A stretch of 51,555 nucleotides of DNA, from assembly GCA_018268395.1 (NCBI GenBank), contig JAFDWQ010000007.1:1-51555 (forward strand), given 5' to 3'. The translations under genes and the position numbers were made by a program. Positions 1 through 51,555 of the stretch are shown piece by piece (position 1 is the stretch's first letter; each line of letters opens with the position of its first letter). The DNA comes from Armatimonadota bacterium. Lineage in GTDB: Bacteria > Armatimonadota > Fimbriimonadia > Fimbriimonadales > Fimbriimonadaceae. A model generated the notes under the pieces. It was not told the origin of the DNA and made no database searches. It was given only the letters and a program-made list of their open reading frames with translations.

Positions 1-1449
1 GGCGCGGTAGACGTCTTCGGCTTCCTTAAAGCGGCCTTCCTTTAAGAGAAGCGCGCCAAGCGTGTGGCGGACCGGCTGGATCCAGTCCGGCGGTTCGGAG
101 TAGTGCAGCGCGTCTTCGGCCTTGACGCCCGCGCGAAGGTGGGTGACGGCGCCTTCGACCGCGCCTTCCGCGACGAGGATCTCGCCGTTCATCAGGTGGG
201 TGGCGACGACCAGGATGTCCGAAGCCTTGTTGTTCCCGAAGCCGGCACCCTTGAGCACGGGGTTCCGGCGGGCCATGTAGAACAACCGTTGCTCCTCACG
301 GGCCTCTGCCGGCATCTTCTTCGCCGCGAAGGCCACGGCGCGTGCGGCATGGCGCAGGGCCCGGGAAAGAGGGAAGTGGTCGGGAAGCTCAGGGGAGGCG
401 AGCACCTCGTCCCACTTGCCGAACCGGACGCGCGCTTCGAACGGCATCGCGAAGAAGCCGTCGAGGAACGGCGCCGCCGCCTTTTGGACGTCGGGCGGGA
501 CGGCCGCCACGAGTTGGTCGACCGCATCGATCGCAGATTGGCCCTGGCCGATCATCATCGCCGCGAAAGACAGCATGTGGTTGTTGTGGGCCATGTACAT
601 GCGGTAGATCGGGGCCGGCGTGTGGTTCGCGCGGTAGTCCTTGTCGACCCGCATCGCCCTCGCGTTGCTGTCGATCGCCTTGGCCCAGTCCCCCGTGCGC
701 ACATAGATGTGGGAGGGCATGTGGACGTTGTGGCCGAGCCCCGGTTGAAGGGTGAGGAGCCGGTCCGCGGCAGGCAAAGCCCGCTCGGGGTTCCGGCTCA
801 TTTCGAGGGCGTGGATGGTCAGGTGCAGGGCGAGAGGATGGTCGGGCTGGAGTTTGACGACCTTGGCGAGCGTCTCTACGATCTCCGGCGTTCCCGGGTA
901 AGGCGTGCCGTCCGCGGTCCAGAGGTTCCACGGACGGAGGTCGGCCATGGACTCGGCGAAGAGGGCGCCCGCATCGGCGTCTTTCGGGTAGCGGTGCCAG
1001 ACCTTCCGCATTTCAACGGCGAACGATTTGTCGAGCGGGTTGCGGTCGGCGGGCTGTGGCTGGGCGAACCGCACCGAAGCGGCGCGGACGAGGGCTTGAT
1101 CGACGGGCCTGTCGTCCGCCATCGTCGCCCGGGCTTTGGCGAGGGCGTAGTAGGCTTCCTTTTCGTCCTCTGGCGGCACGGACATGTTGTTCATGTGCGG
1201 GCCGTTCGCCATCGCGAGACCCCACCACGCCATCGCGCACTCGGGATCGAGCTTGGCGGCTTGCCGGAACGAGCGCTTGGCTTCGCCGTGGTGGAAGGCG
1301 TAAAGCATATTGAGGCCCTGGTCGAAATACTTCTGAGCCAAGGGCACGGACGTGACGTGGCGGGTGTGCGGCCCGGTCCCTTCGAACAGCGGCACCGCGG
1401 GGCTGTCTTGGGCCGCGAGGAGCACGAGGGCTGAGATGAACGTGTTCAT
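1..1449 (-). CDS. TPR-repeat exported protein, 3' end cut by window edge
   Basis: The minus-strand frame is open for 483 codons and runs off the left edge, so the C-terminus is missing. It begins with a short hydrophobic leader (MNTFISALVLLAAQ), suggesting export. Residues about 38-75 (YFDQGLNMLYAFHHGEAKRS) and several later stretches, such as ALLLKEGRFKEAEDVYRA at the visible end, have the helix-turn-helix spacing of tetratricopeptide repeats. This resembles large bacterial TPR proteins with unknown partners. ATG at 1449 is preceded by AAGGA and, 21 bases upstream, by a TACAAT -10 box, so this gene has a short leader. A long plus-strand frame covers the same region but has no recognisable protein. 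Exact role unknown. Confidence 0.9.
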   Translation of the reverse strand, partial: MNTFISALVLLAAQDSPAVPLFEGTGPHTRHVTSVPLAQKYFDQGLNMLYAFHHGEAKRSFRQAAKLDPECAMAWWGLAMANGPHMNNMSVPPEDEKEAYYALAKARATMADDRPVDQALVRAASVRFAQPQPADRNPLDKSFAVEMRKVWHRYPKDADAGALFAESMADLRPWNLWTADGTPYPGTPEIVETLAKVVKLQPDHPLALHLTIHALEMSRNPERALPAADRLLTLQPGLGHNVHMPSHIYVRTGDWAKAIDSNARAMRVDKDYRANHTPAPIYRMYMAHNNHMLSFAAMMIGQGQSAIDAVDQLVAAVPPDVQKAAAPFLDGFFAMPFEARVRFGKWDEVLASPELPDHFPLSRALRHAARAVAFAAKKMPAEAREEQRLFYMARRNPVLKGAGFGNNKASDILVVATHLMNGEILVAEGAVEGAVTHLRAGVKAEDALHYSEPPDWIQPVRHTLGALLLKEGRFKEAEDVYRA

Positions 1450-1459
1450 AGTCCTGTCC

Positions 1460-1475
1460 TTTACAGCATTGTAAA
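1460..1475. promoter_or_regulatory. palindrome overlapping -10 box of the TPR gene
   Basis: TTTACA-GCAT-TGTAAA is a perfect 6-base inverted repeat. On the minus strand it contains the TACAAT -10 element (complement 1468-1473) of the TPR gene. Its position would let a bound dimer block RNA polymerase, so it is a candidate operator. No repressor gene is adjacent. Confidence 0.4.
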
Positions 1476-1542
1476 CTTTCTTGGGCCTGTCCAGGACCTG
1501 ACTTTAGTGTGTGCAAGTTTTTGACGAACGACGCGGGGCCGC

Positions 1543-1548
1543 TACAAT
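1543..1548 (+). promoter_or_regulatory. -10 box TACAAT, leaderless start
   Basis: TACAAT lies 5 bases before the GTG start at 1554. Transcription normally begins about 7 bases after a -10 box, so the mRNA should begin at or next to the start codon. This is a clear example of a layout repeated through the window. Confidence 0.55.
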
Positions 1549-1553
1549 AGGCC

Positions 1554-2405
1554 GTGCGTTTCTTGTTCGTCTTGGCGGCGGTTTGGCTTGCATGTCCGGT
1601 CCACGCCCAATGGGGCGTCGCCGAATCCCGCGACGTCGTCTACACCCAAGGCGGCGGCGCGCCCCAAAAGCTCGACCTCTTCGTGCCCGTTCCGATGACC
1701 GTCGCCAAACGGCCGGCGATCGTGTTCGTCCACGGGGGAGGGTGGAGCGGCGGCAGCAAGGCGGACTTCACCGACTGGGCGCGGTACTACGCGCGGAAGG
1801 GCTATGTCTGCACGTCTATCGACTACCGCTTAGCTCCGAGACACGTATGGCCGGCGCAGATCGACGACGCTCAGGCCTCCGTCCGCTGGATGCGCAAGAA
1901 CGCGGCGGTATTGGGCGTCGACCCCGGCCGGATCGCGGCCCTCGGAGCTTCGGCGGGCGGCCATCTGGTCTTGCTGCTCGGGACGACCGAGACCCTGAAC
2001 GACGCCGATCCCGATCTCCACGGCTACTCTTCGAAGGTCCAGGCCGTCGTCGACTACTACGGACCGACCGACTTCCGTTATCCGAAAGAGTGGGACCCGC
2101 TGGTGTGGGGGTTGATCGAATCGATGGTCGGGAAGCCGGTGACGGAATCGCCTTGGCTCTACCGGCAGGCCGCACCGTTGTCTCACGTCACGCCGGACGA
2201 TGCGCCGATGCTCGTGTTCCAAGGGACGGTCGATCCGATCGTGCCGCCTGTCCAGAGCCGGCGGTTGGACGCCGTGCTGACGTCGCTCGGGATCGCCCAC
2301 CAGTACAACGAGTTCCCTTACGAGGGCCACGGGTTCGGCACGCTCGAAGTGTTCTTCTTCTGTTTCTGGCAGACCGATCTCTGGCTGTCCAAGAACCTGC
2401 GCTGA
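1554..2405 (+). CDS. secreted alpha/beta hydrolase (esterase/lipase family)
   Basis: This 283-residue protein has a signal peptide (MRFLFVLAAVWLACPVHAQ). The alpha/beta-hydrolase signature is complete: oxyanion-hole HGGGW near residue 61, nucleophile elbow GASAGG near residue 125, an acidic residue in GTVDPIVPP and a histidine in GHGF near the C-terminus. It is most like BD-FAE/carboxylesterase-type enzymes that remove acyl groups from carbohydrates or small esters; the substrate cannot be read from sequence. The GTG start is chosen because it gives a proper signal peptide and lies 5 bases after a TACAAT -10 box. It is divergent from the TPR gene and convergent with the next gene. Confidence 0.9.
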   Translation: MRFLFVLAAVWLACPVHAQWGVAESRDVVYTQGGGAPQKLDLFVPVPMTVAKRPAIVFVHGGGWSGGSKADFTDWARYYARKGYVCTSIDYRLAPRHVWPAQIDDAQASVRWMRKNAAVLGVDPGRIAALGASAGGHLVLLLGTTETLNDADPDLHGYSSKVQAVVDYYGPTDFRYPKEWDPLVWGLIESMVGKPVTESPWLYRQAAPLSHVTPDDAPMLVFQGTVDPIVPPVQSRRLDAVLTSLGIAHQYNEFPYEGHGFGTLEVFFFCFWQTDLWLSKNLR

Positions 2406-3026
2406 TCAATCGAAGTGCGTCTGGTTGCGGAGGAACTCGAACGTGCCTTCCTTGGGATAATCGTAACTCTCGCCGACGCCCCCGCCCGACCACTGGACCT
2501 TGCCCCAACGGTCCGACGCGAGCAGTTCCTTCAAGGCTGCGCGAGCGGTGTTCTCGTCGGGCACGGTCAGCTTCTCCTTGCGGAAAGCGCCGTTCTTCCG
2601 GCAATAGTCCACGTACTGCTCCACGGTCTCGGCTTTCCCGCTGAGCAAGTACGCGTTCCCGAGTTCGAACCAGACGCCGTCCTGTTGCGCCATCGGGAAC
2701 TCTGGCCACGACGAGAGCGGCATCGAACGGTGGGGAAGCCGGATGACGCCTAACTTCGGGGCGCGCAGGGCCTTGCCGTTTCGCCCCGTGAAGAGGACGC
2801 GGCATAAGTGGCACGCACGGACGGCCGTCGCCATCGGCATGTAGTCGAGCTTTTGGCCACGGCCTCCCCGGACGGTCAGGTCGGCGACGGCCCTTTCTTC
2901 GCCCATGTCGATGTAGGCGTTCGCGGCCAGGGCGACGGACCCGCACGTCCACGACCGCTTCAGGAAGACGGTGTCGATCGGCCCGGACTGAACGGACAGG
3001 ACGAGAGCGGCGACGAGCGGGGTCAT
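2406..3026 (-). CDS. exported protein of unknown function
   Basis: A 206-residue protein with a short hydrophobic N-terminus (MTPLVAALVLSVQSG) that may be a signal peptide. Four cysteines are present, including a CHLC motif in the middle, which could form a disulfide or bind metal. I do not recognise the family. GTG at 3029 directly precedes ATG at 3026 and is an alternative start. It follows the next upstream minus-strand gene by 40 bases and has no clear Shine-Dalgarno site. Its stop codon abuts the convergent hydrolase gene with no spacer. Confidence 0.75.
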   Translation of the reverse strand: MTPLVAALVLSVQSGPIDTVFLKRSWTCGSVALAANAYIDMGEERAVADLTVRGGRGQKLDYMPMATAVRACHLCRVLFTGRNGKALRAPKLGVIRLPHRSMPLSSWPEFPMAQQDGVWFELGNAYLLSGKAETVEQYVDYCRKNGAFRKEKLTVPDENTARAALKELLASDRWGKVQWSGGGVGESYDYPKEGTFEFLRNQTHFD

Positions 3027-3066
3027 CACCAGAAGGACGTGGCAATCTTCAACGAGGTTCTCGACG

Positions 3067-3492
3067 CTACTGCGCGGCCCACTGGCTCCAGACGCGGCCG
3101 ACCTTGCCGTTGATGCCCGTCATCGTCTCCAGCTTTCCGGAGTAGTCGAACTTGGTCTCGACGTGGTAGTCCTTGGGGTTGCCCTTGCCCGTCGGGTCGT
3201 ATTTGAAGTCCCAAAGGAACCAGTCGCCCTCGGTTTTACGGGAAATCTTGATCTTGTCCTCGATCTCGAGGAGCGTCGGCGTCTGGGTCAGGTACCAAGG
3301 ATGGATCGGACGGCCGGACGGGTCGTTGCCGACGGTCTGCGTCTGCTCCTGCACCATCAACGACCGGAAGTACTCGCCCGCAGCTTGTTGGTCCTTGACC
3401 TCGTTCTTGGCCTTGTTGTCCATGAAGAACTTGAGGCCGACGATGGCCAGAACGGCGGCGACGACGTAGACGATGATGCGGGTGGTGTTCAT
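3067..3492 (-). CDS. small membrane-anchored protein of unknown function
   Basis: A 141-residue protein with one N-terminal membrane helix (residues about 5-22, RIIVYVVAAVLAIVGLKFF) followed by a polar domain. The ATG at 3492 is preferred over the longer frame upstream because it places the helix at the N-terminus and a TAAGAT -10-like element lies 16 bases before it. The soluble part is rich in charged and aromatic residues with repeated beta-like stretches, and would face outward. It is probably co-transcribed with the unknown exported protein downstream. No family recognised. Confidence 0.75.
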   Translation of the reverse strand: MNTTRIIVYVVAAVLAIVGLKFFMDNKAKNEVKDQQAAGEYFRSLMVQEQTQTVGNDPSGRPIHPWYLTQTPTLLEIEDKIKISRKTEGDWFLWDFKYDPTGKGNPKDYHVETKFDYSGKLETMTGINGKVGRVWSQWAAQ

Positions 3493-3548
3493 CTGGCGGT
3501 CCAGGCGCATCTTAGCACCGCCCGTGCCGAGGACCGACCGTTCGTGAG

Positions 3549-3588
3549 AAAAACCGAAAGGGCCCGGCGTTTCCGGCCAGGCCCCTTT
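3549..3588 (-). terminator. rho-independent terminator after carboxypeptidase gene
   Basis: On the minus strand AAAGGG...CCCTTT closes a GC-rich hairpin with one bulged G, followed by CGG and five T residues. It lies 20 bases after the carboxypeptidase stop codon and before the promoter of the next gene, so it separates the two units. Confidence 0.7.
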
Positions 3589-3606
3589 TCGTCCGGTCAA
3601 TGGCCC

Positions 3607-4812
3607 TTAGTGCGCCATGTGGTTCAAGAGCTTCACGTAGCCGGCCCAGGCTTCGTCTTGGGTGGCTTGGATCTGGTCTTCGGGCAGTTCGAAGCCGAAC
3701 TGGCCCGTGTCGCGAAGTTCGATGGCGTACGCGGGGACGTTGTACTGCGAGTAGATGTAGTCGTTGCTCGTACCGCTCGCCGTGTACAAGATCCACGAAC
3801 ACTGGCCCTGGTCATAGTTCCGGCCGAACGCGCTCATCGCCGTTTCCATCTCCAGGCCGTAGTTGTTGAACATGGTCTGGTCGGCGGGCCGCGTCGTCGT
3901 GTAGCTCCAGGGCCAGAGGATCAACTGGGAGAAGCTGTGGAAGTCGATGAACGCTCCGACTTTCGGCAGGCTAGCGGCGAAGTCACGGACGGCTTGCGTC
4001 TCGGGCTCGCTGAACGCGGCGGTGCCGCGGTAAGTCTCGGAACCCTTGTTCCCGCTGCTCCCGTCGTTGCCGCCCCAGCCCTTGGCGTAGTTCCGGTTCA
4101 GGTCGACGCCGAACGTGCCGCCGCCGTTGTTGCGACGGTTCTTGCGCCAGTACCGGTCGTTCGTCCACGTGTATTTGTATCCGTCCGGGTTCGTGATCGG
4201 GATGATCCAGAGGTTCTGGTTGACCATGAAGGTCATCGGGCTGGACTTCAGGCCGTCCAAAGTCGATTTGGCGAGGTGCATCATCACGCTGCCGCTGATC
4301 CATTCGCGGGCGTGGATGAGGCCGTGGACCACGAAGCTCGTCTTCGGCTTGCCAGGGATCTCGACGGGGAGGCCGAAACGGTAGGCCCACATCGCTTGTC
4401 CGTTGATCGAGGTGCCGATCTGCTTCCGGACCACGAACTTCGGGTTCTGCAGGCGCAGGTTCTCGAAGAACGCGAGGATCTGGTCGTGGTTGTAGTAGTG
4501 GAGCCGATAGTCGTCGACGGCGACGCCGAAGTCCCAACCGTGCCTTTGTTGCCAGTCGCGCGGATCCTCGAGCGGGCCGGCATAGGAGTAGCGGAACCCG
4601 CTCAGCTTCGACCAGTCCTGCGGCCCGACGATCACGTCCGCCTGTCCGAGGTGCAGGATACAGTCGGCGGTGTTGAGGTCGGAATCGGAAAGGCGCCGCA
4701 GGGTCGCGGCGTCGGGCACGTCGACCCGGACTTTGTTCCAGCCGGTCGCGACCTGTGCCCCGGCCCCCGCTGCGAGAGAAGCGAGCGCTAAGGAGAAGAC
4801 AAAAGCACGCAT
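3607..4812 (-). CDS. secreted M14 zinc carboxypeptidase
   Basis: A 401-residue exopeptidase of the carboxypeptidase A type, which removes C-terminal residues from peptides outside the cytoplasm. A signal peptide (MRAFVFSLALASLAAGAGAQ) precedes a propeptide-like region. Zinc ligands are H167 and E170 (HARE) and the histidine of DFHSFSQ; the substrate-binding NRNY motif and the catalytic glutamate in AIELRD near the C-terminus are present. The reading frame remains open far upstream, but ATG at 4812 is supported by the signal peptide and by TACACT ending 9 bases before it. It is monocistronic, bounded by a downstream terminator, and divergent from the membrane operon. Confidence 0.95.
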   Translation of the reverse strand: MRAFVFSLALASLAAGAGAQVATGWNKVRVDVPDAATLRRLSDSDLNTADCILHLGQADVIVGPQDWSKLSGFRYSYAGPLEDPRDWQQRHGWDFGVAVDDYRLHYYNHDQILAFFENLRLQNPKFVVRKQIGTSINGQAMWAYRFGLPVEIPGKPKTSFVVHGLIHAREWISGSVMMHLAKSTLDGLKSSPMTFMVNQNLWIIPITNPDGYKYTWTNDRYWRKNRRNNGGGTFGVDLNRNYAKGWGGNDGSSGNKGSETYRGTAAFSEPETQAVRDFAASLPKVGAFIDFHSFSQLILWPWSYTTTRPADQTMFNNYGLEMETAMSAFGRNYDQGQCSWILYTASGTSNDYIYSQYNVPAYAIELRDTGQFGFELPEDQIQATQDEAWAGYVKLLNHMAH

Positions 4813-4939
4813 AGCGCGTGAAGTGTACGACATCGGACAGAGATCGGCGCACTTCCTGGCAATCTTCTTAGCCTCGGCGTACAAGCGTTGAAGCCGTCTG
4901 ACAAGCCTGTGTCCTCGCCTGCGGCTAAAATCGGACCCC

Positions 4940-5458
4940 ATGCCCGAGCCGCTCGTATGGTCCGTCCGACTTTGGGAACGCGCGCCACAGAAGCGGTGGG
5001 TGGCGATCGTGGCGATGGTCGTCGCGGGTGCGGCGGGCACGGTGCTGTTGCACCACCTTTTGTTCGGGCTCGTCGGCGTGCTGGTCGTGCTCGTTTCCAC
5101 CGGGGAGCTCTTCTTTCCTGCGAAGTACACGTTGGATGCGAACGAAGCGAGGCAACGGATCGGTATAACGGTGACGGCGATCCGTTGGACAGACGTCAAA
5201 CGTCTGATCCCCCAACAGGACGGCGTGAGGCTGAGCCCGTTCGAGAAACCGGACAGGCTCGACGCGTTCCGTGGGGTTTTCCTGCGGTACGCAAGCAACG
5301 AAGACGCGGTATTGGGCAAAATACGCGAACTCTGGCAAGGCGATGCAAGCACTCTGGAAAGAAGGGCTGACGGACGGGCAGAAGACGGAGCTCGTGGAGA
5401 AGGTGGCCCAGGAAGTCCACAAACGCCGGTTGGAGACTCCGGCGATCCTCTTCCTTGA
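4940..5458 (+). CDS. membrane protein with bacterial PH-like domain
   Basis: A 172-residue protein with two membrane helices (residues about 20-55) in one hydrophobic hairpin, then a stretch (ELFFPAKYTLDAN to LGKIRELWQG) resembling bPH-type YcxB/DUF304 domains. ATG at 4940 lies 8 bases after a TAAAAT -10 box, so this is the first gene of the operon running to recO. The last 37 residues are Gly/Pro/Arg-rich low-complexity sequence encoded by DNA that also encodes the next gene in another frame. That tail may be dispensable or the overlap may reflect a lost stop codon. Function unknown. Confidence 0.7.
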   Translation: MPEPLVWSVRLWERAPQKRWVAIVAMVVAGAAGTVLLHHLLFGLVGVLVVLVSTGELFFPAKYTLDANEARQRIGITVTAIRWTDVKRLIPQQDGVRLSPFEKPDRLDAFRGVFLRYASNEDAVLGKIRELWQGDASTLERRADGRAEDGARGEGGPGSPQTPVGDSGDPLP

Positions 5459-5663
5459 GATGCACAAGCCTCTGGCCGGGCTGGCCTCCCAGTCCTTAGT
5501 CGTGTTCTCGCCGTTCCTTTGCCCCTTCGTCGGATTCCAGAACATAGACGATTTCAGCCAGTTGGCGGGCGACCGCGCCGCGGTCGAGACCTTGATCCAA
5601 CGCCTGGAGCAACTGCGGGAAACCCCGCGAGGAGACACTTCGAACCTCGATGCAATGGCATGA
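5343..5663 (+). CDS. small hydrophobic/helical protein of unknown function
   Basis: A 106-residue product with an amphipathic N-terminal helix, a hydrophobic centre (QSLVVFSPFLCPFVGF) and a C-terminal charged helix (TLIQRLEQLRE). ATG at 5343 is chosen because upstream codons belong to the preceding gene and AAGG precedes it. It overlaps the previous gene by 116 bases in another frame and the next gene by 14 bases, indicating translational coupling. No family recognised. Confidence 0.65.
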   Translation: MQALWKEGLTDGQKTELVEKVAQEVHKRRLETPAILFLEMHKPLAGLASQSLVVFSPFLCPFVGFQNIDDFSQLAGDRAAVETLIQRLEQLRETPRGDTSNLDAMA

Positions 5664-6627
5664 CACGGGTCAGATCGGGATGTACGCGACGCTCCTTTTG
5701 GTCGCTTTCATCCTCTTCAACATCTATAAGGCCGCCCACAAGAAAAAGGACCTCTTCATCCGGAGGATCTCCGGCCTGAACGCGATCGACGACGCGATCG
5801 GACGCGCCACCGAGATGGGCCGGCCCGTCCTGATGGTCCCCGGCGTCGGCACGCTCAACGCGATCTCGGTCCAGGCCGTGAGCATCTTCGCCCACGTCAC
5901 GAAGGCTGCGGCGCAGTTCGGGACGCCGATCCGGCTCTGCGTGGCGGACGCGGCGGTCTATACGGTCGCCCAAGAGGTCATCCGCGACGTCTATCAGAAC
6001 CAAGGTCTGACCGAGCGGTTCGACACCGACTCCGTGCGCTTCCTGACCGACAGGCAGTTCGCGTTCGCGGCCGGCGTCAGCGGCCTCATCCTTCGCGAGA
6101 AGGTCGCCGCCGCGTTCTTCCTCGGGGAGTTCTTCGCGGAATCGTTGATCTTCGCCGAAACCGCGAACGGCGTCGGCGCGATCCAGGTCGCTGGTTCGAC
6201 CGAGAAATCGCAGACCCCGTTCTTCATCGCCGCTTGCGACTACGTCTTGATCGGCGACGAGTTCTACGCCGCCAGCGCGTACTTGACCCGCCAGCCGATC
6301 CTGGTCGGAAGCCTTGTCGGCCAAGACTGGTGCAAGGTCGCGATGGTCGCGGTCGTCTTCTTCGGCTTCATGGCCAACAGCTACCAGCGCAGAGGTATGT
6401 CCGACAACCATCGGATGACCCTAATGGACGCCGAACCGGAGATCTGGAAATCGCTGTCGGAAGACGAGAAGAAGAAGTTCGCCACGGCCGAGGTCTGGAA
6501 GAAAGAGGAGAAAGCCGACCTCGCTCCGGCCGAAGACACAGGCCTTTATCGGGCCTTCAACCCTATGTACACACGCGAGTACCTCGACGTCAAACGGGAG
6601 CAGAAGCCTAAGGACGGTGTCCAGTGA
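5650..6627 (+). CDS. DUF6754-like membrane protein
   Basis: A 325-residue protein with an N-terminal membrane helix (residues about 8-25), a long soluble domain of about 180 residues (ISGLNAIDDAIGRATEMGR... to SAYLTRQP) and a second membrane helix near 229-247, then a charged C-terminal tail. From memory the central domain matches proteins labelled DUF6754; the function is unknown. GVGTLNAISVQAVSIFAHV and EKSQTPFFIAACDYVLIGDE look like a compact alpha/beta fold rather than a transporter. ATG at 5650 overlaps the previous gene by 14 bases. It is the centrepiece of the four-gene membrane cassette. Confidence 0.8.
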   Translation: MQWHDTGQIGMYATLLLVAFILFNIYKAAHKKKDLFIRRISGLNAIDDAIGRATEMGRPVLMVPGVGTLNAISVQAVSIFAHVTKAAAQFGTPIRLCVADAAVYTVAQEVIRDVYQNQGLTERFDTDSVRFLTDRQFAFAAGVSGLILREKVAAAFFLGEFFAESLIFAETANGVGAIQVAGSTEKSQTPFFIAACDYVLIGDEFYAASAYLTRQPILVGSLVGQDWCKVAMVAVVFFGFMANSYQRRGMSDNHRMTLMDAEPEIWKSLSEDEKKKFATAEVWKKEEKADLAPAEDTGLYRAFNPMYTREYLDVKREQKPKDGVQ

Positions 6628-7574
6628 TGGACCTGCTCGCCCAGGCCGTCCCGCTCAACCAATGGGGCGTCCAGCCCTGGTCCGGTGAGATGTGGGGGAA
6701 GATCATCGTCGCCTTCGTCCTGTGCATGGGCGCCATCTTCGCCCTGACCAAGGCGCCGACCCGCCTGCGCAGGCCCGTCGTATGGACCTTCACGTTCGCG
6801 TCCGGCCTGTTCTACGTCCTGCTTTGGATCTGGCCACAGCCGGTGAACCGGGGCGACAACGATCTTCCGAGGGACGCCGTCGAAAGGTTCGGGTTCTTCC
6901 TTGGGGACACCTTGCCCCGCGTCGCGGACGTCGCGAACATCCTCACCGCGATCCTTCTCGGCCTCGGCATCTACTCGCTGCTCCGCATCCACCTCGGCCG
7001 CATCTTCAAACGGCAACAAGACCGTTTCTTCAGTTGGGTGTTCCTCGTCGCGATGGTATCGATCACGGTGGTCGGCTATCTCGACTGGACGATGCGCGAG
7101 TTCGGCGACAAGGAAGGGAAGCTGCTCGAAATGACGAACTGGCAGTTCCCGAACCTGGCGCAAAACCTGCTGTTCGACGGACTGCTGATGCAGATGGACT
7201 CCGCGATGTTCTCGATGATCGCGTTCTTCATCCTCTCCGCAGCCTACCGAGCGTTCCGCATCCGGTCGGTGGAGGCCACCGTCCTCATGGCCAGCGCCTT
7301 GATCCTGATGATCAGTCTGCTGGGCGGCGTGGTCTACGGGTGGAACCACACCGTGGCCAACATCGCGGCAGGCATGCACCTGCCGCACGCCGATCCGAGC
7401 ATCAACGAGGCCAGCTATCTGAACTCCTTCAAGATCAGTTCGATGGCGGGCTGGGTCAAGAGCTTCCTCCAAGTGCCGGCCTTGCGTGCCGTCGACTTCG
7501 GGATCGGGCTCGGGGCGCTCGCAATGGGACTTCGGCTCTGGCTCGGGCTTGAAAAGGGAGGCGTCAGCGTATGA
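6627..7574 (+). CDS. polytopic membrane protein of unknown function
   Basis: A 315-residue protein with about seven hydrophobic helices, including KIIVAFVLCMGAIFAL, VVWTFTFASGLFYVLLWIW, ILTAILLGLGIYSLL, FLVAMVSITVVGYL and VLMASALILMISLLGG. ATG at 6627 overlaps the previous stop by one base; the in-frame GTG at 6624 is an alternative. It overlaps the next gene by four bases (ATGA). I recognise no transporter or enzyme family. Tight coupling to the DUF6754-like gene and to the following two genes suggests all four products form one membrane complex. Confidence 0.8.
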   Translation: MDLLAQAVPLNQWGVQPWSGEMWGKIIVAFVLCMGAIFALTKAPTRLRRPVVWTFTFASGLFYVLLWIWPQPVNRGDNDLPRDAVERFGFFLGDTLPRVADVANILTAILLGLGIYSLLRIHLGRIFKRQQDRFFSWVFLVAMVSITVVGYLDWTMREFGDKEGKLLEMTNWQFPNLAQNLLFDGLLMQMDSAMFSMIAFFILSAAYRAFRIRSVEATVLMASALILMISLLGGVVYGWNHTVANIAAGMHLPHADPSINEASYLNSFKISSMAGWVKSFLQVPALRAVDFGIGLGALAMGLRLWLGLEKGGVSV

Positions 7575-8536
7575 CCCCTGAAAAGTCTCTGGTGGACAAG
7601 CTCCAAAACCTGGACCGCAGGATCCTGTATCTGATCCTCGTCTTCATGGTCACGATCCCGCTCCTCTTCAAGGTCTCGATCCCGGTCGAACCCGACGCGA
7701 CGAGCAAGGCGTTCTACCACCGGGTGATGTCCTTGAAGGAAGGGCAGACCGTCTTCATCCAGTCTGACTGGACGATCTCGACCCGCGGCGAAAACGCCGG
7801 ACACTTGGAAGCGCTCCTGCGCATCCTGATGTCGAAGAAAGTCAAGTTCGTCATCTACTCGGTCGGCGACCCGCAGGCCCCGGGCGTGTACCGGAACGTC
7901 ATCCAGTCGATCAACGCCGAGCGGGAGAAGCAGGGACTGACGGTCTATAAGCCGTGGGACGACTACGTCGACCTCTTGTACTTCCCGAACGCCGAGGGTT
8001 CGCTCAACTCGATCGCCTTCGACGTCAAGAAGATCTTCGGCTCTCGGCGGGTCAAGGACCCGAACTCTGGGACGGAACGACCGGTCTTCGAATCCCCCGT
8101 CCTCAAGAACATCAACTCCGTCGGGGACGCAGGGCTCTACTTGATCGTCACCGCCTCCAGCACGGTCGACCGTGCGGTGGAACGGTTGAACGAGCGGACG
8201 AGCCTGGCCGTCATGTGCACGGGCGTCATCGGCCCCTCGACCTTACCGTGGTTCCAGTCCGGGCAGGTCAAGGGCGTCGTGATCGGACTCAAGGGTGTCT
8301 ACGACACCGAGTACATGATGAAGCACGGATTGAACTATAAGGACGGGGACGGCCGGATCGAAGTGCCATGGCCAGGCAAGGAGGACAAGTCCGCCGAACC
8401 TGTCGCCGAAGGCACCCAGTTCGACCGAGGTTCGAAGTACTACCTGTCCTTCCACTTCGCGATCGTGCTCCTCATCCTCGCGGTCGTCGTCGGGAACGTG
8501 AGCATGGTGATGGCTCGCAAGGCGGGGAGGTCTTAA
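7571..8536 (+). CDS. bitopic membrane protein with large extracytoplasmic domain
   Basis: A 321-residue protein with a membrane helix near each end (about 18-38, ILYLILVFMVTIPLLF; about 291-311, FAIVLLILAVVVGNVSMVM). The 250 residues between are predicted to lie outside the cytoplasm and have alternating hydrophobic strands and helices (KVKFVIYSVGDP, SVGDAGLYLIVTASSTVD, LAVMCTGVIGP, VKGVVIGLKGVYDTEY) like an alpha/beta domain. No catalytic motif is recognisable. It starts with an ATGA overlap and ends 4 bases before the next gene, whose GGGGAGG and AAGG ribosome-binding sequences lie in its last codons. Confidence 0.8.
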   Translation: MTPEKSLVDKLQNLDRRILYLILVFMVTIPLLFKVSIPVEPDATSKAFYHRVMSLKEGQTVFIQSDWTISTRGENAGHLEALLRILMSKKVKFVIYSVGDPQAPGVYRNVIQSINAEREKQGLTVYKPWDDYVDLLYFPNAEGSLNSIAFDVKKIFGSRRVKDPNSGTERPVFESPVLKNINSVGDAGLYLIVTASSTVDRAVERLNERTSLAVMCTGVIGPSTLPWFQSGQVKGVVIGLKGVYDTEYMMKHGLNYKDGDGRIEVPWPGKEDKSAEPVAEGTQFDRGSKYYLSFHFAIVLLILAVVVGNVSMVMARKAGRS

Positions 8537-8540
8537 GGCG

Positions 8541-9305
8541 ATGACCGAGCAACAACTCGCGCTGTTCAACTTCATCAAACTGTCCTGCGGCGTGGTCGCG
8601 ACGATCGGACTGTACAGCGTCCTCTACAAAGAGACGAAGTTCTTCCGGTTCTTCGAACACATCTTCCTCGGCTTGGCGGCCGGCTATTCGGTCGTCGCGC
8701 TTTGGAAGGAGACGCTCTATCCGATGTGGTGGATCAAGATGGTCGGCCAACTCGACGAGAAGTCCGGGAACGTCGCCGTCCCGGCCTATTGGGCGTACAT
8801 CGTCCTCTTGCCGATCGGACTCTGCGGCTACATGGTCTTCAGCAAGAAGCACAACTGGCTGAGCCGGATCCCCATCGGGATCATCATCGGTCTTTGGGCC
8901 GGCCAGCAGATCCAAATCTGGTGGCAGACCTATGGCCCGCAGCTCTATGCTTCGATGCAACCGGTCTGGCCCACGGGCACGGACAGCATCGTCAAACCGT
9001 TGACGGCAGGTCTGACTCCCGAAAGAGTCGCGGAGATCAACTCCAAGCTCTATCCGACTCAGGCGCTCAACAACCTGATCTTCGTCGTGACGCTACTCTC
9101 GGCGTTCACGTACTTCTTGTACAGCTTCGAGCTGAAGACCAAGTTCCTGCGGAACTTCAACAAGCTTGGACGCTGGATGCTGATGATCGGGTTCGGCGCG
9201 ATTTTCGGATCGACCGTCATGGCCCGCTTCGCCCTCGTCATCGACCGCATGTTCTACATCGCGATCGAATGGGTGAGCAGTCTCAAGAACCTCTTTGGCG
9301 GCTGA
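8541..9305 (+). CDS. polytopic membrane protein of unknown function
   Basis: A 254-residue protein with about six membrane helices, among them KLSCGVVATIGLYSVLY, AYIVLLPIGLCGYMVF, IPIGIIIGLWAGQQI, NLIFVVTLLSAFTYFLYSF and LMIGFGAIFGSTVMA. Tryptophan-rich interface segments (MWWIK, QIQIWWQTY) flank the helices. No family recognised. Fourth and last gene of the membrane cassette; the next gene, recO, begins inside its final codons. Confidence 0.8.
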   Translation: MTEQQLALFNFIKLSCGVVATIGLYSVLYKETKFFRFFEHIFLGLAAGYSVVALWKETLYPMWWIKMVGQLDEKSGNVAVPAYWAYIVLLPIGLCGYMVFSKKHNWLSRIPIGIIIGLWAGQQIQIWWQTYGPQLYASMQPVWPTGTDSIVKPLTAGLTPERVAEINSKLYPTQALNNLIFVVTLLSAFTYFLYSFELKTKFLRNFNKLGRWMLMIGFGAIFGSTVMARFALVIDRMFYIAIEWVSSLKNLFGG

Positions 9306-10041
9306 CGCCACTTCGGACGCGGTCGTGCTCCGCCGGACGGATTCCGGCGAAGCCGACCGCCGTCTGACCCTCTTCACGCCTTCGCTCGGAAAGCTCGACG
9401 TCATCGCCAAAGGTGCGAAGAAGGCAGGATCGCGCTTGGCGGGTTCGAGCGAGCCGATGGTCCGGGCCGTTTTCACCTGGGCGGAAGGGCGTCACCGAAG
9501 GTTCGTCACCCAAGTCCAGCCCGCTACCTCCTTTCCGCACCTCCGTGCCGATTACGACCGGACCGCCGCCGCCCTCTCGTTGCTCGAACTGTTCGCCGTC
9601 AGCACGCCGTTCGAAAGTCCGGTGGACGGGCTGTTCGAGATCCTTGTGACGACGCTCGAAGCGATGGAGGCGGCCGACGATCCGCTTCCGGCACTCGTCT
9701 GGGCAGAGGCGAAACTCCTTGACGCCGAGGGCGTCCATCCGGACTGGGCCGTGTGCGTCGATACGGGCAGCCCGCTCGTCGACAATCCCAGTTGGGTGTC
9801 GCCTACCGCAGGAGGCCCTGTGACCCAAAAAGGGGCCGAGTTCCATCCGGACGCCTTTCCTGCGAGCGCGGAAGTGCTCATCTCCCTGCGTCGCACGTCA
9901 GAACTGGAAGCCCCTCCCGACCGTCTCCGCTATGCAAGAGAGTGCCTGATCGTCTTGTTCCGGTTCTGGAGGCACACGCTCGGAGAGCGCTTACCCGCGT
10001 CGGAAGCGCTCGTGCATTCCCTGACGGACGGCACGGGTTAG
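9295..10041 (+). CDS. recO: DNA repair protein RecO
   Basis: A 248-residue RecO homologue. RecO binds single-stranded DNA and SSB and, with RecR, loads RecA at gaps. The N-terminal OB-fold (SDAVVLRRTDSGEADRRLTLFT, then GKLDVIAKGAKKAGSRLAGS) and the helical C-terminal part match the family. The Cys4 zinc site seen in many RecO proteins is reduced to a single cysteine (AVCVDTG), as in some zinc-free forms. The TTG start at 9295 overlaps the preceding membrane gene by 11 bases, so it is translated from the same operon. It converges with the ALDH pair. Confidence 0.9.
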   Translation: MAADATSDAVVLRRTDSGEADRRLTLFTPSLGKLDVIAKGAKKAGSRLAGSSEPMVRAVFTWAEGRHRRFVTQVQPATSFPHLRADYDRTAAALSLLELFAVSTPFESPVDGLFEILVTTLEAMEAADDPLPALVWAEAKLLDAEGVHPDWAVCVDTGSPLVDNPSWVSPTAGGPVTQKGAEFHPDAFPASAEVLISLRRTSELEAPPDRLRYARECLIVLFRFWRHTLGERLPASEALVHSLTDGTG

Positions 10042-10835
10042 GTGCCGACGGGGTGCCAGACGGACTTCGTCTCCTGGAAGGCTCCGACCCAGTGCAGCCC
10101 TTGGCCGCCTGTCCGGTGCAACGTGTCCCAGCTATGAACGCGCTTCAGGTTCTCCGTCGCGTCGCCGAGGTTCTGACTACCTGGCAAGACCATGGCCTCG
10201 GGAGCGCACACCGCGTCGACGTCCATGTGCTTGCAGAGATGGGGAAAGGTCTCCGACTGTCGCCCCGTCAGGATGTTGACGACGCCGGCAGGGACGTCGC
10301 TGGTCGCAACGATCTCCCCGAACTCGCAAGCGACGACTGCGGACTCGTCTGCGGCTAGGACAATGCACGCGTTCCCGCCCGTGATCGCCGGGGCCAAGGC
10401 GCGGACGACGCCCGTCAGACCCGACTCGGCGGCCGCGCCGACGACGCCCACGGGCTCCGGCACGCTGAAGTCGAAGTACGGCGCTGCGACAGGATTGACC
10501 GACCCAAGCAGCTGGGCGTACTTGTCCGTCCAGCCGGCGTAATGGACGAGCAGGTCGACGGCTTGTCCGGGGTCTTCGTTCCCGAGTCCCTCGAATTCGC
10601 CAGACCGCGCTTCGAGCATTTCGGCAAGACGATAAAGGATCTGCCCGCGGTTGTAGGCGGTCCTTGCCGACCAGCCGGGCCAGGCGGCACGGGCCGCTTT
10701 CACGGCGTCCCGGACGTCCTTGCGCGTCGCCCGTGGAGTGTTGGCACCGTCCGTCGGTAGTGTCCGTTCGGACTCAGAACGCACGAAAGCCCCTCCGATG
10801 AGCATCTTGTAGGTCTTGTTCACGCTGAGGCGCAT
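10038..10835 (-). CDS. short aldehyde dehydrogenase-like protein without catalytic half
   Basis: A 265-residue protein aligned in pattern with the N-terminal NAD-binding region of aldehyde dehydrogenases (ARAAWPGWSARTAYNRGQIL; EPVGVVGAAAESGLTG; DVPAGVVNILTG). The catalytic Cys/Glu domain and C-terminal oligomerisation strand are absent, so it is unlikely to be active alone. ATG at 10835 has an ideal GAGGAGG ribosome site 6 bases upstream and lies 10 bases after the full-length ALDH gene. Its probable role is a structural or regulatory partner of that enzyme. It overlaps the recO stop by four bases. Confidence 0.8.
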   Translation of the reverse strand: MRLSVNKTYKMLIGGAFVRSESERTLPTDGANTPRATRKDVRDAVKAARAAWPGWSARTAYNRGQILYRLAEMLEARSGEFEGLGNEDPGQAVDLLVHYAGWTDKYAQLLGSVNPVAAPYFDFSVPEPVGVVGAAAESGLTGVVRALAPAITGGNACIVLAADESAVVACEFGEIVATSDVPAGVVNILTGRQSETFPHLCKHMDVDAVCAPEAMVLPGSQNLGDATENLKRVHSWDTLHRTGGQGLHWVGAFQETKSVWHPVGT

Positions 10836-10845
10836 GGGAACCTCC

Positions 10846-12369
10846 TCACTGCAGATACGCCCCCAAACCGTGCCATCCGCCTTCACGGCCGAAGCCGCTC
10901 TCTTTGTAGCCGCCGAACGGGGACGTCGGATCGAACTTGTTGAAGGTGTTCGCCCACACGACGCCTGCCCTGAGTCTGGAGAGCGTCGAGAAGATCTTGG
11001 AGCCCTTGTCCGTCCAAACCCCGGCGGAGAGCCCGTAACACGTGTTGTTCGCCTTCTCGACCGCCTCGTCCGGCGTCCGGAACGTCATGACGGCGAGGAC
11101 GGGGCCGAAAATCTCCTCGCGGGCGATGCGGCTCGACTGCGCGACGCCGGTAAAGACCGTCGGGCGCATGAAGAACCCACGGTCGGGCAACGGACAGTCG
11201 GACTGGAACATACGGCAACCTTCGTCGACTCCGGAGGCCACGTATTCCTGAATTCGGGAGAGCTGTTCGCGGGAGTTGACGGCCCCGACGTCCGTGTTCT
11301 TGTCCAAAGGGTCACCGACGATGAGCGTCCGGATCCGGTCTTCTAATTTCCCGAGGAGCCTGTCGGCCACGCTTTCCTGTACCAAGAGCCTCGATCCTGC
11401 GCAACACACGTGCCCTTGATTGAAATAGATGCCGTTCACGATCCCTTCGACGGCCTGGTCGAGCGGGGCGTCTTCGAAGACGATGTTGGCCGCCTTCCCC
11501 CCGAGCTCGAGGGTCAGGTTCCTTGTCTTCGCCGATCGACGGATCGCCTTGCCGACTTCGGTCGAACCCGTGAACGCGATCTTGTCGACGCCTTCGTGGG
11601 CGACGACCGCAGCACCCGCGTCGCCGAAGCCGGTCACGATGTTGACGACGCCTGGCGGCAGCTCGGCTTGTTGAAGGACTTCGGCGAGCAAGAGGGCCGT
11701 GAGCGGCGTCGTTTCGGCCGGCTTGAGCACGCACGTGTTGCCGGCCGCCAGGGCCGGCGCGAGTTTCCACGCCGCCATCAGAAGAGGGAAGTTCCAAGGG
11801 ATGATCTGGCCGCAAACGCCGTGCGGACGGACGTCGCTCCGACCAGGGAACGCAAACTCCAGTTTGTCGGCCCAACCCGCATAGTAGAAGAAGTGGGCGG
11901 CGGCCAAAGGCACGTCGACGTCGCGCGACTCGCGGATCGGCTTGCCGCCGTCCATCGATTCCAAGACGGCGAACTCACGGGCCCGCTCTTGTATCAACCT
12001 CGCGATCCGATAGACGTACTTCCCGCGGTCGAGCGCACCCATCTTCGACCAAGGCCCTTCGAACGCCTTCCGCGCCGCCCGAACGGCCCGGTCGACGTCT
12101 TCGAGCGTCCCGCGAGCGCAGTCGGCGATCTTGGTTTCGGTCGCGGGATCGATCGTTTCGAACGTTCCGCCGTCGGAGGCCGGGACCGACTCGCCGTCGA
12201 TGTAGTGTCCGTTGACGGGCTTGATGTCAAGAAGGTCCGTTCCTTCAGGCGCAGGAGCGTACGCCCACTTGCCGCCAAAGTTCAGCTTCGGCGCGCCGGT
12301 CGCCTTGACCCCGTTTTGCACGGGCCGGCTTGTCTCGACGGTCCTCGGTTCCGTTTTCATCGTCCGCAT
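10846..12369 (-). CDS. NAD-dependent aldehyde dehydrogenase
   Basis: A 507-residue enzyme oxidising an aldehyde to the acid with NAD(P). The family motifs are complete: PWNFPLLMAAWKLAPALAAGN, FTGSTEVGKAI, the catalytic glutamate in LELGGKAA, the catalytic cysteine in NQGHVCCAGSR and EEIFGPVLAV. Start choice: ATG at 12369 lies 11 bases after TAAATT; ATG at 12360 is the alternative. It is the first gene of a two-gene operon with the short ALDH-like protein. With deoC nearby, oxidation of acetaldehyde released from deoxyribose-5-phosphate is a reasonable inference, not shown by sequence. Confidence 0.93.
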   Translation of the reverse strand: MRTMKTEPRTVETSRPVQNGVKATGAPKLNFGGKWAYAPAPEGTDLLDIKPVNGHYIDGESVPASDGGTFETIDPATETKIADCARGTLEDVDRAVRAARKAFEGPWSKMGALDRGKYVYRIARLIQERAREFAVLESMDGGKPIRESRDVDVPLAAAHFFYYAGWADKLEFAFPGRSDVRPHGVCGQIIPWNFPLLMAAWKLAPALAAGNTCVLKPAETTPLTALLLAEVLQQAELPPGVVNIVTGFGDAGAAVVAHEGVDKIAFTGSTEVGKAIRRSAKTRNLTLELGGKAANIVFEDAPLDQAVEGIVNGIYFNQGHVCCAGSRLLVQESVADRLLGKLEDRIRTLIVGDPLDKNTDVGAVNSREQLSRIQEYVASGVDEGCRMFQSDCPLPDRGFFMRPTVFTGVAQSSRIAREEIFGPVLAVMTFRTPDEAVEKANNTCYGLSAGVWTDKGSKIFSTLSRLRAGVVWANTFNKFDPTSPFGGYKESGFGREGGWHGLGAYLQ

Positions 12370-12412
12370 CGGTCTGGCCCAATTTACCGGGTGCCGACTA
12401 AGTCGGTGCCGA

Positions 12413-13777
12413 CTATGACCGTCGAGCTCTGATGTGTGGATAGGAAGCGACGATGTCGGACCGTTCGCTGCCCTCGTTCTCCCGTCGCGACAGCCCACCG
12501 TCGTCGGACATGTCGGGCCCTACGCTCCATATCCGGACACTGTTTTCCGTGGCCGAATAACGGAGCGGCTGCCCGTCGAACGGATCGACCGCATTGACTC
12601 CGGCCATGGCGAGGTCCTTCGGCCAAGAGCCGTGGGAGGCTTGATAGAGCAGGACGCCGGCCAAAGCTTTCTCGCTGAGATACGAAGCTTTCACCTTGAC
12701 GATCGCGTCTGCGATCGGATGGAACTCGGGTACGAGGACGGCGCTCAAAGCGTAGCTGGGCTTCTGACGTACGGCCCAGGAGTTCTGGCGTCTGTCCAAT
12801 TCGGCAGAGAGGCTTCTGAGATCGGTGCCCGGTTTCTGTGCCTCGCGCATCGCGTACGAGAAGTGTTGGAGGTAACGCGCCATATAGGCACGGTCCGTCT
12901 GCGACTTGGGTTTGCCCGAACCATCGAGCTTCTTCAGATCACTGTCCTTTGGGAGCTTGCAGCCTGGGTCGGCGTTTGTACCGCTCGAAAAGGAGGTCAG
13001 GCAAGCCATGCCGCCGAACGCCTCGAGGTTCCGGATCGTCGTGACGCCGAGAAACGCCTCGTCTCTCAGCATCTTCGAAAAGTCGAAACGGCCTGCGTCC
13101 TGCAACGCTTCGTCCGAAATCGTGCGCAGGGCAGGTGTCTTTCCTTTGGCGAAGGTGAGGCACTCGTCCGTGGCGTCCAGACAGATCGATTCGCATGCGA
13201 TCCCGACCAACGTCGCGATCGGCCCGACCCGTTCGTCTCCGATCAACCGCGCCAGTCTTCTGCCGGCTTTCAGGTCGGATGCTGCGCTTCTGAAGTCACC
13301 GCGCAAAGCGCTGACCCGGGCGGACAGGGCCAGAGCCTTGATCAGGGTCTTCTCCCGTGCGAACTCGGGATACATTTCGAGAGGCCCACGTTCATAATCG
13401 TGCGGTCGAGAGACCGCTGGTTTGGTCGCCGCTTGGCGGACCAGATCGAGGCACGGCTTCAGTCTTCCGATGGACGCGGTCACGCTCGGATCGGCCGTAG
13501 GCGCTTCGAACATCCTCGTCATGACCTGCGAGCCGGCCCGGGTCTTTTCGGCTTCGAACACGGCGTAGGCCCGGTCGAGCAACGGCGCCGCATTATCCGA
13601 CGCCGGGACGACGTCCAATTTAAGATCGGCGACCGTCGTGGGCACACCCGCCGCTATCGCCTCGTTCCATGCGGTGTCCAGTTCCTTGCTGGCACTTTGG
13701 ACGTCCCCGATCTGGGCGCACCCTCCGCAGGCGGCAAGGAAGAGGACGAGCGCCCGGTTGCGGTCGTGGTTCCGCAT
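12413..13777 (-). CDS. lipoprotein with pseudopilin-like C-terminal segment
   Basis: A 454-residue protein with a signal sequence and lipobox (LFLAACGG), so it is probably lipid-anchored. The bulk is helical. The final 80 residues (YQASHGSWPKDL... DPFDGQPLRYS... VRIWSVGPDMSDDGG) resemble the C-terminal domain of type II secretion major pseudopilins, whose calcium-binding DDGG loop it preserves, but there is no N-terminal prepilin helix. ATG at 13777 lies 6 bases after TAGAGT. Function unknown. Confidence 0.8.
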   Translation of the reverse strand: MRNHDRNRALVLFLAACGGCAQIGDVQSASKELDTAWNEAIAAGVPTTVADLKLDVVPASDNAAPLLDRAYAVFEAEKTRAGSQVMTRMFEAPTADPSVTASIGRLKPCLDLVRQAATKPAVSRPHDYERGPLEMYPEFAREKTLIKALALSARVSALRGDFRSAASDLKAGRRLARLIGDERVGPIATLVGIACESICLDATDECLTFAKGKTPALRTISDEALQDAGRFDFSKMLRDEAFLGVTTIRNLEAFGGMACLTSFSSGTNADPGCKLPKDSDLKKLDGSGKPKSQTDRAYMARYLQHFSYAMREAQKPGTDLRSLSAELDRRQNSWAVRQKPSYALSAVLVPEFHPIADAIVKVKASYLSEKALAGVLLYQASHGSWPKDLAMAGVNAVDPFDGQPLRYSATENSVRIWSVGPDMSDDGGLSRRENEGSERSDIVASYPHIRARRS

Positions 13778-13837
13778 GGACGGACTCTACCATCATAGAC
13801 GCCAGAACGGTGCCTTTTCAGAACGTCCGACGGCGCT

Positions 13838-14539
13838 TCAGGCACCGATGGCCGTACGGACAGCCGCGATCCGCGAAGGCACCGCCTGGAAATCTTCGAT
13901 TCCGCCGTAGCTCGGAAAACCCGTCGCGCGCCGGAACGAGAAGTGGAGCTCTTGGCATCCGCACTCTTCGACCAACCTCCGCGCATTGTGTTCCCGGACG
14001 CCTCCTCCGGCCAAGACCGTAAGCCGACCAGACGACCGACGGACAAGTCGGGTCAATCCCGTGATACCTTCGTCGACCGTGGTCGGACAGCCGCTCGTCA
14101 AGACTCTCACGAACCCGAGACCGATCAACGCATCCAGAGCAGTGTCCGGATCGGGCGTCATGTCGAACACGCGGTGGAACGCCACGGGCCTGCCTTCGGC
14201 GGCTTCGACCAACTCCCGGTTGCGGGACACATCGATGGTCAGACCGTGCCCGAGGACCCCAGTTATGACTTCGTCAGCGCCTGCTTCGAAGCACCTTCGG
14301 ACGTCCCTGACGGCCGCCCGAAAGTCAGGATCTGGCCAATCGGGGCCCCCTTCTCGGGGACGGACCATGGCCACGATCGGAAGATCGATCCTGGCCCGGG
14401 CTTCCTCGATCATCCCTGGCGAAGGCGTAACGCCCCCGGTCGGCAAGGCGGCGCACAGCTCGATGCGGTCGGCTCCACCGGCTTGGGCGGCCACGGCCTC
14501 TTCGACCGAGGCACAGCACGCTTCGAGGAGAACGGACAT
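13838..14539 (-). CDS. cutC: CutC-family copper homeostasis protein
   Basis: A 233-residue TIM-barrel protein matching CutC throughout: LLEACCASVEEA at the N-terminus, GGADRIELCAALPTGGVTPS, IVAMVRPREG, PVAFHRVFD, VLTSGCPTTVDEGI and LAGGGVREHN. The family is linked to copper tolerance, though its biochemical activity is uncertain. ATG at 14539 lies 7 bases after TACCTT on the minus strand. It is divergent from the esterase gene with only 38 bases between start codons. Confidence 0.93.
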   Translation of the reverse strand: MSVLLEACCASVEEAVAAQAGGADRIELCAALPTGGVTPSPGMIEEARARIDLPIVAMVRPREGGPDWPDPDFRAAVRDVRRCFEAGADEVITGVLGHGLTIDVSRNRELVEAAEGRPVAFHRVFDMTPDPDTALDALIGLGFVRVLTSGCPTTVDEGITGLTRLVRRSSGRLTVLAGGGVREHNARRLVEECGCQELHFSFRRATGFPSYGGIEDFQAVPSRIAAVRTAIGA

Positions 14540-14546
14540 CGAAGAC

Positions 14547-14570
14547 AAGGTACCTTCCGCAACGTACAAT
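14547..14570. promoter_or_regulatory. interdigitated divergent promoters cutC / esterase
   Basis: TACCTT (complement 14547-14552) serves cutC and TACAAT (14565-14570) serves the esterase. The -10 boxes are 12 bases apart and point in opposite directions, so each polymerase footprint covers the other promoter. Confidence 0.5.
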
Positions 14571-14577
14571 CGACCGC

Positions 14578-15786
14578 ATGTCGACGGCAGTCGCTTTGCT
14601 GGCCCTCTTGTCCACGTTCGCACCCATGGACTGGAACCCCGAAAAGCTCTATTCGGCGCTAACCGGTCACCAAGACCTGTCGGATCCGAAGACGGTCCAA
14701 GAGCTGACCACGTGGTTCGGCGGCGAAGAGAGTCTGGCCAAAGGTGCCCGCCCGATCGTGAAGGGCAGGCTCGTCGCCGTGGCGATGACCGCGCCTCCGG
14801 ACACGAAACGCGCTTCGTTCCGGTCTGACGGGTCACCTGCTTGGCCGGACCTACACCAGAACGACATCGTCATCGAACTCCAACGCGTGGGGAAGACCCG
14901 CCTGTTCGTAGGGGCGTCGCCCGTACCGGACGGCACGTCGTTCGAAGGTCTGTACCAAGCCGACGACAAGACCGTCCGCCGGGCCGAGAGGTTCGAAGCG
15001 TACGAGACGCCACTGGAGGCCATGCCGGAGAAAGCGACTTCGAAAGGCAAACTCGTGCAGCGGAAGCGGATGACGAGCCAGATCTTCGGCGGCACATGGC
15101 ACGACTGGTGGGTGTACACGTCCCCGGACTTCGACGTTCGAGCCGAATCGAACTTGGTCGTCTTTCAGGACGGGCAATGGGCGCACAGCTATGCGCCCAC
15201 CTACTTCGACAACCTTTGCTCGTGGGGCGGCTTGAAGCAAACGGTCGTCGTCTGCGTCACGCCCGGAACGTTCCCCGACGGGAAATCGGACCGGAGCCGC
15301 GAATACGACACCTTGAGCGACGCTTATTCGCGCTTCCTTCTTGAAGAACTGCTGCCGCCCGTCGAAGCGGAGTTGAACGTCACTCAGGACCCGACGAAGA
15401 GGTGCGTCGCAGGACTGAGCTCAGGGGGCGTCTGTTCCTTCACGGTCGCTTGGAACCGACCGGACAAGTTCGGACTCGTCCTGTCCTGGATCGGGAGCTT
15501 TACGAACATCGCCTCGGGCGGAACTGGCAGAGAAGGAGGCCACAACTACCCGGCACTGATCCGCAAGACCGAGAGGAAGCCGATCAAGGTCTTCCTCCAA
15601 GACGGAGCGAACGACCTCGAGAACGAGCACGGCAACTGGTGGTTGTCGAACCTTCAAATGGCCAAGGCCCTGGAGTTCAAAGGCTATCCGGTCAAGAAGG
15701 TGTGGGGATTCGGCGGCCACACGGACCTCCAGGGCCGTGCGACCATGCCCGGTGCGTTACGATGGCTGTTCGGCGTGACCGGCTAA
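14578..15786 (+). CDS. exported esterase, Fes/IroE-like alpha/beta hydrolase
   Basis: A 402-residue enterochelin-esterase-like protein. A short hydrophobic leader (MSTAVALLALLSTFAPM) suggests export. The C-terminal half is the catalytic domain: nucleophile motif AGLSSGG near residue 280, FLQDGANDLEN carrying the acidic residue, and GGHTD with the histidine. The N-terminal half (residues 20-180) resembles the beta-sandwich of this superfamily. Substrate is uncertain; carbohydrate esters are as likely as siderophores, because no siderophore genes are present. ATG at 14578 lies 7 bases after TACAAT. Confidence 0.88.
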   Translation: MSTAVALLALLSTFAPMDWNPEKLYSALTGHQDLSDPKTVQELTTWFGGEESLAKGARPIVKGRLVAVAMTAPPDTKRASFRSDGSPAWPDLHQNDIVIELQRVGKTRLFVGASPVPDGTSFEGLYQADDKTVRRAERFEAYETPLEAMPEKATSKGKLVQRKRMTSQIFGGTWHDWWVYTSPDFDVRAESNLVVFQDGQWAHSYAPTYFDNLCSWGGLKQTVVVCVTPGTFPDGKSDRSREYDTLSDAYSRFLLEELLPPVEAELNVTQDPTKRCVAGLSSGGVCSFTVAWNRPDKFGLVLSWIGSFTNIASGGTGREGGHNYPALIRKTERKPIKVFLQDGANDLENEHGNWWLSNLQMAKALEFKGYPVKKVWGFGGHTDLQGRATMPGALRWLFGVTG

Positions 15787-16124
15787 CGCCTCCGTCGGAA
15801 CATCATGCCGAAGAACAGCCCGAAGACAGCCGCTTTCGCCACGGACAGGACGGCACCGGGATCATAGACGGGGACGTATTTAGTCCCCGTCTTGGTCACT
15901 TCGATCGCGCCCATCGGCCTCGCCTCCAGCCCGCCTCCGCCCCCGCCTGCCGTCCCGTCGGTTCCGGTCTTGCGCCCCATGCCGCCGCCGAACCCTGCCG
16001 AGACGCGCGCGACCGGAATGAGCGTCCGGTCGCCGATGACGACGGGCTCACCGAAGACACGGTTCACATCGGCGGTCGATTCGAAATCTTTGTGCAGGGC
16101 GGAGAGCACGTCGGGGGCGTCCAT
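15783..16124 (-). CDS. GerW/YtfJ-family protein
   Basis: A 113-residue protein matching the GerW (YtfJ) family: FGEPVVIGDRTLIPVARVSAGFGGG, a glycine run (residues about 62-68), then EARPMGAIEVTKTGTKYVPV, with a hydrophobic C-terminus (VLSVAKAAVFGLFFGMMF). In Bacillus the family is linked to spore germination, but it is widespread in non-spore formers and its function there is unknown. ATG at 16124 matches the usual family N-terminus; an upstream ATG at 16166 is less likely. The stop overlaps the esterase stop by four bases. Confidence 0.85.
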   Translation of the reverse strand: MDAPDVLSALHKDFESTADVNRVFGEPVVIGDRTLIPVARVSAGFGGGMGRKTGTDGTAGGGGGGLEARPMGAIEVTKTGTKYVPVYDPGAVLSVAKAAVFGLFFGMMFRRRR

Positions 16125-16225
16125 GTCCCCAAGGACGCCGTGACCTCTGAAATCATGACGCGGCACGGCCCTTCTGGCCCTCTCCGCCCGCGCACGGCCG
16201 GCCGGCCGCGGCCCATACTCCGGTC

Positions 16226-16711
16226 ATGAGAACGGCCGTTTTGGCGATCGGCATGGCGACGATCGTGTGCGCCGGATGCGCTCCTCAGGCAGCGCCCGCG
16301 GCCAAGCCCGGCCTGGTCGGGTCCTGGGTGGGCCAACCTGGCCCTGGCCAAGTGACGTTCGAATTCGAGGAAGGCGGCGGCGTCACCATCACGTCGATCG
16401 GGCAAGGCGGTGGAAAGACCGTGACGACCACGGAGGTCAAAGGGAAGTGGAAGGTCTTGGGCAAGGACGCGTCGCAACCGTCGTCCGTCGAAATCACGTA
16501 CGAGGGCGGACGGTTCGTCTCGGGTAACGAGATGGCGAAAAAGCCATTCGAAGACAACATGGCCAAGAAGGCGGGGACGACCCTGGTCCTGTTGGTCGAA
16601 TGGACGTCTGCGGACGTGATCCGCTTATCGCCACAACGCGGAAAGGACGCGTCGGGGCCCACACAAGACCCCTTGACGTTGACCCGGCTCGGGTCGGCCG
16701 GCAAGATCTGA
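16226..16711 (+). CDS. small lipoprotein of unknown function
   Basis: A 161-residue protein with a lipoprotein signal peptide (IVCAGC lipobox, cysteine near residue 18). The mature part (GLVGSWVGQPGPGQVTFEFEEGG, then VKGKWKVLG) resembles small beta-barrel lipocalin-like domains that begin with GxW and GKWK repeats. ATG at 16226 lies 6 bases after a CATACT element. No genomic partner is evident. Confidence 0.8.
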   Translation: MRTAVLAIGMATIVCAGCAPQAAPAAKPGLVGSWVGQPGPGQVTFEFEEGGGVTITSIGQGGGKTVTTTEVKGKWKVLGKDASQPSSVEITYEGGRFVSGNEMAKKPFEDNMAKKAGTTLVLLVEWTSADVIRLSPQRGKDASGPTQDPLTLTRLGSAGKI

Positions 16712-16785
16712 CCTGACGAAAGTCAGGGACGCGCCCGCACCAAGGTCAGGGTCCGGTACGACCGGACTGGGCCGAAACTGTCGGC

Positions 16786-17931
16786 ATGCGCAAGCCACTC
16801 TTCTCGCTTCTGGCCGTCGTCGCGGCCGCTTTCGCACAAGCCGACATGATCGCGATCACGAGGACGGGGGACGTCATCGAAGTCGATCCGACGACGGGCG
16901 CGAGCCACGTCCTGTTCGCGACGCACCTCACCGTCAACAGCCTTGCCGCGACCGGCGCGACGTACCACACCGTCAGTAACGGAAGGCTGTACCGCATCAA
17001 CGTCAACAACCAGACAGCCACCGCCGGAGCGAACTTGAACGCCGGGTCGAACGACGTCCGAGGCTTCGCCATCGACTCCAACGGTACAGGCTGGGCCGTC
17101 ATCGACGACGGTGGGGTCGACAGCTTGTGGAAGATCGACCTTTCGAGCGGTATGGGAACAGACATCGGGACGATCGGATTCGACAAGGTCCAAGGACTTG
17201 ACTGCGATTCCAAGGGCAGGCTGTTCGCTTACGACATCGACCAGGGCCTGATCCGTGTGAGCCGGGCCGACGGGCACGGATGGGACCTCGATACCGATGT
17301 CGTCGGCACGAACCTGCAGTCGATCGCCTTCGACGACCAGGACAACCTGTTCGGAACGTCTGACAAGCTTTACAAGATCAAGCCGACGAGCGGAAGCCTG
17401 AGCTTGATCGGCGGTGCACTCGGAGACGTCCGCGGCGTCGAGGTCCCCACGAGCCCGCTCTACAACGTCATCCCGTCCTCGCTCGTGGTGAAGCTTGGAA
17501 AGACCACTTCGCTCTTCGCCCAGCACGTCCGGGAGGACGACGGCGTGGGACTCGTCGTCTGCAAGTTCGTCGTTCCGAACGCGTCGACGCCTCCGATCCA
17601 GGTCGAAGTGACGGGCCACTCGCCGTTCACCCTCTTGGACGGCATGCAGCTCCTCGTCCGCCAGCGGATGAACTCTGGAGGACTGTACAAGTCCTTCATC
17701 GATGTCATGAACTTCCAGACAGGCAAGTTCGTGAACGTCGCCGACCTCACTGTCGGATCCAGCTACAAGACGGATACGATCGACGTCCCTGGCTTCCTCG
17801 ACGACTTAGTGAGCCCGACCCATGACATCGTCATGAGGTACCGGGTGCGCGCCACCGGCCCGACCGCCGTGCAGCTCTACTGCCACGACATGGACTGGGT
17901 GGCCTGGTTCTTGACCCCCCGGATCCTTTGA
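16786..17931 (+). CDS. secreted beta-propeller-like protein
   Basis: A 381-residue protein with a signal peptide (MRKPLFSLLAVVAAAFAQA). Residues about 20-225 contain repeated blocks of the type RLYRINVNN, SLWKIDLSSG, GRLFAYDIDQ and KLYKIKPTSG, like SMP-30/NHL or DUF4394-type propellers. The last 150 residues form a beta-rich domain (SSLVVKLGKTTSLFAQHV... LYCHDMDWVAWFLTPRIL) of unknown type. No PEP-CTERM anchor is seen, so it is probably released or periplasmic. A hairpin terminator follows directly, inside the convergent deoC gene. Confidence 0.8.
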   Translation: MRKPLFSLLAVVAAAFAQADMIAITRTGDVIEVDPTTGASHVLFATHLTVNSLAATGATYHTVSNGRLYRINVNNQTATAGANLNAGSNDVRGFAIDSNGTGWAVIDDGGVDSLWKIDLSSGMGTDIGTIGFDKVQGLDCDSKGRLFAYDIDQGLIRVSRADGHGWDLDTDVVGTNLQSIAFDDQDNLFGTSDKLYKIKPTSGSLSLIGGALGDVRGVEVPTSPLYNVIPSSLVVKLGKTTSLFAQHVREDDGVGLVVCKFVVPNASTPPIQVEVTGHSPFTLLDGMQLLVRQRMNSGGLYKSFIDVMNFQTGKFVNVADLTVGSSYKTDTIDVPGFLDDLVSPTHDIVMRYRVRATGPTAVQLYCHDMDWVAWFLTPRIL

Positions 17932-17936
17932 GACTT

Positions 17937-18851
17937 TCAATCTAAACTGAAATAGTCCGGGCCTTGATAGCGCCCGGACCTTTCTTTTTCCAATTGCATC
18001 AAGAGGTCGTTCAAGAGCGCCGAGGCGCCGAACCGGAACAGGTCCGGTGTGAGCCAATCGTCGCCTAGGGTCTCGCTCAGCATGACGAGGTAATGCAGCG
18101 CCTCTTTGGCCGACCGGATGCCCCCGGCCGGCTTCATGCCGATCCGCAGCCCCGTCTCGAAGTAGAAGTCCCGGATCGCCTCGAGCATCACGAGCGTCAC
18201 TGGCATCGTTGCGGCCGGTTGGACCTTGCCCGTGCTCGTCTTGATGAAATCTGCTCCGGCTTCCATCGCGAGCCGGCTCGCCCGCCGGACCGAGTCGTAC
18301 GTGCCGATCTCGCCCGTCTCGAGGATCACTTTGAGGTGTGCGTTACCGCAAGCTTGCTTAACGGCCGCGATCTCGTCGAAGACCACGTCGTACTCGCCCT
18401 CAAGGAACGCTCGACGGTTGATGACCATGTCGATCTCGTCCGCGCCCATGTCGACGGTCTCGCGGACGTCCTGGAGACGTATATCGAGGGGGTACTGCCC
18501 GCTCGGAAACCCCGTCGCGACCGCCGCGACCTTGACTCCGGAACCCTTGACGGCTTGGACGGCGACGGGCACCAGGTTCGGGTACACGCAGACCGCCCCG
18601 CAGTGCACGTCGGACGCGTCATCGGGCCGGACCGCCTTCCGGCACATCTGACGCACCTTTCCCGGCGTGTCTTTGCCTTCGAGCGTCGTCAGGTCGCACA
18701 TGGACACGGCCATCAGTAGGCCTTGGACTTTGGCTGCCGCTTTGATCGACCTTTTCGTGAACCGGGCGGCACGCTCCTCGACGTTGACCTTGTCGACCAT
18801 GGCATCGAGAAAACCCCGGTCGCGGGCCGAGCGGAGTTGGAGGGCGGGCAT
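17937..18851 (-). CDS. deoC: deoxyribose-phosphate aldolase
   Basis: A 304-residue class I aldolase that cleaves 2-deoxyribose-5-phosphate to acetaldehyde and glyceraldehyde-3-phosphate. The Schiff-base lysine lies in DFIKTSTGK, the second lysine in GMKPAGGIR, and other family motifs (VCVYPNLV, VATGFPSG, EIDMVIN) are intact. It is longer than the roughly 220-residue short forms, with extra N- and C-terminal segments as in the long type. ATG at 18851 lies 6 bases after TACAAT. The ALDH pair 5 kb away could consume its acetaldehyde. Confidence 0.95.
   Translation of the reverse strand: MPALQLRSARDRGFLDAMVDKVNVEERAARFTKRSIKAAAKVQGLLMAVSMCDLTTLEGKDTPGKVRQMCRKAVRPDDASDVHCGAVCVYPNLVPVAVQAVKGSGVKVAAVATGFPSGQYPLDIRLQDVRETVDMGADEIDMVINRRAFLEGEYDVVFDEIAAVKQACGNAHLKVILETGEIGTYDSVRRASRLAMEAGADFIKTSTGKVQPAATMPVTLVMLEAIRDFYFETGLRIGMKPAGGIRSAKEALHYLVMLSETLGDDWLTPDLFRFGASALLNDLLMQLEKERSGRYQGPDYFSLD
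17955..17990 (+). terminator. rho-independent terminator of propeller-like gene
   Basis: GTCCGGGC and GCCCGGAC form a perfect 8-base stem with a 9-base loop, followed by CTTTCTTTTT. It terminates plus-strand transcription from the propeller-like gene yet lies within the last codons of deoC on the other strand. Confidence 0.8.
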
Positions 18852-18921
18852 GACTCGATTGTACTTGGACTCGTTCCGCGCGTAACCCTTGGAGTCGGCG
18901 AAGGCTGTCGTACACTGAATC

Positions 18922-19620
18922 GTGCGCGCCCCGCTCCTCCTCGCTTATTGGTCGTTAGCCGCGACAGCGCGAGCCACGGTCTACGATTTGACCACGGACT
19001 GGGTCGACCAAAATCCCAACGGGTCTTGGAGCCTTCAACGTTAGAACCTAGGTCTTGCCGAGTCCTTCACCGTCGATGCGGCGTTCGAGACCACATGGTC
19101 GCATCCGCAGACGGTCTGGGGCGAAGGCGGCAACGCTGATTTCGTCTACAAGTACAACGGTTTTGGAGACGTCGGGGACTGGGTCGAAGGCGACATCGTC
19201 TACAACTCTGGTTTCGAAGGCCGCTCCAATACGTCGTTTCGCTTTACGGCCCCGGTCTCGGACTTCGCCGACCTCAGAGGCACCGCATGGATCGTGAGTC
19301 AGGCGCAAGGGCTTTACCAGGAGTTCAAAGTCCTGCACAACGGAGTCGAACTGACCAGCGTCATCACCGATGCGGACAGGGACCACCAGACGTCGGTCGC
19401 CGACGGAACGGGTGGCGCGTCGGTGCTCTCGGGCATTTCGGTGGCCGCCAGCGACACGTTCGACATCGCGGGCGGAATAGGACGGTCCTTCCGGAGGTCG
19501 GGCCTGACGTTCTCGGTCGAGCTTGTCCCAGAACCGTCGAGCATGGCCCTGTTCGGCTTAGTGACGGCGGGGATCGCCGCGCGCCGGAAAGCCGCGAGGC
19601 CAGAACGGGTCTGTGGATAG
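18922..19620 (+). pseudogene. PEP-CTERM protein gene with in-frame TAG
   Basis: The frame starting at GTG 18922 (5 bases after TACACT) encodes a signal-like leader, then DLTTDWVDQNPNGSWSLQR followed by TAG at 19042-19044. The same frame continues without interruption for about 190 codons and ends in a PEP-CTERM sorting signal: VPEPSSM, a hydrophobic helix (ALFGLVTAGIAA) and an arginine-rich tail. PEP-CTERM proteins are exported and processed by exosortase/archaeosortase-type enzymes. The premature stop is a single-codon change with no frameshift, so it is either a recent nonsense mutation, a sequencing error or a read-through site. Confidence 0.8.
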
Positions 19621-19643
19621 CGTCGCCTAGCCTGGGCGCTGGG

Positions 19644-20324
19644 CTACCAGGCGTCGAGCTTCAGGAACCGCTCGTTGTCGCGCAGCCACTTCTTGTGGAC
19701 CGCATAGTCGGGACAGTGTTCTCGCACGATCGCCCAGAACCGTGGAGAGTGGTTCAGCTCTTTGAGATGGGCCAGTTCGTGGACCACGACGTATTCGAGC
19801 ACGGCAGGCGGGGCCATGAGGAGCCTCCAATTGAACGTCACCGTGCCCCGCGAAGTGCACGCGCCCCACTTCGTCTTCTGGTCTCGAAGGGAGACGCTCT
19901 TCGGCACCAGCCCCATGAGTCGGGACCATTTCGTGACGGCTTCCATCACGTCCAGCCGCGCCAGTCCCTTGAGGGCACGGGTCAGGGCCTCTCCAGTGAC
20001 GGTTTCCGACTTCAGGAGTCCGCAGGCGACCGCACCGACCGGCGTCCACTCGCCTCGAAGGAGCATTTGACCGTCTGGCGGGCGGTTTGCGGCGTGCAAG
20101 GTGCGCCTTCGCAAAGCCGACACGAGCCAACTCTCGTGTTGCCGCACGATCGTTTCGGCTTGACGGAAGGACGTCCGCAACGGGAGGACGACTTCGGCCC
20201 CGGCGTCCGCGACCCGGATCCGGACGCGTCGAGCTTTGGCCGACCGCCGTACGGCGACAGGAACGTTCTCACCGTCGACGACGACGATCAATGGGGTTTC
20301 GAAGCCAGGTTTGGCCCGCGTCAC
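19644..20324 (-). CDS. YgjP/SprT-like metal-dependent hydrolase (M48-type)
   Basis: A 226-residue protein of the YgjP (DUF45) family. HELAH near residue 182 and a downstream histidine-glutamate region form a zinc site; TKWGACTSRGTVTFNWRL and YVVVHELAHL are diagnostic. A protease role is assumed from the fold, but substrates are unknown. The GTG start at 20324 overlaps the nusG stop (GTGA), so it is translationally coupled to nusG. It occupies the place where rplK normally follows nusG. Confidence 0.88.
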   Translation of the reverse strand: MTRAKPGFETPLIVVVDGENVPVAVRRSAKARRVRIRVADAGAEVVLPLRTSFRQAETIVRQHESWLVSALRRRTLHAANRPPDGQMLLRGEWTPVGAVACGLLKSETVTGEALTRALKGLARLDVMEAVTKWSRLMGLVPKSVSLRDQKTKWGACTSRGTVTFNWRLLMAPPAVLEYVVVHELAHLKELNHSPRFWAIVREHCPDYAVHKKWLRDNERFLKLDAW

Positions 20325-20848
20325 ATCTTTTCGACTTGCTCGAAGTCCAACTCGACGGGCGTGTCACGCCCGAAGATGGAGATGAGGACCTTAAGCTTTT
20401 CGCGCTCAGGATTGACTTCTTCGATCTTGCCCGTGTAGTCGGCGAACGGACCTTCGACGACGCGGATGACCTCGCCCTTATTGAAGGCCACGCGAGGCGC
20501 TTCCTTATTGGCTTCGATGTTGGTCATGATCCGCCGGACCTCGTACTCTTCGAGAGGGATCGGACGGTTGCCGCTCTGCACGAACCCGGTGACGCCGGAC
20601 GTGTTCTTCACGAGCTTGTACGTGTCCTCGGTCAGGTTCATCAGGACAAGGATATAGCCAGGAAAGACTTTCTTCTGCACGACCATGCGCTTGCCGGCGC
20701 GCGACGTCAGCTCTTGTTCTGTCGGGATGAGGATGTCGAAAATGTCGTAGTTCCAGACGCCCTCGACTTCGGCGCGACGCTGGAGGAGGCCGCGGACCTT
20801 GTTCTCGTGGCCGGAAATGGTGTGGACGGCGTACCAGGCTTTAGCCAC
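20321..20848 (-). CDS. nusG: transcription termination/antitermination factor NusG
   Basis: A 175-residue NusG. The N-terminal RNA-polymerase-binding domain (WYAVHTISGHENKV, KKVFPGYILVLMNLTEDTYKLV, VTGFV) and the C-terminal KOW domain (KGEVIRVVEGPFADYTGKIEEVN) are complete. NusG controls elongation and links transcription to Rho or the ribosome. It follows secE after a 1-base gap, the conserved secE-nusG pair. Confidence 0.97.
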   Translation of the reverse strand: MAKAWYAVHTISGHENKVRGLLQRRAEVEGVWNYDIFDILIPTEQELTSRAGKRMVVQKKVFPGYILVLMNLTEDTYKLVKNTSGVTGFVQSGNRPIPLEEYEVRRIMTNIEANKEAPRVAFNKGEVIRVVEGPFADYTGKIEEVNPEREKLKVLISIFGRDTPVELDFEQVEKM

Positions 20849-20849
20849 G

Positions 20850-21080
20850 TTACTTGCCTCCGATCCCGATGATGTGGAGGATCTGTTCGAGCACGAACGA
20901 GAGTCCGGTAAGGACGAGCGCCAACATCACGCAGATACCGAGGACGACTCCGGTGAGACGCGTCGTCTCGCTCCGAGTCGGCCACGTCACGTGCTTCATC
21001 TCGCGGAGGACGTCGCGGTAGAACCCCGCGATCCCTCGCCCGCGGATGTCGGGTACTGGGGCTGTCGGCTTATTGCTCAT
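20850..21080 (-). CDS. secE: preprotein translocase subunit SecE
   Basis: A 76-residue single-spanning SecE. The amphipathic helix FYRDVLREMKHVTWPTRSE contains the conserved WP motif, and the membrane helix is VVLGICVMLALVLTGLSFVL. It clamps SecY in the translocon. It begins the secE-nusG-hydrolase operon. A TACACT element lies about 70 bases upstream, leaving an untranslated leader, unlike most genes here. Neither rpmG nor tRNA-Trp is found upstream. Confidence 0.95.
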   Translation of the reverse strand: MSNKPTAPVPDIRGRGIAGFYRDVLREMKHVTWPTRSETTRLTGVVLGICVMLALVLTGLSFVLEQILHIIGIGGK

Positions 21081-21195
21081 AGGGTGTCCAAACTGCTCCG
21101 GCCGTCCGTCGCCTTTCGGCCGTAGGGGGATGTAAGGAAGTGTACCATGGCCTTCCCGGACGCGTTCCCACCCTGGTCAAAAGGGGACCAATGCT

Positions 21196-21225
21196 CGGCG
21201 GGGAAGCGACCGGGCCGCCCCGCCG
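21196..21225 (-). terminator. GC-rich stem-loop after sugar-binding gene
   Basis: CGGCGGGG and CCCCGCCG form a perfect 8-base stem with a 14-base loop 9 bases after the stop of the sugar-binding protein gene. There is no T-run directly after it, so it may be a weak terminator or RNA-stabilising hairpin. Confidence 0.35.
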
Positions 21226-21233
21226 GAGCGTGG

Positions 21234-22241
21234 TCAGTACTTGCGGCCGGGAAGTTCTTTGGCCGCGACGGTTTCGTCGAAGATGCCGTCTTTGATGATC
21301 GTCCGTTTCGGCAGTTCCTTCTTGGCGAGCACGGCTTCGACGGCGTCGAAAAGCGGCGGGCCGAGCAACGGGTTGCATTCGACGCTACAGTTCAATTTGC
21401 CTGCGACCATGGCCTCGAAAGCGCCCTTCACACCGTCGATCGAGACGATCACGATGTCCTTGCCCGGCTTTTTGCCCGCCTCTTCGATGGCTTGGATCGC
21501 TCCCAGGGCCATATCGTCGTTGTGGGCGTAGAGAGCGGTGACGTTCGCCCCTTCAGGACTCTTCAGGAAGGCCTCCATGACCTCCTTGCCCTTGGCGCGG
21601 GTGAACTCGCCGGTCTGCGAGAACACGACCTTCATGTCCGGGTACTTCGCAAGTTCTTCGGCGAAGCCCTTCTTGCGGTCGTTCGCCGGCGCGCTACCAG
21701 GCGTGCCCGTCAACTCGGCGATCACGGCCTTGCCGCCCGTCTTTTTCGACAGCCACTCGGCCGCCATCCGGCCCTCGGCGATGAAATCCGAACCGATAAA
21801 GGTCACATAGAGGTCTTCGGGAACGTCCGGGCGGCGGTCGGAGACGATGACGGGAATGCCAGCTTCCTTCGCTTCCTTGAGGACCGGCTCCCACCCGGTC
21901 TCGACGACGGGGCTGAACGCGATCACGTCGACCTTCTGGGCGATAAAGTTCTTGATCGCCTTGATCTGGTTCTCCTGCTTCTGCTGGGCGTCGGAGAACT
22001 GGAGTTTGATGCCTCGCTTCTCGGCTTCTGACCGGATCGACTCGGTGTTCGCCGTGCGCCAGGCACTTTCCGCCCCGATCTGGGAGAACCCGACCGTGAT
22101 GGTCTTCGACTCGGGCTTTTGCCCGTCGACCGCCGGTTTGTCGCCGGCCGCTTGACCCTGTCCTTGGTCGCCACAACCCGCCAGGGCCATCAGCGAGACC
22201 GCGACGAGTCCCGCGAACGCCGCAAGGGATGACTGTTTCAT
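21234..22241 (-). CDS. sugar ABC transporter substrate-binding lipoprotein (YtfQ-like)
   Basis: A 335-residue periplasmic-binding-protein-like I domain lipoprotein (lipobox LAGCG). ITVGFSQIGAESAWRTANTE, IAQKVDVIAFSPVVETGW, GIPVIVSDR and DDMALGAIQAIEEAG match the galactofuranose/ribose-binding group. It should deliver a sugar to an ABC importer, but no permease or ATPase gene is adjacent, so it is an orphan that must use a transporter encoded elsewhere. ATG at 22241 lies 8 bases after TATGCT. It is divergent from the dienelactone hydrolase gene. Confidence 0.92.
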   Translation of the reverse strand: MKQSSLAAFAGLVAVSLMALAGCGDQGQGQAAGDKPAVDGQKPESKTITVGFSQIGAESAWRTANTESIRSEAEKRGIKLQFSDAQQKQENQIKAIKNFIAQKVDVIAFSPVVETGWEPVLKEAKEAGIPVIVSDRRPDVPEDLYVTFIGSDFIAEGRMAAEWLSKKTGGKAVIAELTGTPGSAPANDRKKGFAEELAKYPDMKVVFSQTGEFTRAKGKEVMEAFLKSPEGANVTALYAHNDDMALGAIQAIEEAGKKPGKDIVIVSIDGVKGAFEAMVAGKLNCSVECNPLLGPPLFDAVEAVLAKKELPKRTIIKDGIFDETVAAKELPGRKY

Positions 22242-22330
22242 CGCGGGACAGCATATCCCTCGCCGCACCCCGAATGCGCGACGAGCCCGAACATGGGCCG
22301 AAGGGACGGCGTTGTATCATCCACAGGAAG

Positions 22331-23137
22331 ATGAAGGTTTTCGCGACGTTGACCGCCCTCTTGACCGTTCTGTGCGCCGCGCCACCTGCAGGAGCGCAGG
22401 ATTGGGCCAAGAAGAAGCTCGAAGCATCGGGCCGGCACCAGGAATGGGTTTCCGTGAAGCACGGGGACCGAACGCTCAAGTGCTTCGTCGTCTATCCAGA
22501 GTCCAAGGGTAAGGCGACGGTCGTCGTGCTGATCCACGAGATCATGGGTCTGACCGACTGGGTCATGTCCGTCGCCGACGAACTGGCCGCCGAGGGTTTT
22601 ATCGCCATCGCCCCCGACTTCTTGAGCGGCATGGGCCCTGGCGGTGGACGGTCGGACGCGTTTGAGGACGTCGGGAAGGCCCGCGAAGCCGTCAGCGGAC
22701 TTCCTGCGGCGCAAGTACGGGCGGACCTGGACGCTGCAGTCGAGTACGGCAAGACGTTGGACAGCTCGAACGGTAAGGCTGCGGTCGCCGGCTTCTGCTG
22801 GGGTGGAAGCCGGTCGTTCCAATACGCCACCGAACGTCAAGACCTGGGTGCCGCCTTCGTTTTCTACGGCACGGGTCCCCGGGACGAGAAGTCTGTCGAA
22901 GCGATCAAGGCGCCCGTCTACGGGTTCTACGGCGGAAACGACAACCGGGTGACGTCGACGGTCGAAGAGTCTTCGAGCCTCATGAAAGCGGCTGGAAAAA
23001 CGTACAGCTCCGACGTCTACGAAGGTGCGGGCCACGGTTTCATGCGTTCCGGCCAGCAACCGGACGCACAAGAAGCGAACAAGAAGGCCCGTGACGCGGC
23101 TTGGGCCAAGATGCTGCAAATCCTTCGCGCGTTGTGA
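22331..23137 (+). CDS. secreted dienelactone hydrolase family protein
   Basis: A 268-residue alpha/beta hydrolase with signal peptide (MKVFATLTALLTVLCAAPPAGA). The nucleophile is cysteine in GFCWGG, with an acidic residue in YGFYGGNDNRV and histidine in GAGHGFM, as in carboxymethylenebutenolidase. Being exported, it probably acts on environmental esters rather than on the chlorocatechol pathway. ATG at 22331 lies 10 bases after TATCAT. Confidence 0.92.
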   Translation: MKVFATLTALLTVLCAAPPAGAQDWAKKKLEASGRHQEWVSVKHGDRTLKCFVVYPESKGKATVVVLIHEIMGLTDWVMSVADELAAEGFIAIAPDFLSGMGPGGGRSDAFEDVGKAREAVSGLPAAQVRADLDAAVEYGKTLDSSNGKAAVAGFCWGGSRSFQYATERQDLGAAFVFYGTGPRDEKSVEAIKAPVYGFYGGNDNRVTSTVEESSSLMKAAGKTYSSDVYEGAGHGFMRSGQQPDAQEANKKARDAAWAKMLQILRAL

Positions 23138-23175
23138 CGCTAACGGCGTGCCCGATCTGTCGGTAGAGTCGGAAG

Positions 23176-23766
23176 ATGACGCCTCTCCTCTTCGCCCTGG
23201 CCCTGTCCGTCGGCACTGGGCGTCAAGAAGCTCCGGAAAGCTTGAAGGCCCTCGCCCGATCGCTCAGCGGTCAGGGCCTTGCCGTCTCGGTCGGATCCGA
23301 CGTTCGGGGCGGCTGGGAGCTGTGGGTGGAGTCCGAAGGACCGGTCGCCGACGCCACGATCAAACGGGTGACAGGTCGGAGAGACGTCGGCTCGATCCGG
23401 TTGCTCCAGGGCGGGTTCGGGGATGCCGGCGTCCGGTGGATCAAGGAGGTACCCCGACTCCATACCGTGGTGCTGGTCTCTGACCGACTGACCGATGACT
23501 GCACGACACCGCTCTCCGGGTTGAAAGCCCTTGTGAAACTGGACCTGAACCGCGCCCGGTTGACGAAGTCCGGCCTTGCCCGACTGACGCGGATCAAGAC
23601 TCTGGAGCGGCTGTACCTCTACAACGCACAATTGCCTCCGAACGACCTGCTCGTACTGGGCACGATGCAGCGCCTGAAGGTCTTATCCTTGCCGAAGTCC
23701 GTCCCGGCGTCGGTGATCCGGCGACTCCGTAAGAAGTTGCCGAAGACCGACATCGACCAGATCTGA
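23176..23766 (+). CDS. exported protein with LRR-like repeats
   Basis: A 196-residue protein with a short leader (MTPLLFALALSVGTG). The second half has leucine-rich-repeat-like units (LHTVVLVSDRLTDDC, LVKLDLNRARLTKSGLARL, LERLYLYNAQLPPNDLLVL, LKVLSLPKSV), suited to binding a protein partner. ATG at 23176 lies 6 bases after TAGAGT. Partner unknown. Confidence 0.75.
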   Translation: MTPLLFALALSVGTGRQEAPESLKALARSLSGQGLAVSVGSDVRGGWELWVESEGPVADATIKRVTGRRDVGSIRLLQGGFGDAGVRWIKEVPRLHTVVLVSDRLTDDCTTPLSGLKALVKLDLNRARLTKSGLARLTRIKTLERLYLYNAQLPPNDLLVLGTMQRLKVLSLPKSVPASVIRRLRKKLPKTDIDQI

Positions 23767-23775
23767 ACGGCGGGA

Positions 23776-24114
23776 CTAGCCCGCTATCGCGAGTTCGCGT
23801 TCCTTGGGAGTCAGTTTGATCGCCCTCCTGGCCGTCTCCGCCAGTTCGACGAAGTCCTGCTCGTCGACGTGGTCCAGGGAAACGCTGAGCCAGTACCAAT
23901 TGGCGCTCCGGGAGTGGATGGCGTAGCGGTCGGGTTCTTGGAGGGCCAAGACCTCGGCGGCTCCACTGGACAAACGGAGCACCGCCCGGCCATCGGCCGG
24001 CCAAAGGGTGGCAAAAATCTTATTGACGTAGCGAAAGTCGGGGTGACCGTGGTGCGATCCCTCGACGGCGCCTGGCAACGACAGCAAAATGCAACGAGCT
24101 TGTTCGGGGCTCAT
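23776..24114 (-). CDS. MmcQ/YjbR family protein
   Basis: A 112-residue cytoplasmic protein of the MmcQ/YjbR (CyaY-like DNA-binding) fold: LPGAVEGSHHGHPDFRYVNKIFATL at the N-terminus and NWYWLSVSL in the core. The family's biological role is unresolved. A GAGAGG ribosome site precedes ATG at 24114. Confidence 0.88.
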   Translation of the reverse strand: MSPEQARCILLSLPGAVEGSHHGHPDFRYVNKIFATLWPADGRAVLRLSSGAAEVLALQEPDRYAIHSRSANWYWLSVSLDHVDEQDFVELAETARRAIKLTPKERELAIAG

Positions 24115-24254
24115 ATCAATCCTCTCGCAGACCGCCCAACGGCGGCCTCCATCTGGTTTGACTCCTCATCGGTCAAAAAGGTGCCCGCATTTTTACGACT
24201 TGAGTGAAAAAACGTTCATTCTTCGTCTCAAGGCCACCTGGGTAGCATAGGGCC

Positions 24255-25667
24255 TTGCGCCCACTGCTCTTTTTGACACTGGCCACCCTCACGACCTTCG
24301 TCCGAGCCGCCGAATACACCCTCGAAGTCCGGGAAAAGGACGCCGTCGTCGGCATCAAGGTCGAAAAGCCGAGCGAAGAGTTCAGGATGCCGGCGTGGAT
24401 CCCGGGCGACTACGAACTGTTCGATTACGGCCGTCGCTTGTCCGACGTCCGCTTTTACAAGGGTGCCAAGGAGGTGCCCTCGATCCGTGGGGACGACGTC
24501 AACCTTTGGACCGTCCCGGGCGGGGCCGACCGCGTCCGTTACGTGGTCTCTCCGAGCATGGGGAACTTCAGCCCCAACTTGCAGATCCGGGCGAACGAGG
24601 TCTTTGTCAACGGGGGCGGAGTCTTCGGCTGGTTCGAAGGGCACGCTCACGAACCCGTGAAGCTCCATCTGCCGGCAAAGCCCTGGACTCCAATGGACGT
24701 CACCGGGACGACCGTCCAAGCCCGCGACTACGACCACCTGATCGACTCGCCGATCGTTATCGGTCCCGACGTCAAGGTCGCGAACGGCATCGTCCATAAC
24801 CGGACGCACCGGGTCGTCGGGTTCGGTCGGAACCAGAACGTGGACATGGACCGCTTCCTGGAAACAGGGATGGCCGCCGCAGATCAGGCGTTCCGGCTCT
24901 TCGGCGAGCTGCCGTACAAGTCTTACACGTTCTTCCTCGACTTCGGCGGCCGTGGCGGGGGGCTCGAACACGCCGATTCGACCCGCATCGGCCTGTTCCC
25001 GTCGTCGGACGCCAAGCGGTCGTACGGCATCCTGTTCCACGAGTACTTCCACTGCTTCAACGTCAAGCGGATCCGCGCCGCCTGTCTCGGGCCGTTCGAC
25101 TACACCAAACCCGCAACGACGTCGACCCTCTGGTGGCTGGAAGGCGTGACCGACTATTACGCGTCCAAGCTGGCGACCAGGGCCGGGCTGATGACCCGGG
25201 ACCAGTTCCTTGGCGAAATCGGTTCGGGCGCCGAGAGCGTGTCCCGTGGCGCCTATTTGAAAGTGTCTGCGGAGACGGCGAGCCTCCGGGTCTGGGAGGG
25301 TAAGGGCAGTTTCGGTTTCGGAGGGGCGAGCTACTACGAAAAAGGCAACGCCGTGGGGGCGTTCCTGGATCTCGCCATTCTCGGGCGGACCGGCGGCAAG
25401 AAATCGCTCGACGACGTCGTGCGGGCGCTCTACAAAGAGACGAAACCTCCCAAACCCGGCTACCAAGACGGGCGGATCCGTGAACTCTGCGTCCAGATCG
25501 GTGGGGACGACCTTGGCCCGCTCTACGACGCGGCCGTCAAGACAGCGTCACCGCTCCCGTGGGATTCGGTGCTGCCTCAGGTCGGGCTCAAGAAAGAGGG
25601 CCGGACGGTCCAAGCCGACGTTCTCGCGAGCGACGCCGCCTCGAAAGTCCTTCAGAACTGGCCGTAG
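24255..25667 (+). CDS. secreted M61 glycyl aminopeptidase-family metallopeptidase
   Basis: A 470-residue peptidase. Signal-like leader (MRPLLFLTLATLTTFVRA), an N-terminal beta domain with MPAWIPGDYELFDYGRRL, then the zinc site HEYFH near residue 262 and the third ligand in WWLEGVTDYY, both diagnostic of M61. It lacks the C-terminal PDZ domain found in many relatives. The TTG start lies 6 bases after TAGCAT and gives the leader directly. It probably trims peptides outside the cytoplasm. Confidence 0.92.
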   Translation: MRPLLFLTLATLTTFVRAAEYTLEVREKDAVVGIKVEKPSEEFRMPAWIPGDYELFDYGRRLSDVRFYKGAKEVPSIRGDDVNLWTVPGGADRVRYVVSPSMGNFSPNLQIRANEVFVNGGGVFGWFEGHAHEPVKLHLPAKPWTPMDVTGTTVQARDYDHLIDSPIVIGPDVKVANGIVHNRTHRVVGFGRNQNVDMDRFLETGMAAADQAFRLFGELPYKSYTFFLDFGGRGGGLEHADSTRIGLFPSSDAKRSYGILFHEYFHCFNVKRIRAACLGPFDYTKPATTSTLWWLEGVTDYYASKLATRAGLMTRDQFLGEIGSGAESVSRGAYLKVSAETASLRVWEGKGSFGFGGASYYEKGNAVGAFLDLAILGRTGGKKSLDDVVRALYKETKPPKPGYQDGRIRELCVQIGGDDLGPLYDAAVKTASPLPWDSVLPQVGLKKEGRTVQADVLASDAASKVLQNWP

Positions 25668-25669
25668 GT

Positions 25670-26140
25670 TCAGCGCTTCTTGCGCTTCGACGGCGGAACG
25701 GAGGCTTCATAGACGTCGATCCAGTCTTGGACGCTGAGGCGGCCGACCGTTTTCGCGACGACGTCCAAAGCGAGATCGTCGAGCCTTTTGAACCGGACGC
25801 ACGCCTTTCCCATGTCGAGTTTCTTGCCTGCGTCCTTGAACCCTTGGACGAATTCCTCTTTGACCGGCCCCTCGCCGTACGCGCACATCAGGTAGAGCGA
25901 CATGTGGTTCTTCTGAGAGGCCAAGCCGCCGAAAGGTAGGGCCTGCTTCGGGTCGCAATGGTAGCCGGAAGGATAAAGGGAATGTGGCACGTAATAGCCG
26001 ATCATCCCGTACTGCATCCCTTCTTCGAAGCCTTCCGCGAGGTTGTCCAGGATGACTTTACGGACGGCGGACAGGGCTTCGCGCCGGTCGTCCGGTAGGG
26101 AAGCGAGATACTCTTCGACGGTTGCGGCGTTGCTCTGCAC
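25670..26140 (-). CDS. DUF1801 family protein
   Basis: A 156-residue protein resembling YdhG/DUF1801: TVEEYLASLPDDRREALSAVRKVI, GMQYGMIGYYVPHSLYP, KNHMSLYLMC and GKACVRFKRLDDL. The fold is related to frataxin-like CyaY domains; function unknown. The GTG at 26140 is preferred over the in-frame TTG at 26170 because TACAAC lies 6 bases before it. Its end meets the M61 gene with a 2-base gap. Confidence 0.85.
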   Translation of the reverse strand: MQSNAATVEEYLASLPDDRREALSAVRKVILDNLAEGFEEGMQYGMIGYYVPHSLYPSGYHCDPKQALPFGGLASQKNHMSLYLMCAYGEGPVKEEFVQGFKDAGKKLDMGKACVRFKRLDDLALDVVAKTVGRLSVQDWIDVYEASVPPSKRKKR

Positions 26141-26226
26141 CCCTGGGTTGTACCTGCGCAGATCGCGCAAGACGCAACAGGCCGCACGGCACTTCTACCG
26201 TGTCCTTGTCCGTCTAGAATGCTGTG

Positions 26227-27630
26227 ATGCAGTCGGCGTGGAAGGTCGGGCTCTTCGTGGTCGTCTTCGTGGGCCTCCTCCTCGGAGCGTACGCCGTGCT
26301 CGAAAAGAACCTTTTCGCCAAGCCGACAGAACGCTATTTCGCCGACTTTGCGGACGCCGGAGGCGTCGCAACGGGCTCGGCCGTGTTCCTTTCCGGCGTC
26401 CAGGTCGGCCAGGTCAAGGACGTCCGGCTGCTCGGGCCGAAGCAAGCCCGCTTGACGTTCGACCTCGACAAAGGCACACAGATCCCGGCCGGAAGCACGG
26501 CCCAAGTCCCGATGTCGTTCATCTCTATCGGTGACACGCGGGTGTTCATCGTCCCTCCGGAGAAGGTCGACGGATATCTCCAGCCTGAGGCGGTTCTGGC
26601 GGGCCGGCTCGGTTCGCCGCTCGAGGGACTCGCCCCCGAAGCCGGCAAAACCTTGGAAGAGCTGAACAAGACGATGGTCGCGGTGCAAGGACTGCTCGAG
26701 GACAAATCCCTTAAGCACGACCTTCATGCCCTGATGAACTCGGTGACGGAAACATCGACCAAGTTCGGCGGGGTGGCGGACCGGATCGACGGCCTGATCG
26801 CTTCGAACGAAGGCCGGTTCAAAGGGCTCCTGACGTCGACGGCGGGAACCCTGGAGAACATGCGGCTCGTGAGCCTTGAACTCCAGAAGTTTGCGGCCAG
26901 TGGCCAGCTTCAAGACAAGACGACGGCCCTGCTCGACAACTTGAACGAGACCGTCAAGAAGGGGAACGCGCTCGTCGGAGACCTCCAGTCGTTCGTCAAC
27001 GACCCCGACCTCCGAGGTTCGTTGAAGGGAACGATGGAGAACGTCAAGGTCATGAGCGAATCGGGCCCCCGTATCGCGGCCGATGCTGAAGTCATGGCCA
27101 AGAACGGGGTCGAGATCACCGCCGAGACCAAGGAGCTGATGAAAAAGGCGAACAAGCTCGCCGACCAGGTCCAGGAGATGATCGAGAAGTTCAACGGCAC
27201 GATCGACAAGATCGGACAGGGAGGAAAGAGTTTCGCGAGCGGGTTGGAGTACGAGGCGACGCTCACCCAAGAATCCTCGCCCGGCCGACTCCGCGCCGAT
27301 GCGAACGTCTTCATCCCGATCGGAAAGGACAAGGTCATGATCGGCCTTTTCGACGCCTTCGAGTCCAACAAGATCAATTTTCAGATGGTCAAGAGCTTCG
27401 GCCCGAACCTGGGCCTTCGGTACGGGGCGTACGCCAGCAAGCCGGGTCTTGGGGTAGATTATTCGCTCGCGCCGAGGCTAGGCCTTCGCGGGGACGTGTT
27501 CGGACTGAACGACCCCCGCTTCGACCTTCGCCTCAACTATCAGGTCGGCCCTGGCGCATACGGTTGGGTAGGCCTGAACAAGATTTTCGAGCGGAACTCG
27601 CCGTCGGTCGGCGTGACGATCCGCAAGTAA
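26227..27630 (+). CDS. MlaD-like MCE protein with C-terminal beta domain
   Basis: A 467-residue lipid-transport protein. Residues 6-24 form a membrane anchor. About 35-110 is one MCE domain (YFADFADAGGVATGSAVFLSG, VGQVKDVRL, ISIGDTRVFIVPP). About 125-335 is long helical, coiled-coil-like sequence. From residue 339 the protein changes to about ten alternating hydrophobic strands (RLRADANVFIPIG, KVMIGLFDAF, LGLRYGAYASKPGLGVDY, LGLRGDVFGLND, RFDLRLNYQVG), like an outer-membrane barrel. It could therefore span the periplasm alone. ATG at 26227 lies 6 bases after TAGAAT. MlaE/MlaF genes are not adjacent; rplI follows by 15 bases. Confidence 0.9.
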   Translation: MQSAWKVGLFVVVFVGLLLGAYAVLEKNLFAKPTERYFADFADAGGVATGSAVFLSGVQVGQVKDVRLLGPKQARLTFDLDKGTQIPAGSTAQVPMSFISIGDTRVFIVPPEKVDGYLQPEAVLAGRLGSPLEGLAPEAGKTLEELNKTMVAVQGLLEDKSLKHDLHALMNSVTETSTKFGGVADRIDGLIASNEGRFKGLLTSTAGTLENMRLVSLELQKFAASGQLQDKTTALLDNLNETVKKGNALVGDLQSFVNDPDLRGSLKGTMENVKVMSESGPRIAADAEVMAKNGVEITAETKELMKKANKLADQVQEMIEKFNGTIDKIGQGGKSFASGLEYEATLTQESSPGRLRADANVFIPIGKDKVMIGLFDAFESNKINFQMVKSFGPNLGLRYGAYASKPGLGVDYSLAPRLGLRGDVFGLNDPRFDLRLNYQVGPGAYGWVGLNKIFERNSPSVGVTIRK

Positions 27631-27645
27631 GCGAGGAATTCGGGA

Positions 27646-28206
27646 ATGAAGGTCATCCTAAAGCAATCGGTGCCGAAAGTCGGCAAGGAAGGGCAGGTCG
27701 TGAACGTCAAGAACGGTTTTGCCCGCAACTACCTCTTTCCGCAAGGGATGGCGATCGTGGCCGACAAGAAGCAGCTCGGCGTCTTGACCCGGCGCAACGC
27801 CAAGATCGAGGCCAAGTTGGCCGAGACCAAGAGCGAAGCCGACACCATGCGCGAAAAGCTCCACGGTCAGGTGCTCAACATCGAAGGCCACGTCGGGAAG
27901 GACACGGGCAAGCTCTTCGGGGCCGTCACGTCCCAGGACATCGCCGACGCGATCAAGTCCCAGTTCGGAGTCGATCTGGACAAGAGGATCGTCCTCTTGA
28001 GCCAGCCGATCAAGCAACTCGGCAACCACACCGTCGACATCGACGTCCACCGTCAGGTCGACATCCGCATGACCGTCCGTGTGTTCGACCCTGAACTCGT
28101 CGCTGCGGAAGCCAAGAAGGCGGCGGAACGCAAGGTCATCCAAGCCGCCCCGGCCGAGACCGTTGAAAAGGTCGAAGAGTCGGAAGGCGAAGCCGTCGAA
28201 GCTTGA
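27646..28206 (+). CDS. rplI: 50S ribosomal protein L9
   Basis: A 186-residue L9. The N-terminal rRNA-binding domain (MKVILKQSVPKVGKEGQVV, VKNGFARNYLFPQGMA), connecting helix and C-terminal domain (KLFGAVTSQDIADAI) are typical. It is longer than the usual 148-150 residues because of an acidic Ala/Glu-rich tail. A GAGGAA ribosome site precedes ATG. It is unusually placed behind an MCE gene rather than with rpsF-ssb-rpsR. Confidence 0.96.
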   Translation: MKVILKQSVPKVGKEGQVVNVKNGFARNYLFPQGMAIVADKKQLGVLTRRNAKIEAKLAETKSEADTMREKLHGQVLNIEGHVGKDTGKLFGAVTSQDIADAIKSQFGVDLDKRIVLLSQPIKQLGNHTVDIDVHRQVDIRMTVRVFDPELVAAEAKKAAERKVIQAAPAETVEKVEESEGEAVEA

Positions 28207-28210
28207 CGCC

Positions 28211-29800
28211 TCAGCGGCCCATCGCCATCTTTCCGATGTCGAGGGTCACGACGCCGATCACGAGCACCATCACGAGGAACGCCCCGATGGTGCTCAATTG
28301 CATTTGAAGCTTCAGACTGAGGCGACGGCCGCCTCGTAGGAGTTCGGCGAACGCCACCATCATCTGTCCGCCGTCAAAAGGCACGATCGGCAAGAGGTTC
28401 ATGACGCCGAGCGAGACGCTCAACATCGCGGCGACCATGAAGACGGCGGGCGGGCCGGCTTTTCCAGCGTTTCCGATTTCACGGGCGATCGACGCAGGGC
28501 CACCGATGTTTTCGGCCAGCGTCTGGGGTTTCGAAACCGACTCGGCCAAACCTGCGACCAGGAGGACCGGGTACTTCACGGCGGCGTCAAACGCCTCGAC
28601 CGGTGCCAACGGCTTATGGTCGAAGACCGGCGACATCTGCAGTTTCGCCTGGATCTTCTTTTCCGACGATGGTTTGTTGTCCTCTTGGAGCACCGGACTC
28701 GGCGCCTTGTCGACCACGGGCGTCACGTTCGCGAACAGGGTCTTGCCGTCCCGTTCGTAGGTCAGGCGTACAGGTACCGGCTCGTAGCGCCCGTCCTTTT
28801 CAGTAAAGCTGACACGGACGGTCTTGACGAGGTCGTAGAACGTCGCGACGGGTTTTCCGTTCGCTTCCAGGATCTTGTCCCCGGGTTTCAAGCCGGCCTT
28901 TGCTCCGGGCCCGTCGGCCGTGAGCGACCCGATCACCGGCGTCGTCCTCGGCACCAGTTCACCGTTGATCGCCAGGACCACGGCGAGCAACAAGACCCCG
29001 AAGGCGATGCTGAAGAACGGTCCAGCGAACAGGACGGCCAGTCTCGCCAACGGGGGTTTGCTATAGAAGCCGCCTTCGATCTCGGTCTCGCTGCCGTCTT
29101 CCTTCGGGTGCATGCCACGGATCGCGGCGAATCCGCCGAGAGGAAGGCACAACAGGGAGAACTCGGTCCCATGCTTGTCCGTACGGCTCAAGAGCGGCCG
29201 GAAGAGGACCGGGCGCTTCTCAGGGCCCATCGGTCCGTCCACAAAGATCTGTCCTTGGCCGTGCTTCTCCTCTTCACCCTTGTGCAACACCGGATGGTAA
29301 TAGACGAAGAGGAGGCCGATGACGGCGAAGATCGCGAGGAGGCCCACCGTCTGAAGCGGGCCCATACCCTTGCCTCCCGTCCCGACGAAACTCAGGACGA
29401 CGGCGACCAACCAAGCTTTGGCGACCGTTCCGACCGTCGACGCCAGAGGAAGACGGTAGACGTTTCCCAATCGCGTCGCGATCCAGACCGGCAACACGGC
29501 TCCGAGAACGGCAAGGGAAGCGTAAGCGCCGATCAAGTTCTGGGCCGACATCGCCCAGGCCAGGCTCACCCCGGCAACGGTTCCGACCGCGGCCAGGATC
29601 CACGGACTGGCCATCGGTTTGGCCCCGAGTTCGGACGGTCGCGTCTTGCGGATCCCGCCCATCATCACGGCGAACGCATCGACGTGCATCCCGCATGCCC
29701 GTGCCACCCAAAAGTGTCCGAGTTCATGGACGGCGACAAGGATAGGGAGGATCGCAACGATCAGCAAAGCAGTGAGAAGCGTCTCGATCAAGGGGCCCAT
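28211..29800 (-). CDS. rseP: RseP-like site-2 protease with enlarged membrane region
   Basis: A 529-residue intramembrane M50 metalloprotease that cleaves membrane-bound regulators. Zinc site HELGH at residues 25-29; third ligand region NLLPIVPFDGGQ near the C-terminus; a PDZ domain (VIGSLTADGPGAKAGLKPGDKILEANGKPV) lies between. Between HELGH and PDZ there are about 130 extra residues with three or four additional hydrophobic helices, making it longer than typical RseP. ATG at 29800 is 11 bases after TAGAAT, an element that overlaps the end of dxr, so it may be expressed both with dxr and alone. Confidence 0.92.
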   Translation of the reverse strand: MGPLIETLLTALLIVAILPILVAVHELGHFWVARACGMHVDAFAVMMGGIRKTRPSELGAKPMASPWILAAVGTVAGVSLAWAMSAQNLIGAYASLAVLGAVLPVWIATRLGNVYRLPLASTVGTVAKAWLVAVVLSFVGTGGKGMGPLQTVGLLAIFAVIGLLFVYYHPVLHKGEEEKHGQGQIFVDGPMGPEKRPVLFRPLLSRTDKHGTEFSLLCLPLGGFAAIRGMHPKEDGSETEIEGGFYSKPPLARLAVLFAGPFFSIAFGVLLLAVVLAINGELVPRTTPVIGSLTADGPGAKAGLKPGDKILEANGKPVATFYDLVKTVRVSFTEKDGRYEPVPVRLTYERDGKTLFANVTPVVDKAPSPVLQEDNKPSSEKKIQAKLQMSPVFDHKPLAPVEAFDAAVKYPVLLVAGLAESVSKPQTLAENIGGPASIAREIGNAGKAGPPAVFMVAAMLSVSLGVMNLLPIVPFDGGQMMVAFAELLRGGRRLSLKLQMQLSTIGAFLVMVLVIGVVTLDIGKMAMGR

Positions 29801-29809
29801 AGGCTGTCC

Positions 29810-30934
29810 TTATTCTAACTGCAGAACCGAACGGACCGTTTCCCGGGCCCACGCGTCCGTCTGGAGCACGTTCTCCAGCGTCGGATCGACGGGCGTATGG
29901 CGCGAAACGGTCTCGGAGACCACGTCCGCGATCTGAAGGAACCCGCACCGACCCTTCAAGAAGGCGTTGGCGGCTTCCTCGTTCGCTGCGTTCATGGCAC
30001 ACGGAGCCGTCCGGCCGACTTTTGCGCTGTGCCGGGCGATCTCGAGACAGGCGAAGGTCGACGTGTCCACCTCTTCGAAGGTGAGCGGCCCGCTCTCGAC
30101 CGGGTTCCACCTCTTCAACCCTCCAGGTGTCCGGTCCGGATAGAGAAGGGCGTATTGGATCGGAAGACGCATGTCCGGCCAGCCGCATTGGGCCAAGACG
30201 CTCGTGTCTTTGAACTCGACGAAGCTGTGGACGATGCTTTGCGGATGGACGACGACGTCGACCTGACCGATGTCGAGGCCGAACAGCCAATGCGCTTCGA
30301 TGACCTCGAGACCCTTGTTCATCAACGTCGCCGAATCGACCGTGATCTTGCCCCCCATCCTCCACGTCGGGTGGTTCAGGGCTTCTTCGACCGATACGGA
30401 AGCCAACTCGTCCCGCTTCTTGCCCCGGAACGGACCTCCGCTCGCGGTCAGGACGAGCCGTGCCACTTGATCCGACCGGTAGCCTTGTAGACACTGGAAC
30501 ACGGCGCTGTGCTCCGAATCGATGGGCGTCATCACGAGCCCCTTTGAACGGACTAGAGGCATGACGACCTCCCCTGCCGCCACGAGGACCTCCTTACTGG
30601 CCAGAGCGATGTTTTTCCCCGCTTCGATCGCCGCCAACGTCGGCTCCAGTCCGATCACTCCGGCCACGGCGACGACCACGATGTCGGCTTCCGGAAGCGT
30701 GGCAAGGTCGACGACGGCCTGGGGACCGCCCGGTACGCCATAGGCTGCAGCCGCAGGAGCGTCGAGAAGCGCCAGTTTCGCTTCAGGAAACTCCGCCGCT
30801 TGCGCGGCGAGCGCCTCGCCGTTCCGGTGAGCGGAGAGCCCTATGACGTCCAGCCTTTCGGGATGCCTCCGGACGATGTCCAAGGTCTGCCGTCCTATGC
30901 TCCCTGTCGAACCTAAGACGACGACCCTTTTCAC
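29810..30934 (-). CDS. dxr: 1-deoxy-D-xylulose-5-phosphate reductoisomerase
   Basis: A 374-residue enzyme of the MEP isoprenoid pathway, converting DXP to MEP with NADPH. VVVLGSTGSIGRQTLDI is the NADPH motif; SKEVLVAAGE, PIDSEHSAVFQCL, LTASGGPFRG, HPTWRMGGKITVDSATLMNKGLE cover the metal/substrate site. The reading frame is open far upstream, but that part is antisense to the HDOD gene; GTG at 30934 gives the family N-terminus and lies 6 bases after TACAAA. The dxr-rseP order is common in bacteria. Confidence 0.96.
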   Translation of the reverse strand: MKRVVVLGSTGSIGRQTLDIVRRHPERLDVIGLSAHRNGEALAAQAAEFPEAKLALLDAPAAAAYGVPGGPQAVVDLATLPEADIVVVAVAGVIGLEPTLAAIEAGKNIALASKEVLVAAGEVVMPLVRSKGLVMTPIDSEHSAVFQCLQGYRSDQVARLVLTASGGPFRGKKRDELASVSVEEALNHPTWRMGGKITVDSATLMNKGLEVIEAHWLFGLDIGQVDVVVHPQSIVHSFVEFKDTSVLAQCGWPDMRLPIQYALLYPDRTPGGLKRWNPVESGPLTFEEVDTSTFACLEIARHSAKVGRTAPCAMNAANEEAANAFLKGRCGFLQIADVVSETVSRHTPVDPTLENVLQTDAWARETVRSVLQLE

Positions 30935-30951
30935 CCCCGTTTTGTACCTGA

Positions 30952-30981
30952 TTGAAAACTCGCGGCCCTGGTCGGTAAGAA
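30952..30981 (+). promoter_or_regulatory. promoter of HDOD gene
   Basis: TTGAAA (30952-30957) and TAAGAA (30976-30981) are separated by 18 bases, close to the primary sigma consensus. The predicted transcript has a leader of about 25 bases before ATG at 31013. Confidence 0.5.
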
Positions 30982-31012
30982 GTGCCCCGCCAAGCGCCGA
31001 AAATGACAATGT

Positions 31013-31921
31013 ATGTCCGATTCGAACTGGATGCACGTGGCCCCGCCCTCCGTAGACTTTGACGCCCTCCTGGCGAAGTTCCGGTCTGCGGAGAGCTTGC
31101 CGGACCTTCCGGCTTCGGCCCTCCAGCTTTGCGACGCCATCGACAAGGGCGACGCTGAGACCGGCCAGCTCGAGAAGATCATCCTCAGCGACCCCGCCAT
31201 CACCGGGAGCGTGCTCAAGGCCGCCAACAGCGCCCTTTACGGCGGGAAGTCGAACAACGCTTCGACGGTCAAGGGCGCGATCTTGCTCCTCGGGCAAAAA
31301 GCCATCCGGAGCATCGCCGTCTCGGTCTGGGTCCAGTCGCTCGTCCACCAGTCGAAGGGTTCGCCGAAGTTCGACCCGGCCAAGTTCGCCGCCCACTCGA
31401 TGTTCGTCGGCTTCCTCAGCAAGTATCTGCTTTCGACCGTCACGAGGACGAAGTCCGTCAAGAGCGCATGGACTCCGGACGAATTGTTCGCGGCCGGCGT
31501 CCTGCACGACCTTGGGATCGGGCTCCTCGCCTCGATCGACGCTAAGCTCTACGAGGCCGCCCAGTCGTTCGCCGCCGCGAACGGGAAGTCGTTGAACCAG
31601 TCGTTCCTTGAAGTCACGGGCCGCTCGGTCGACATCCTCAGCGTCGCCGCTGCACAAGCCTGGAAATTGCCGGACCTGTTCGTCGACGTGCTCATGGGCC
31701 AATCCGAGCCGCTGCTCGCTGATAAAGAGGTCGACGCCCTCTGCTGCGTCAATTACGCGGAGTACCTCGCCCAGCGGACGGGTTACGCCCTCAGCGACTG
31801 GCGGGTCGAGGCCGTGATCGAGCCGGAGGTCGAAGAACGGGTCGGACTGAGCCCGGACGACGTCTCCGACGTCCTGGAACTCGTCGCCGGTCTGACCACC
31901 GAGTTCGTCGCAGCGGCGTAA
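31013..31921 (+). CDS. HDOD domain protein
   Basis: A 302-residue protein with an HDOD domain (LPDLPASALQLCDAIDKGDAE; SDPAITGSVLKAANSALYG; AILLLGQKAIRSIAVSVWV; VLHDLGIGLLASID), a catalytically inactive relative of HD phosphohydrolases used in signalling and motility control. No receiver or GGDEF domain is fused. It is divergent from dxr, with 78 bases between starts. Confidence 0.93.
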   Translation: MSDSNWMHVAPPSVDFDALLAKFRSAESLPDLPASALQLCDAIDKGDAETGQLEKIILSDPAITGSVLKAANSALYGGKSNNASTVKGAILLLGQKAIRSIAVSVWVQSLVHQSKGSPKFDPAKFAAHSMFVGFLSKYLLSTVTRTKSVKSAWTPDELFAAGVLHDLGIGLLASIDAKLYEAAQSFAAANGKSLNQSFLEVTGRSVDILSVAAAQAWKLPDLFVDVLMGQSEPLLADKEVDALCCVNYAEYLAQRTGYALSDWRVEAVIEPEVEERVGLSPDDVSDVLELVAGLTTEFVAAA

Positions 31922-31976
31922 ACCCTGTCTGGGGCCGACCCCGCGAATCTGTCGGGAGCGGAGCATAATCCGCCCC

Positions 31977-33230
31977 ATGTCCGCGACCGTGGCCACCGAC
32001 CGTCTGATCCTCTCGGACGAGCAAGCCCACCGCCTGAGCGAACAGTTCGGCACGCCCCTGTACGTCCTCGACGAATCCCTGCTTCGGGCCAGGGCGCGCG
32101 AGTTCGTATCGGCATGGCCGGGCGAGGTCTCGTTCGCGACCAAGGCAAACTCGACCTTGGCCGTGGTCAAGATCGCCTACTCGGAAGGGTGTACGGTCGA
32201 CGTCGCGAGCGAAGGCGAACTTCGTGCCGCGCTCAAGGCCGGCGTTCCGGCATCGGCGTGCCGGCTCCACGGGAACAACAAGAGCGTGTCCGAGATCAAG
32301 TTTGCCGTCGAGTCCGGCGTCGGCAAGATCATCGCTGACGCGTTCGAGGAGCTCGAGCGTCTCGCTGCCTTCCCACGGCTACCGGACGTCCTCCTCCGGA
32401 TCGCCCCAGGCGTCGACCCCAAGACCAACGCCAAAATCTCGACCGGTCAGGCCGATACGAAGTTCGGGTTCGGGCTCGACCAAGCCGAGCAGGCGCTTGT
32501 GCGCGCTTTAGAGCTGAAGCTCCCTGTGATCGGGTTCCACTGTCACGTCGGGTCCCAGCTCATGGACGCCGAGTCCCAAGTGAACGGGGCGAAGACGCTC
32601 GCTTCCTTGGCCGTCGACATGAAGGAGAGGCACGGATGGTCCGCGTCCTTCCTGAACGTCGGAGGCGGACTCGGCGTAAGGTACTCGGAAGGGGACAGAC
32701 CGATGCCCGTTAACGAATTCTGCCGATCGATCGCAACGGCCGTCCAGGAGACCGTCCAGGGACGCTTGGACCTGAACCTCGGCATGGAACCGGGCCGCGC
32801 CATGGTCGCCGGCGCGGGAGTCACGCTCTATGAGGTCGGGGTCGTGAAGCGTGCCTCGACAGGCCGAAAGTACGTCGCCGTCGACGGCGGACTGAGCGAC
32901 AACCCCCGGCCCGCGTTCTACGGGTCCAAGTACGAACTCGTCTGGCATTCGCGAGAGAGCACAGGTTCCGAGACTGTGACGGTGTCCGGCAAACACTGCG
33001 AAACCGACACGCTCTTCCCGGACGTGCAAGCACCGGCGGGCGTCGAAGCCGGAGACATGCTTCAAGTCCTCGGAACAGGCGCTTACAACTCCGTCATGGC
33101 GAGCAACTACAACCGGCTCCCAAGGCCGGCGGCCGTCCTTCTACGCACCGACGGGAGCGCCGTGGTCGTCCAGGAGCGGGAGACGTTCGAGCAAGTCCTG
33201 CAGCGCGAGAGACTGCCGGAGGGGCTCTGA
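31977..33230 (+). CDS. lysA: diaminopimelate decarboxylase
   Basis: A 417-residue PLP enzyme making L-lysine from meso-diaminopimelate. The PLP lysine is K56 in SFATKANS; HVGSQ, NVGGGLG, EPGRAMVAGAG and the C-terminal GTGAYNSVMASNYN motif match LysA. ATG at 31977 lies 7 bases after CATAAT. It leads a three-gene unit with an M50 protease and trpS (gaps 3 and 6 bases). Confidence 0.95.
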   Translation: MSATVATDRLILSDEQAHRLSEQFGTPLYVLDESLLRARAREFVSAWPGEVSFATKANSTLAVVKIAYSEGCTVDVASEGELRAALKAGVPASACRLHGNNKSVSEIKFAVESGVGKIIADAFEELERLAAFPRLPDVLLRIAPGVDPKTNAKISTGQADTKFGFGLDQAEQALVRALELKLPVIGFHCHVGSQLMDAESQVNGAKTLASLAVDMKERHGWSASFLNVGGGLGVRYSEGDRPMPVNEFCRSIATAVQETVQGRLDLNLGMEPGRAMVAGAGVTLYEVGVVKRASTGRKYVAVDGGLSDNPRPAFYGSKYELVWHSRESTGSETVTVSGKHCETDTLFPDVQAPAGVEAGDMLQVLGTGAYNSVMASNYNRLPRPAAVLLRTDGSAVVVQERETFEQVLQRERLPEGL

Positions 33231-33233
33231 CCC

Positions 33234-33881
33234 ATGCCCCAATTCGATTTTCAGTCCCTGATCTCGATCCTGATCGTGATCTTCTTCGCGATCGGACTTC
33301 ACGAATACGCCCACGCGAAGATCGCCGACGCGGCGGGCGACCCGACGCCCCGTTACTACGGTCGGGTGACCCTCAACCTGTTCAAGCACTTCGACCCGCT
33401 CGGGACGATCATGATCGTCCTGACCGCCCTTTACGGGTTCGGAATCGGCTGGGGTAAGCCGGTCCCGATGGACCCTCGCAAGATGGGCAACCCTCGGTGG
33501 GACCACTTCATGGCCGTCGCAGCGGGGCCGATCTCCAACCTGATCCAAGCCGGAGTGTTCTCGTTGGCCCTCAGGTTCGTCCCCGGCTTGATCGACGCGC
33601 CCTTCTTCGGCAACCTGCTGATTTACGGCGTGATGATCAACATCGGGCTGTTCTGCTTCAACCTTCTCCCCCTCGGGCCGCTCGACGGCATGTGGCTCCT
33701 CGGGACGTTCCTAGACGAGAAGGCGCGCCTCGCCTGGACCAGGTGGAACCTCACCATCGGGCAGTTCGTCTTCCTCGGCCTTGTCCTTGTCGGCCAAATG
33801 GTGCCGGAACTGAACCTGATCTCCCGCGTGATCCGGCCCGTCATGCAGACCCTCTTCAGGTTCCTGATGGGAGTACCATAG
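33234..33881 (+). CDS. M50 site-2 protease family protein
   Basis: A 215-residue polytopic protein with HEYAH at residues 23-27 and NLLPLGPLDGMWLL near residue 142 supplying the aspartate ligand. There is no PDZ or CBS domain, so it is the minimal YwhC/RIP type. Such genes often sit beside trpS in other bacteria, although the reason is unknown. Its last codons contain the TACCAT promoter element of trpS. Confidence 0.92.
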   Translation: MPQFDFQSLISILIVIFFAIGLHEYAHAKIADAAGDPTPRYYGRVTLNLFKHFDPLGTIMIVLTALYGFGIGWGKPVPMDPRKMGNPRWDHFMAVAAGPISNLIQAGVFSLALRFVPGLIDAPFFGNLLIYGVMINIGLFCFNLLPLGPLDGMWLLGTFLDEKARLAWTRWNLTIGQFVFLGLVLVGQMVPELNLISRVIRPVMQTLFRFLMGVP

Positions 33882-33887
33882 GCTCCC

Positions 33888-34895
33888 ATGGACGGGGACA
33901 GACGGATCCTGAGCGGGATGCGGGCCACAAACTCGCGGCTCCATCTTGGAAACTATGAGGGCGCCCTGCGCAACTGGGTCAATCTTCAAGAGCGGTTCAA
34001 AGTCTATTGTATGGTGGCCGACTACCATGCTCTGACGACCATGGGCGAGATGCCGCCCGACCTCCGTTACAACGGTAGGGAAGTCGCCAAGGACTACATC
34101 AGCGCCGGGATCGACCCGGAGCGCTCGACCGTCTTCCTCCAGTCCGACGTCCATCAGCACGCCGAGCTCCACCTGATTTTCAGCATGGTCACCGGGCTCG
34201 GCAAACTCGAACGCGTCCCCACGTTCAAGGAAAAGAAGGACGAACTCGCCGAAGGCCGCCCGGTCTCCTATGGACTCCTCGGATATCCCGTCCTACAGGC
34301 CGCCGACATCCTCCTTTACAGGCCCTACGGCGTCCCTGTCGGCCGTGACCAGGCGCCCCACCTCGAACTTTCGCGCGAGATCGGACGGTCGTTCAACGCG
34401 GCATTCGGCGTGGACGTGTTCCCCGAGTTCAAAGACCTCATCGACGAAGACGACCTTCGGGCGAAGGTTCCCGGTCTTGACGCGGACGAGAACGGCCAAC
34501 TCCGGAAGATGAGCAAGTCCTACGACAACTGCATCTACCTCACCGACTCGGCCGACGACGTCGCGACTAAAGTCAAAAGCGCGTTCACGACCCCGACGAA
34601 AATGCGGAAGTCCGATCCCGGCGTGCCGGAAGGGTGCGCCGTCTGCCAGTACCTCAAGATGTACTCGCCGGGTTGGGAGACGCAGTGGGACGAAGACCGT
34701 CAGGGCGTCCGGGGTTGCATGCAGAACAAGGCCGAGCTCACTGAAGTCTTGAACACCTTTCTGGAACCGATGCGGGAACGCCGCAAAGCGGTCGACGACG
34801 GTGCGATCGAGGCGATCCTGCAGCGCGGGGCAGAAGAAGCGTCCGACGTCGCTTCGGACACCATGCGGCTCGTCCGCGACGCTATGAAGATGTAG
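33888..34895 (+). CDS. trpS: tryptophanyl-tRNA synthetase
   Basis: A 335-residue class I synthetase charging tRNA-Trp. HIGH-type motif appears as HLGNY near residue 19 and KMSKS is intact (LRKMSKSYDN). A CAVC motif and a later cysteine lie in the anticodon-binding region, recalling, but not fully matching, the cysteine pattern of Fe-S-containing TrpRS. ATG at 33888 lies 8 bases after TACCAT, so it may have its own promoter within the operon. Confidence 0.96.
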   Translation: MDGDRRILSGMRATNSRLHLGNYEGALRNWVNLQERFKVYCMVADYHALTTMGEMPPDLRYNGREVAKDYISAGIDPERSTVFLQSDVHQHAELHLIFSMVTGLGKLERVPTFKEKKDELAEGRPVSYGLLGYPVLQAADILLYRPYGVPVGRDQAPHLELSREIGRSFNAAFGVDVFPEFKDLIDEDDLRAKVPGLDADENGQLRKMSKSYDNCIYLTDSADDVATKVKSAFTTPTKMRKSDPGVPEGCAVCQYLKMYSPGWETQWDEDRQGVRGCMQNKAELTEVLNTFLEPMRERRKAVDDGAIEAILQRGAEEASDVASDTMRLVRDAMKM

Positions 34896-34898
34896 GCC

Positions 34899-35768
34899 TT
34901 ACCGGTCGAGGTTGATCGCTTTGGCCAGTTCGGCAAGTTGTGCTTCGTCCAGACCGACCCTCGTCCTCAAGGGACCGTCCTGCTCCAAGATTGCAAGGAC
35001 AAGGTGTCCGGGATCTGTCGGCCTGCCTTCCGCAAGCTCGGACGCCCTGGCCAGGGCGCCTTGGAGGGAAAGTTCGACGACCGTAGCGTTCTCGACCCGC
35101 TGCACCGACTCTGCGACGACGTTGTTGGAAAAGTCCTGCGCGTGCACCCCGACTGAAAGGAGCGCTTTGGCCAAGCGAGGGCTATGGTCCATGACCGCGA
35201 GCACGAGCATGCAGGTGCGCGTGGTCGATTGGAGGGAAAGGAACATCGAGAACGTGGCGTCCTGGCGCTTGATCAGGCCGAAAGCCTCCTTGATCCGTTT
35301 CATGGGCGTCTGCGGCCTGGGGAAACCCTTGGGAGGGTCCTTACCCCGGACAACGGCCACTGTCGCCCTTGCCCGTTCCATGGTGAGATCCATTTTCTCT
35401 AGCATGCGGCCCGCCAGTCCGTCATGCTCGCGGATCAAGCCCAGTAAGAGGTGCTCGGTCCCGATGAACTGATCGTTCAATTGTCGGGCCTCGTCATAAG
35501 CGAGATCGATGACGCGCTTGGCCCGGGGAGTCAGCGTCATGTCTTGCGATGTTCGAGGCTCCCCACGCGGCAGCATCCGCAACACCTCCGTTCTCACCAA
35601 CGCCAGGTCGATTCCGACGTCGTGCAGGACCCTCGTCGCCGTACATTCCTCCCTCACCAGTCCAAGGAGAAGGTGCTCGGTGCTGACGTACCCCTCGCCC
35701 ACCCCTTGTGCCTCTTCTTGAGCGAAAAAAACGACCCTCCGCGCGTTTTCGCTGAACCGCTGCCACAC
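34899..35768 (-). CDS. Clp_N-domain protein lacking the ATPase
   Basis: A 289-residue protein made only of Clp N-terminal repeats. Residues 1-145 carry the classic pair (FSENARRVVFFAQEEAQG...STEHLLLGLVREE; ARQLNDQFIGTEHLLLGLIREHDG). Residues about 165-289 contain a diverged second pair (TCMLVLAVMDHSPRLAKALL; ALARASELAEGRPTDPGHLVLAILEQDG). No Walker motifs follow. It could act as a substrate adaptor or decoy for ClpC/ClpB. GTG at 35768 lies 6 bases after TACAAT. Confidence 0.88.
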   Translation of the reverse strand: MWQRFSENARRVVFFAQEEAQGVGEGYVSTEHLLLGLVREECTATRVLHDVGIDLALVRTEVLRMLPRGEPRTSQDMTLTPRAKRVIDLAYDEARQLNDQFIGTEHLLLGLIREHDGLAGRMLEKMDLTMERARATVAVVRGKDPPKGFPRPQTPMKRIKEAFGLIKRQDATFSMFLSLQSTTRTCMLVLAVMDHSPRLAKALLSVGVHAQDFSNNVVAESVQRVENATVVELSLQGALARASELAEGRPTDPGHLVLAILEQDGPLRTRVGLDEAQLAELAKAINLDR

Positions 35769-35780
35769 GGGGGCATTGTA

Positions 35781-36398
35781 TCAGTGCGAACTTCGTAATA
35801 GGGGCGCGAGACGTCGGGCCAATGCGTCGGCCGATCGGAAGAGATGTCCATTAAGACCGGCGCTCTCGGCACCGAGAACGTTGGCTTCGAGGTCGTCGAC
35901 GAACAGCGTCCTGGACGGCACGGTTCCCAGTCGTCGGCACACTTGGGCGAAGATGACAGGGTCGGGCTTGCAGGTCCCGAACTGCGCCGAACACCAGATC
36001 TGGCTGCCAAAGATCGGGACGACTTCTGGGAACAGGACACCGATCTCTTCGATAAGGAGGTGTCCGTTGTTGGTGAGGACCGCGACAGGCACACGCTCCG
36101 CCGTCCGAGCGGCGATCTGCAAGACGTCGGGGTGCGGGGTCATGCCGGACCGGCGGTAAGCGACCCAGTCGGACCGGGACAACGTCTTTCCGACCCTGGC
36201 TCCGAACTCTCGCAGATACTCGGCGGCGTCGAGTTGACCCCGATCGGCGCGGTCTTCGAAACCGGAGCCCCAGATCGCAGCGACGACGTCGTCGGGAGTA
36301 AGGCCCGAAACTCCGGATAAGTGCCCGATCCTGGCCTCGTCGTCGAGACGGCACAAGACTCCGTCCAAGTCGAAGATCACTCCGTCGATTCCGGCCAC
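35781..36398 (-). CDS. HAD-family phosphatase (HAD-IA)
   Basis: A 205-residue hydrolase with motif I DLDGV near the N-terminus (VIFDLDGVLCRLD), motif II LTNNGH, the conserved lysine in CKPDPVIF and motif IV FVDDLEANV. It should dephosphorylate a small metabolite; the substrate is unknown. GTG at 36398 is chosen because it gives the family N-terminus and lies 8 bases after TATCCT; a longer frame starts at 36443. Confidence 0.9.
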   Translation of the reverse strand: MAGIDGVIFDLDGVLCRLDDEARIGHLSGVSGLTPDDVVAAIWGSGFEDRADRGQLDAAEYLREFGARVGKTLSRSDWVAYRRSGMTPHPDVLQIAARTAERVPVAVLTNNGHLLIEEIGVLFPEVVPIFGSQIWCSAQFGTCKPDPVIFAQVCRRLGTVPSRTLFVDDLEANVLGAESAGLNGHLFRSADALARRLAPLLRSSH

Positions 36399-36509
36399 TC
36401 CGGCACAGGATACTGGGCCCCCGATCGTCGGAGACGGGGCCACGTCCGTCGAGCCGAAGGGAACGCTGAAGCCGGTTTTGGCGAGTATCGGACGAGAGAG
36501 TGCGCGGAA

Positions 36510-36962
36510 ATGAGCCGACAGACCGCTATCGACGTCACATTGTCCTTGCTACGGGTCGTGGCCGGACTCCTCTTCTTGCAGGCCGGTGGCTCGAAGATCT
36601 TCGGATGGTTCGGCGTCCTGCCAAAGGACATGTATCCGAGCGGGACCGTTCCGTTCTTGTCCCAAGCCGGGATCGGCGGAGCGATCGAAGTCGTCGGCGG
36701 TTTGCTCTTGATGTTCGGGCTTTTTACGAGAGTCGTCGCGTTCGTATCGTCTGGGGAAATGGCCGTCGCTTATTTCCAGTTCCACCAGCCGAACGGGTCG
36801 TGGCCGGTCCAGAACCAGGGACAACAGGCCGTCCTCTTCTGCTTCATCTTCCTCTTTTTCGCGGCGTACGGGGCGGGGCCTTGGAGCCTTGACGCTCTCA
36901 TGGCCAAGCGCTCTCGTCGGTCTAAGAAGGTCGAAAACGACGATTTCGCTCAACGTCTTTAG
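36510..36962 (+). CDS. DoxX family membrane protein
   Basis: A 150-residue four-helix membrane protein of the DoxX type: SLLRVVAGLLFLQAGGSKIFGWFG, GGAIEVVGGLLLMFGLFTRVVAF and the C-terminal AAYGAGPWSLD motif. DoxX-like proteins are linked to redox stress or thiosulfate oxidation, but generic members have no proven function. ATG at 36510 follows GCGGAA and matches the family start. Confidence 0.92.
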   Translation: MSRQTAIDVTLSLLRVVAGLLFLQAGGSKIFGWFGVLPKDMYPSGTVPFLSQAGIGGAIEVVGGLLLMFGLFTRVVAFVSSGEMAVAYFQFHQPNGSWPVQNQGQQAVLFCFIFLFFAAYGAGPWSLDALMAKRSRRSKKVENDDFAQRL

Positions 36963-36993
36963 CCGGCTGGGCGAATCCTGTCCGTTTTTGTCA

Positions 36994-37018
36994 TATCATG
37001 ACGGTACTTTCTTGGAGG
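36994..37018 (+). promoter_or_regulatory. -10 box and Shine-Dalgarno of BNR protein gene
   Basis: TATCAT at 36994-36999 is followed after a short leader by GGAGG at 37014-37018, 6 bases before ATG at 37025. This is a leadered start, in contrast to most genes here, and decides against the upstream ATG at 36998, which overlaps the -10 box itself. Confidence 0.5.
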
Positions 37019-37024
37019 TTCCTC

Positions 37025-39439
37025 ATGTGGCCCGCCGTATTGACTTGTTCGTTGCTCGTACACCAGCCGTCGCCGTCCGGACCGACACCGGTCGTGCCCC
37101 GATGGAAACTGCCGGCATACTTCCGTCCGTCCGCAATGCTCCGTGAACGCGAGGGTGGAGAGTTCGAGGAAGAAGCGCTCCTAGCCGAGGCGTATCGTGC
37201 GAAGTCGTGGCCCGGCCAACGGCCGAACCGCGAGAACATCAAGATCGCCCGTCGGATGAAAGCCGAAATGAAGGTCGGCGAAGGCCCGTCCGGCGGGCCA
37301 CCGCCCGCGTCCCCTTGGGAGTACATCGGCCCCACCAATCTCTTGAACGACGGGAACGACTACGCCTTCGGGCCGTCGCCTGTCAACGGGCGCGTCAACT
37401 GCGCGGTCTACGACCCCTTTGACCAAGAGACGATCTACGCGGCATCGGCCATGGGGGGCGTCTGGAAGTCGGAAAACACCGGTGTGAACTGGACACCGCT
37501 GTCCGATTCCTGGGACCAGCTCGAAATGTCCTGCATCGCGGCCAACCCGATCATCCAGGGTCACTTTTATGCCGGGACAGGCGACGAAACGGGATCCGGC
37601 AATTACGATTACGGTGCCGGAATCGGGGTCATGGTGACCAAAGACAACGGTGCGACATGGACGCAGAGCGGGTTTCCCGGCCCGTTCTCCGAAACGAAGA
37701 TCGCTGATATCGTCGCCGATGCTCAAGACCCGGCCCGCATTTTCGTCGCGGCCGGAGGCGGCGACGACGAATGGGTGAAGCTCTATATGTCGCCCGACGA
37801 AGGGACGACCTGGCAGGTCTCGTTGAACGTGTTCGCCCATTGGTACGACCTTGACGCCGTAACGACGACTTCGGGCGGCGATTACATTTGGGCCACCGGA
37901 AAGCTCCAGGACGGGACGCTGACTTTACGGGTCACCACCGACCACGGTTCGACCTGGACGAACGTTCCGCTGCCCTACCGAGGCACGTCGAGCGACCGGC
38001 TCTATGTCGCCGGTTCGAAAGTCAACCCCGCCAAACCGTACATCTACTACACCGGGTCTCAACGTGTCTACGCCGGCGGTGCGTTCCTCGGAATGTGGAG
38101 CAACATCACGGGCGACTTGCCGACCGTGAGCGACGGAGTCTGGGCGCAAGCTTCCTACAACAACGGTCTGACGTGTTTCAAGCGGACGTTCGGCGGGACG
38201 ACCGACGCGCTCGTGGTCAACAACTGCGACTCTTATATCTCAAAAGACGCGACCGGTACTTGGGTGGCCGTCGCGAACGGTTACACCGGCGACGACACTG
38301 CCCACGTCGACCATCACAACTTTACTCCGCACCCGGTCGACCCGAACCAGTTCCTTCTGTCCACCGACGGCGGTGTGACACGGTGCATCTATAACCCGGC
38401 CACGAACACCTTCGCCACGGTGCAGACCAGCAAGAAGCTCGGCTGTACGCTCGTGACGAGGATCTCGGTCGACGCGACCGTACCGACCGGGATCATCGCG
38501 GGCCTGCAAGACAACGGTTTCGCACGTTGCGGGGTCGACGTCTTGAACTGGGACAACCTGCTCGGAGCGGATTGCGGTCACTCTGCGATCGACCAAGAAG
38601 TGCCGGGAATCCAGTACATGATGCCGCCGAACTTCGACAAGGACGATGAAGGCGAGGGTTACATCTGGTTCACGAGTAACGGATGGGCCGACCGCGAGGA
38701 GCTTTGGATCAACACTCTTGGCGAGAAGCACCGGAACAGTCCTCCGATCGTCTTGGACCCGAGTTCGCAACGCACCATGTACTGTGCGACCGACTACCTC
38801 CACCGCTACGACTTCGTCACGAAGCAGTGGGAGACGAAACTTGGAAACCAACTCCTCTCCGTAGAGGGCCATGTCCGGCATCTCGCGGTGGCACCGAGCG
38901 ACTCGGACCGGATCTATACGGTTTCCGGCGAGGGCGAGGTCTGGATGAGCAAAGACCGGGGCGACAGTTGGGCGCCGATCCACACGGGGACACCCGGGCT
39001 CCCTGTGGAATCCATAGGTCACGTCTCCGTGGATCCGAACGACAGGAACCGGATCCTCGTCACCCTCGAAGGAACGGGGCTGACGGGCAAGCTCTGGGAA
39101 TGCCAGAACACGACGGCGGCGACCCGCGTCTGGTCGGACCGGACGGGCACCGTCGCCGGGAAAATGCTGCCAGTGGCGCCTGCCGCCGCCATTGCGCGGC
39201 ATCCTGACAACCCCTCGAAAGTGTGGTTCGTCGCGAACGAACTCGGCGTCTACCTCACCCGCGACGAAGGGAAGACCTGGGAGGACTTCACTCCTAAGGG
39301 CCAGTTCCCGGGGGTCGCGGTGTCAGACATGGTCGCTCATAAGTTCACGAAGACGTTGATCGTCAGTACCTATGGGCGAGGGGTCTGGAAGCGGTCGATC
39401 AAGCGTCTCCCGATGCCGCGGCCCTGGTCGAGAGGATGA
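37025..39439 (+). CDS. large secreted BNR/sortilin-type propeller protein
   Basis: An 804-residue protein with a signal peptide (MWPAVLTCSLLVHQ). It contains repeated BNR/Asp-box units (GGVWKSENTGVNWTPL, VTKDNGATWTQSG, SPDEGTTWQVSL, VTTDHGSTWTNV, MSKDRGDSWAPI, LTRDEGKTWEDF), arranged as one or two large beta-propellers like VPS10/sortilin or GH74 xyloglucanases. Hydrolase residues cannot be assigned, so glycan binding or hydrolysis is open. No C-terminal sorting domain is seen. Confidence 0.87.
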   Translation: MWPAVLTCSLLVHQPSPSGPTPVVPRWKLPAYFRPSAMLREREGGEFEEEALLAEAYRAKSWPGQRPNRENIKIARRMKAEMKVGEGPSGGPPPASPWEYIGPTNLLNDGNDYAFGPSPVNGRVNCAVYDPFDQETIYAASAMGGVWKSENTGVNWTPLSDSWDQLEMSCIAANPIIQGHFYAGTGDETGSGNYDYGAGIGVMVTKDNGATWTQSGFPGPFSETKIADIVADAQDPARIFVAAGGGDDEWVKLYMSPDEGTTWQVSLNVFAHWYDLDAVTTTSGGDYIWATGKLQDGTLTLRVTTDHGSTWTNVPLPYRGTSSDRLYVAGSKVNPAKPYIYYTGSQRVYAGGAFLGMWSNITGDLPTVSDGVWAQASYNNGLTCFKRTFGGTTDALVVNNCDSYISKDATGTWVAVANGYTGDDTAHVDHHNFTPHPVDPNQFLLSTDGGVTRCIYNPATNTFATVQTSKKLGCTLVTRISVDATVPTGIIAGLQDNGFARCGVDVLNWDNLLGADCGHSAIDQEVPGIQYMMPPNFDKDDEGEGYIWFTSNGWADREELWINTLGEKHRNSPPIVLDPSSQRTMYCATDYLHRYDFVTKQWETKLGNQLLSVEGHVRHLAVAPSDSDRIYTVSGEGEVWMSKDRGDSWAPIHTGTPGLPVESIGHVSVDPNDRNRILVTLEGTGLTGKLWECQNTTAATRVWSDRTGTVAGKMLPVAPAAAIARHPDNPSKVWFVANELGVYLTRDEGKTWEDFTPKGQFPGVAVSDMVAHKFTKTLIVSTYGRGVWKRSIKRLPMPRPWSRG

Positions 39440-39477
39440 GCGGACTCCCGAGGAAGCCGAACGGTAGAATCGGCGCC

Positions 39478-40212
39478 ATGGGTTTTCGCCTCCGGACCGG
39501 AACGTTGATCCTCCTTACGGCCTTTGCGGTCTCGTCCTTCGCCCAAGACGATCCGAAGCCGTCACCGGAAAGCGACGCGTACCACGCGTACCGGCACCAG
39601 TTGACGCAACCGCTGTACGGGACTGCGAAGGTCAAGTCCCTGATCGCAAAGATCAAAACCGATAGGGAAGACAACCGGGTCATGCCGGACTCGGTGTACA
39701 AGAAGCTGACCTTTCAGGAGAAGCTCACCTTCGTCCTGCTCCACGGCGAGGACTTCTCGCAAAACTGCGACATGATGCCGCGGATCCTCGACGAGCAGAA
39801 AAAGATCTTCCCGTACTTCCCGAGCCCGTTCGGCGACGAATCGGTCTGGAGCGAGCGGCAACGGGGCTTCCTGACCGCGAACAGGGCCAAGGTGGTCGCT
39901 CTCCTCCGTGAGACGATCCGGACTCGAAAGCGGGTCGGGGTGAACGTGAAAGCCGTCATCGCGACGCTCGACGCCAAGGAACTCGTCCCCGATGTCGTCA
40001 AGGTCTATAAGGCCGACAGGAAGGACCGCGACATCCTGACGCTCTTGATGGTCCTGATGGGCGCATCGAAGTACGGTCCGTTCCTTAAGACAGGGCTCTA
40101 CAGAGACCTCTACGGCGAGGAGGCCGGCTATCAGGCCAACGTGCCCTTCGATGCTAAGACCGAGGCCCAGATCCTGACCCTGGCCACGGCGTTCGCCAAG
40201 TCGGGCCGGTGA
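39478..40212 (+). CDS. exported protein of unknown function
   Basis: A 244-residue protein with a signal peptide (MGFRLRTGTLILLTAFAVSSFAQ). The rest is charged and helical, with KLTFQEKLTFVLLHGEDFSQNCDM in the middle. No family recognised. ATG at 39478 is selected over 39436 because it starts the signal peptide and lies 7 bases after TAGAAT. It is coupled to the FGE-like gene by a 4-base overlap, suggesting the two work together. Confidence 0.78.
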   Translation: MGFRLRTGTLILLTAFAVSSFAQDDPKPSPESDAYHAYRHQLTQPLYGTAKVKSLIAKIKTDREDNRVMPDSVYKKLTFQEKLTFVLLHGEDFSQNCDMMPRILDEQKKIFPYFPSPFGDESVWSERQRGFLTANRAKVVALLRETIRTRKRVGVNVKAVIATLDAKELVPDVVKVYKADRKDRDILTLLMVLMGASKYGPFLKTGLYRDLYGEEAGYQANVPFDAKTEAQILTLATAFAKSGR

Positions 40213-41021
40213 CGATGATCGCCCTGACCGTCTGGGTCATGGGACTCTCCTCGATCGGACCCGAGTTCGTCCGAGTGCCGGCCGGGGAAGTGCGCCTAGG
40301 AAAGAAAGGCAACGTGGCCAATCCCTTGCGGACGGTCCGGATCGGCGAGTTCGAGATCGCAGCGAAGGAGACCACCAACGCTCAATTCGCCGCGTTCGTC
40401 AAAGCGACCGGGTACGTGACCGACGCCGAGCGCTCCCACAACGCAATGGTCTTCGAACCGGGGTTGCCCGAATTCCGTTGGATCAAGGACAAATCGGCGG
40501 ACTGGCGCTTCCCGAACGGAAGGTCCCGCGACTCGGTGAAGGGAAAGGACGGCCATCCTGTGACCTCGGTGTCCTTCCACGACGCCTCCGAATACTGCCG
40601 CTGGGCAGGCTTCCGCCTTCCCACCCTTGACGAGTGGGAAGCCGCGTGCCGTGCGGGCACGTCGACGGACTGGTTCTTCGGAAGCGACGACGAGCGGATC
40701 AGGGAATACGCCAACGTCTGGCACGGTCGCGACCACTTGACCGCCGACCGCTCCGACGGATATATGACGACGTCCCCGGTCGGGAGCTTCAAACCGAATC
40801 CGATCGGGCTCTACGACATGTACGGGAACGTGTTCGAGTTCTGTACGGGCCAACTTCCCGGAGACGGCCCGCGCACCGTCCATAGCCGAGGAGGGTCATG
40901 GTGGTGCAGCAAGCGTTCGTGCTGCTTCTTCAACTCGGCCGACATCGGCAAAGTCGACCGTCACGCCTCGTTCAGCAATCAAGGGTTCCGGGTCGTGCGG
41001 CTCACTCTGACCCGTCGATAG
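40209..41021 (+). CDS. formylglycine-generating-enzyme-like (SUMF1) protein
   Basis: A 270-residue FGE-sulfatase domain protein: EFVRVPAGEVRLGKK, HPVTSVSFHDASEYCRWAGFRLPTLDEWE, GLYDMYGNVFEFC and GFRVVR are family landmarks. Unlike many bacterial homologues it keeps a C-x4-C pair (C233 and C238 in GGSWWCSKRSC), the position of the copper-binding catalytic cysteines of true FGE. No sulfatase gene is present here. GTG at 40209 overlaps the upstream stop; ATG at 40215 is the alternative start. Confidence 0.88.
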   Translation: MTMIALTVWVMGLSSIGPEFVRVPAGEVRLGKKGNVANPLRTVRIGEFEIAAKETTNAQFAAFVKATGYVTDAERSHNAMVFEPGLPEFRWIKDKSADWRFPNGRSRDSVKGKDGHPVTSVSFHDASEYCRWAGFRLPTLDEWEAACRAGTSTDWFFGSDDERIREYANVWHGRDHLTADRSDGYMTTSPVGSFKPNPIGLYDMYGNVFEFCTGQLPGDGPRTVHSRGGSWWCSKRSCCFFNSADIGKVDRHASFSNQGFRVVRLTLTRR

Positions 41022-41035
41022 GGACCGACGACACT

Positions 41036-41593
41036 GTGGACGCAGACCGACGGGAACAAGCTCTACGACGGGCCGAGAGCGCGCGTACGACGTGGAACCT
41101 TGAGTCTGGGGGCCGCCGGGCCTGGGTGTGTTTCGACGACGACGTGACGTTCGACCTCGGACCTGATCCCGAAGGTGGCCGTTTCCTGGAAATCTCGGAC
41201 CGAATGGTGTCCGGTCGCACCTATCTCCCTGACGCCGTCCAAGTGTTCGGGCGCTTCATCGCCGAGCAACGGGACTTACGAGCCGGGGACAGACTGCTCC
41301 AATCGGCTCCGCTCTTCGGACGGTGGGGCGGGCCTCTAATGACGTCCGCAGTCGAAATGGCCGTCGTCGAACGGGGCGAGACTCGCTGCCGGATCGGATA
41401 CGTCACGACCGAGCGGCACCATGCCCGGGGAGGATGGTCGGCGACGTTGGACAGCCGCGACGGCCGTCTGTCGCTCCGCGTCGTCAGTACGTCAAACCCC
41501 AAGTCCTGGCTCTTTTGGCTGGGGCTCCCTATCGGACGGGCCCTTCAACTCCGCGCCAGACGCCGCTCGGTCGAGGTCTTCCGGTCCCTTTGA
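41036..41593 (+). CDS. DUF1990-like protein
   Basis: A 185-residue protein. The C-terminal half (RCRIGYVTTERHHARGGWSATLD, then LSLRVVSTSNPKSWLFWLGLP and a basic end) resembles DUF1990, a lipocalin/START-like family of unknown function. The start is uncertain: GTG at 41036 is the first plausible codon after the FGE-like stop, but a later one cannot be excluded. Confidence 0.6.
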   Translation: MDADRREQALRRAESARTTWNLESGGRRAWVCFDDDVTFDLGPDPEGGRFLEISDRMVSGRTYLPDAVQVFGRFIAEQRDLRAGDRLLQSAPLFGRWGGPLMTSAVEMAVVERGETRCRIGYVTTERHHARGGWSATLDSRDGRLSLRVVSTSNPKSWLFWLGLPIGRALQLRARRRSVEVFRSL

Positions 41594-41716
41594 CCTTTAC
41601 GCGAGCCCGGTCGAAAGGGGCCGGTAAGGATGCCAATACCGGATGTCGGCCCCAGACCGCTGTCAGCATTTCCGATGACCCATAACCCGCGACTGGTGCG
41701 CGCCTTTCGGAACGGA

Positions 41717-41748
41717 TACATTGTCGTTAGGAATCAGGCGTCAAGGAG
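41717..41748 (+). promoter_or_regulatory. -10 box and ribosome site of small basic protein
   Basis: TACATT at 41717-41722 and AAGGAG at 41743-41748, 6 bases before ATG at 41755, give a short-leader transcript with a strong Shine-Dalgarno. Confidence 0.45.
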
Positions 41749-41754
41749 AATGAT

Positions 41755-41952
41755 ATGTCTCATACGCGCAAGAAAGGCGGACAACGCAAGGACAAGAAGG
41801 TCGAGCGGATGCACGAAGCCGAAGAATATCGGCGCTCCATGTCCGACGGGCCGAAGCCCACGACCGATCAGAAGGACATCGTGGGCTACAAGTCCGGAGG
41901 GCCGAGCGACCGGAACCGGGAACCACGGCCGACCCAACCTGAACGCAGGTGA
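41755..41952 (+). CDS. small, highly charged protein
   Basis: A 65-residue protein rich in Lys, Arg, Glu and Asp (SHTRKKGGQRKDKKVERMHEA), with no hydrophobic core, so probably disordered and possibly nucleic-acid-associated. The strong AAGGAG site and the following hairpin support a real gene. No family recognised. Confidence 0.65.
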   Translation: MSHTRKKGGQRKDKKVERMHEAEEYRRSMSDGPKPTTDQKDIVGYKSGGPSDRNREPRPTQPERR

Positions 41953-41954
41953 CT

Positions 41955-41982
41955 GCGCCCGGCTCCTTACGGAGCCCGGCGC
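41955..41982 (+). terminator. stem-loop after small basic protein
   Basis: GCGCCCGGCTCC and GGAGCCCGGCGC pair at 11 of 12 positions around a TTAC loop, 2 bases after the stop codon. No T-run follows, so it is a possible weak terminator or RNA-protecting hairpin. Confidence 0.4.
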
Positions 41983-42006
41983 GGCCCGTCGTCCGAGAAA
42001 GCAAGA

Positions 42007-42786
42007 ATGAAAAACGGAAAGGGGCGGATGAACGGGAAGGTCGCGGTCGTGACCGGTGCGGCTTTGGGGATCGGGCGCGCCTGCGCACAGATGCTTGCCA
42101 GGGAGGGTGCGTCCGTCGCCGTGACGGACCTTTTGGACGCGGAGGGCCAAGCCGTCGTCAACGAAATCTGCAACGAAGGGGGGACAGCCGGCTATTGGCA
42201 CATGGACGTCACCGACGAGCAGCAGGTCAGCGACGTGATGGGCATGGTGCGGTCGCGGTTCGGTCCGGTCACTGTGCTGGTCAACAACGCCGGCATCACG
42301 GGCGAAGACAAGTCGACCCACGAGTTCACCACCGAGGAATGGGAGGAGGTGATGGACGTGAACGTCAAAGGGGCCTATCTGTGCATCAAGTACGCCGTTC
42401 CACAAATGATCCGCAAGGGCGGGGGCAGCGTCGTCAACGTCTCATCGGTGTACGGGATCGTCGGCGGTCCGGGCTTGGCCGGTTACCATGCTGCCGAAGG
42501 TGCGCTTCGGTCGATGACGAAGACGGACGCGGTGACGTACGCCCCTCGACAGGTCCGGGTGAATTCCGTTCATCCCGGGGTCATTTGGACCCCGATGGTC
42601 GAGGGATTGATCGCTGCCGAAGAAGACGTCGTCCATGAGCGGGCCGAACTCGGGGCGAAGCACCCGTTAGGACACGTGGGCGAGCCCGACGACGTGGCCT
42701 TCGCCGTGCTTTACCTCGCGTCCGACGAAGCCCGCTTCGTCACTGGCGCCGAACTCGTCGTCGACGGCGGATACACGGCCCGTTAG
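42007..42786 (+). CDS. short-chain dehydrogenase/reductase with altered active site
   Basis: A 259-residue SDR with a Rossmann nucleotide site (VTGAALGIGRA), NNAG motif, catalytic serine in VVNVSSVYG and C-terminal VTGAELVVDGGYTA. The usual Y-x3-K is Y160-x3-E164 (GYHAAEGAL), so the proton-relay lysine is replaced by glutamate. Activity may be lost or changed. ATG at 42028 (MNGKVAVVTG) is an alternative start. Substrate unknown. Confidence 0.9.
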   Translation: MKNGKGRMNGKVAVVTGAALGIGRACAQMLAREGASVAVTDLLDAEGQAVVNEICNEGGTAGYWHMDVTDEQQVSDVMGMVRSRFGPVTVLVNNAGITGEDKSTHEFTTEEWEEVMDVNVKGAYLCIKYAVPQMIRKGGGSVVNVSSVYGIVGGPGLAGYHAAEGALRSMTKTDAVTYAPRQVRVNSVHPGVIWTPMVEGLIAAEEDVVHERAELGAKHPLGHVGEPDDVAFAVLYLASDEARFVTGAELVVDGGYTAR

Positions 42787-43430
42787 CCCGGCGGGCTTTC
42801 GACCGGACGCACGATGCAGATCACGACCGTTCCACGGCTCGTGTTCATTGCGGACAGCGAGGCCCGGATCGGAAACTCGCTTCCGTCCTTGTGCATCGCA
42901 GGCGTCTCCAAGTGCTGACCCATCGGTCGGCGTTGCGGGTTTTGGAGGTACGAGACGCGGTGCTCACCGTGCGCGGCACGGAACCGCCGGGGCACCAGTT
43001 CCACGAGATCGTGCCCAGTCAGCTCGTCCTTTCCATAGCCGAAGAGGTCTCGGGCCGCAGAGTTCATGTATTCGATCCTGCCCTCGGCCGATACGACGAG
43101 CATCGCGTCCGGCGCTTGTTCCAACAGCTCGTTATAGAACGGCAATTCGGATGCGTCGAATTTGGCCTGCAGGGCCTTCACCAGGTGTTCGTTCTCCCGG
43201 CGGAGTTCTTCGACCGCCGCTTCGCGTTCGGCCTTGAGCATGACCGCGACCAGTTCGGTCCTACTGAAAGGACCGAGCTTCATCCGGACACGGCCCCAAT
43301 ACGTCGCCACGGTGGCCTCGCTGATCCCCAGTTTATAAGCGATGGCCGTATCGGTCAATCCCTCCGAAGCGTAACGCAAGAGCTGCTGTTCGCGTGGAGA
43401 GAGTTCGGGTGTCGTTCGGTCTGTGGTCAT
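42783..43430 (-). CDS. LuxR-type HTH + PAS domain regulator
   Basis: A 215-residue regulator with a LuxR/GerE helix-turn-helix at the N-terminus (LSPREQQLLRYASEGLTDTAIAYKLGISEATVATY), a helical linker and a C-terminal PAS domain (FYNELLEQAPDAMLVVSAEGRIEYMNSAARDLFGYGKDEL). The order is the reverse of most LuxR regulators, where the sensor comes first. It may respond to redox or small ligands. The promoter carries a palindrome, so autoregulation is likely. It overlaps the SDR stop by four bases. Confidence 0.9.
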   Translation of the reverse strand: MTTDRTTPELSPREQQLLRYASEGLTDTAIAYKLGISEATVATYWGRVRMKLGPFSRTELVAVMLKAEREAAVEELRRENEHLVKALQAKFDASELPFYNELLEQAPDAMLVVSAEGRIEYMNSAARDLFGYGKDELTGHDLVELVPRRFRAAHGEHRVSYLQNPQRRPMGQHLETPAMHKDGSEFPIRASLSAMNTSRGTVVICIVRPVESPPG

Positions 43431-43438
43431 GTTCGTTC

Positions 43439-43474
43439 GAAAAGTGACCGGTACTTCAAGATTTTACACTTTTC
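43439..43474. promoter_or_regulatory. inverted repeat flanking the -10 box of the HTH-PAS gene
   Basis: GAAAAGTG (43439-43446) and CACTTTTC (43467-43474) form a perfect 8-base inverted repeat with a 20-base spacer. On the minus strand the TAAAAT -10 box (complement 43461-43466) abuts one arm. This is a candidate operator, possibly for the regulator's own product. Confidence 0.5.
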
Positions 43475-43565
43475 TTGCAGCATTGGGTGATCGCGACGAA
43501 AAAGACCGGCCCCATACGGCATCCAAGGGCCAGATTTTAGACGATAGAAGACGCGACCGGCCCGC

Positions 43566-44216
43566 TTAAGCGGCCTTTCGCTGGGCCACGTGCTTCAAAA
43601 CCGATTGGGTCTCGTCTTTGAACGTCGCGAACGCCGTGTCGATTTCGGCCATGACCTGGTTGACCTTGTGGGACGTCAGTTCCACTTCGTGGGCGACGAT
43701 CGCGAAGCCCCGACCGGCGTCGCCCGCCCTGGCCGCCTCGATTTTGGCGTTCAGGGCCAGAACGTGCGTGTTCTTCGTGATTTCGGAGATGTTGTCGATC
43801 GCCCGAGAGATCTGTCCCGCCGAGTCGTGGAGGGCGTGTTCGAGGTTCAGGATCATCTCGCCCCGTTCCTGATCGGTAGCGGCCAGTCGTGTGCTCTGCT
43901 CGTGCATGTCGGTCAAGGCGCCGTTCAACAGCTTGGCGCCCGTACGGAACGTCCCGCTCATGCCTCGTTCGAGGACTTGCCGATAGTATCGCCCCGTGCT
44001 CGCGGCTTGCAGACTGGCCGTCGACTCCCGGACGTAGACGTCGGTGCTGTCGAGGAGGCTGTTGATGGCTTCGGCGATCCGCATCAGCCGAGGATCGTCA
44101 CACTGCCCTAAGATGCGAGGTTCAAGGTCGCCCTTGGTCGCCGCGTCGCAGACGCGGGTGATCTCGTCGAGCAAGGCGGTCGCTTGATCAGCGGATGACG
44201 GAGAAGATGAACTCAT
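43566..44216 (-). CDS. soluble methyl-accepting chemotaxis-type signalling protein
   Basis: A 216-residue cytoplasmic protein with a HAMP-like segment (about 20-100) and a short MCP hairpin tip (NTHVLALNAKIEAARAGDAGRGFAIVAHEVE). The normal MCP hairpin is longer, and no membrane helices or ligand domain are present. ATG at 44216 lies inside the end of the PAS gene, overlapping it by 29 bases, so the two products are probably partners. Together they resemble the aerotaxis receptor Aer divided into two chains. Confidence 0.85.
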   Translation of the reverse strand: MSSSSPSSADQATALLDEITRVCDAATKGDLEPRILGQCDDPRLMRIAEAINSLLDSTDVYVRESTASLQAASTGRYYRQVLERGMSGTFRTGAKLLNGALTDMHEQSTRLAATDQERGEMILNLEHALHDSAGQISRAIDNISEITKNTHVLALNAKIEAARAGDAGRGFAIVAHEVELTSHKVNQVMAEIDTAFATFKDETQSVLKHVAQRKAA

Positions 44217-44733
44217 CGTAGGTGACCCCCTGGGATTCGAGGAACGCGCCGAAAGCCTGCAGCGACCGCTCGAGCCCGACCCTGGGTTCGGCGTCTTGCT
44301 CCAGACTGCGGAGCTTCGCGTAAACGGGTTCGACGGTCGCGACCGACGCCGGCTCCGGATACCGCCTGTTCGAGTGGTAACCGATGATGTCGCCCTTGGG
44401 CCCGTAAGTCGGCGTGACATGGGCGAGCACCCAATAATAGTCGCCGTTGCGGGCCATGTTCTTCACATAGGCGAAGACTTCGTGCCCTTCGCTGATCCGG
44501 TTCCAGAGGAACTTGAACACGCAGCGCGGCATGTCCGGATGGCGGATCACGTTGTGGGGCGCACCGATCAGTTCATCGAGCGAGTACCCGGCGATCCGGC
44601 AGAAGACCGTGTTCGCGTACGTGATCAAGCCCTTCGTATCGGTCTTGCTGACGATGACCTCTTCTCGCCCGATCGACCTCTCCGTCCGCGTCGGCCGGGC
44701 CGCGCGGTGCTCCCGCATCAGTTCGTTGACCAT
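44188..44733 (-). CDS. Aer-type PAS sensor protein
   Basis: A 181-residue protein with one PAS domain of the Aer class: ITYANTVFCRIAGYSLDELIG, HNVIRHPDMPRCVFKFLW, YVKNMARNGDYYWVLAHVTPTYG. In Aer this domain binds FAD and senses redox state. There is no membrane anchor or HAMP in this chain. ATG at 44733 is preferred over 44820 because it starts close to the usual Aer N-terminus. It is divergent from the VOC gene. Confidence 0.88.
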   Translation of the reverse strand: MVNELMREHRAARPTRTERSIGREEVIVSKTDTKGLITYANTVFCRIAGYSLDELIGAPHNVIRHPDMPRCVFKFLWNRISEGHEVFAYVKNMARNGDYYWVLAHVTPTYGPKGDIIGYHSNRRYPEPASVATVEPVYAKLRSLEQDAEPRVGLERSLQAFGAFLESQGVTYDEFIFSVIR

Positions 44734-44818
44734 CGGCTCTCTATCGATAATCTTCGGGAGGCGGGCCGCACGTCTGAAGGGAGACTTCTCCCCAAGACCG
44801 GCGTAAGAACCAACGACC

Positions 44819-45232
44819 ATGGAGCGCCAGACCTTTGTTCCGATGCTGAGCTACGAGGACGGGCACAAGATGATGGATTGGCTCGCTCACGTTTTCGGCC
44901 TCGAGATCAAGGAACGTTGGACGTCCGACGACGGTTCGTTGAGTCACGGGGAGCTTGAAGCCGACGGGCAGGTCTTGATGTTGGCGACCCCGACGCCGCT
45001 TTATCTGTCACCGTCGAGCGTCCGTTCCCGGTTCCCCCTTGCGGCCCGAGCCGGGGACACTCCGTACGTGATCAACGGCGTCCTCGTCCGTGTCGGGGAC
45101 GTCCGCGAAGTCTTCGAGCGCGCCGTCGCTGCGGGCGCCGTCGTCCTATCGCCCATCGAAGAAGGGTTCCCCGGCACAAGGTTCCGGATGGAGGATCCCG
45201 AAGGACAACGTTGGTTCGTTATCGAGGGGTGA
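44819..45232 (+). CDS. VOC (glyoxalase/bleomycin resistance fold) protein
   Basis: A 137-residue protein with the VOC fold (VPMLSYEDGHKMMDWLAHVFGLEI; RMEDPEGQRWFVIEG). Members of this group are metal-dependent enzymes or binding proteins; the substrate is unknown. ATG at 44819 lies 9 bases after TAAGAA. Confidence 0.87.
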   Translation: MERQTFVPMLSYEDGHKMMDWLAHVFGLEIKERWTSDDGSLSHGELEADGQVLMLATPTPLYLSPSSVRSRFPLAARAGDTPYVINGVLVRVGDVREVFERAVAAGAVVLSPIEEGFPGTRFRMEDPEGQRWFVIEG

Positions 45233-45318
45233 GGGCGTGCCAAGTCGGGCCGTCGACACCGATCCCGGTATTTGTCCTGATCGGTGGAACTTCTCCCGGT
45301 GGAAGACAAATCACTGTC

Positions 45319-46074
45319 ATGAAGGTCTTGAGCATCCTTTCGTTCCTCTTCGCAGCCGTTGCGAGCCATGCCGTCGGAATCGGCGTCATCGGTGGAGGGG
45401 GCGGAGGGGGCGGTGACGACGAATGCGCACCGATTTCCGCTACCGTCTACGCCAACGACCTTGTGACCTTTACCGGCACCGCGGTCAATGGTGCCGACCA
45501 GGTCAAGATCGAGATCACGACCCCGGGTGACGACGACGTCGCGACCCTGACCGTTTCGCCTGACGTCAACGGTAACTTCTCGGCCGCCTGGTTCCCGCCC
45601 GTCGACGCGACCTACACGGTCCACGCATCGACCTATCTCAATGGATTAGAACTCAGCTGTCAGACGGTCGCGTTCGTCAGTGCAGTCCGGCCGGACGCGT
45701 TCGGAAAGATCACGGGCGGCGGCTGGTACGAACTCAACGGCGGCAAGGACACCATGGGTTTCGTCGCACAGGTCCTAGGAAACGGCAGCGTGCGCGGAAA
45801 CTGGGAGTTCCAGGACCACTCAGGCAGCAAGAACTTCAAGAGTTCGTCCGTCGATTGGGTCTACGCCCCGAGCTGTAGCGAAGGTTTCTTCAGCGGCTAC
45901 TGCAAACTGAACGGTGTCGGTAACCTCCGATTCTTCGTCCACGTTTTCGACAACGGCGAACCGGGAAGCTCGGACTTCGCCGAATTCAACGTGTACGATC
46001 CGAACTCGGGGGCTTTGGTCTACAGCTACAGCAAGACGTTCAGCAAGGGCAACGTCCAAGTCCACTGCAAGTGA
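45319..46074 (+). CDS. secreted protein with post-COAP-1-like domain
   Basis: A 251-residue protein with signal peptide (MKVLSILSFLFAAVASHA), a glycine run, a beta-sandwich-like region (residues about 40-130) and a C-terminal domain GKITGGGWYELNGGK... GFVAQVLGNGSVRGNWEFQDH resembling the post-COAP-1 module of secreted bacterial proteins. Function unknown. A strong hairpin terminator follows. Confidence 0.78.
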   Translation: MKVLSILSFLFAAVASHAVGIGVIGGGGGGGGDDECAPISATVYANDLVTFTGTAVNGADQVKIEITTPGDDDVATLTVSPDVNGNFSAAWFPPVDATYTVHASTYLNGLELSCQTVAFVSAVRPDAFGKITGGGWYELNGGKDTMGFVAQVLGNGSVRGNWEFQDHSGSKNFKSSSVDWVYAPSCSEGFFSGYCKLNGVGNLRFFVHVFDNGEPGSSDFAEFNVYDPNSGALVYSYSKTFSKGNVQVHCK

Positions 46075-46093
46075 CAAGAGACGTTCTTGCTCA

Positions 46094-46134
46094 AGCGGCC
46101 CCGTCGAACATGTCGACGGGGCCGCTGTGTTTTC
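46094..46134 (+). terminator. rho-independent terminator
   Basis: A perfect 14-base stem (AGCGGCCCCGTCGA / TCGACGGGGCCGCT) with an ACATG loop is followed by GTGTTTTC. It ends transcription of the post-COAP-1-like gene 19 bases after its stop. Confidence 0.88.
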
Positions 46135-46156
46135 AAGAAAAGGGGATCTGCCGGCC

Positions 46157-47971
46157 CTATCGCCAGATGGCTTTGAGCGCCGTCACTTGTGCCGACTTCA
46201 CGTTCGCCCGTCCACCGAGAACGCTCACAGTGATCCCCTCGCCGTCGAAAAGCGCGTACCGGGTCGACGAGAGCTCGCCATGGTTGACGAACAGCTCGAT
46301 CGATCCACGGTCGATCAGCAGCTCAAGGTGCCGGACCGGTCGGGCGACGCGCCCTTCTGCCGTCCCGTTCGTCACGCCGTCATCGGAGACGGTCACCTTT
46401 TGGCCCCGCACGTCGAACTCCAATCGGGCGCCTCTGTCGAGGGAAACGTCAAGGACGAGCCGGAATGCTTCTCCCTTGGCCGCGAGCTTATGGGGACGAC
46501 CGGGTTCCAAGGTGACCGGCCCCGCCGACTTCGATCGGCCATGGAGCAAGGACAGCTCCTTGATCGGCTCTCGGTGGAGGCGGAAGCCTTCGGACGTCCG
46601 GTGCAACGTCAAACGGCAAGGGAACGACACCTGTTGACTGAACGGCATGTTGGGAAAGACCGATCCGCGCATCCAGGCGGCTTGGATCCGCCTCCCGTCG
46701 CCCGTCTCCGTATTCGCCCACGTTTGCGTGGCATAGAAGTTCGGGCCGATGTCGCAGACTTGTCGCTCTCCTTCTTGGACGAACCGTTTTCCGTCGAACG
46801 TACCGACCGAATAGTGCCCGTTCCCCTGGACGACGATCCACTTCTTTGTTCCGGGTTCGCCTTCGACCGGCAGTTCGAACATGTCGGGGCACTCGAAACT
46901 GTCCGGAATCGGATGACCCGTGTCGGTCCAATCGGTAAGGTTCGAGGAGTTCAGGACATGGTAACTGCCCTCCCCGTACATGACCATGACCCAATGTCCG
47001 CCCGGGCCGTACCAGAACACCTTGGGATCGCGCTCCGCTTTGAGGAGGAACGGGTTCTTGGGGCCAGGCTTCCACGAGCGGCCGTGGTCGAGGCTGTAGC
47101 TGAAGCACTGGCTCTTGTTGTCGAACCGTGACCAGAACGCGATCATCGGGACGTGTCCGTCCTTTCCAAGTCCCGACGTGTTGTTTTCGTCGATCACGCA
47201 CGTCCCGGACTGGACGCCGCTTCCCAAGGACTCTTCAAAGAAGGCGGGCTCCAGCTCCTCCCAATGGACCAGGTCCTTACTGACGAAGTGGAGCCAGCAC
47301 GTCGCCCAACGCTGGGCGAAGAGGTGGTACTCGCCGTCGTAATAGATCAGGCCGTTCAGGTCGTTGATCCACCCTTCCTGGTGTTCCACAGGGTTGAGGC
47401 GCCGCTCTTTCCAGTAGCGGGCCGTCACGTGGACCAACGGCCGGAGCGGTTCTTGATAAAGCGGTCGGTCGAAGTCGCTCATTTCAGGTCGGTCGGTCTG
47501 GACCAAGTGATCGATGTTGACATGGCCCCAGTCTCCTGTAGCCCGATCGACGATTTCGATCCGAGCTTTGGCGCCGCGAAACTCCTTGACGTCCCAGTCG
47601 GTCGGGGCCAGGACGTCGCTCCTGTGCCCGGCCGCTGTCCGTACGACACGACCCTTGACGATCAGGTTGATGCAGGTCTGACCGGCCATGTCGCCACCGC
47701 CGATCCGGAAAGCGATATGGCGCCTTGCGATCTGAAACTCGGGTGACGTCAAGGTTCCCGTGGGCCGGTCTCCTTCCAACTCGCTCGAGGCCACCGCCCT
47801 GTCTCGATTGTTCCGGATTTCGAGCTCGACGAGCTTGGGCCCAGAGGCCGGTCCGAGACGGAACGCGTCTCCGGACTGGGACCAGTTCCCGTACGTTCCG
47901 GTGTCGAAGACCGACAAGGGCAAGTCCGCCGCCCTCCCAAGGGCCTGGACGACGAGGGCGACGAGCAGCAT
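46157..47971 (-). CDS. exported GH32 glycosidase (levanase/invertase type)
   Basis: A 604-residue enzyme that hydrolyses beta-fructosides. After a leader (MLLVALVVQALGRA) comes a beta domain of about 150 residues, then the five-bladed GH32 propeller: WINDLNG (nucleophile aspartate; WMNDPNG in most members), ERDPKVF and FECPDMF (acid/base glutamate), followed by a C-terminal beta-sandwich. ATG at 47971 gives the leader and lies 8 bases after TACCAT. The extra N-terminal domain is unusual and may bind carbohydrate. Confidence 0.92.
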   Translation of the reverse strand: MLLVALVVQALGRAADLPLSVFDTGTYGNWSQSGDAFRLGPASGPKLVELEIRNNRDRAVASSELEGDRPTGTLTSPEFQIARRHIAFRIGGGDMAGQTCINLIVKGRVVRTAAGHRSDVLAPTDWDVKEFRGAKARIEIVDRATGDWGHVNIDHLVQTDRPEMSDFDRPLYQEPLRPLVHVTARYWKERRLNPVEHQEGWINDLNGLIYYDGEYHLFAQRWATCWLHFVSKDLVHWEELEPAFFEESLGSGVQSGTCVIDENNTSGLGKDGHVPMIAFWSRFDNKSQCFSYSLDHGRSWKPGPKNPFLLKAERDPKVFWYGPGGHWVMVMYGEGSYHVLNSSNLTDWTDTGHPIPDSFECPDMFELPVEGEPGTKKWIVVQGNGHYSVGTFDGKRFVQEGERQVCDIGPNFYATQTWANTETGDGRRIQAAWMRGSVFPNMPFSQQVSFPCRLTLHRTSEGFRLHREPIKELSLLHGRSKSAGPVTLEPGRPHKLAAKGEAFRLVLDVSLDRGARLEFDVRGQKVTVSDDGVTNGTAEGRVARPVRHLELLIDRGSIELFVNHGELSSTRYALFDGEGITVSVLGGRANVKSAQVTALKAIWR

Positions 47972-48067
47972 GGCCCCCGATGGTACTTCGTCCACCGTGC
48001 GCCGAATGACGGTGCGCTCGTGGCCCTCGCGAGTTCGCCCGTGCCAGGGGCGTCGGTATCATGGGCC

Positions 48068-48601
48068 GTGGACGTTCCGGCGACGATCCTAGAGTCTGAA
48101 AGACTCGTGTACAGAAGGCACGTCCCTGAGGATCTCGGCGCCTACTGCTCGATGATGGCGGATCCCGAGTTCCGACGCATGAGCGGCGGATTGCCGTTGA
48201 CCCGCGAACAGGCAGAAGAATCGTTCGGGCACGTCATGCAGGGGGAACATGACGATCCCGGTCCCATGAGGCTCTGGGCGACCGTATCGAAAGCGGACGA
48301 CACGTACATCGGGAGGTGCGGCCTTTATCGTCCGGAGCCAGGAGGCTCCAGCGTCGAAACAACGGGCGTCCTCGCCTACTGTATCGCTCGACCCTATTGG
48401 GACCAGGGCTTCGCGACCGAAGCGGCCCGTGCGTTCGTCCGCTACGGGTTCGACGTACTCGGACTCGACCGGATCGTCGCCGGAACGAGCCCCACGAACA
48501 AAGCGTCGAACACGATCCTTCGACGCCTTGGCATGGTCCGGAACGCTGGATCGGGGCCGGCCTTCGACACTGTCCTCGTCAACCCGGCTCTCGGACTCTA
48601 G
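48068..48601 (+). CDS. GNAT family N-acetyltransferase (RimJ/RimL type)
   Basis: A 177-residue acetyltransferase: TILESERLVYRRHVPEDLGAY, then YIGRCGLYR, VLAYCIARPYWDQGFATEAARAF and NKASNTILRRLGMVR are the acetyl-CoA and core motifs. Substrate unknown. GTG at 48068 lies 5 bases after TATCAT and gives the family N-terminus. Confidence 0.92.
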   Translation: MDVPATILESERLVYRRHVPEDLGAYCSMMADPEFRRMSGGLPLTREQAEESFGHVMQGEHDDPGPMRLWATVSKADDTYIGRCGLYRPEPGGSSVETTGVLAYCIARPYWDQGFATEAARAFVRYGFDVLGLDRIVAGTSPTNKASNTILRRLGMVRNAGSGPAFDTVLVNPALGL

Positions 48602-49059
48602 ACCGCCGCGCCCGATCGAGATCGGCCCTCGTCATGTCCGTCGGCGCCGAACCCGACTTTGACGGCTTCCAAGAGGACGTCGGTGTCGATGTCCGCTAGG
48701 CGCTTGAACTTGATGCAGTAACCCGTCACTGCGGCCTTACCGATCCGGTCCGCGAAGGTCTTCGCCAGGAAACCCTTGTCGTCCAGTCCGAGCACGTAGA
48801 CCGAAATGCCGCCCGTGTTCGCACTGAGGCCGATCCGATAGAACTCCTTGGTCGAGCCGTCGGCGTACCGGATCGTGCACTGCCCGTAACCGATGTTCGG
48901 ATTGGCGACCACCTTGCCTTGGGCGTCTCGACCGTCCGTGAACCATAGCCTGCAGCCTGGGCTCGCTTCTTGAAATCGGGCGTGAAGCCGTTCCATTTCA
49001 AGCTGTTTCGGTGCGGTCAGCGATTCCAGGTAAGCCCGGATCTGGTCTTCAGTGTTCAT
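48598..49059 (-). CDS. DUF1801 family protein
   Basis: A 153-residue protein: TEDQIRAYLESLTAPKQLEMERLHARF, IGYGQCTIRYADGSTKEFYRIGLS and GYCIKFKRLADID match the family. It is a second DUF1801 protein besides the one at 25.7 kb. Role unknown. The stop overlaps the GNAT stop by four bases. Confidence 0.85.
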   Translation of the reverse strand: MNTEDQIRAYLESLTAPKQLEMERLHARFQEASPGCRLWFTDGRDAQGKVVANPNIGYGQCTIRYADGSTKEFYRIGLSANTGGISVYVLGLDDKGFLAKTFADRIGKAAVTGYCIKFKRLADIDTDVLLEAVKVGFGADGHDEGRSRSGAAV

Positions 49060-49185
49060 GGTCGTCGCGGTTCGGCACTCAGGCCCAGCTAAAAGATACT
49101 GATCCAGGTTATGCACGAACTTGGGTCCTGCGTGCTTGAATGCTTGTCGGACCCGAAATCGGTGCGCACGCTTCGGCCGCTCTTG

Positions 49186-49566
49186 TCAGGTCGATTTCGA
49201 CGTGGACCGCTTTTTCGGAGTTTTGGCCAGCATGTGCTTTCGGACAAAGCTGGCGCTCGTTTCGGCCCAGAACAAGACGTCCGACGCCTTATCGAACGTC
49301 CCCTCGACCAGGTAGGCGAAATTCCTCAAAGGTCGGCCCGTAAAGTCCATCGGTGCGACCCGACCGGCCTGGAATTCGCGGGAATAGTCCTCGTCGCTTA
49401 TTCGGACGACGAGCCTGTCTCTTTCAATGCCGACGAGCATCTTGCCGTTGAGGGTGAAGCACAGGCCGCCGAACATTTTCGTCTCTCCGAGCTTCTCCCC
49501 TTCTAGGAGAGCGAGCGACGGCACGACCGCGCGTATCCGGTCTGCGAGCGCGGGGTTGAACGGCAT
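49186..49566 (-). CDS. TfoX N-terminal domain protein
   Basis: A 126-residue protein with the TfoX/YccR domain: TKMFGGLCFTLNGKMLVGI and PLRNFAYLVEGTFDKASDVLFW. In Haemophilus TfoX controls competence, but such short standalone forms have no known role. It is the last gene of the DinB-VOC-TfoX operon, 2 bases after the VOC gene. Confidence 0.88.
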   Translation of the reverse strand: MPFNPALADRIRAVVPSLALLEGEKLGETKMFGGLCFTLNGKMLVGIERDRLVVRISDEDYSREFQAGRVAPMDFTGRPLRNFAYLVEGTFDKASDVLFWAETSASFVRKHMLAKTPKKRSTSKST

Positions 49567-49568
49567 GG

Positions 49569-49964
49569 TCAGACGATTTTCATCCCGACAGGAGGGACAA
49601 CGTCTCCGACCTGCTGATAGAACCAGAGCTTGATGCCGTTGTTGTCCTCGACGATCGTGACCCGGTCTCCCCACCACATGTCCTCGAGCGGAGTCGGGTC
49701 CAAGCCCGAAGCGGTCAGCCGGTCCCTGTACGTACGAACGTCAGAGACCTGAATGTAAAACTGGGTCGCGGGAATCCCGGGCGTCTCTTCAGAGGCCCGA
49801 TTGAACATCAACCGCCCTCCTTCCATCAAGACCGTGCAGAACTCCAACAGTCCGTCGTTCCCGACGACGGCCATGAGATGGTCGAACCCAAGTTTTTCGA
49901 CGTAAAAGTCACGAGTGTCGTCGACGGACGTCACCGAAACGATCGGCATGACGGACGCTTGCAC
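49569..49964 (-). CDS. VOC family protein
   Basis: A 131-residue glyoxalase-fold protein (VSVTSVDDTRDFYVEKLGFDHLMAV, TIVEDNNGIKLWFYQQV). The GTG start at 49964 lies 3 bases after the DinB stop; ATG at 49949 is an alternative. Middle gene of an operon with DinB and TfoX proteins. Confidence 0.87.
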   Translation of the reverse strand: MQASVMPIVSVTSVDDTRDFYVEKLGFDHLMAVVGNDGLLEFCTVLMEGGRLMFNRASEETPGIPATQFYIQVSDVRTYRDRLTASGLDPTPLEDMWWGDRVTIVEDNNGIKLWFYQQVGDVVPPVGMKIV

Positions 49965-49967
49965 GGT

Positions 49968-50462
49968 TCAGTCCGCCTCCGGAAGCCAATGGAAGTCGAC
50001 GTCGCCACGGACGGTCTGGATGTAGTTCAACTGCCCCGAGTGGTACATGGTGTGCCAAACCGCCAGATTGGCCATCCCCAGCGGGGTGAACGGGCCGACC
50101 GGCGAAGGGAAAACGTCCGCGACAAAGTCGCCTTGGTAGTTTTGGACCGCGGCAGTGAATTTTTCAGCGTGGATCCTCAGGGCTTCAAGGGCAGGCGCCT
50201 TTAGGCAGAAGTCTTTCGGCGCCCTGACCCATCCGCCTTGGGGCCCTTCGATCTGGGACGGACCGTCGGTCAGCAAGCCGGCGAAGGTGTCGAAAAACCC
50301 TACCATCTCGTAGACGAAGTCGAACCCACAACGGGAGGCGCCGCCACAGCAGGCTGCCAAGTCGTCGTCGCTCATCGAGCGAAGGTCTGAACCGAAAAGC
50401 TGAAGCGAGAAGGCCAGGCGGTCGAGAACGTCCTTCCTGGGGTCGAAGGCAGAGGTTGTCAT
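49968..50462 (-). CDS. DinB family protein
   Basis: A 164-residue four-helix DinB/YfiT-like protein; WHTMYHSGQLNYIQTVRG near the C-terminus supplies the metal-binding histidines. The family includes thiol-transferases and stress-induced metalloenzymes. It heads the DinB-VOC-TfoX operon and is divergent from the TrmB-like regulator, which probably controls it. Confidence 0.88.
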   Translation of the reverse strand: MTTSAFDPRKDVLDRLAFSLQLFGSDLRSMSDDDLAACCGGASRCGFDFVYEMVGFFDTFAGLLTDGPSQIEGPQGGWVRAPKDFCLKAPALEALRIHAEKFTAAVQNYQGDFVADVFPSPVGPFTPLGMANLAVWHTMYHSGQLNYIQTVRGDVDFHWLPEAD

Positions 50463-50476
50463 GCCTGAATAGTTTT

Positions 50477-50489
50477 CCTTGCAACAAGG
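50477..50489. promoter_or_regulatory. palindrome in DinB/TrmB intergenic region
   Basis: CCTTG-CAA-CAAGG is a perfect 5-base inverted repeat 14 bases upstream of the DinB start. It may be a second operator controlling the divergent promoters. Confidence 0.4.
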
Positions 50490-50498
50490 TGCATAATC

Positions 50499-50515
50499 TA
50501 CTACCGTAGGGAGTA
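50499..50515. promoter_or_regulatory. TACT-N8-GAGTA, candidate TrmB operator
   Basis: TACT (50499-50502), eight bases, then GAGTA (50511-50515) lies between a CATAAT -10-like element and the TTG start of the TrmB-type gene. From memory, this spacing matches the TACT-N7-8-GAGTA motif described for halophilic archaeal TrmB. It is probably an autoregulatory site. Confidence 0.5.
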
Positions 50516-50519
50516 GCTT

Positions 50520-51374
50520 TTGAAAGATTTTGAGGTCCTCGCGTGCGTCGGACTGACACAGTACGAGCGCCAAACATTGATCGCGCTCCTTAAGCGCGGG
50601 GTCGCAGACGCGGCGACCCTGTGCACGGACGGCGATGTCCCGAGTTCAAAAATCTACTCGGCCACGGAGAAGCTCGCCAAGCTCGGCCTGATCAGCGTCC
50701 AGCGGTCCCGTCCACGACAATTCGCCGCGCATTCCGTCGAGGACGTCGTCGGGCGGATTTCAGAGATCGTGCACTCTCAGGCAGAAGCACGGGCGGAAGA
50801 GGCCGCGGGCCTCGTGGCCGCGATCAAACGGGCCCAAGGAGCCGACCAGCCCGCGTCCGCCTTCACCGACGTAGCGATGGGTGCGTACCAGCACGTGCAA
50901 CGGCACTTGACCCTCTTGGCGTCCGCGTCTTCGGAGATCGTCTCTTACCTGGAATCGCCCGACCTTGACGCGATCCGGAAAGCGAAGGCCGAGGGAGTGA
51001 ACGTGCTCCGCTCGGTCCGAAAGAACCTGGAGTCGCGGGGGATCGCACACAGGATCGTCTTCGGCTTCGGGCCTCGCGATGCGACTGGGTTAAAGGAGTT
51101 CTTGAGGGAGTTCAGGGCAGAGCTACGTTCGACGACCGGTGTCCGCTATGCCGGGTTACTCGGCCACCCGTTCCATGTCGTGGACCGCGAAACGGTGATT
51201 TTGAGCCTGGACAACCCGTTCCTGTCCGAACGCCGTTTCGGTTCGTTGATGATGAGGTCCAAGGAGCTAGCAGACCCCCTGGCACGCGGTTTTGAAGGGC
51301 TATGGCTGAAGAGCATGAAAAGCCTTCAGGAAGTGGACTTCGATCCTCGTGTCCGCTTCAACCGAGACGTGTGA
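50520..51374 (+). CDS. TrmB-family transcriptional regulator
   Basis: A 284-residue regulator with the N-terminal winged helix typical of TrmB (LTQYERQTLIALLKRGVADAATLCTDGDVPSSKIYSATEKLAKLGLI) and a C-terminal effector/phospholipase-D-like region (VRYAGLLGHPFHVVDRETVILSLDNPF). TrmB proteins, most common in archaea, repress sugar-uptake or other genes and are released by ligands. The TTG start lies just past the TACT-N8-GAGTA motif. It is divergent from the DinB operon. Confidence 0.88.
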   Translation: MKDFEVLACVGLTQYERQTLIALLKRGVADAATLCTDGDVPSSKIYSATEKLAKLGLISVQRSRPRQFAAHSVEDVVGRISEIVHSQAEARAEEAAGLVAAIKRAQGADQPASAFTDVAMGAYQHVQRHLTLLASASSEIVSYLESPDLDAIRKAKAEGVNVLRSVRKNLESRGIAHRIVFGFGPRDATGLKEFLREFRAELRSTTGVRYAGLLGHPFHVVDRETVILSLDNPFLSERRFGSLMMRSKELADPLARGFEGLWLKSMKSLQEVDFDPRVRFNRDV

Positions 51375-51435
51375 CCGCTTGTCGACAGCGGCCATGGGCG
51401 TGTGCCCAGATCGCTGAAACGGCTTGAAAGGGGGT

Positions 51436-51512
51436 TGGTACTCTCCACGGGATTCGAACCCGCGATCTTCGCCGTGCGAGGGCGCTGTCCTGAACCGCTA
51501 GACGACGGGAGC
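51436..51512 (-). tRNA. atypical tRNA: Glu-like body with CGC (Ala) anticodon
   Basis: The minus strand gives a 77-nt cloverleaf with encoded CCA. The body is Glu-like: GTCT...GGAC D-arm, CTCGCAC anticodon loop between CGCC and GGCG, AGATC variable loop, GCGGG-TTCGAAT-CCCGT T-arm. The loop register gives anticodon CGC (Ala) rather than CTC (Glu). The acceptor stem (GCTCCCG / GGAGAGT) has two mismatches and one G-U pair, and the 27-43 pair is G-A. It lacks G3-U70, the alanine identity pair. It may be a degenerate tRNA-Glu, a functional odd tRNA or a sequence error. Confidence 0.6.
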
Positions 51513-51555
51513 GCCTGGGGCCGAGAATGTACCCCGGAGGCTGGACGCCCGGTAC

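Follow-up and report, generated by a model that had tools for sequence, protein, structure and literature searches.

A single-MCE protein of Armatimonadota with the predicted architecture of a trans-envelope, barrel-ended MlaD

The stretch of DNA analyzed here (51,555 nucleotides; the window), from a Fimbriimonadaceae bacterium of the phylum Armatimonadota, encodes a protein in which an N-terminal membrane helix is followed by one MCE domain, a long helical region, and ten predicted C-terminal strands. With a probability of about 0.83, we assign this protein to the long, barrel-ended type of MlaD, as a subunit of a three-part lipid transporter together with MlaE and MlaF. The host genome encodes an MlaE permease and an MlaF candidate and lacks MlaC and MlaA; together with the domain order and the barrel model, this complement of partners supports an earlier reading of the same DNA as encoding an MlaD-like trans-envelope protein (the original prediction). 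We posit that the N-terminal helix holds MlaD in the inner membrane next to MlaE, with the ATPase MlaF driving the transporter, and that probably six MlaD copies would assemble an MCE ring surmounted by a helical tube, the far end of which would be anchored in the outer membrane by the C-terminal ten-strand barrels. Lipids, most likely phospholipids, could then travel between the membranes along the hydrophobic tube, and since a single protein would provide the conduit, neither MlaC as a shuttle nor MlaA, the lipoprotein of the outer membrane, would be needed. In this scheme, we infer the MlaD hexamer, the spanning of the envelope, insertion into the outer membrane, the cargo, and the direction of transport from known systems.

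The open reading frame starts with ATG, has a GTG immediately 5′ of this start, and contains no internal stops; its parts are listed in Table 1. The only segment above the hydropathy cut (19-residue window, KD>1.6) spans residues 1-30, the maximum elsewhere being 1.05. Pfam detects the MCE domain with an E value of 3.5e-13, and a whole-genome profile search places it at 26326-26556. A full-length AlphaFold2 model from two input sequences is of low confidence (pLDDT 41) and was used for its secondary structure alone, which comprises the N-terminal helix, the MCE strands, the helical region, and the ten C-terminal strands at the residues given in the table. Hydropathy, Pfam, and this model agree with the anchor, single MCE domain, and about 200 helical residues first read from the sequence, and the strands, then put at about ten from residue 339, number ten in the model and begin at residue 341. 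The spacing between the MCE domain and the barrel is 220-240 residues across Fimbriimonadales, the order of the host, and 190-387 residues in Armatimonadota elsewhere, which is compatible with a length dictated by the periplasm.

Table 1. Features of the mlaD-like locus in the window (residues numbered from the ATG)
Feature	Position	Strand	Basis
mlaD-like gene, single-MCE protein of 467 aa, predicted trans-envelope	26227..27630	+	uninterrupted ORF, homologues, Pfam
N-terminal inner-membrane helix, residues 4-29	26236..26313	+	secondary structure of model, hydropathy
MCE/MlaD domain PF02470, residues 34-108	26326..26550	+	Pfam
Helical region, presumed periplasmic tube, residues 137-331 (~195 residues)	26635..27219	+	full-length model
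Ten amphipathic strands, predicted outer-membrane barrel, residues 341-466	27247..27624	+	models, alternation in homologues
Last strand and C-terminus: invariant Gly462, hydrophobic 465, basic end without aromatic	27598..27627	+	homologue alignment
rplI (ribosomal protein L9), downstream neighbor of mlaD, outside the transporter	27646..28206	+	conserved gene order

The C-terminal part was also folded alone. Residues 331-467, paired in a two-row alignment with a Fimbriimonadaceae (Armatimonadota) relative found by contig search (locus L033), gave ten strands with a pLDDT of 69.9 and a pTM of 0.61, only one of five models having converged. As foreseen in the original prediction, the C-terminal 137 residues are thus modeled as a ten-strand barrel, and the solved structures nearest to the model are outer-membrane barrels: Legionella porin I is the best match (Z 16.1), followed by OpcA (Z 15.8; rmsd 1.9 Å over 124 residues), with the omptins Pla and OmpT at Z 11.5-14.2 and the designed ten-strand TMB10 at Z 12.7. 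Independently of the model, the hydrophobic alternation of the ten strands scores 4.98 across 168 homologues (shuffles, 2.02 ± 0.47; p≤0.0002). On one face of the strands, large hydrophobic residues account for 69% and charged residues for 5%; on the opposite face, charged residues reach 36% and Gly 17%. Entropy in the strands is 2.26 on the polar and 2.61 on the hydrophobic face, a difference that is not significant by itself, and the MCE domain of the same proteins, which serves as a soluble control, shows the opposite pattern (hydrophobic 1.46, polar 2.45). A conserved polar face combined with a variable hydrophobic one would be expected from a lipid-facing exterior around a polar lumen. 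Covariation favors neighboring antiparallel strands over other pairs (p 0.002), most clearly strands 3-4 and 7-8; closure of strand 1 onto strand 10 gives no covariation signal (rank 32/36), and closure of the barrel therefore relies on the model. Comparison of the domain with Pfam and PDB sequences returned no significant match. On the strength of the model and of these strand patterns, we predict that the domain is a ten-strand outer-membrane barrel.

The extreme C-terminus bears on the same question. In the usual outer-membrane signal, a glycine and an aromatic or hydrophobic residue stand at places matching Gly462 and position 465. Gly462 is invariant across the 168 proteins, and 154 of them have I, Y, L, V, F, or W at position 465; counted from the end of the window protein, the departure from the usual signal is confined to the last residue, Lys467. 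The original prediction had treated this lysine as a caution, which dissolves in the alignment: 121/168 homologues (about 72%) end in R or K, and 18/168 in an aromatic residue. Because BamA and a second putative outer-membrane protein from the same genome both end in F, the basic end is a trait of the MlaD family, not of the organism. The terminal lysine as an argument against family membership is accordingly ruled out, K/R ends being the rule in this family.

The host assembly (3.72 Mb) is 99.76% complete, and gene absences in it therefore carry weight. It encodes BamA, LpxC, LptF/G, and LptB (above the curated cut-off), so the host is a diderm that synthesizes lipid A; an LptD profile found no match in the genome and likewise failed to detect one of the controls, Synechococcus elongatus. 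The genome contains one MCE domain and one MlaE permease (E 9e-75; TIGR00056 above cut-off). The candidate for MlaF was singled out with a profile built from MlaF proteins adjoining mlaD in other Armatimonadota: among the twelve best ABC ATPases it comes first with 328 bits, the runner-up having 201, and it lies below the NCBIfam MlaF cut-off. This MlaF-type ATPase gene (L089:1447-2310) is solitary, away from mlaE and mlaD, and has a gene for a 155-residue protein directly downstream. Profile searches of the host genome for MlaC and MlaA found neither. The genome complement is hence the one originally anticipated, with MlaE and an MlaF candidate present and MlaC absent, and the complete mlaA/mlaC set that would have spoken against that reading is not in this genome. 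The one-cluster arrangement, usual but not defining, is missing: the host mlaD, mlaE, and mlaF genes are on three different contigs, and their pairing consequently rests on relatives.

In Armatimonadota outside Fimbriimonadales, mlaF is mostly, and mlaE usually, a neighbor of mlaD. In a set of 30 loci, 29 of which come from outside Fimbriimonadales, mlaF lies no more than 1.5 kb from the MCE domain in 27, an MlaE-like reading frame is found near mlaD in 24/30, a count in which the flank may cut the MlaE frame, and the MlaE and MCE coordinates are close together in most genomes outside Fimbriimonadales. rplI adjoins mlaD in 50/51 Fimbriimonadales loci and lies downstream of it in 20 of the set of 30, and mlaE and mlaF adjoin mlaD in just two Fimbriimonadales loci (L043 and L051). 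The simplest reading is that the four genes once formed an mlaE-mlaF-mlaD-rplI cluster and that the first two were relocated in most Fimbriimonadales; we place the split within this order because two of its loci retain the cluster.

These observations have to be set against other readings of the protein. The C-terminal domain could stay in the periplasm as a soluble, lipid-binding barrel or sheet of ten strands, resembling nitrobindin or a lipocalin; MlaD would then stop before the outer membrane, and another partner would finish the route. Nitrobindin-like barrels do match the model (Z about 10-11), covariation is silent on closure, and the terminal aromatic is missing. We nevertheless consider a soluble domain quite unlikely: several outer-membrane barrels score clearly higher (Z 12.7-16.1), the average conservation of the polar face, which carries Gly and charge, is at least equal to that of the hydrophobic face, the opposite of the MCE control, and the domain sits at the C-terminus, with the invariant glycine and, in most of the 168 proteins, a hydrophobic residue positioned as in the outer-membrane signal.

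A bridge that does reach the outer membrane might still carry another lipid or act largely apart from MlaEF. This fits the unlinked mlaD, mlaE, and mlaF genes of the host and the location of mlaE and mlaF away from mlaD in nearly all Fimbriimonadales; moreover, mycobacterial MCE proteins transport other lipids, such as cholesterol. It is opposed by the parallel distribution of MlaE (273/291 Armatimonadota genomes) and MCE proteins (270/291), both almost always in single copy, and by the gene order, which is best read as a cluster split within the order, and we regard it as unlikely. A narrower proposal for Fimbriimonadales, that a barrel-ended MlaD has been genetically uncoupled from MlaEF and carries a variant C-terminal assembly signal (an invariant Gly, a hydrophobic residue at -3, and a basic last residue), is, taken jointly with its consequence, distinctly doubtful; if it were true, insertion or regulation of this protein may differ from that of other outer-membrane proteins, or it may work partly without the ABC transporter. 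That a classical six-part Mla system is present, with MlaA and MlaC too diverged for detection, we judge very improbable. Profiles can miss very distant relatives, and the LptD profile found nothing here, but MlaC is found in 0/194 good Armatimonadota genomes, MlaA is absent from the host genome, a classical MlaD has no barrel, and diderm Terrabacteria are reported to lack MlaABC (PMC10665443). The phylum yields a single MlaC-like match (G211:C350:36720-36920, locus L088), which scores 22.2 bits, with the cut-off at 26, and comes from a genome that is 80% complete and outside the 194.

The barrel-ended MlaD is best placed beside its studied counterpart. In Veillonella parvula, MlaD comprises a TM helix, an MCE domain, a helical part, and a C-terminal ten-strand barrel, and fractionation showed its two ends reaching the two membranes (Grasekamp et al. 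2023; PMC10665443). According to the same survey, a barrel-ended MlaD occurs widely among diderm Terrabacteria, where MlaABC is absent; it declares all phyla covered, and Armatimonadota are unnamed in its main text (PMC10665443). The window protein resembles V. parvula MlaD by architecture, with a TM helix, one MCE domain, a long helical region, and a predicted ten-strand barrel, and its host resembles V. parvula in having MlaE and an MlaF candidate, in lacking MlaA and MlaC, and in belonging to a diderm Terrabacteria lineage. The two proteins differ in length (467 vs 419 residues) and in the helical part (about 195 vs about 150 residues), and the host mla genes are dispersed, whereas V. parvula keeps them in an mlaEFD operon followed by tolC and tamB. 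With Escherichia coli, the window protein and its host share an MlaD with a TM helix and MCE domain, an MlaE permease, and an MlaF-like ATPase; E. coli MlaD, however, has 183 residues, no long tube or barrel, and the partners MlaC and MlaA within a six-part MlaFEDB-MlaC-MlaA system, both of which the host lacks, and the window protein matches the E. coli-type MlaD family (NCBIfam TIGR04430) with a score under the cut-off. Mycobacterial Mce1 and E. coli PqiB and LetB likewise have one or more MCE rings followed by a helical or stacked tube toward the outer membrane, and the window protein gives profile matches to families of these types, but Mce1 is a heterohexamer and PqiB and LetB have several stacked MCE domains. 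To our knowledge, none of the three has a ten-strand barrel ending each chain. The window MlaD thus shows each defining trait examined of the barrel-ended type: a TM helix with an MCE domain, a helical part, a predicted barrel, MlaE and an MlaF candidate in the genome, and no MlaC or MlaA.

A one-protein lipid bridge is already known from Veillonella, and the Armatimonadota example is in itself ordinary but phylum-wide; what stands out is its uniformity across the phylum, the dispersed genes, and the basic C-terminus. Full-length homologues occur in 54/60 relatives' genomes (55/61 with the window's own). The model of the C-terminal domain is matched by 169 of 170 MCE proteins extracted from Armatimonadota and complete in 168; two of these 170 loci are duplicates, L084 being a copy of L051 and L180 apparently a copy of L033. 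A scan of viral contigs for further MlaD relatives found none, and a search of plasmids for barrel-bearing MCE proteins from other phyla returned MCE and helical matches only. Barrel-ended MlaD thereby reaches beyond the one firmicute in which it has been studied, as a uniform trait, present in single copy, of some 270 Armatimonadota genomes without MlaC, a pattern that fits the proposal of a three-part bridge as the older form of Mla. With mlaD in single copy and without paralogues, the phylum offers a clean test of whether one protein replaces MlaA and MlaC.

Three observations concern the surroundings of the gene. The adjacency of rplI and mlaD has been kept although their products have no obvious functional link. 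Convergent to rplI, and not seen beside mlaD in relatives, is a gene (28211-29800) for an RseP-type M50 site-2 protease of 529 aa, which scores above the cut-off of TIGR00054 (model of 421 positions). Elsewhere in the window, a small open reading frame at 19294-19620 ends in a PEP-CTERM-like tail (PEPSSMALFGLVTAGIAARRK).
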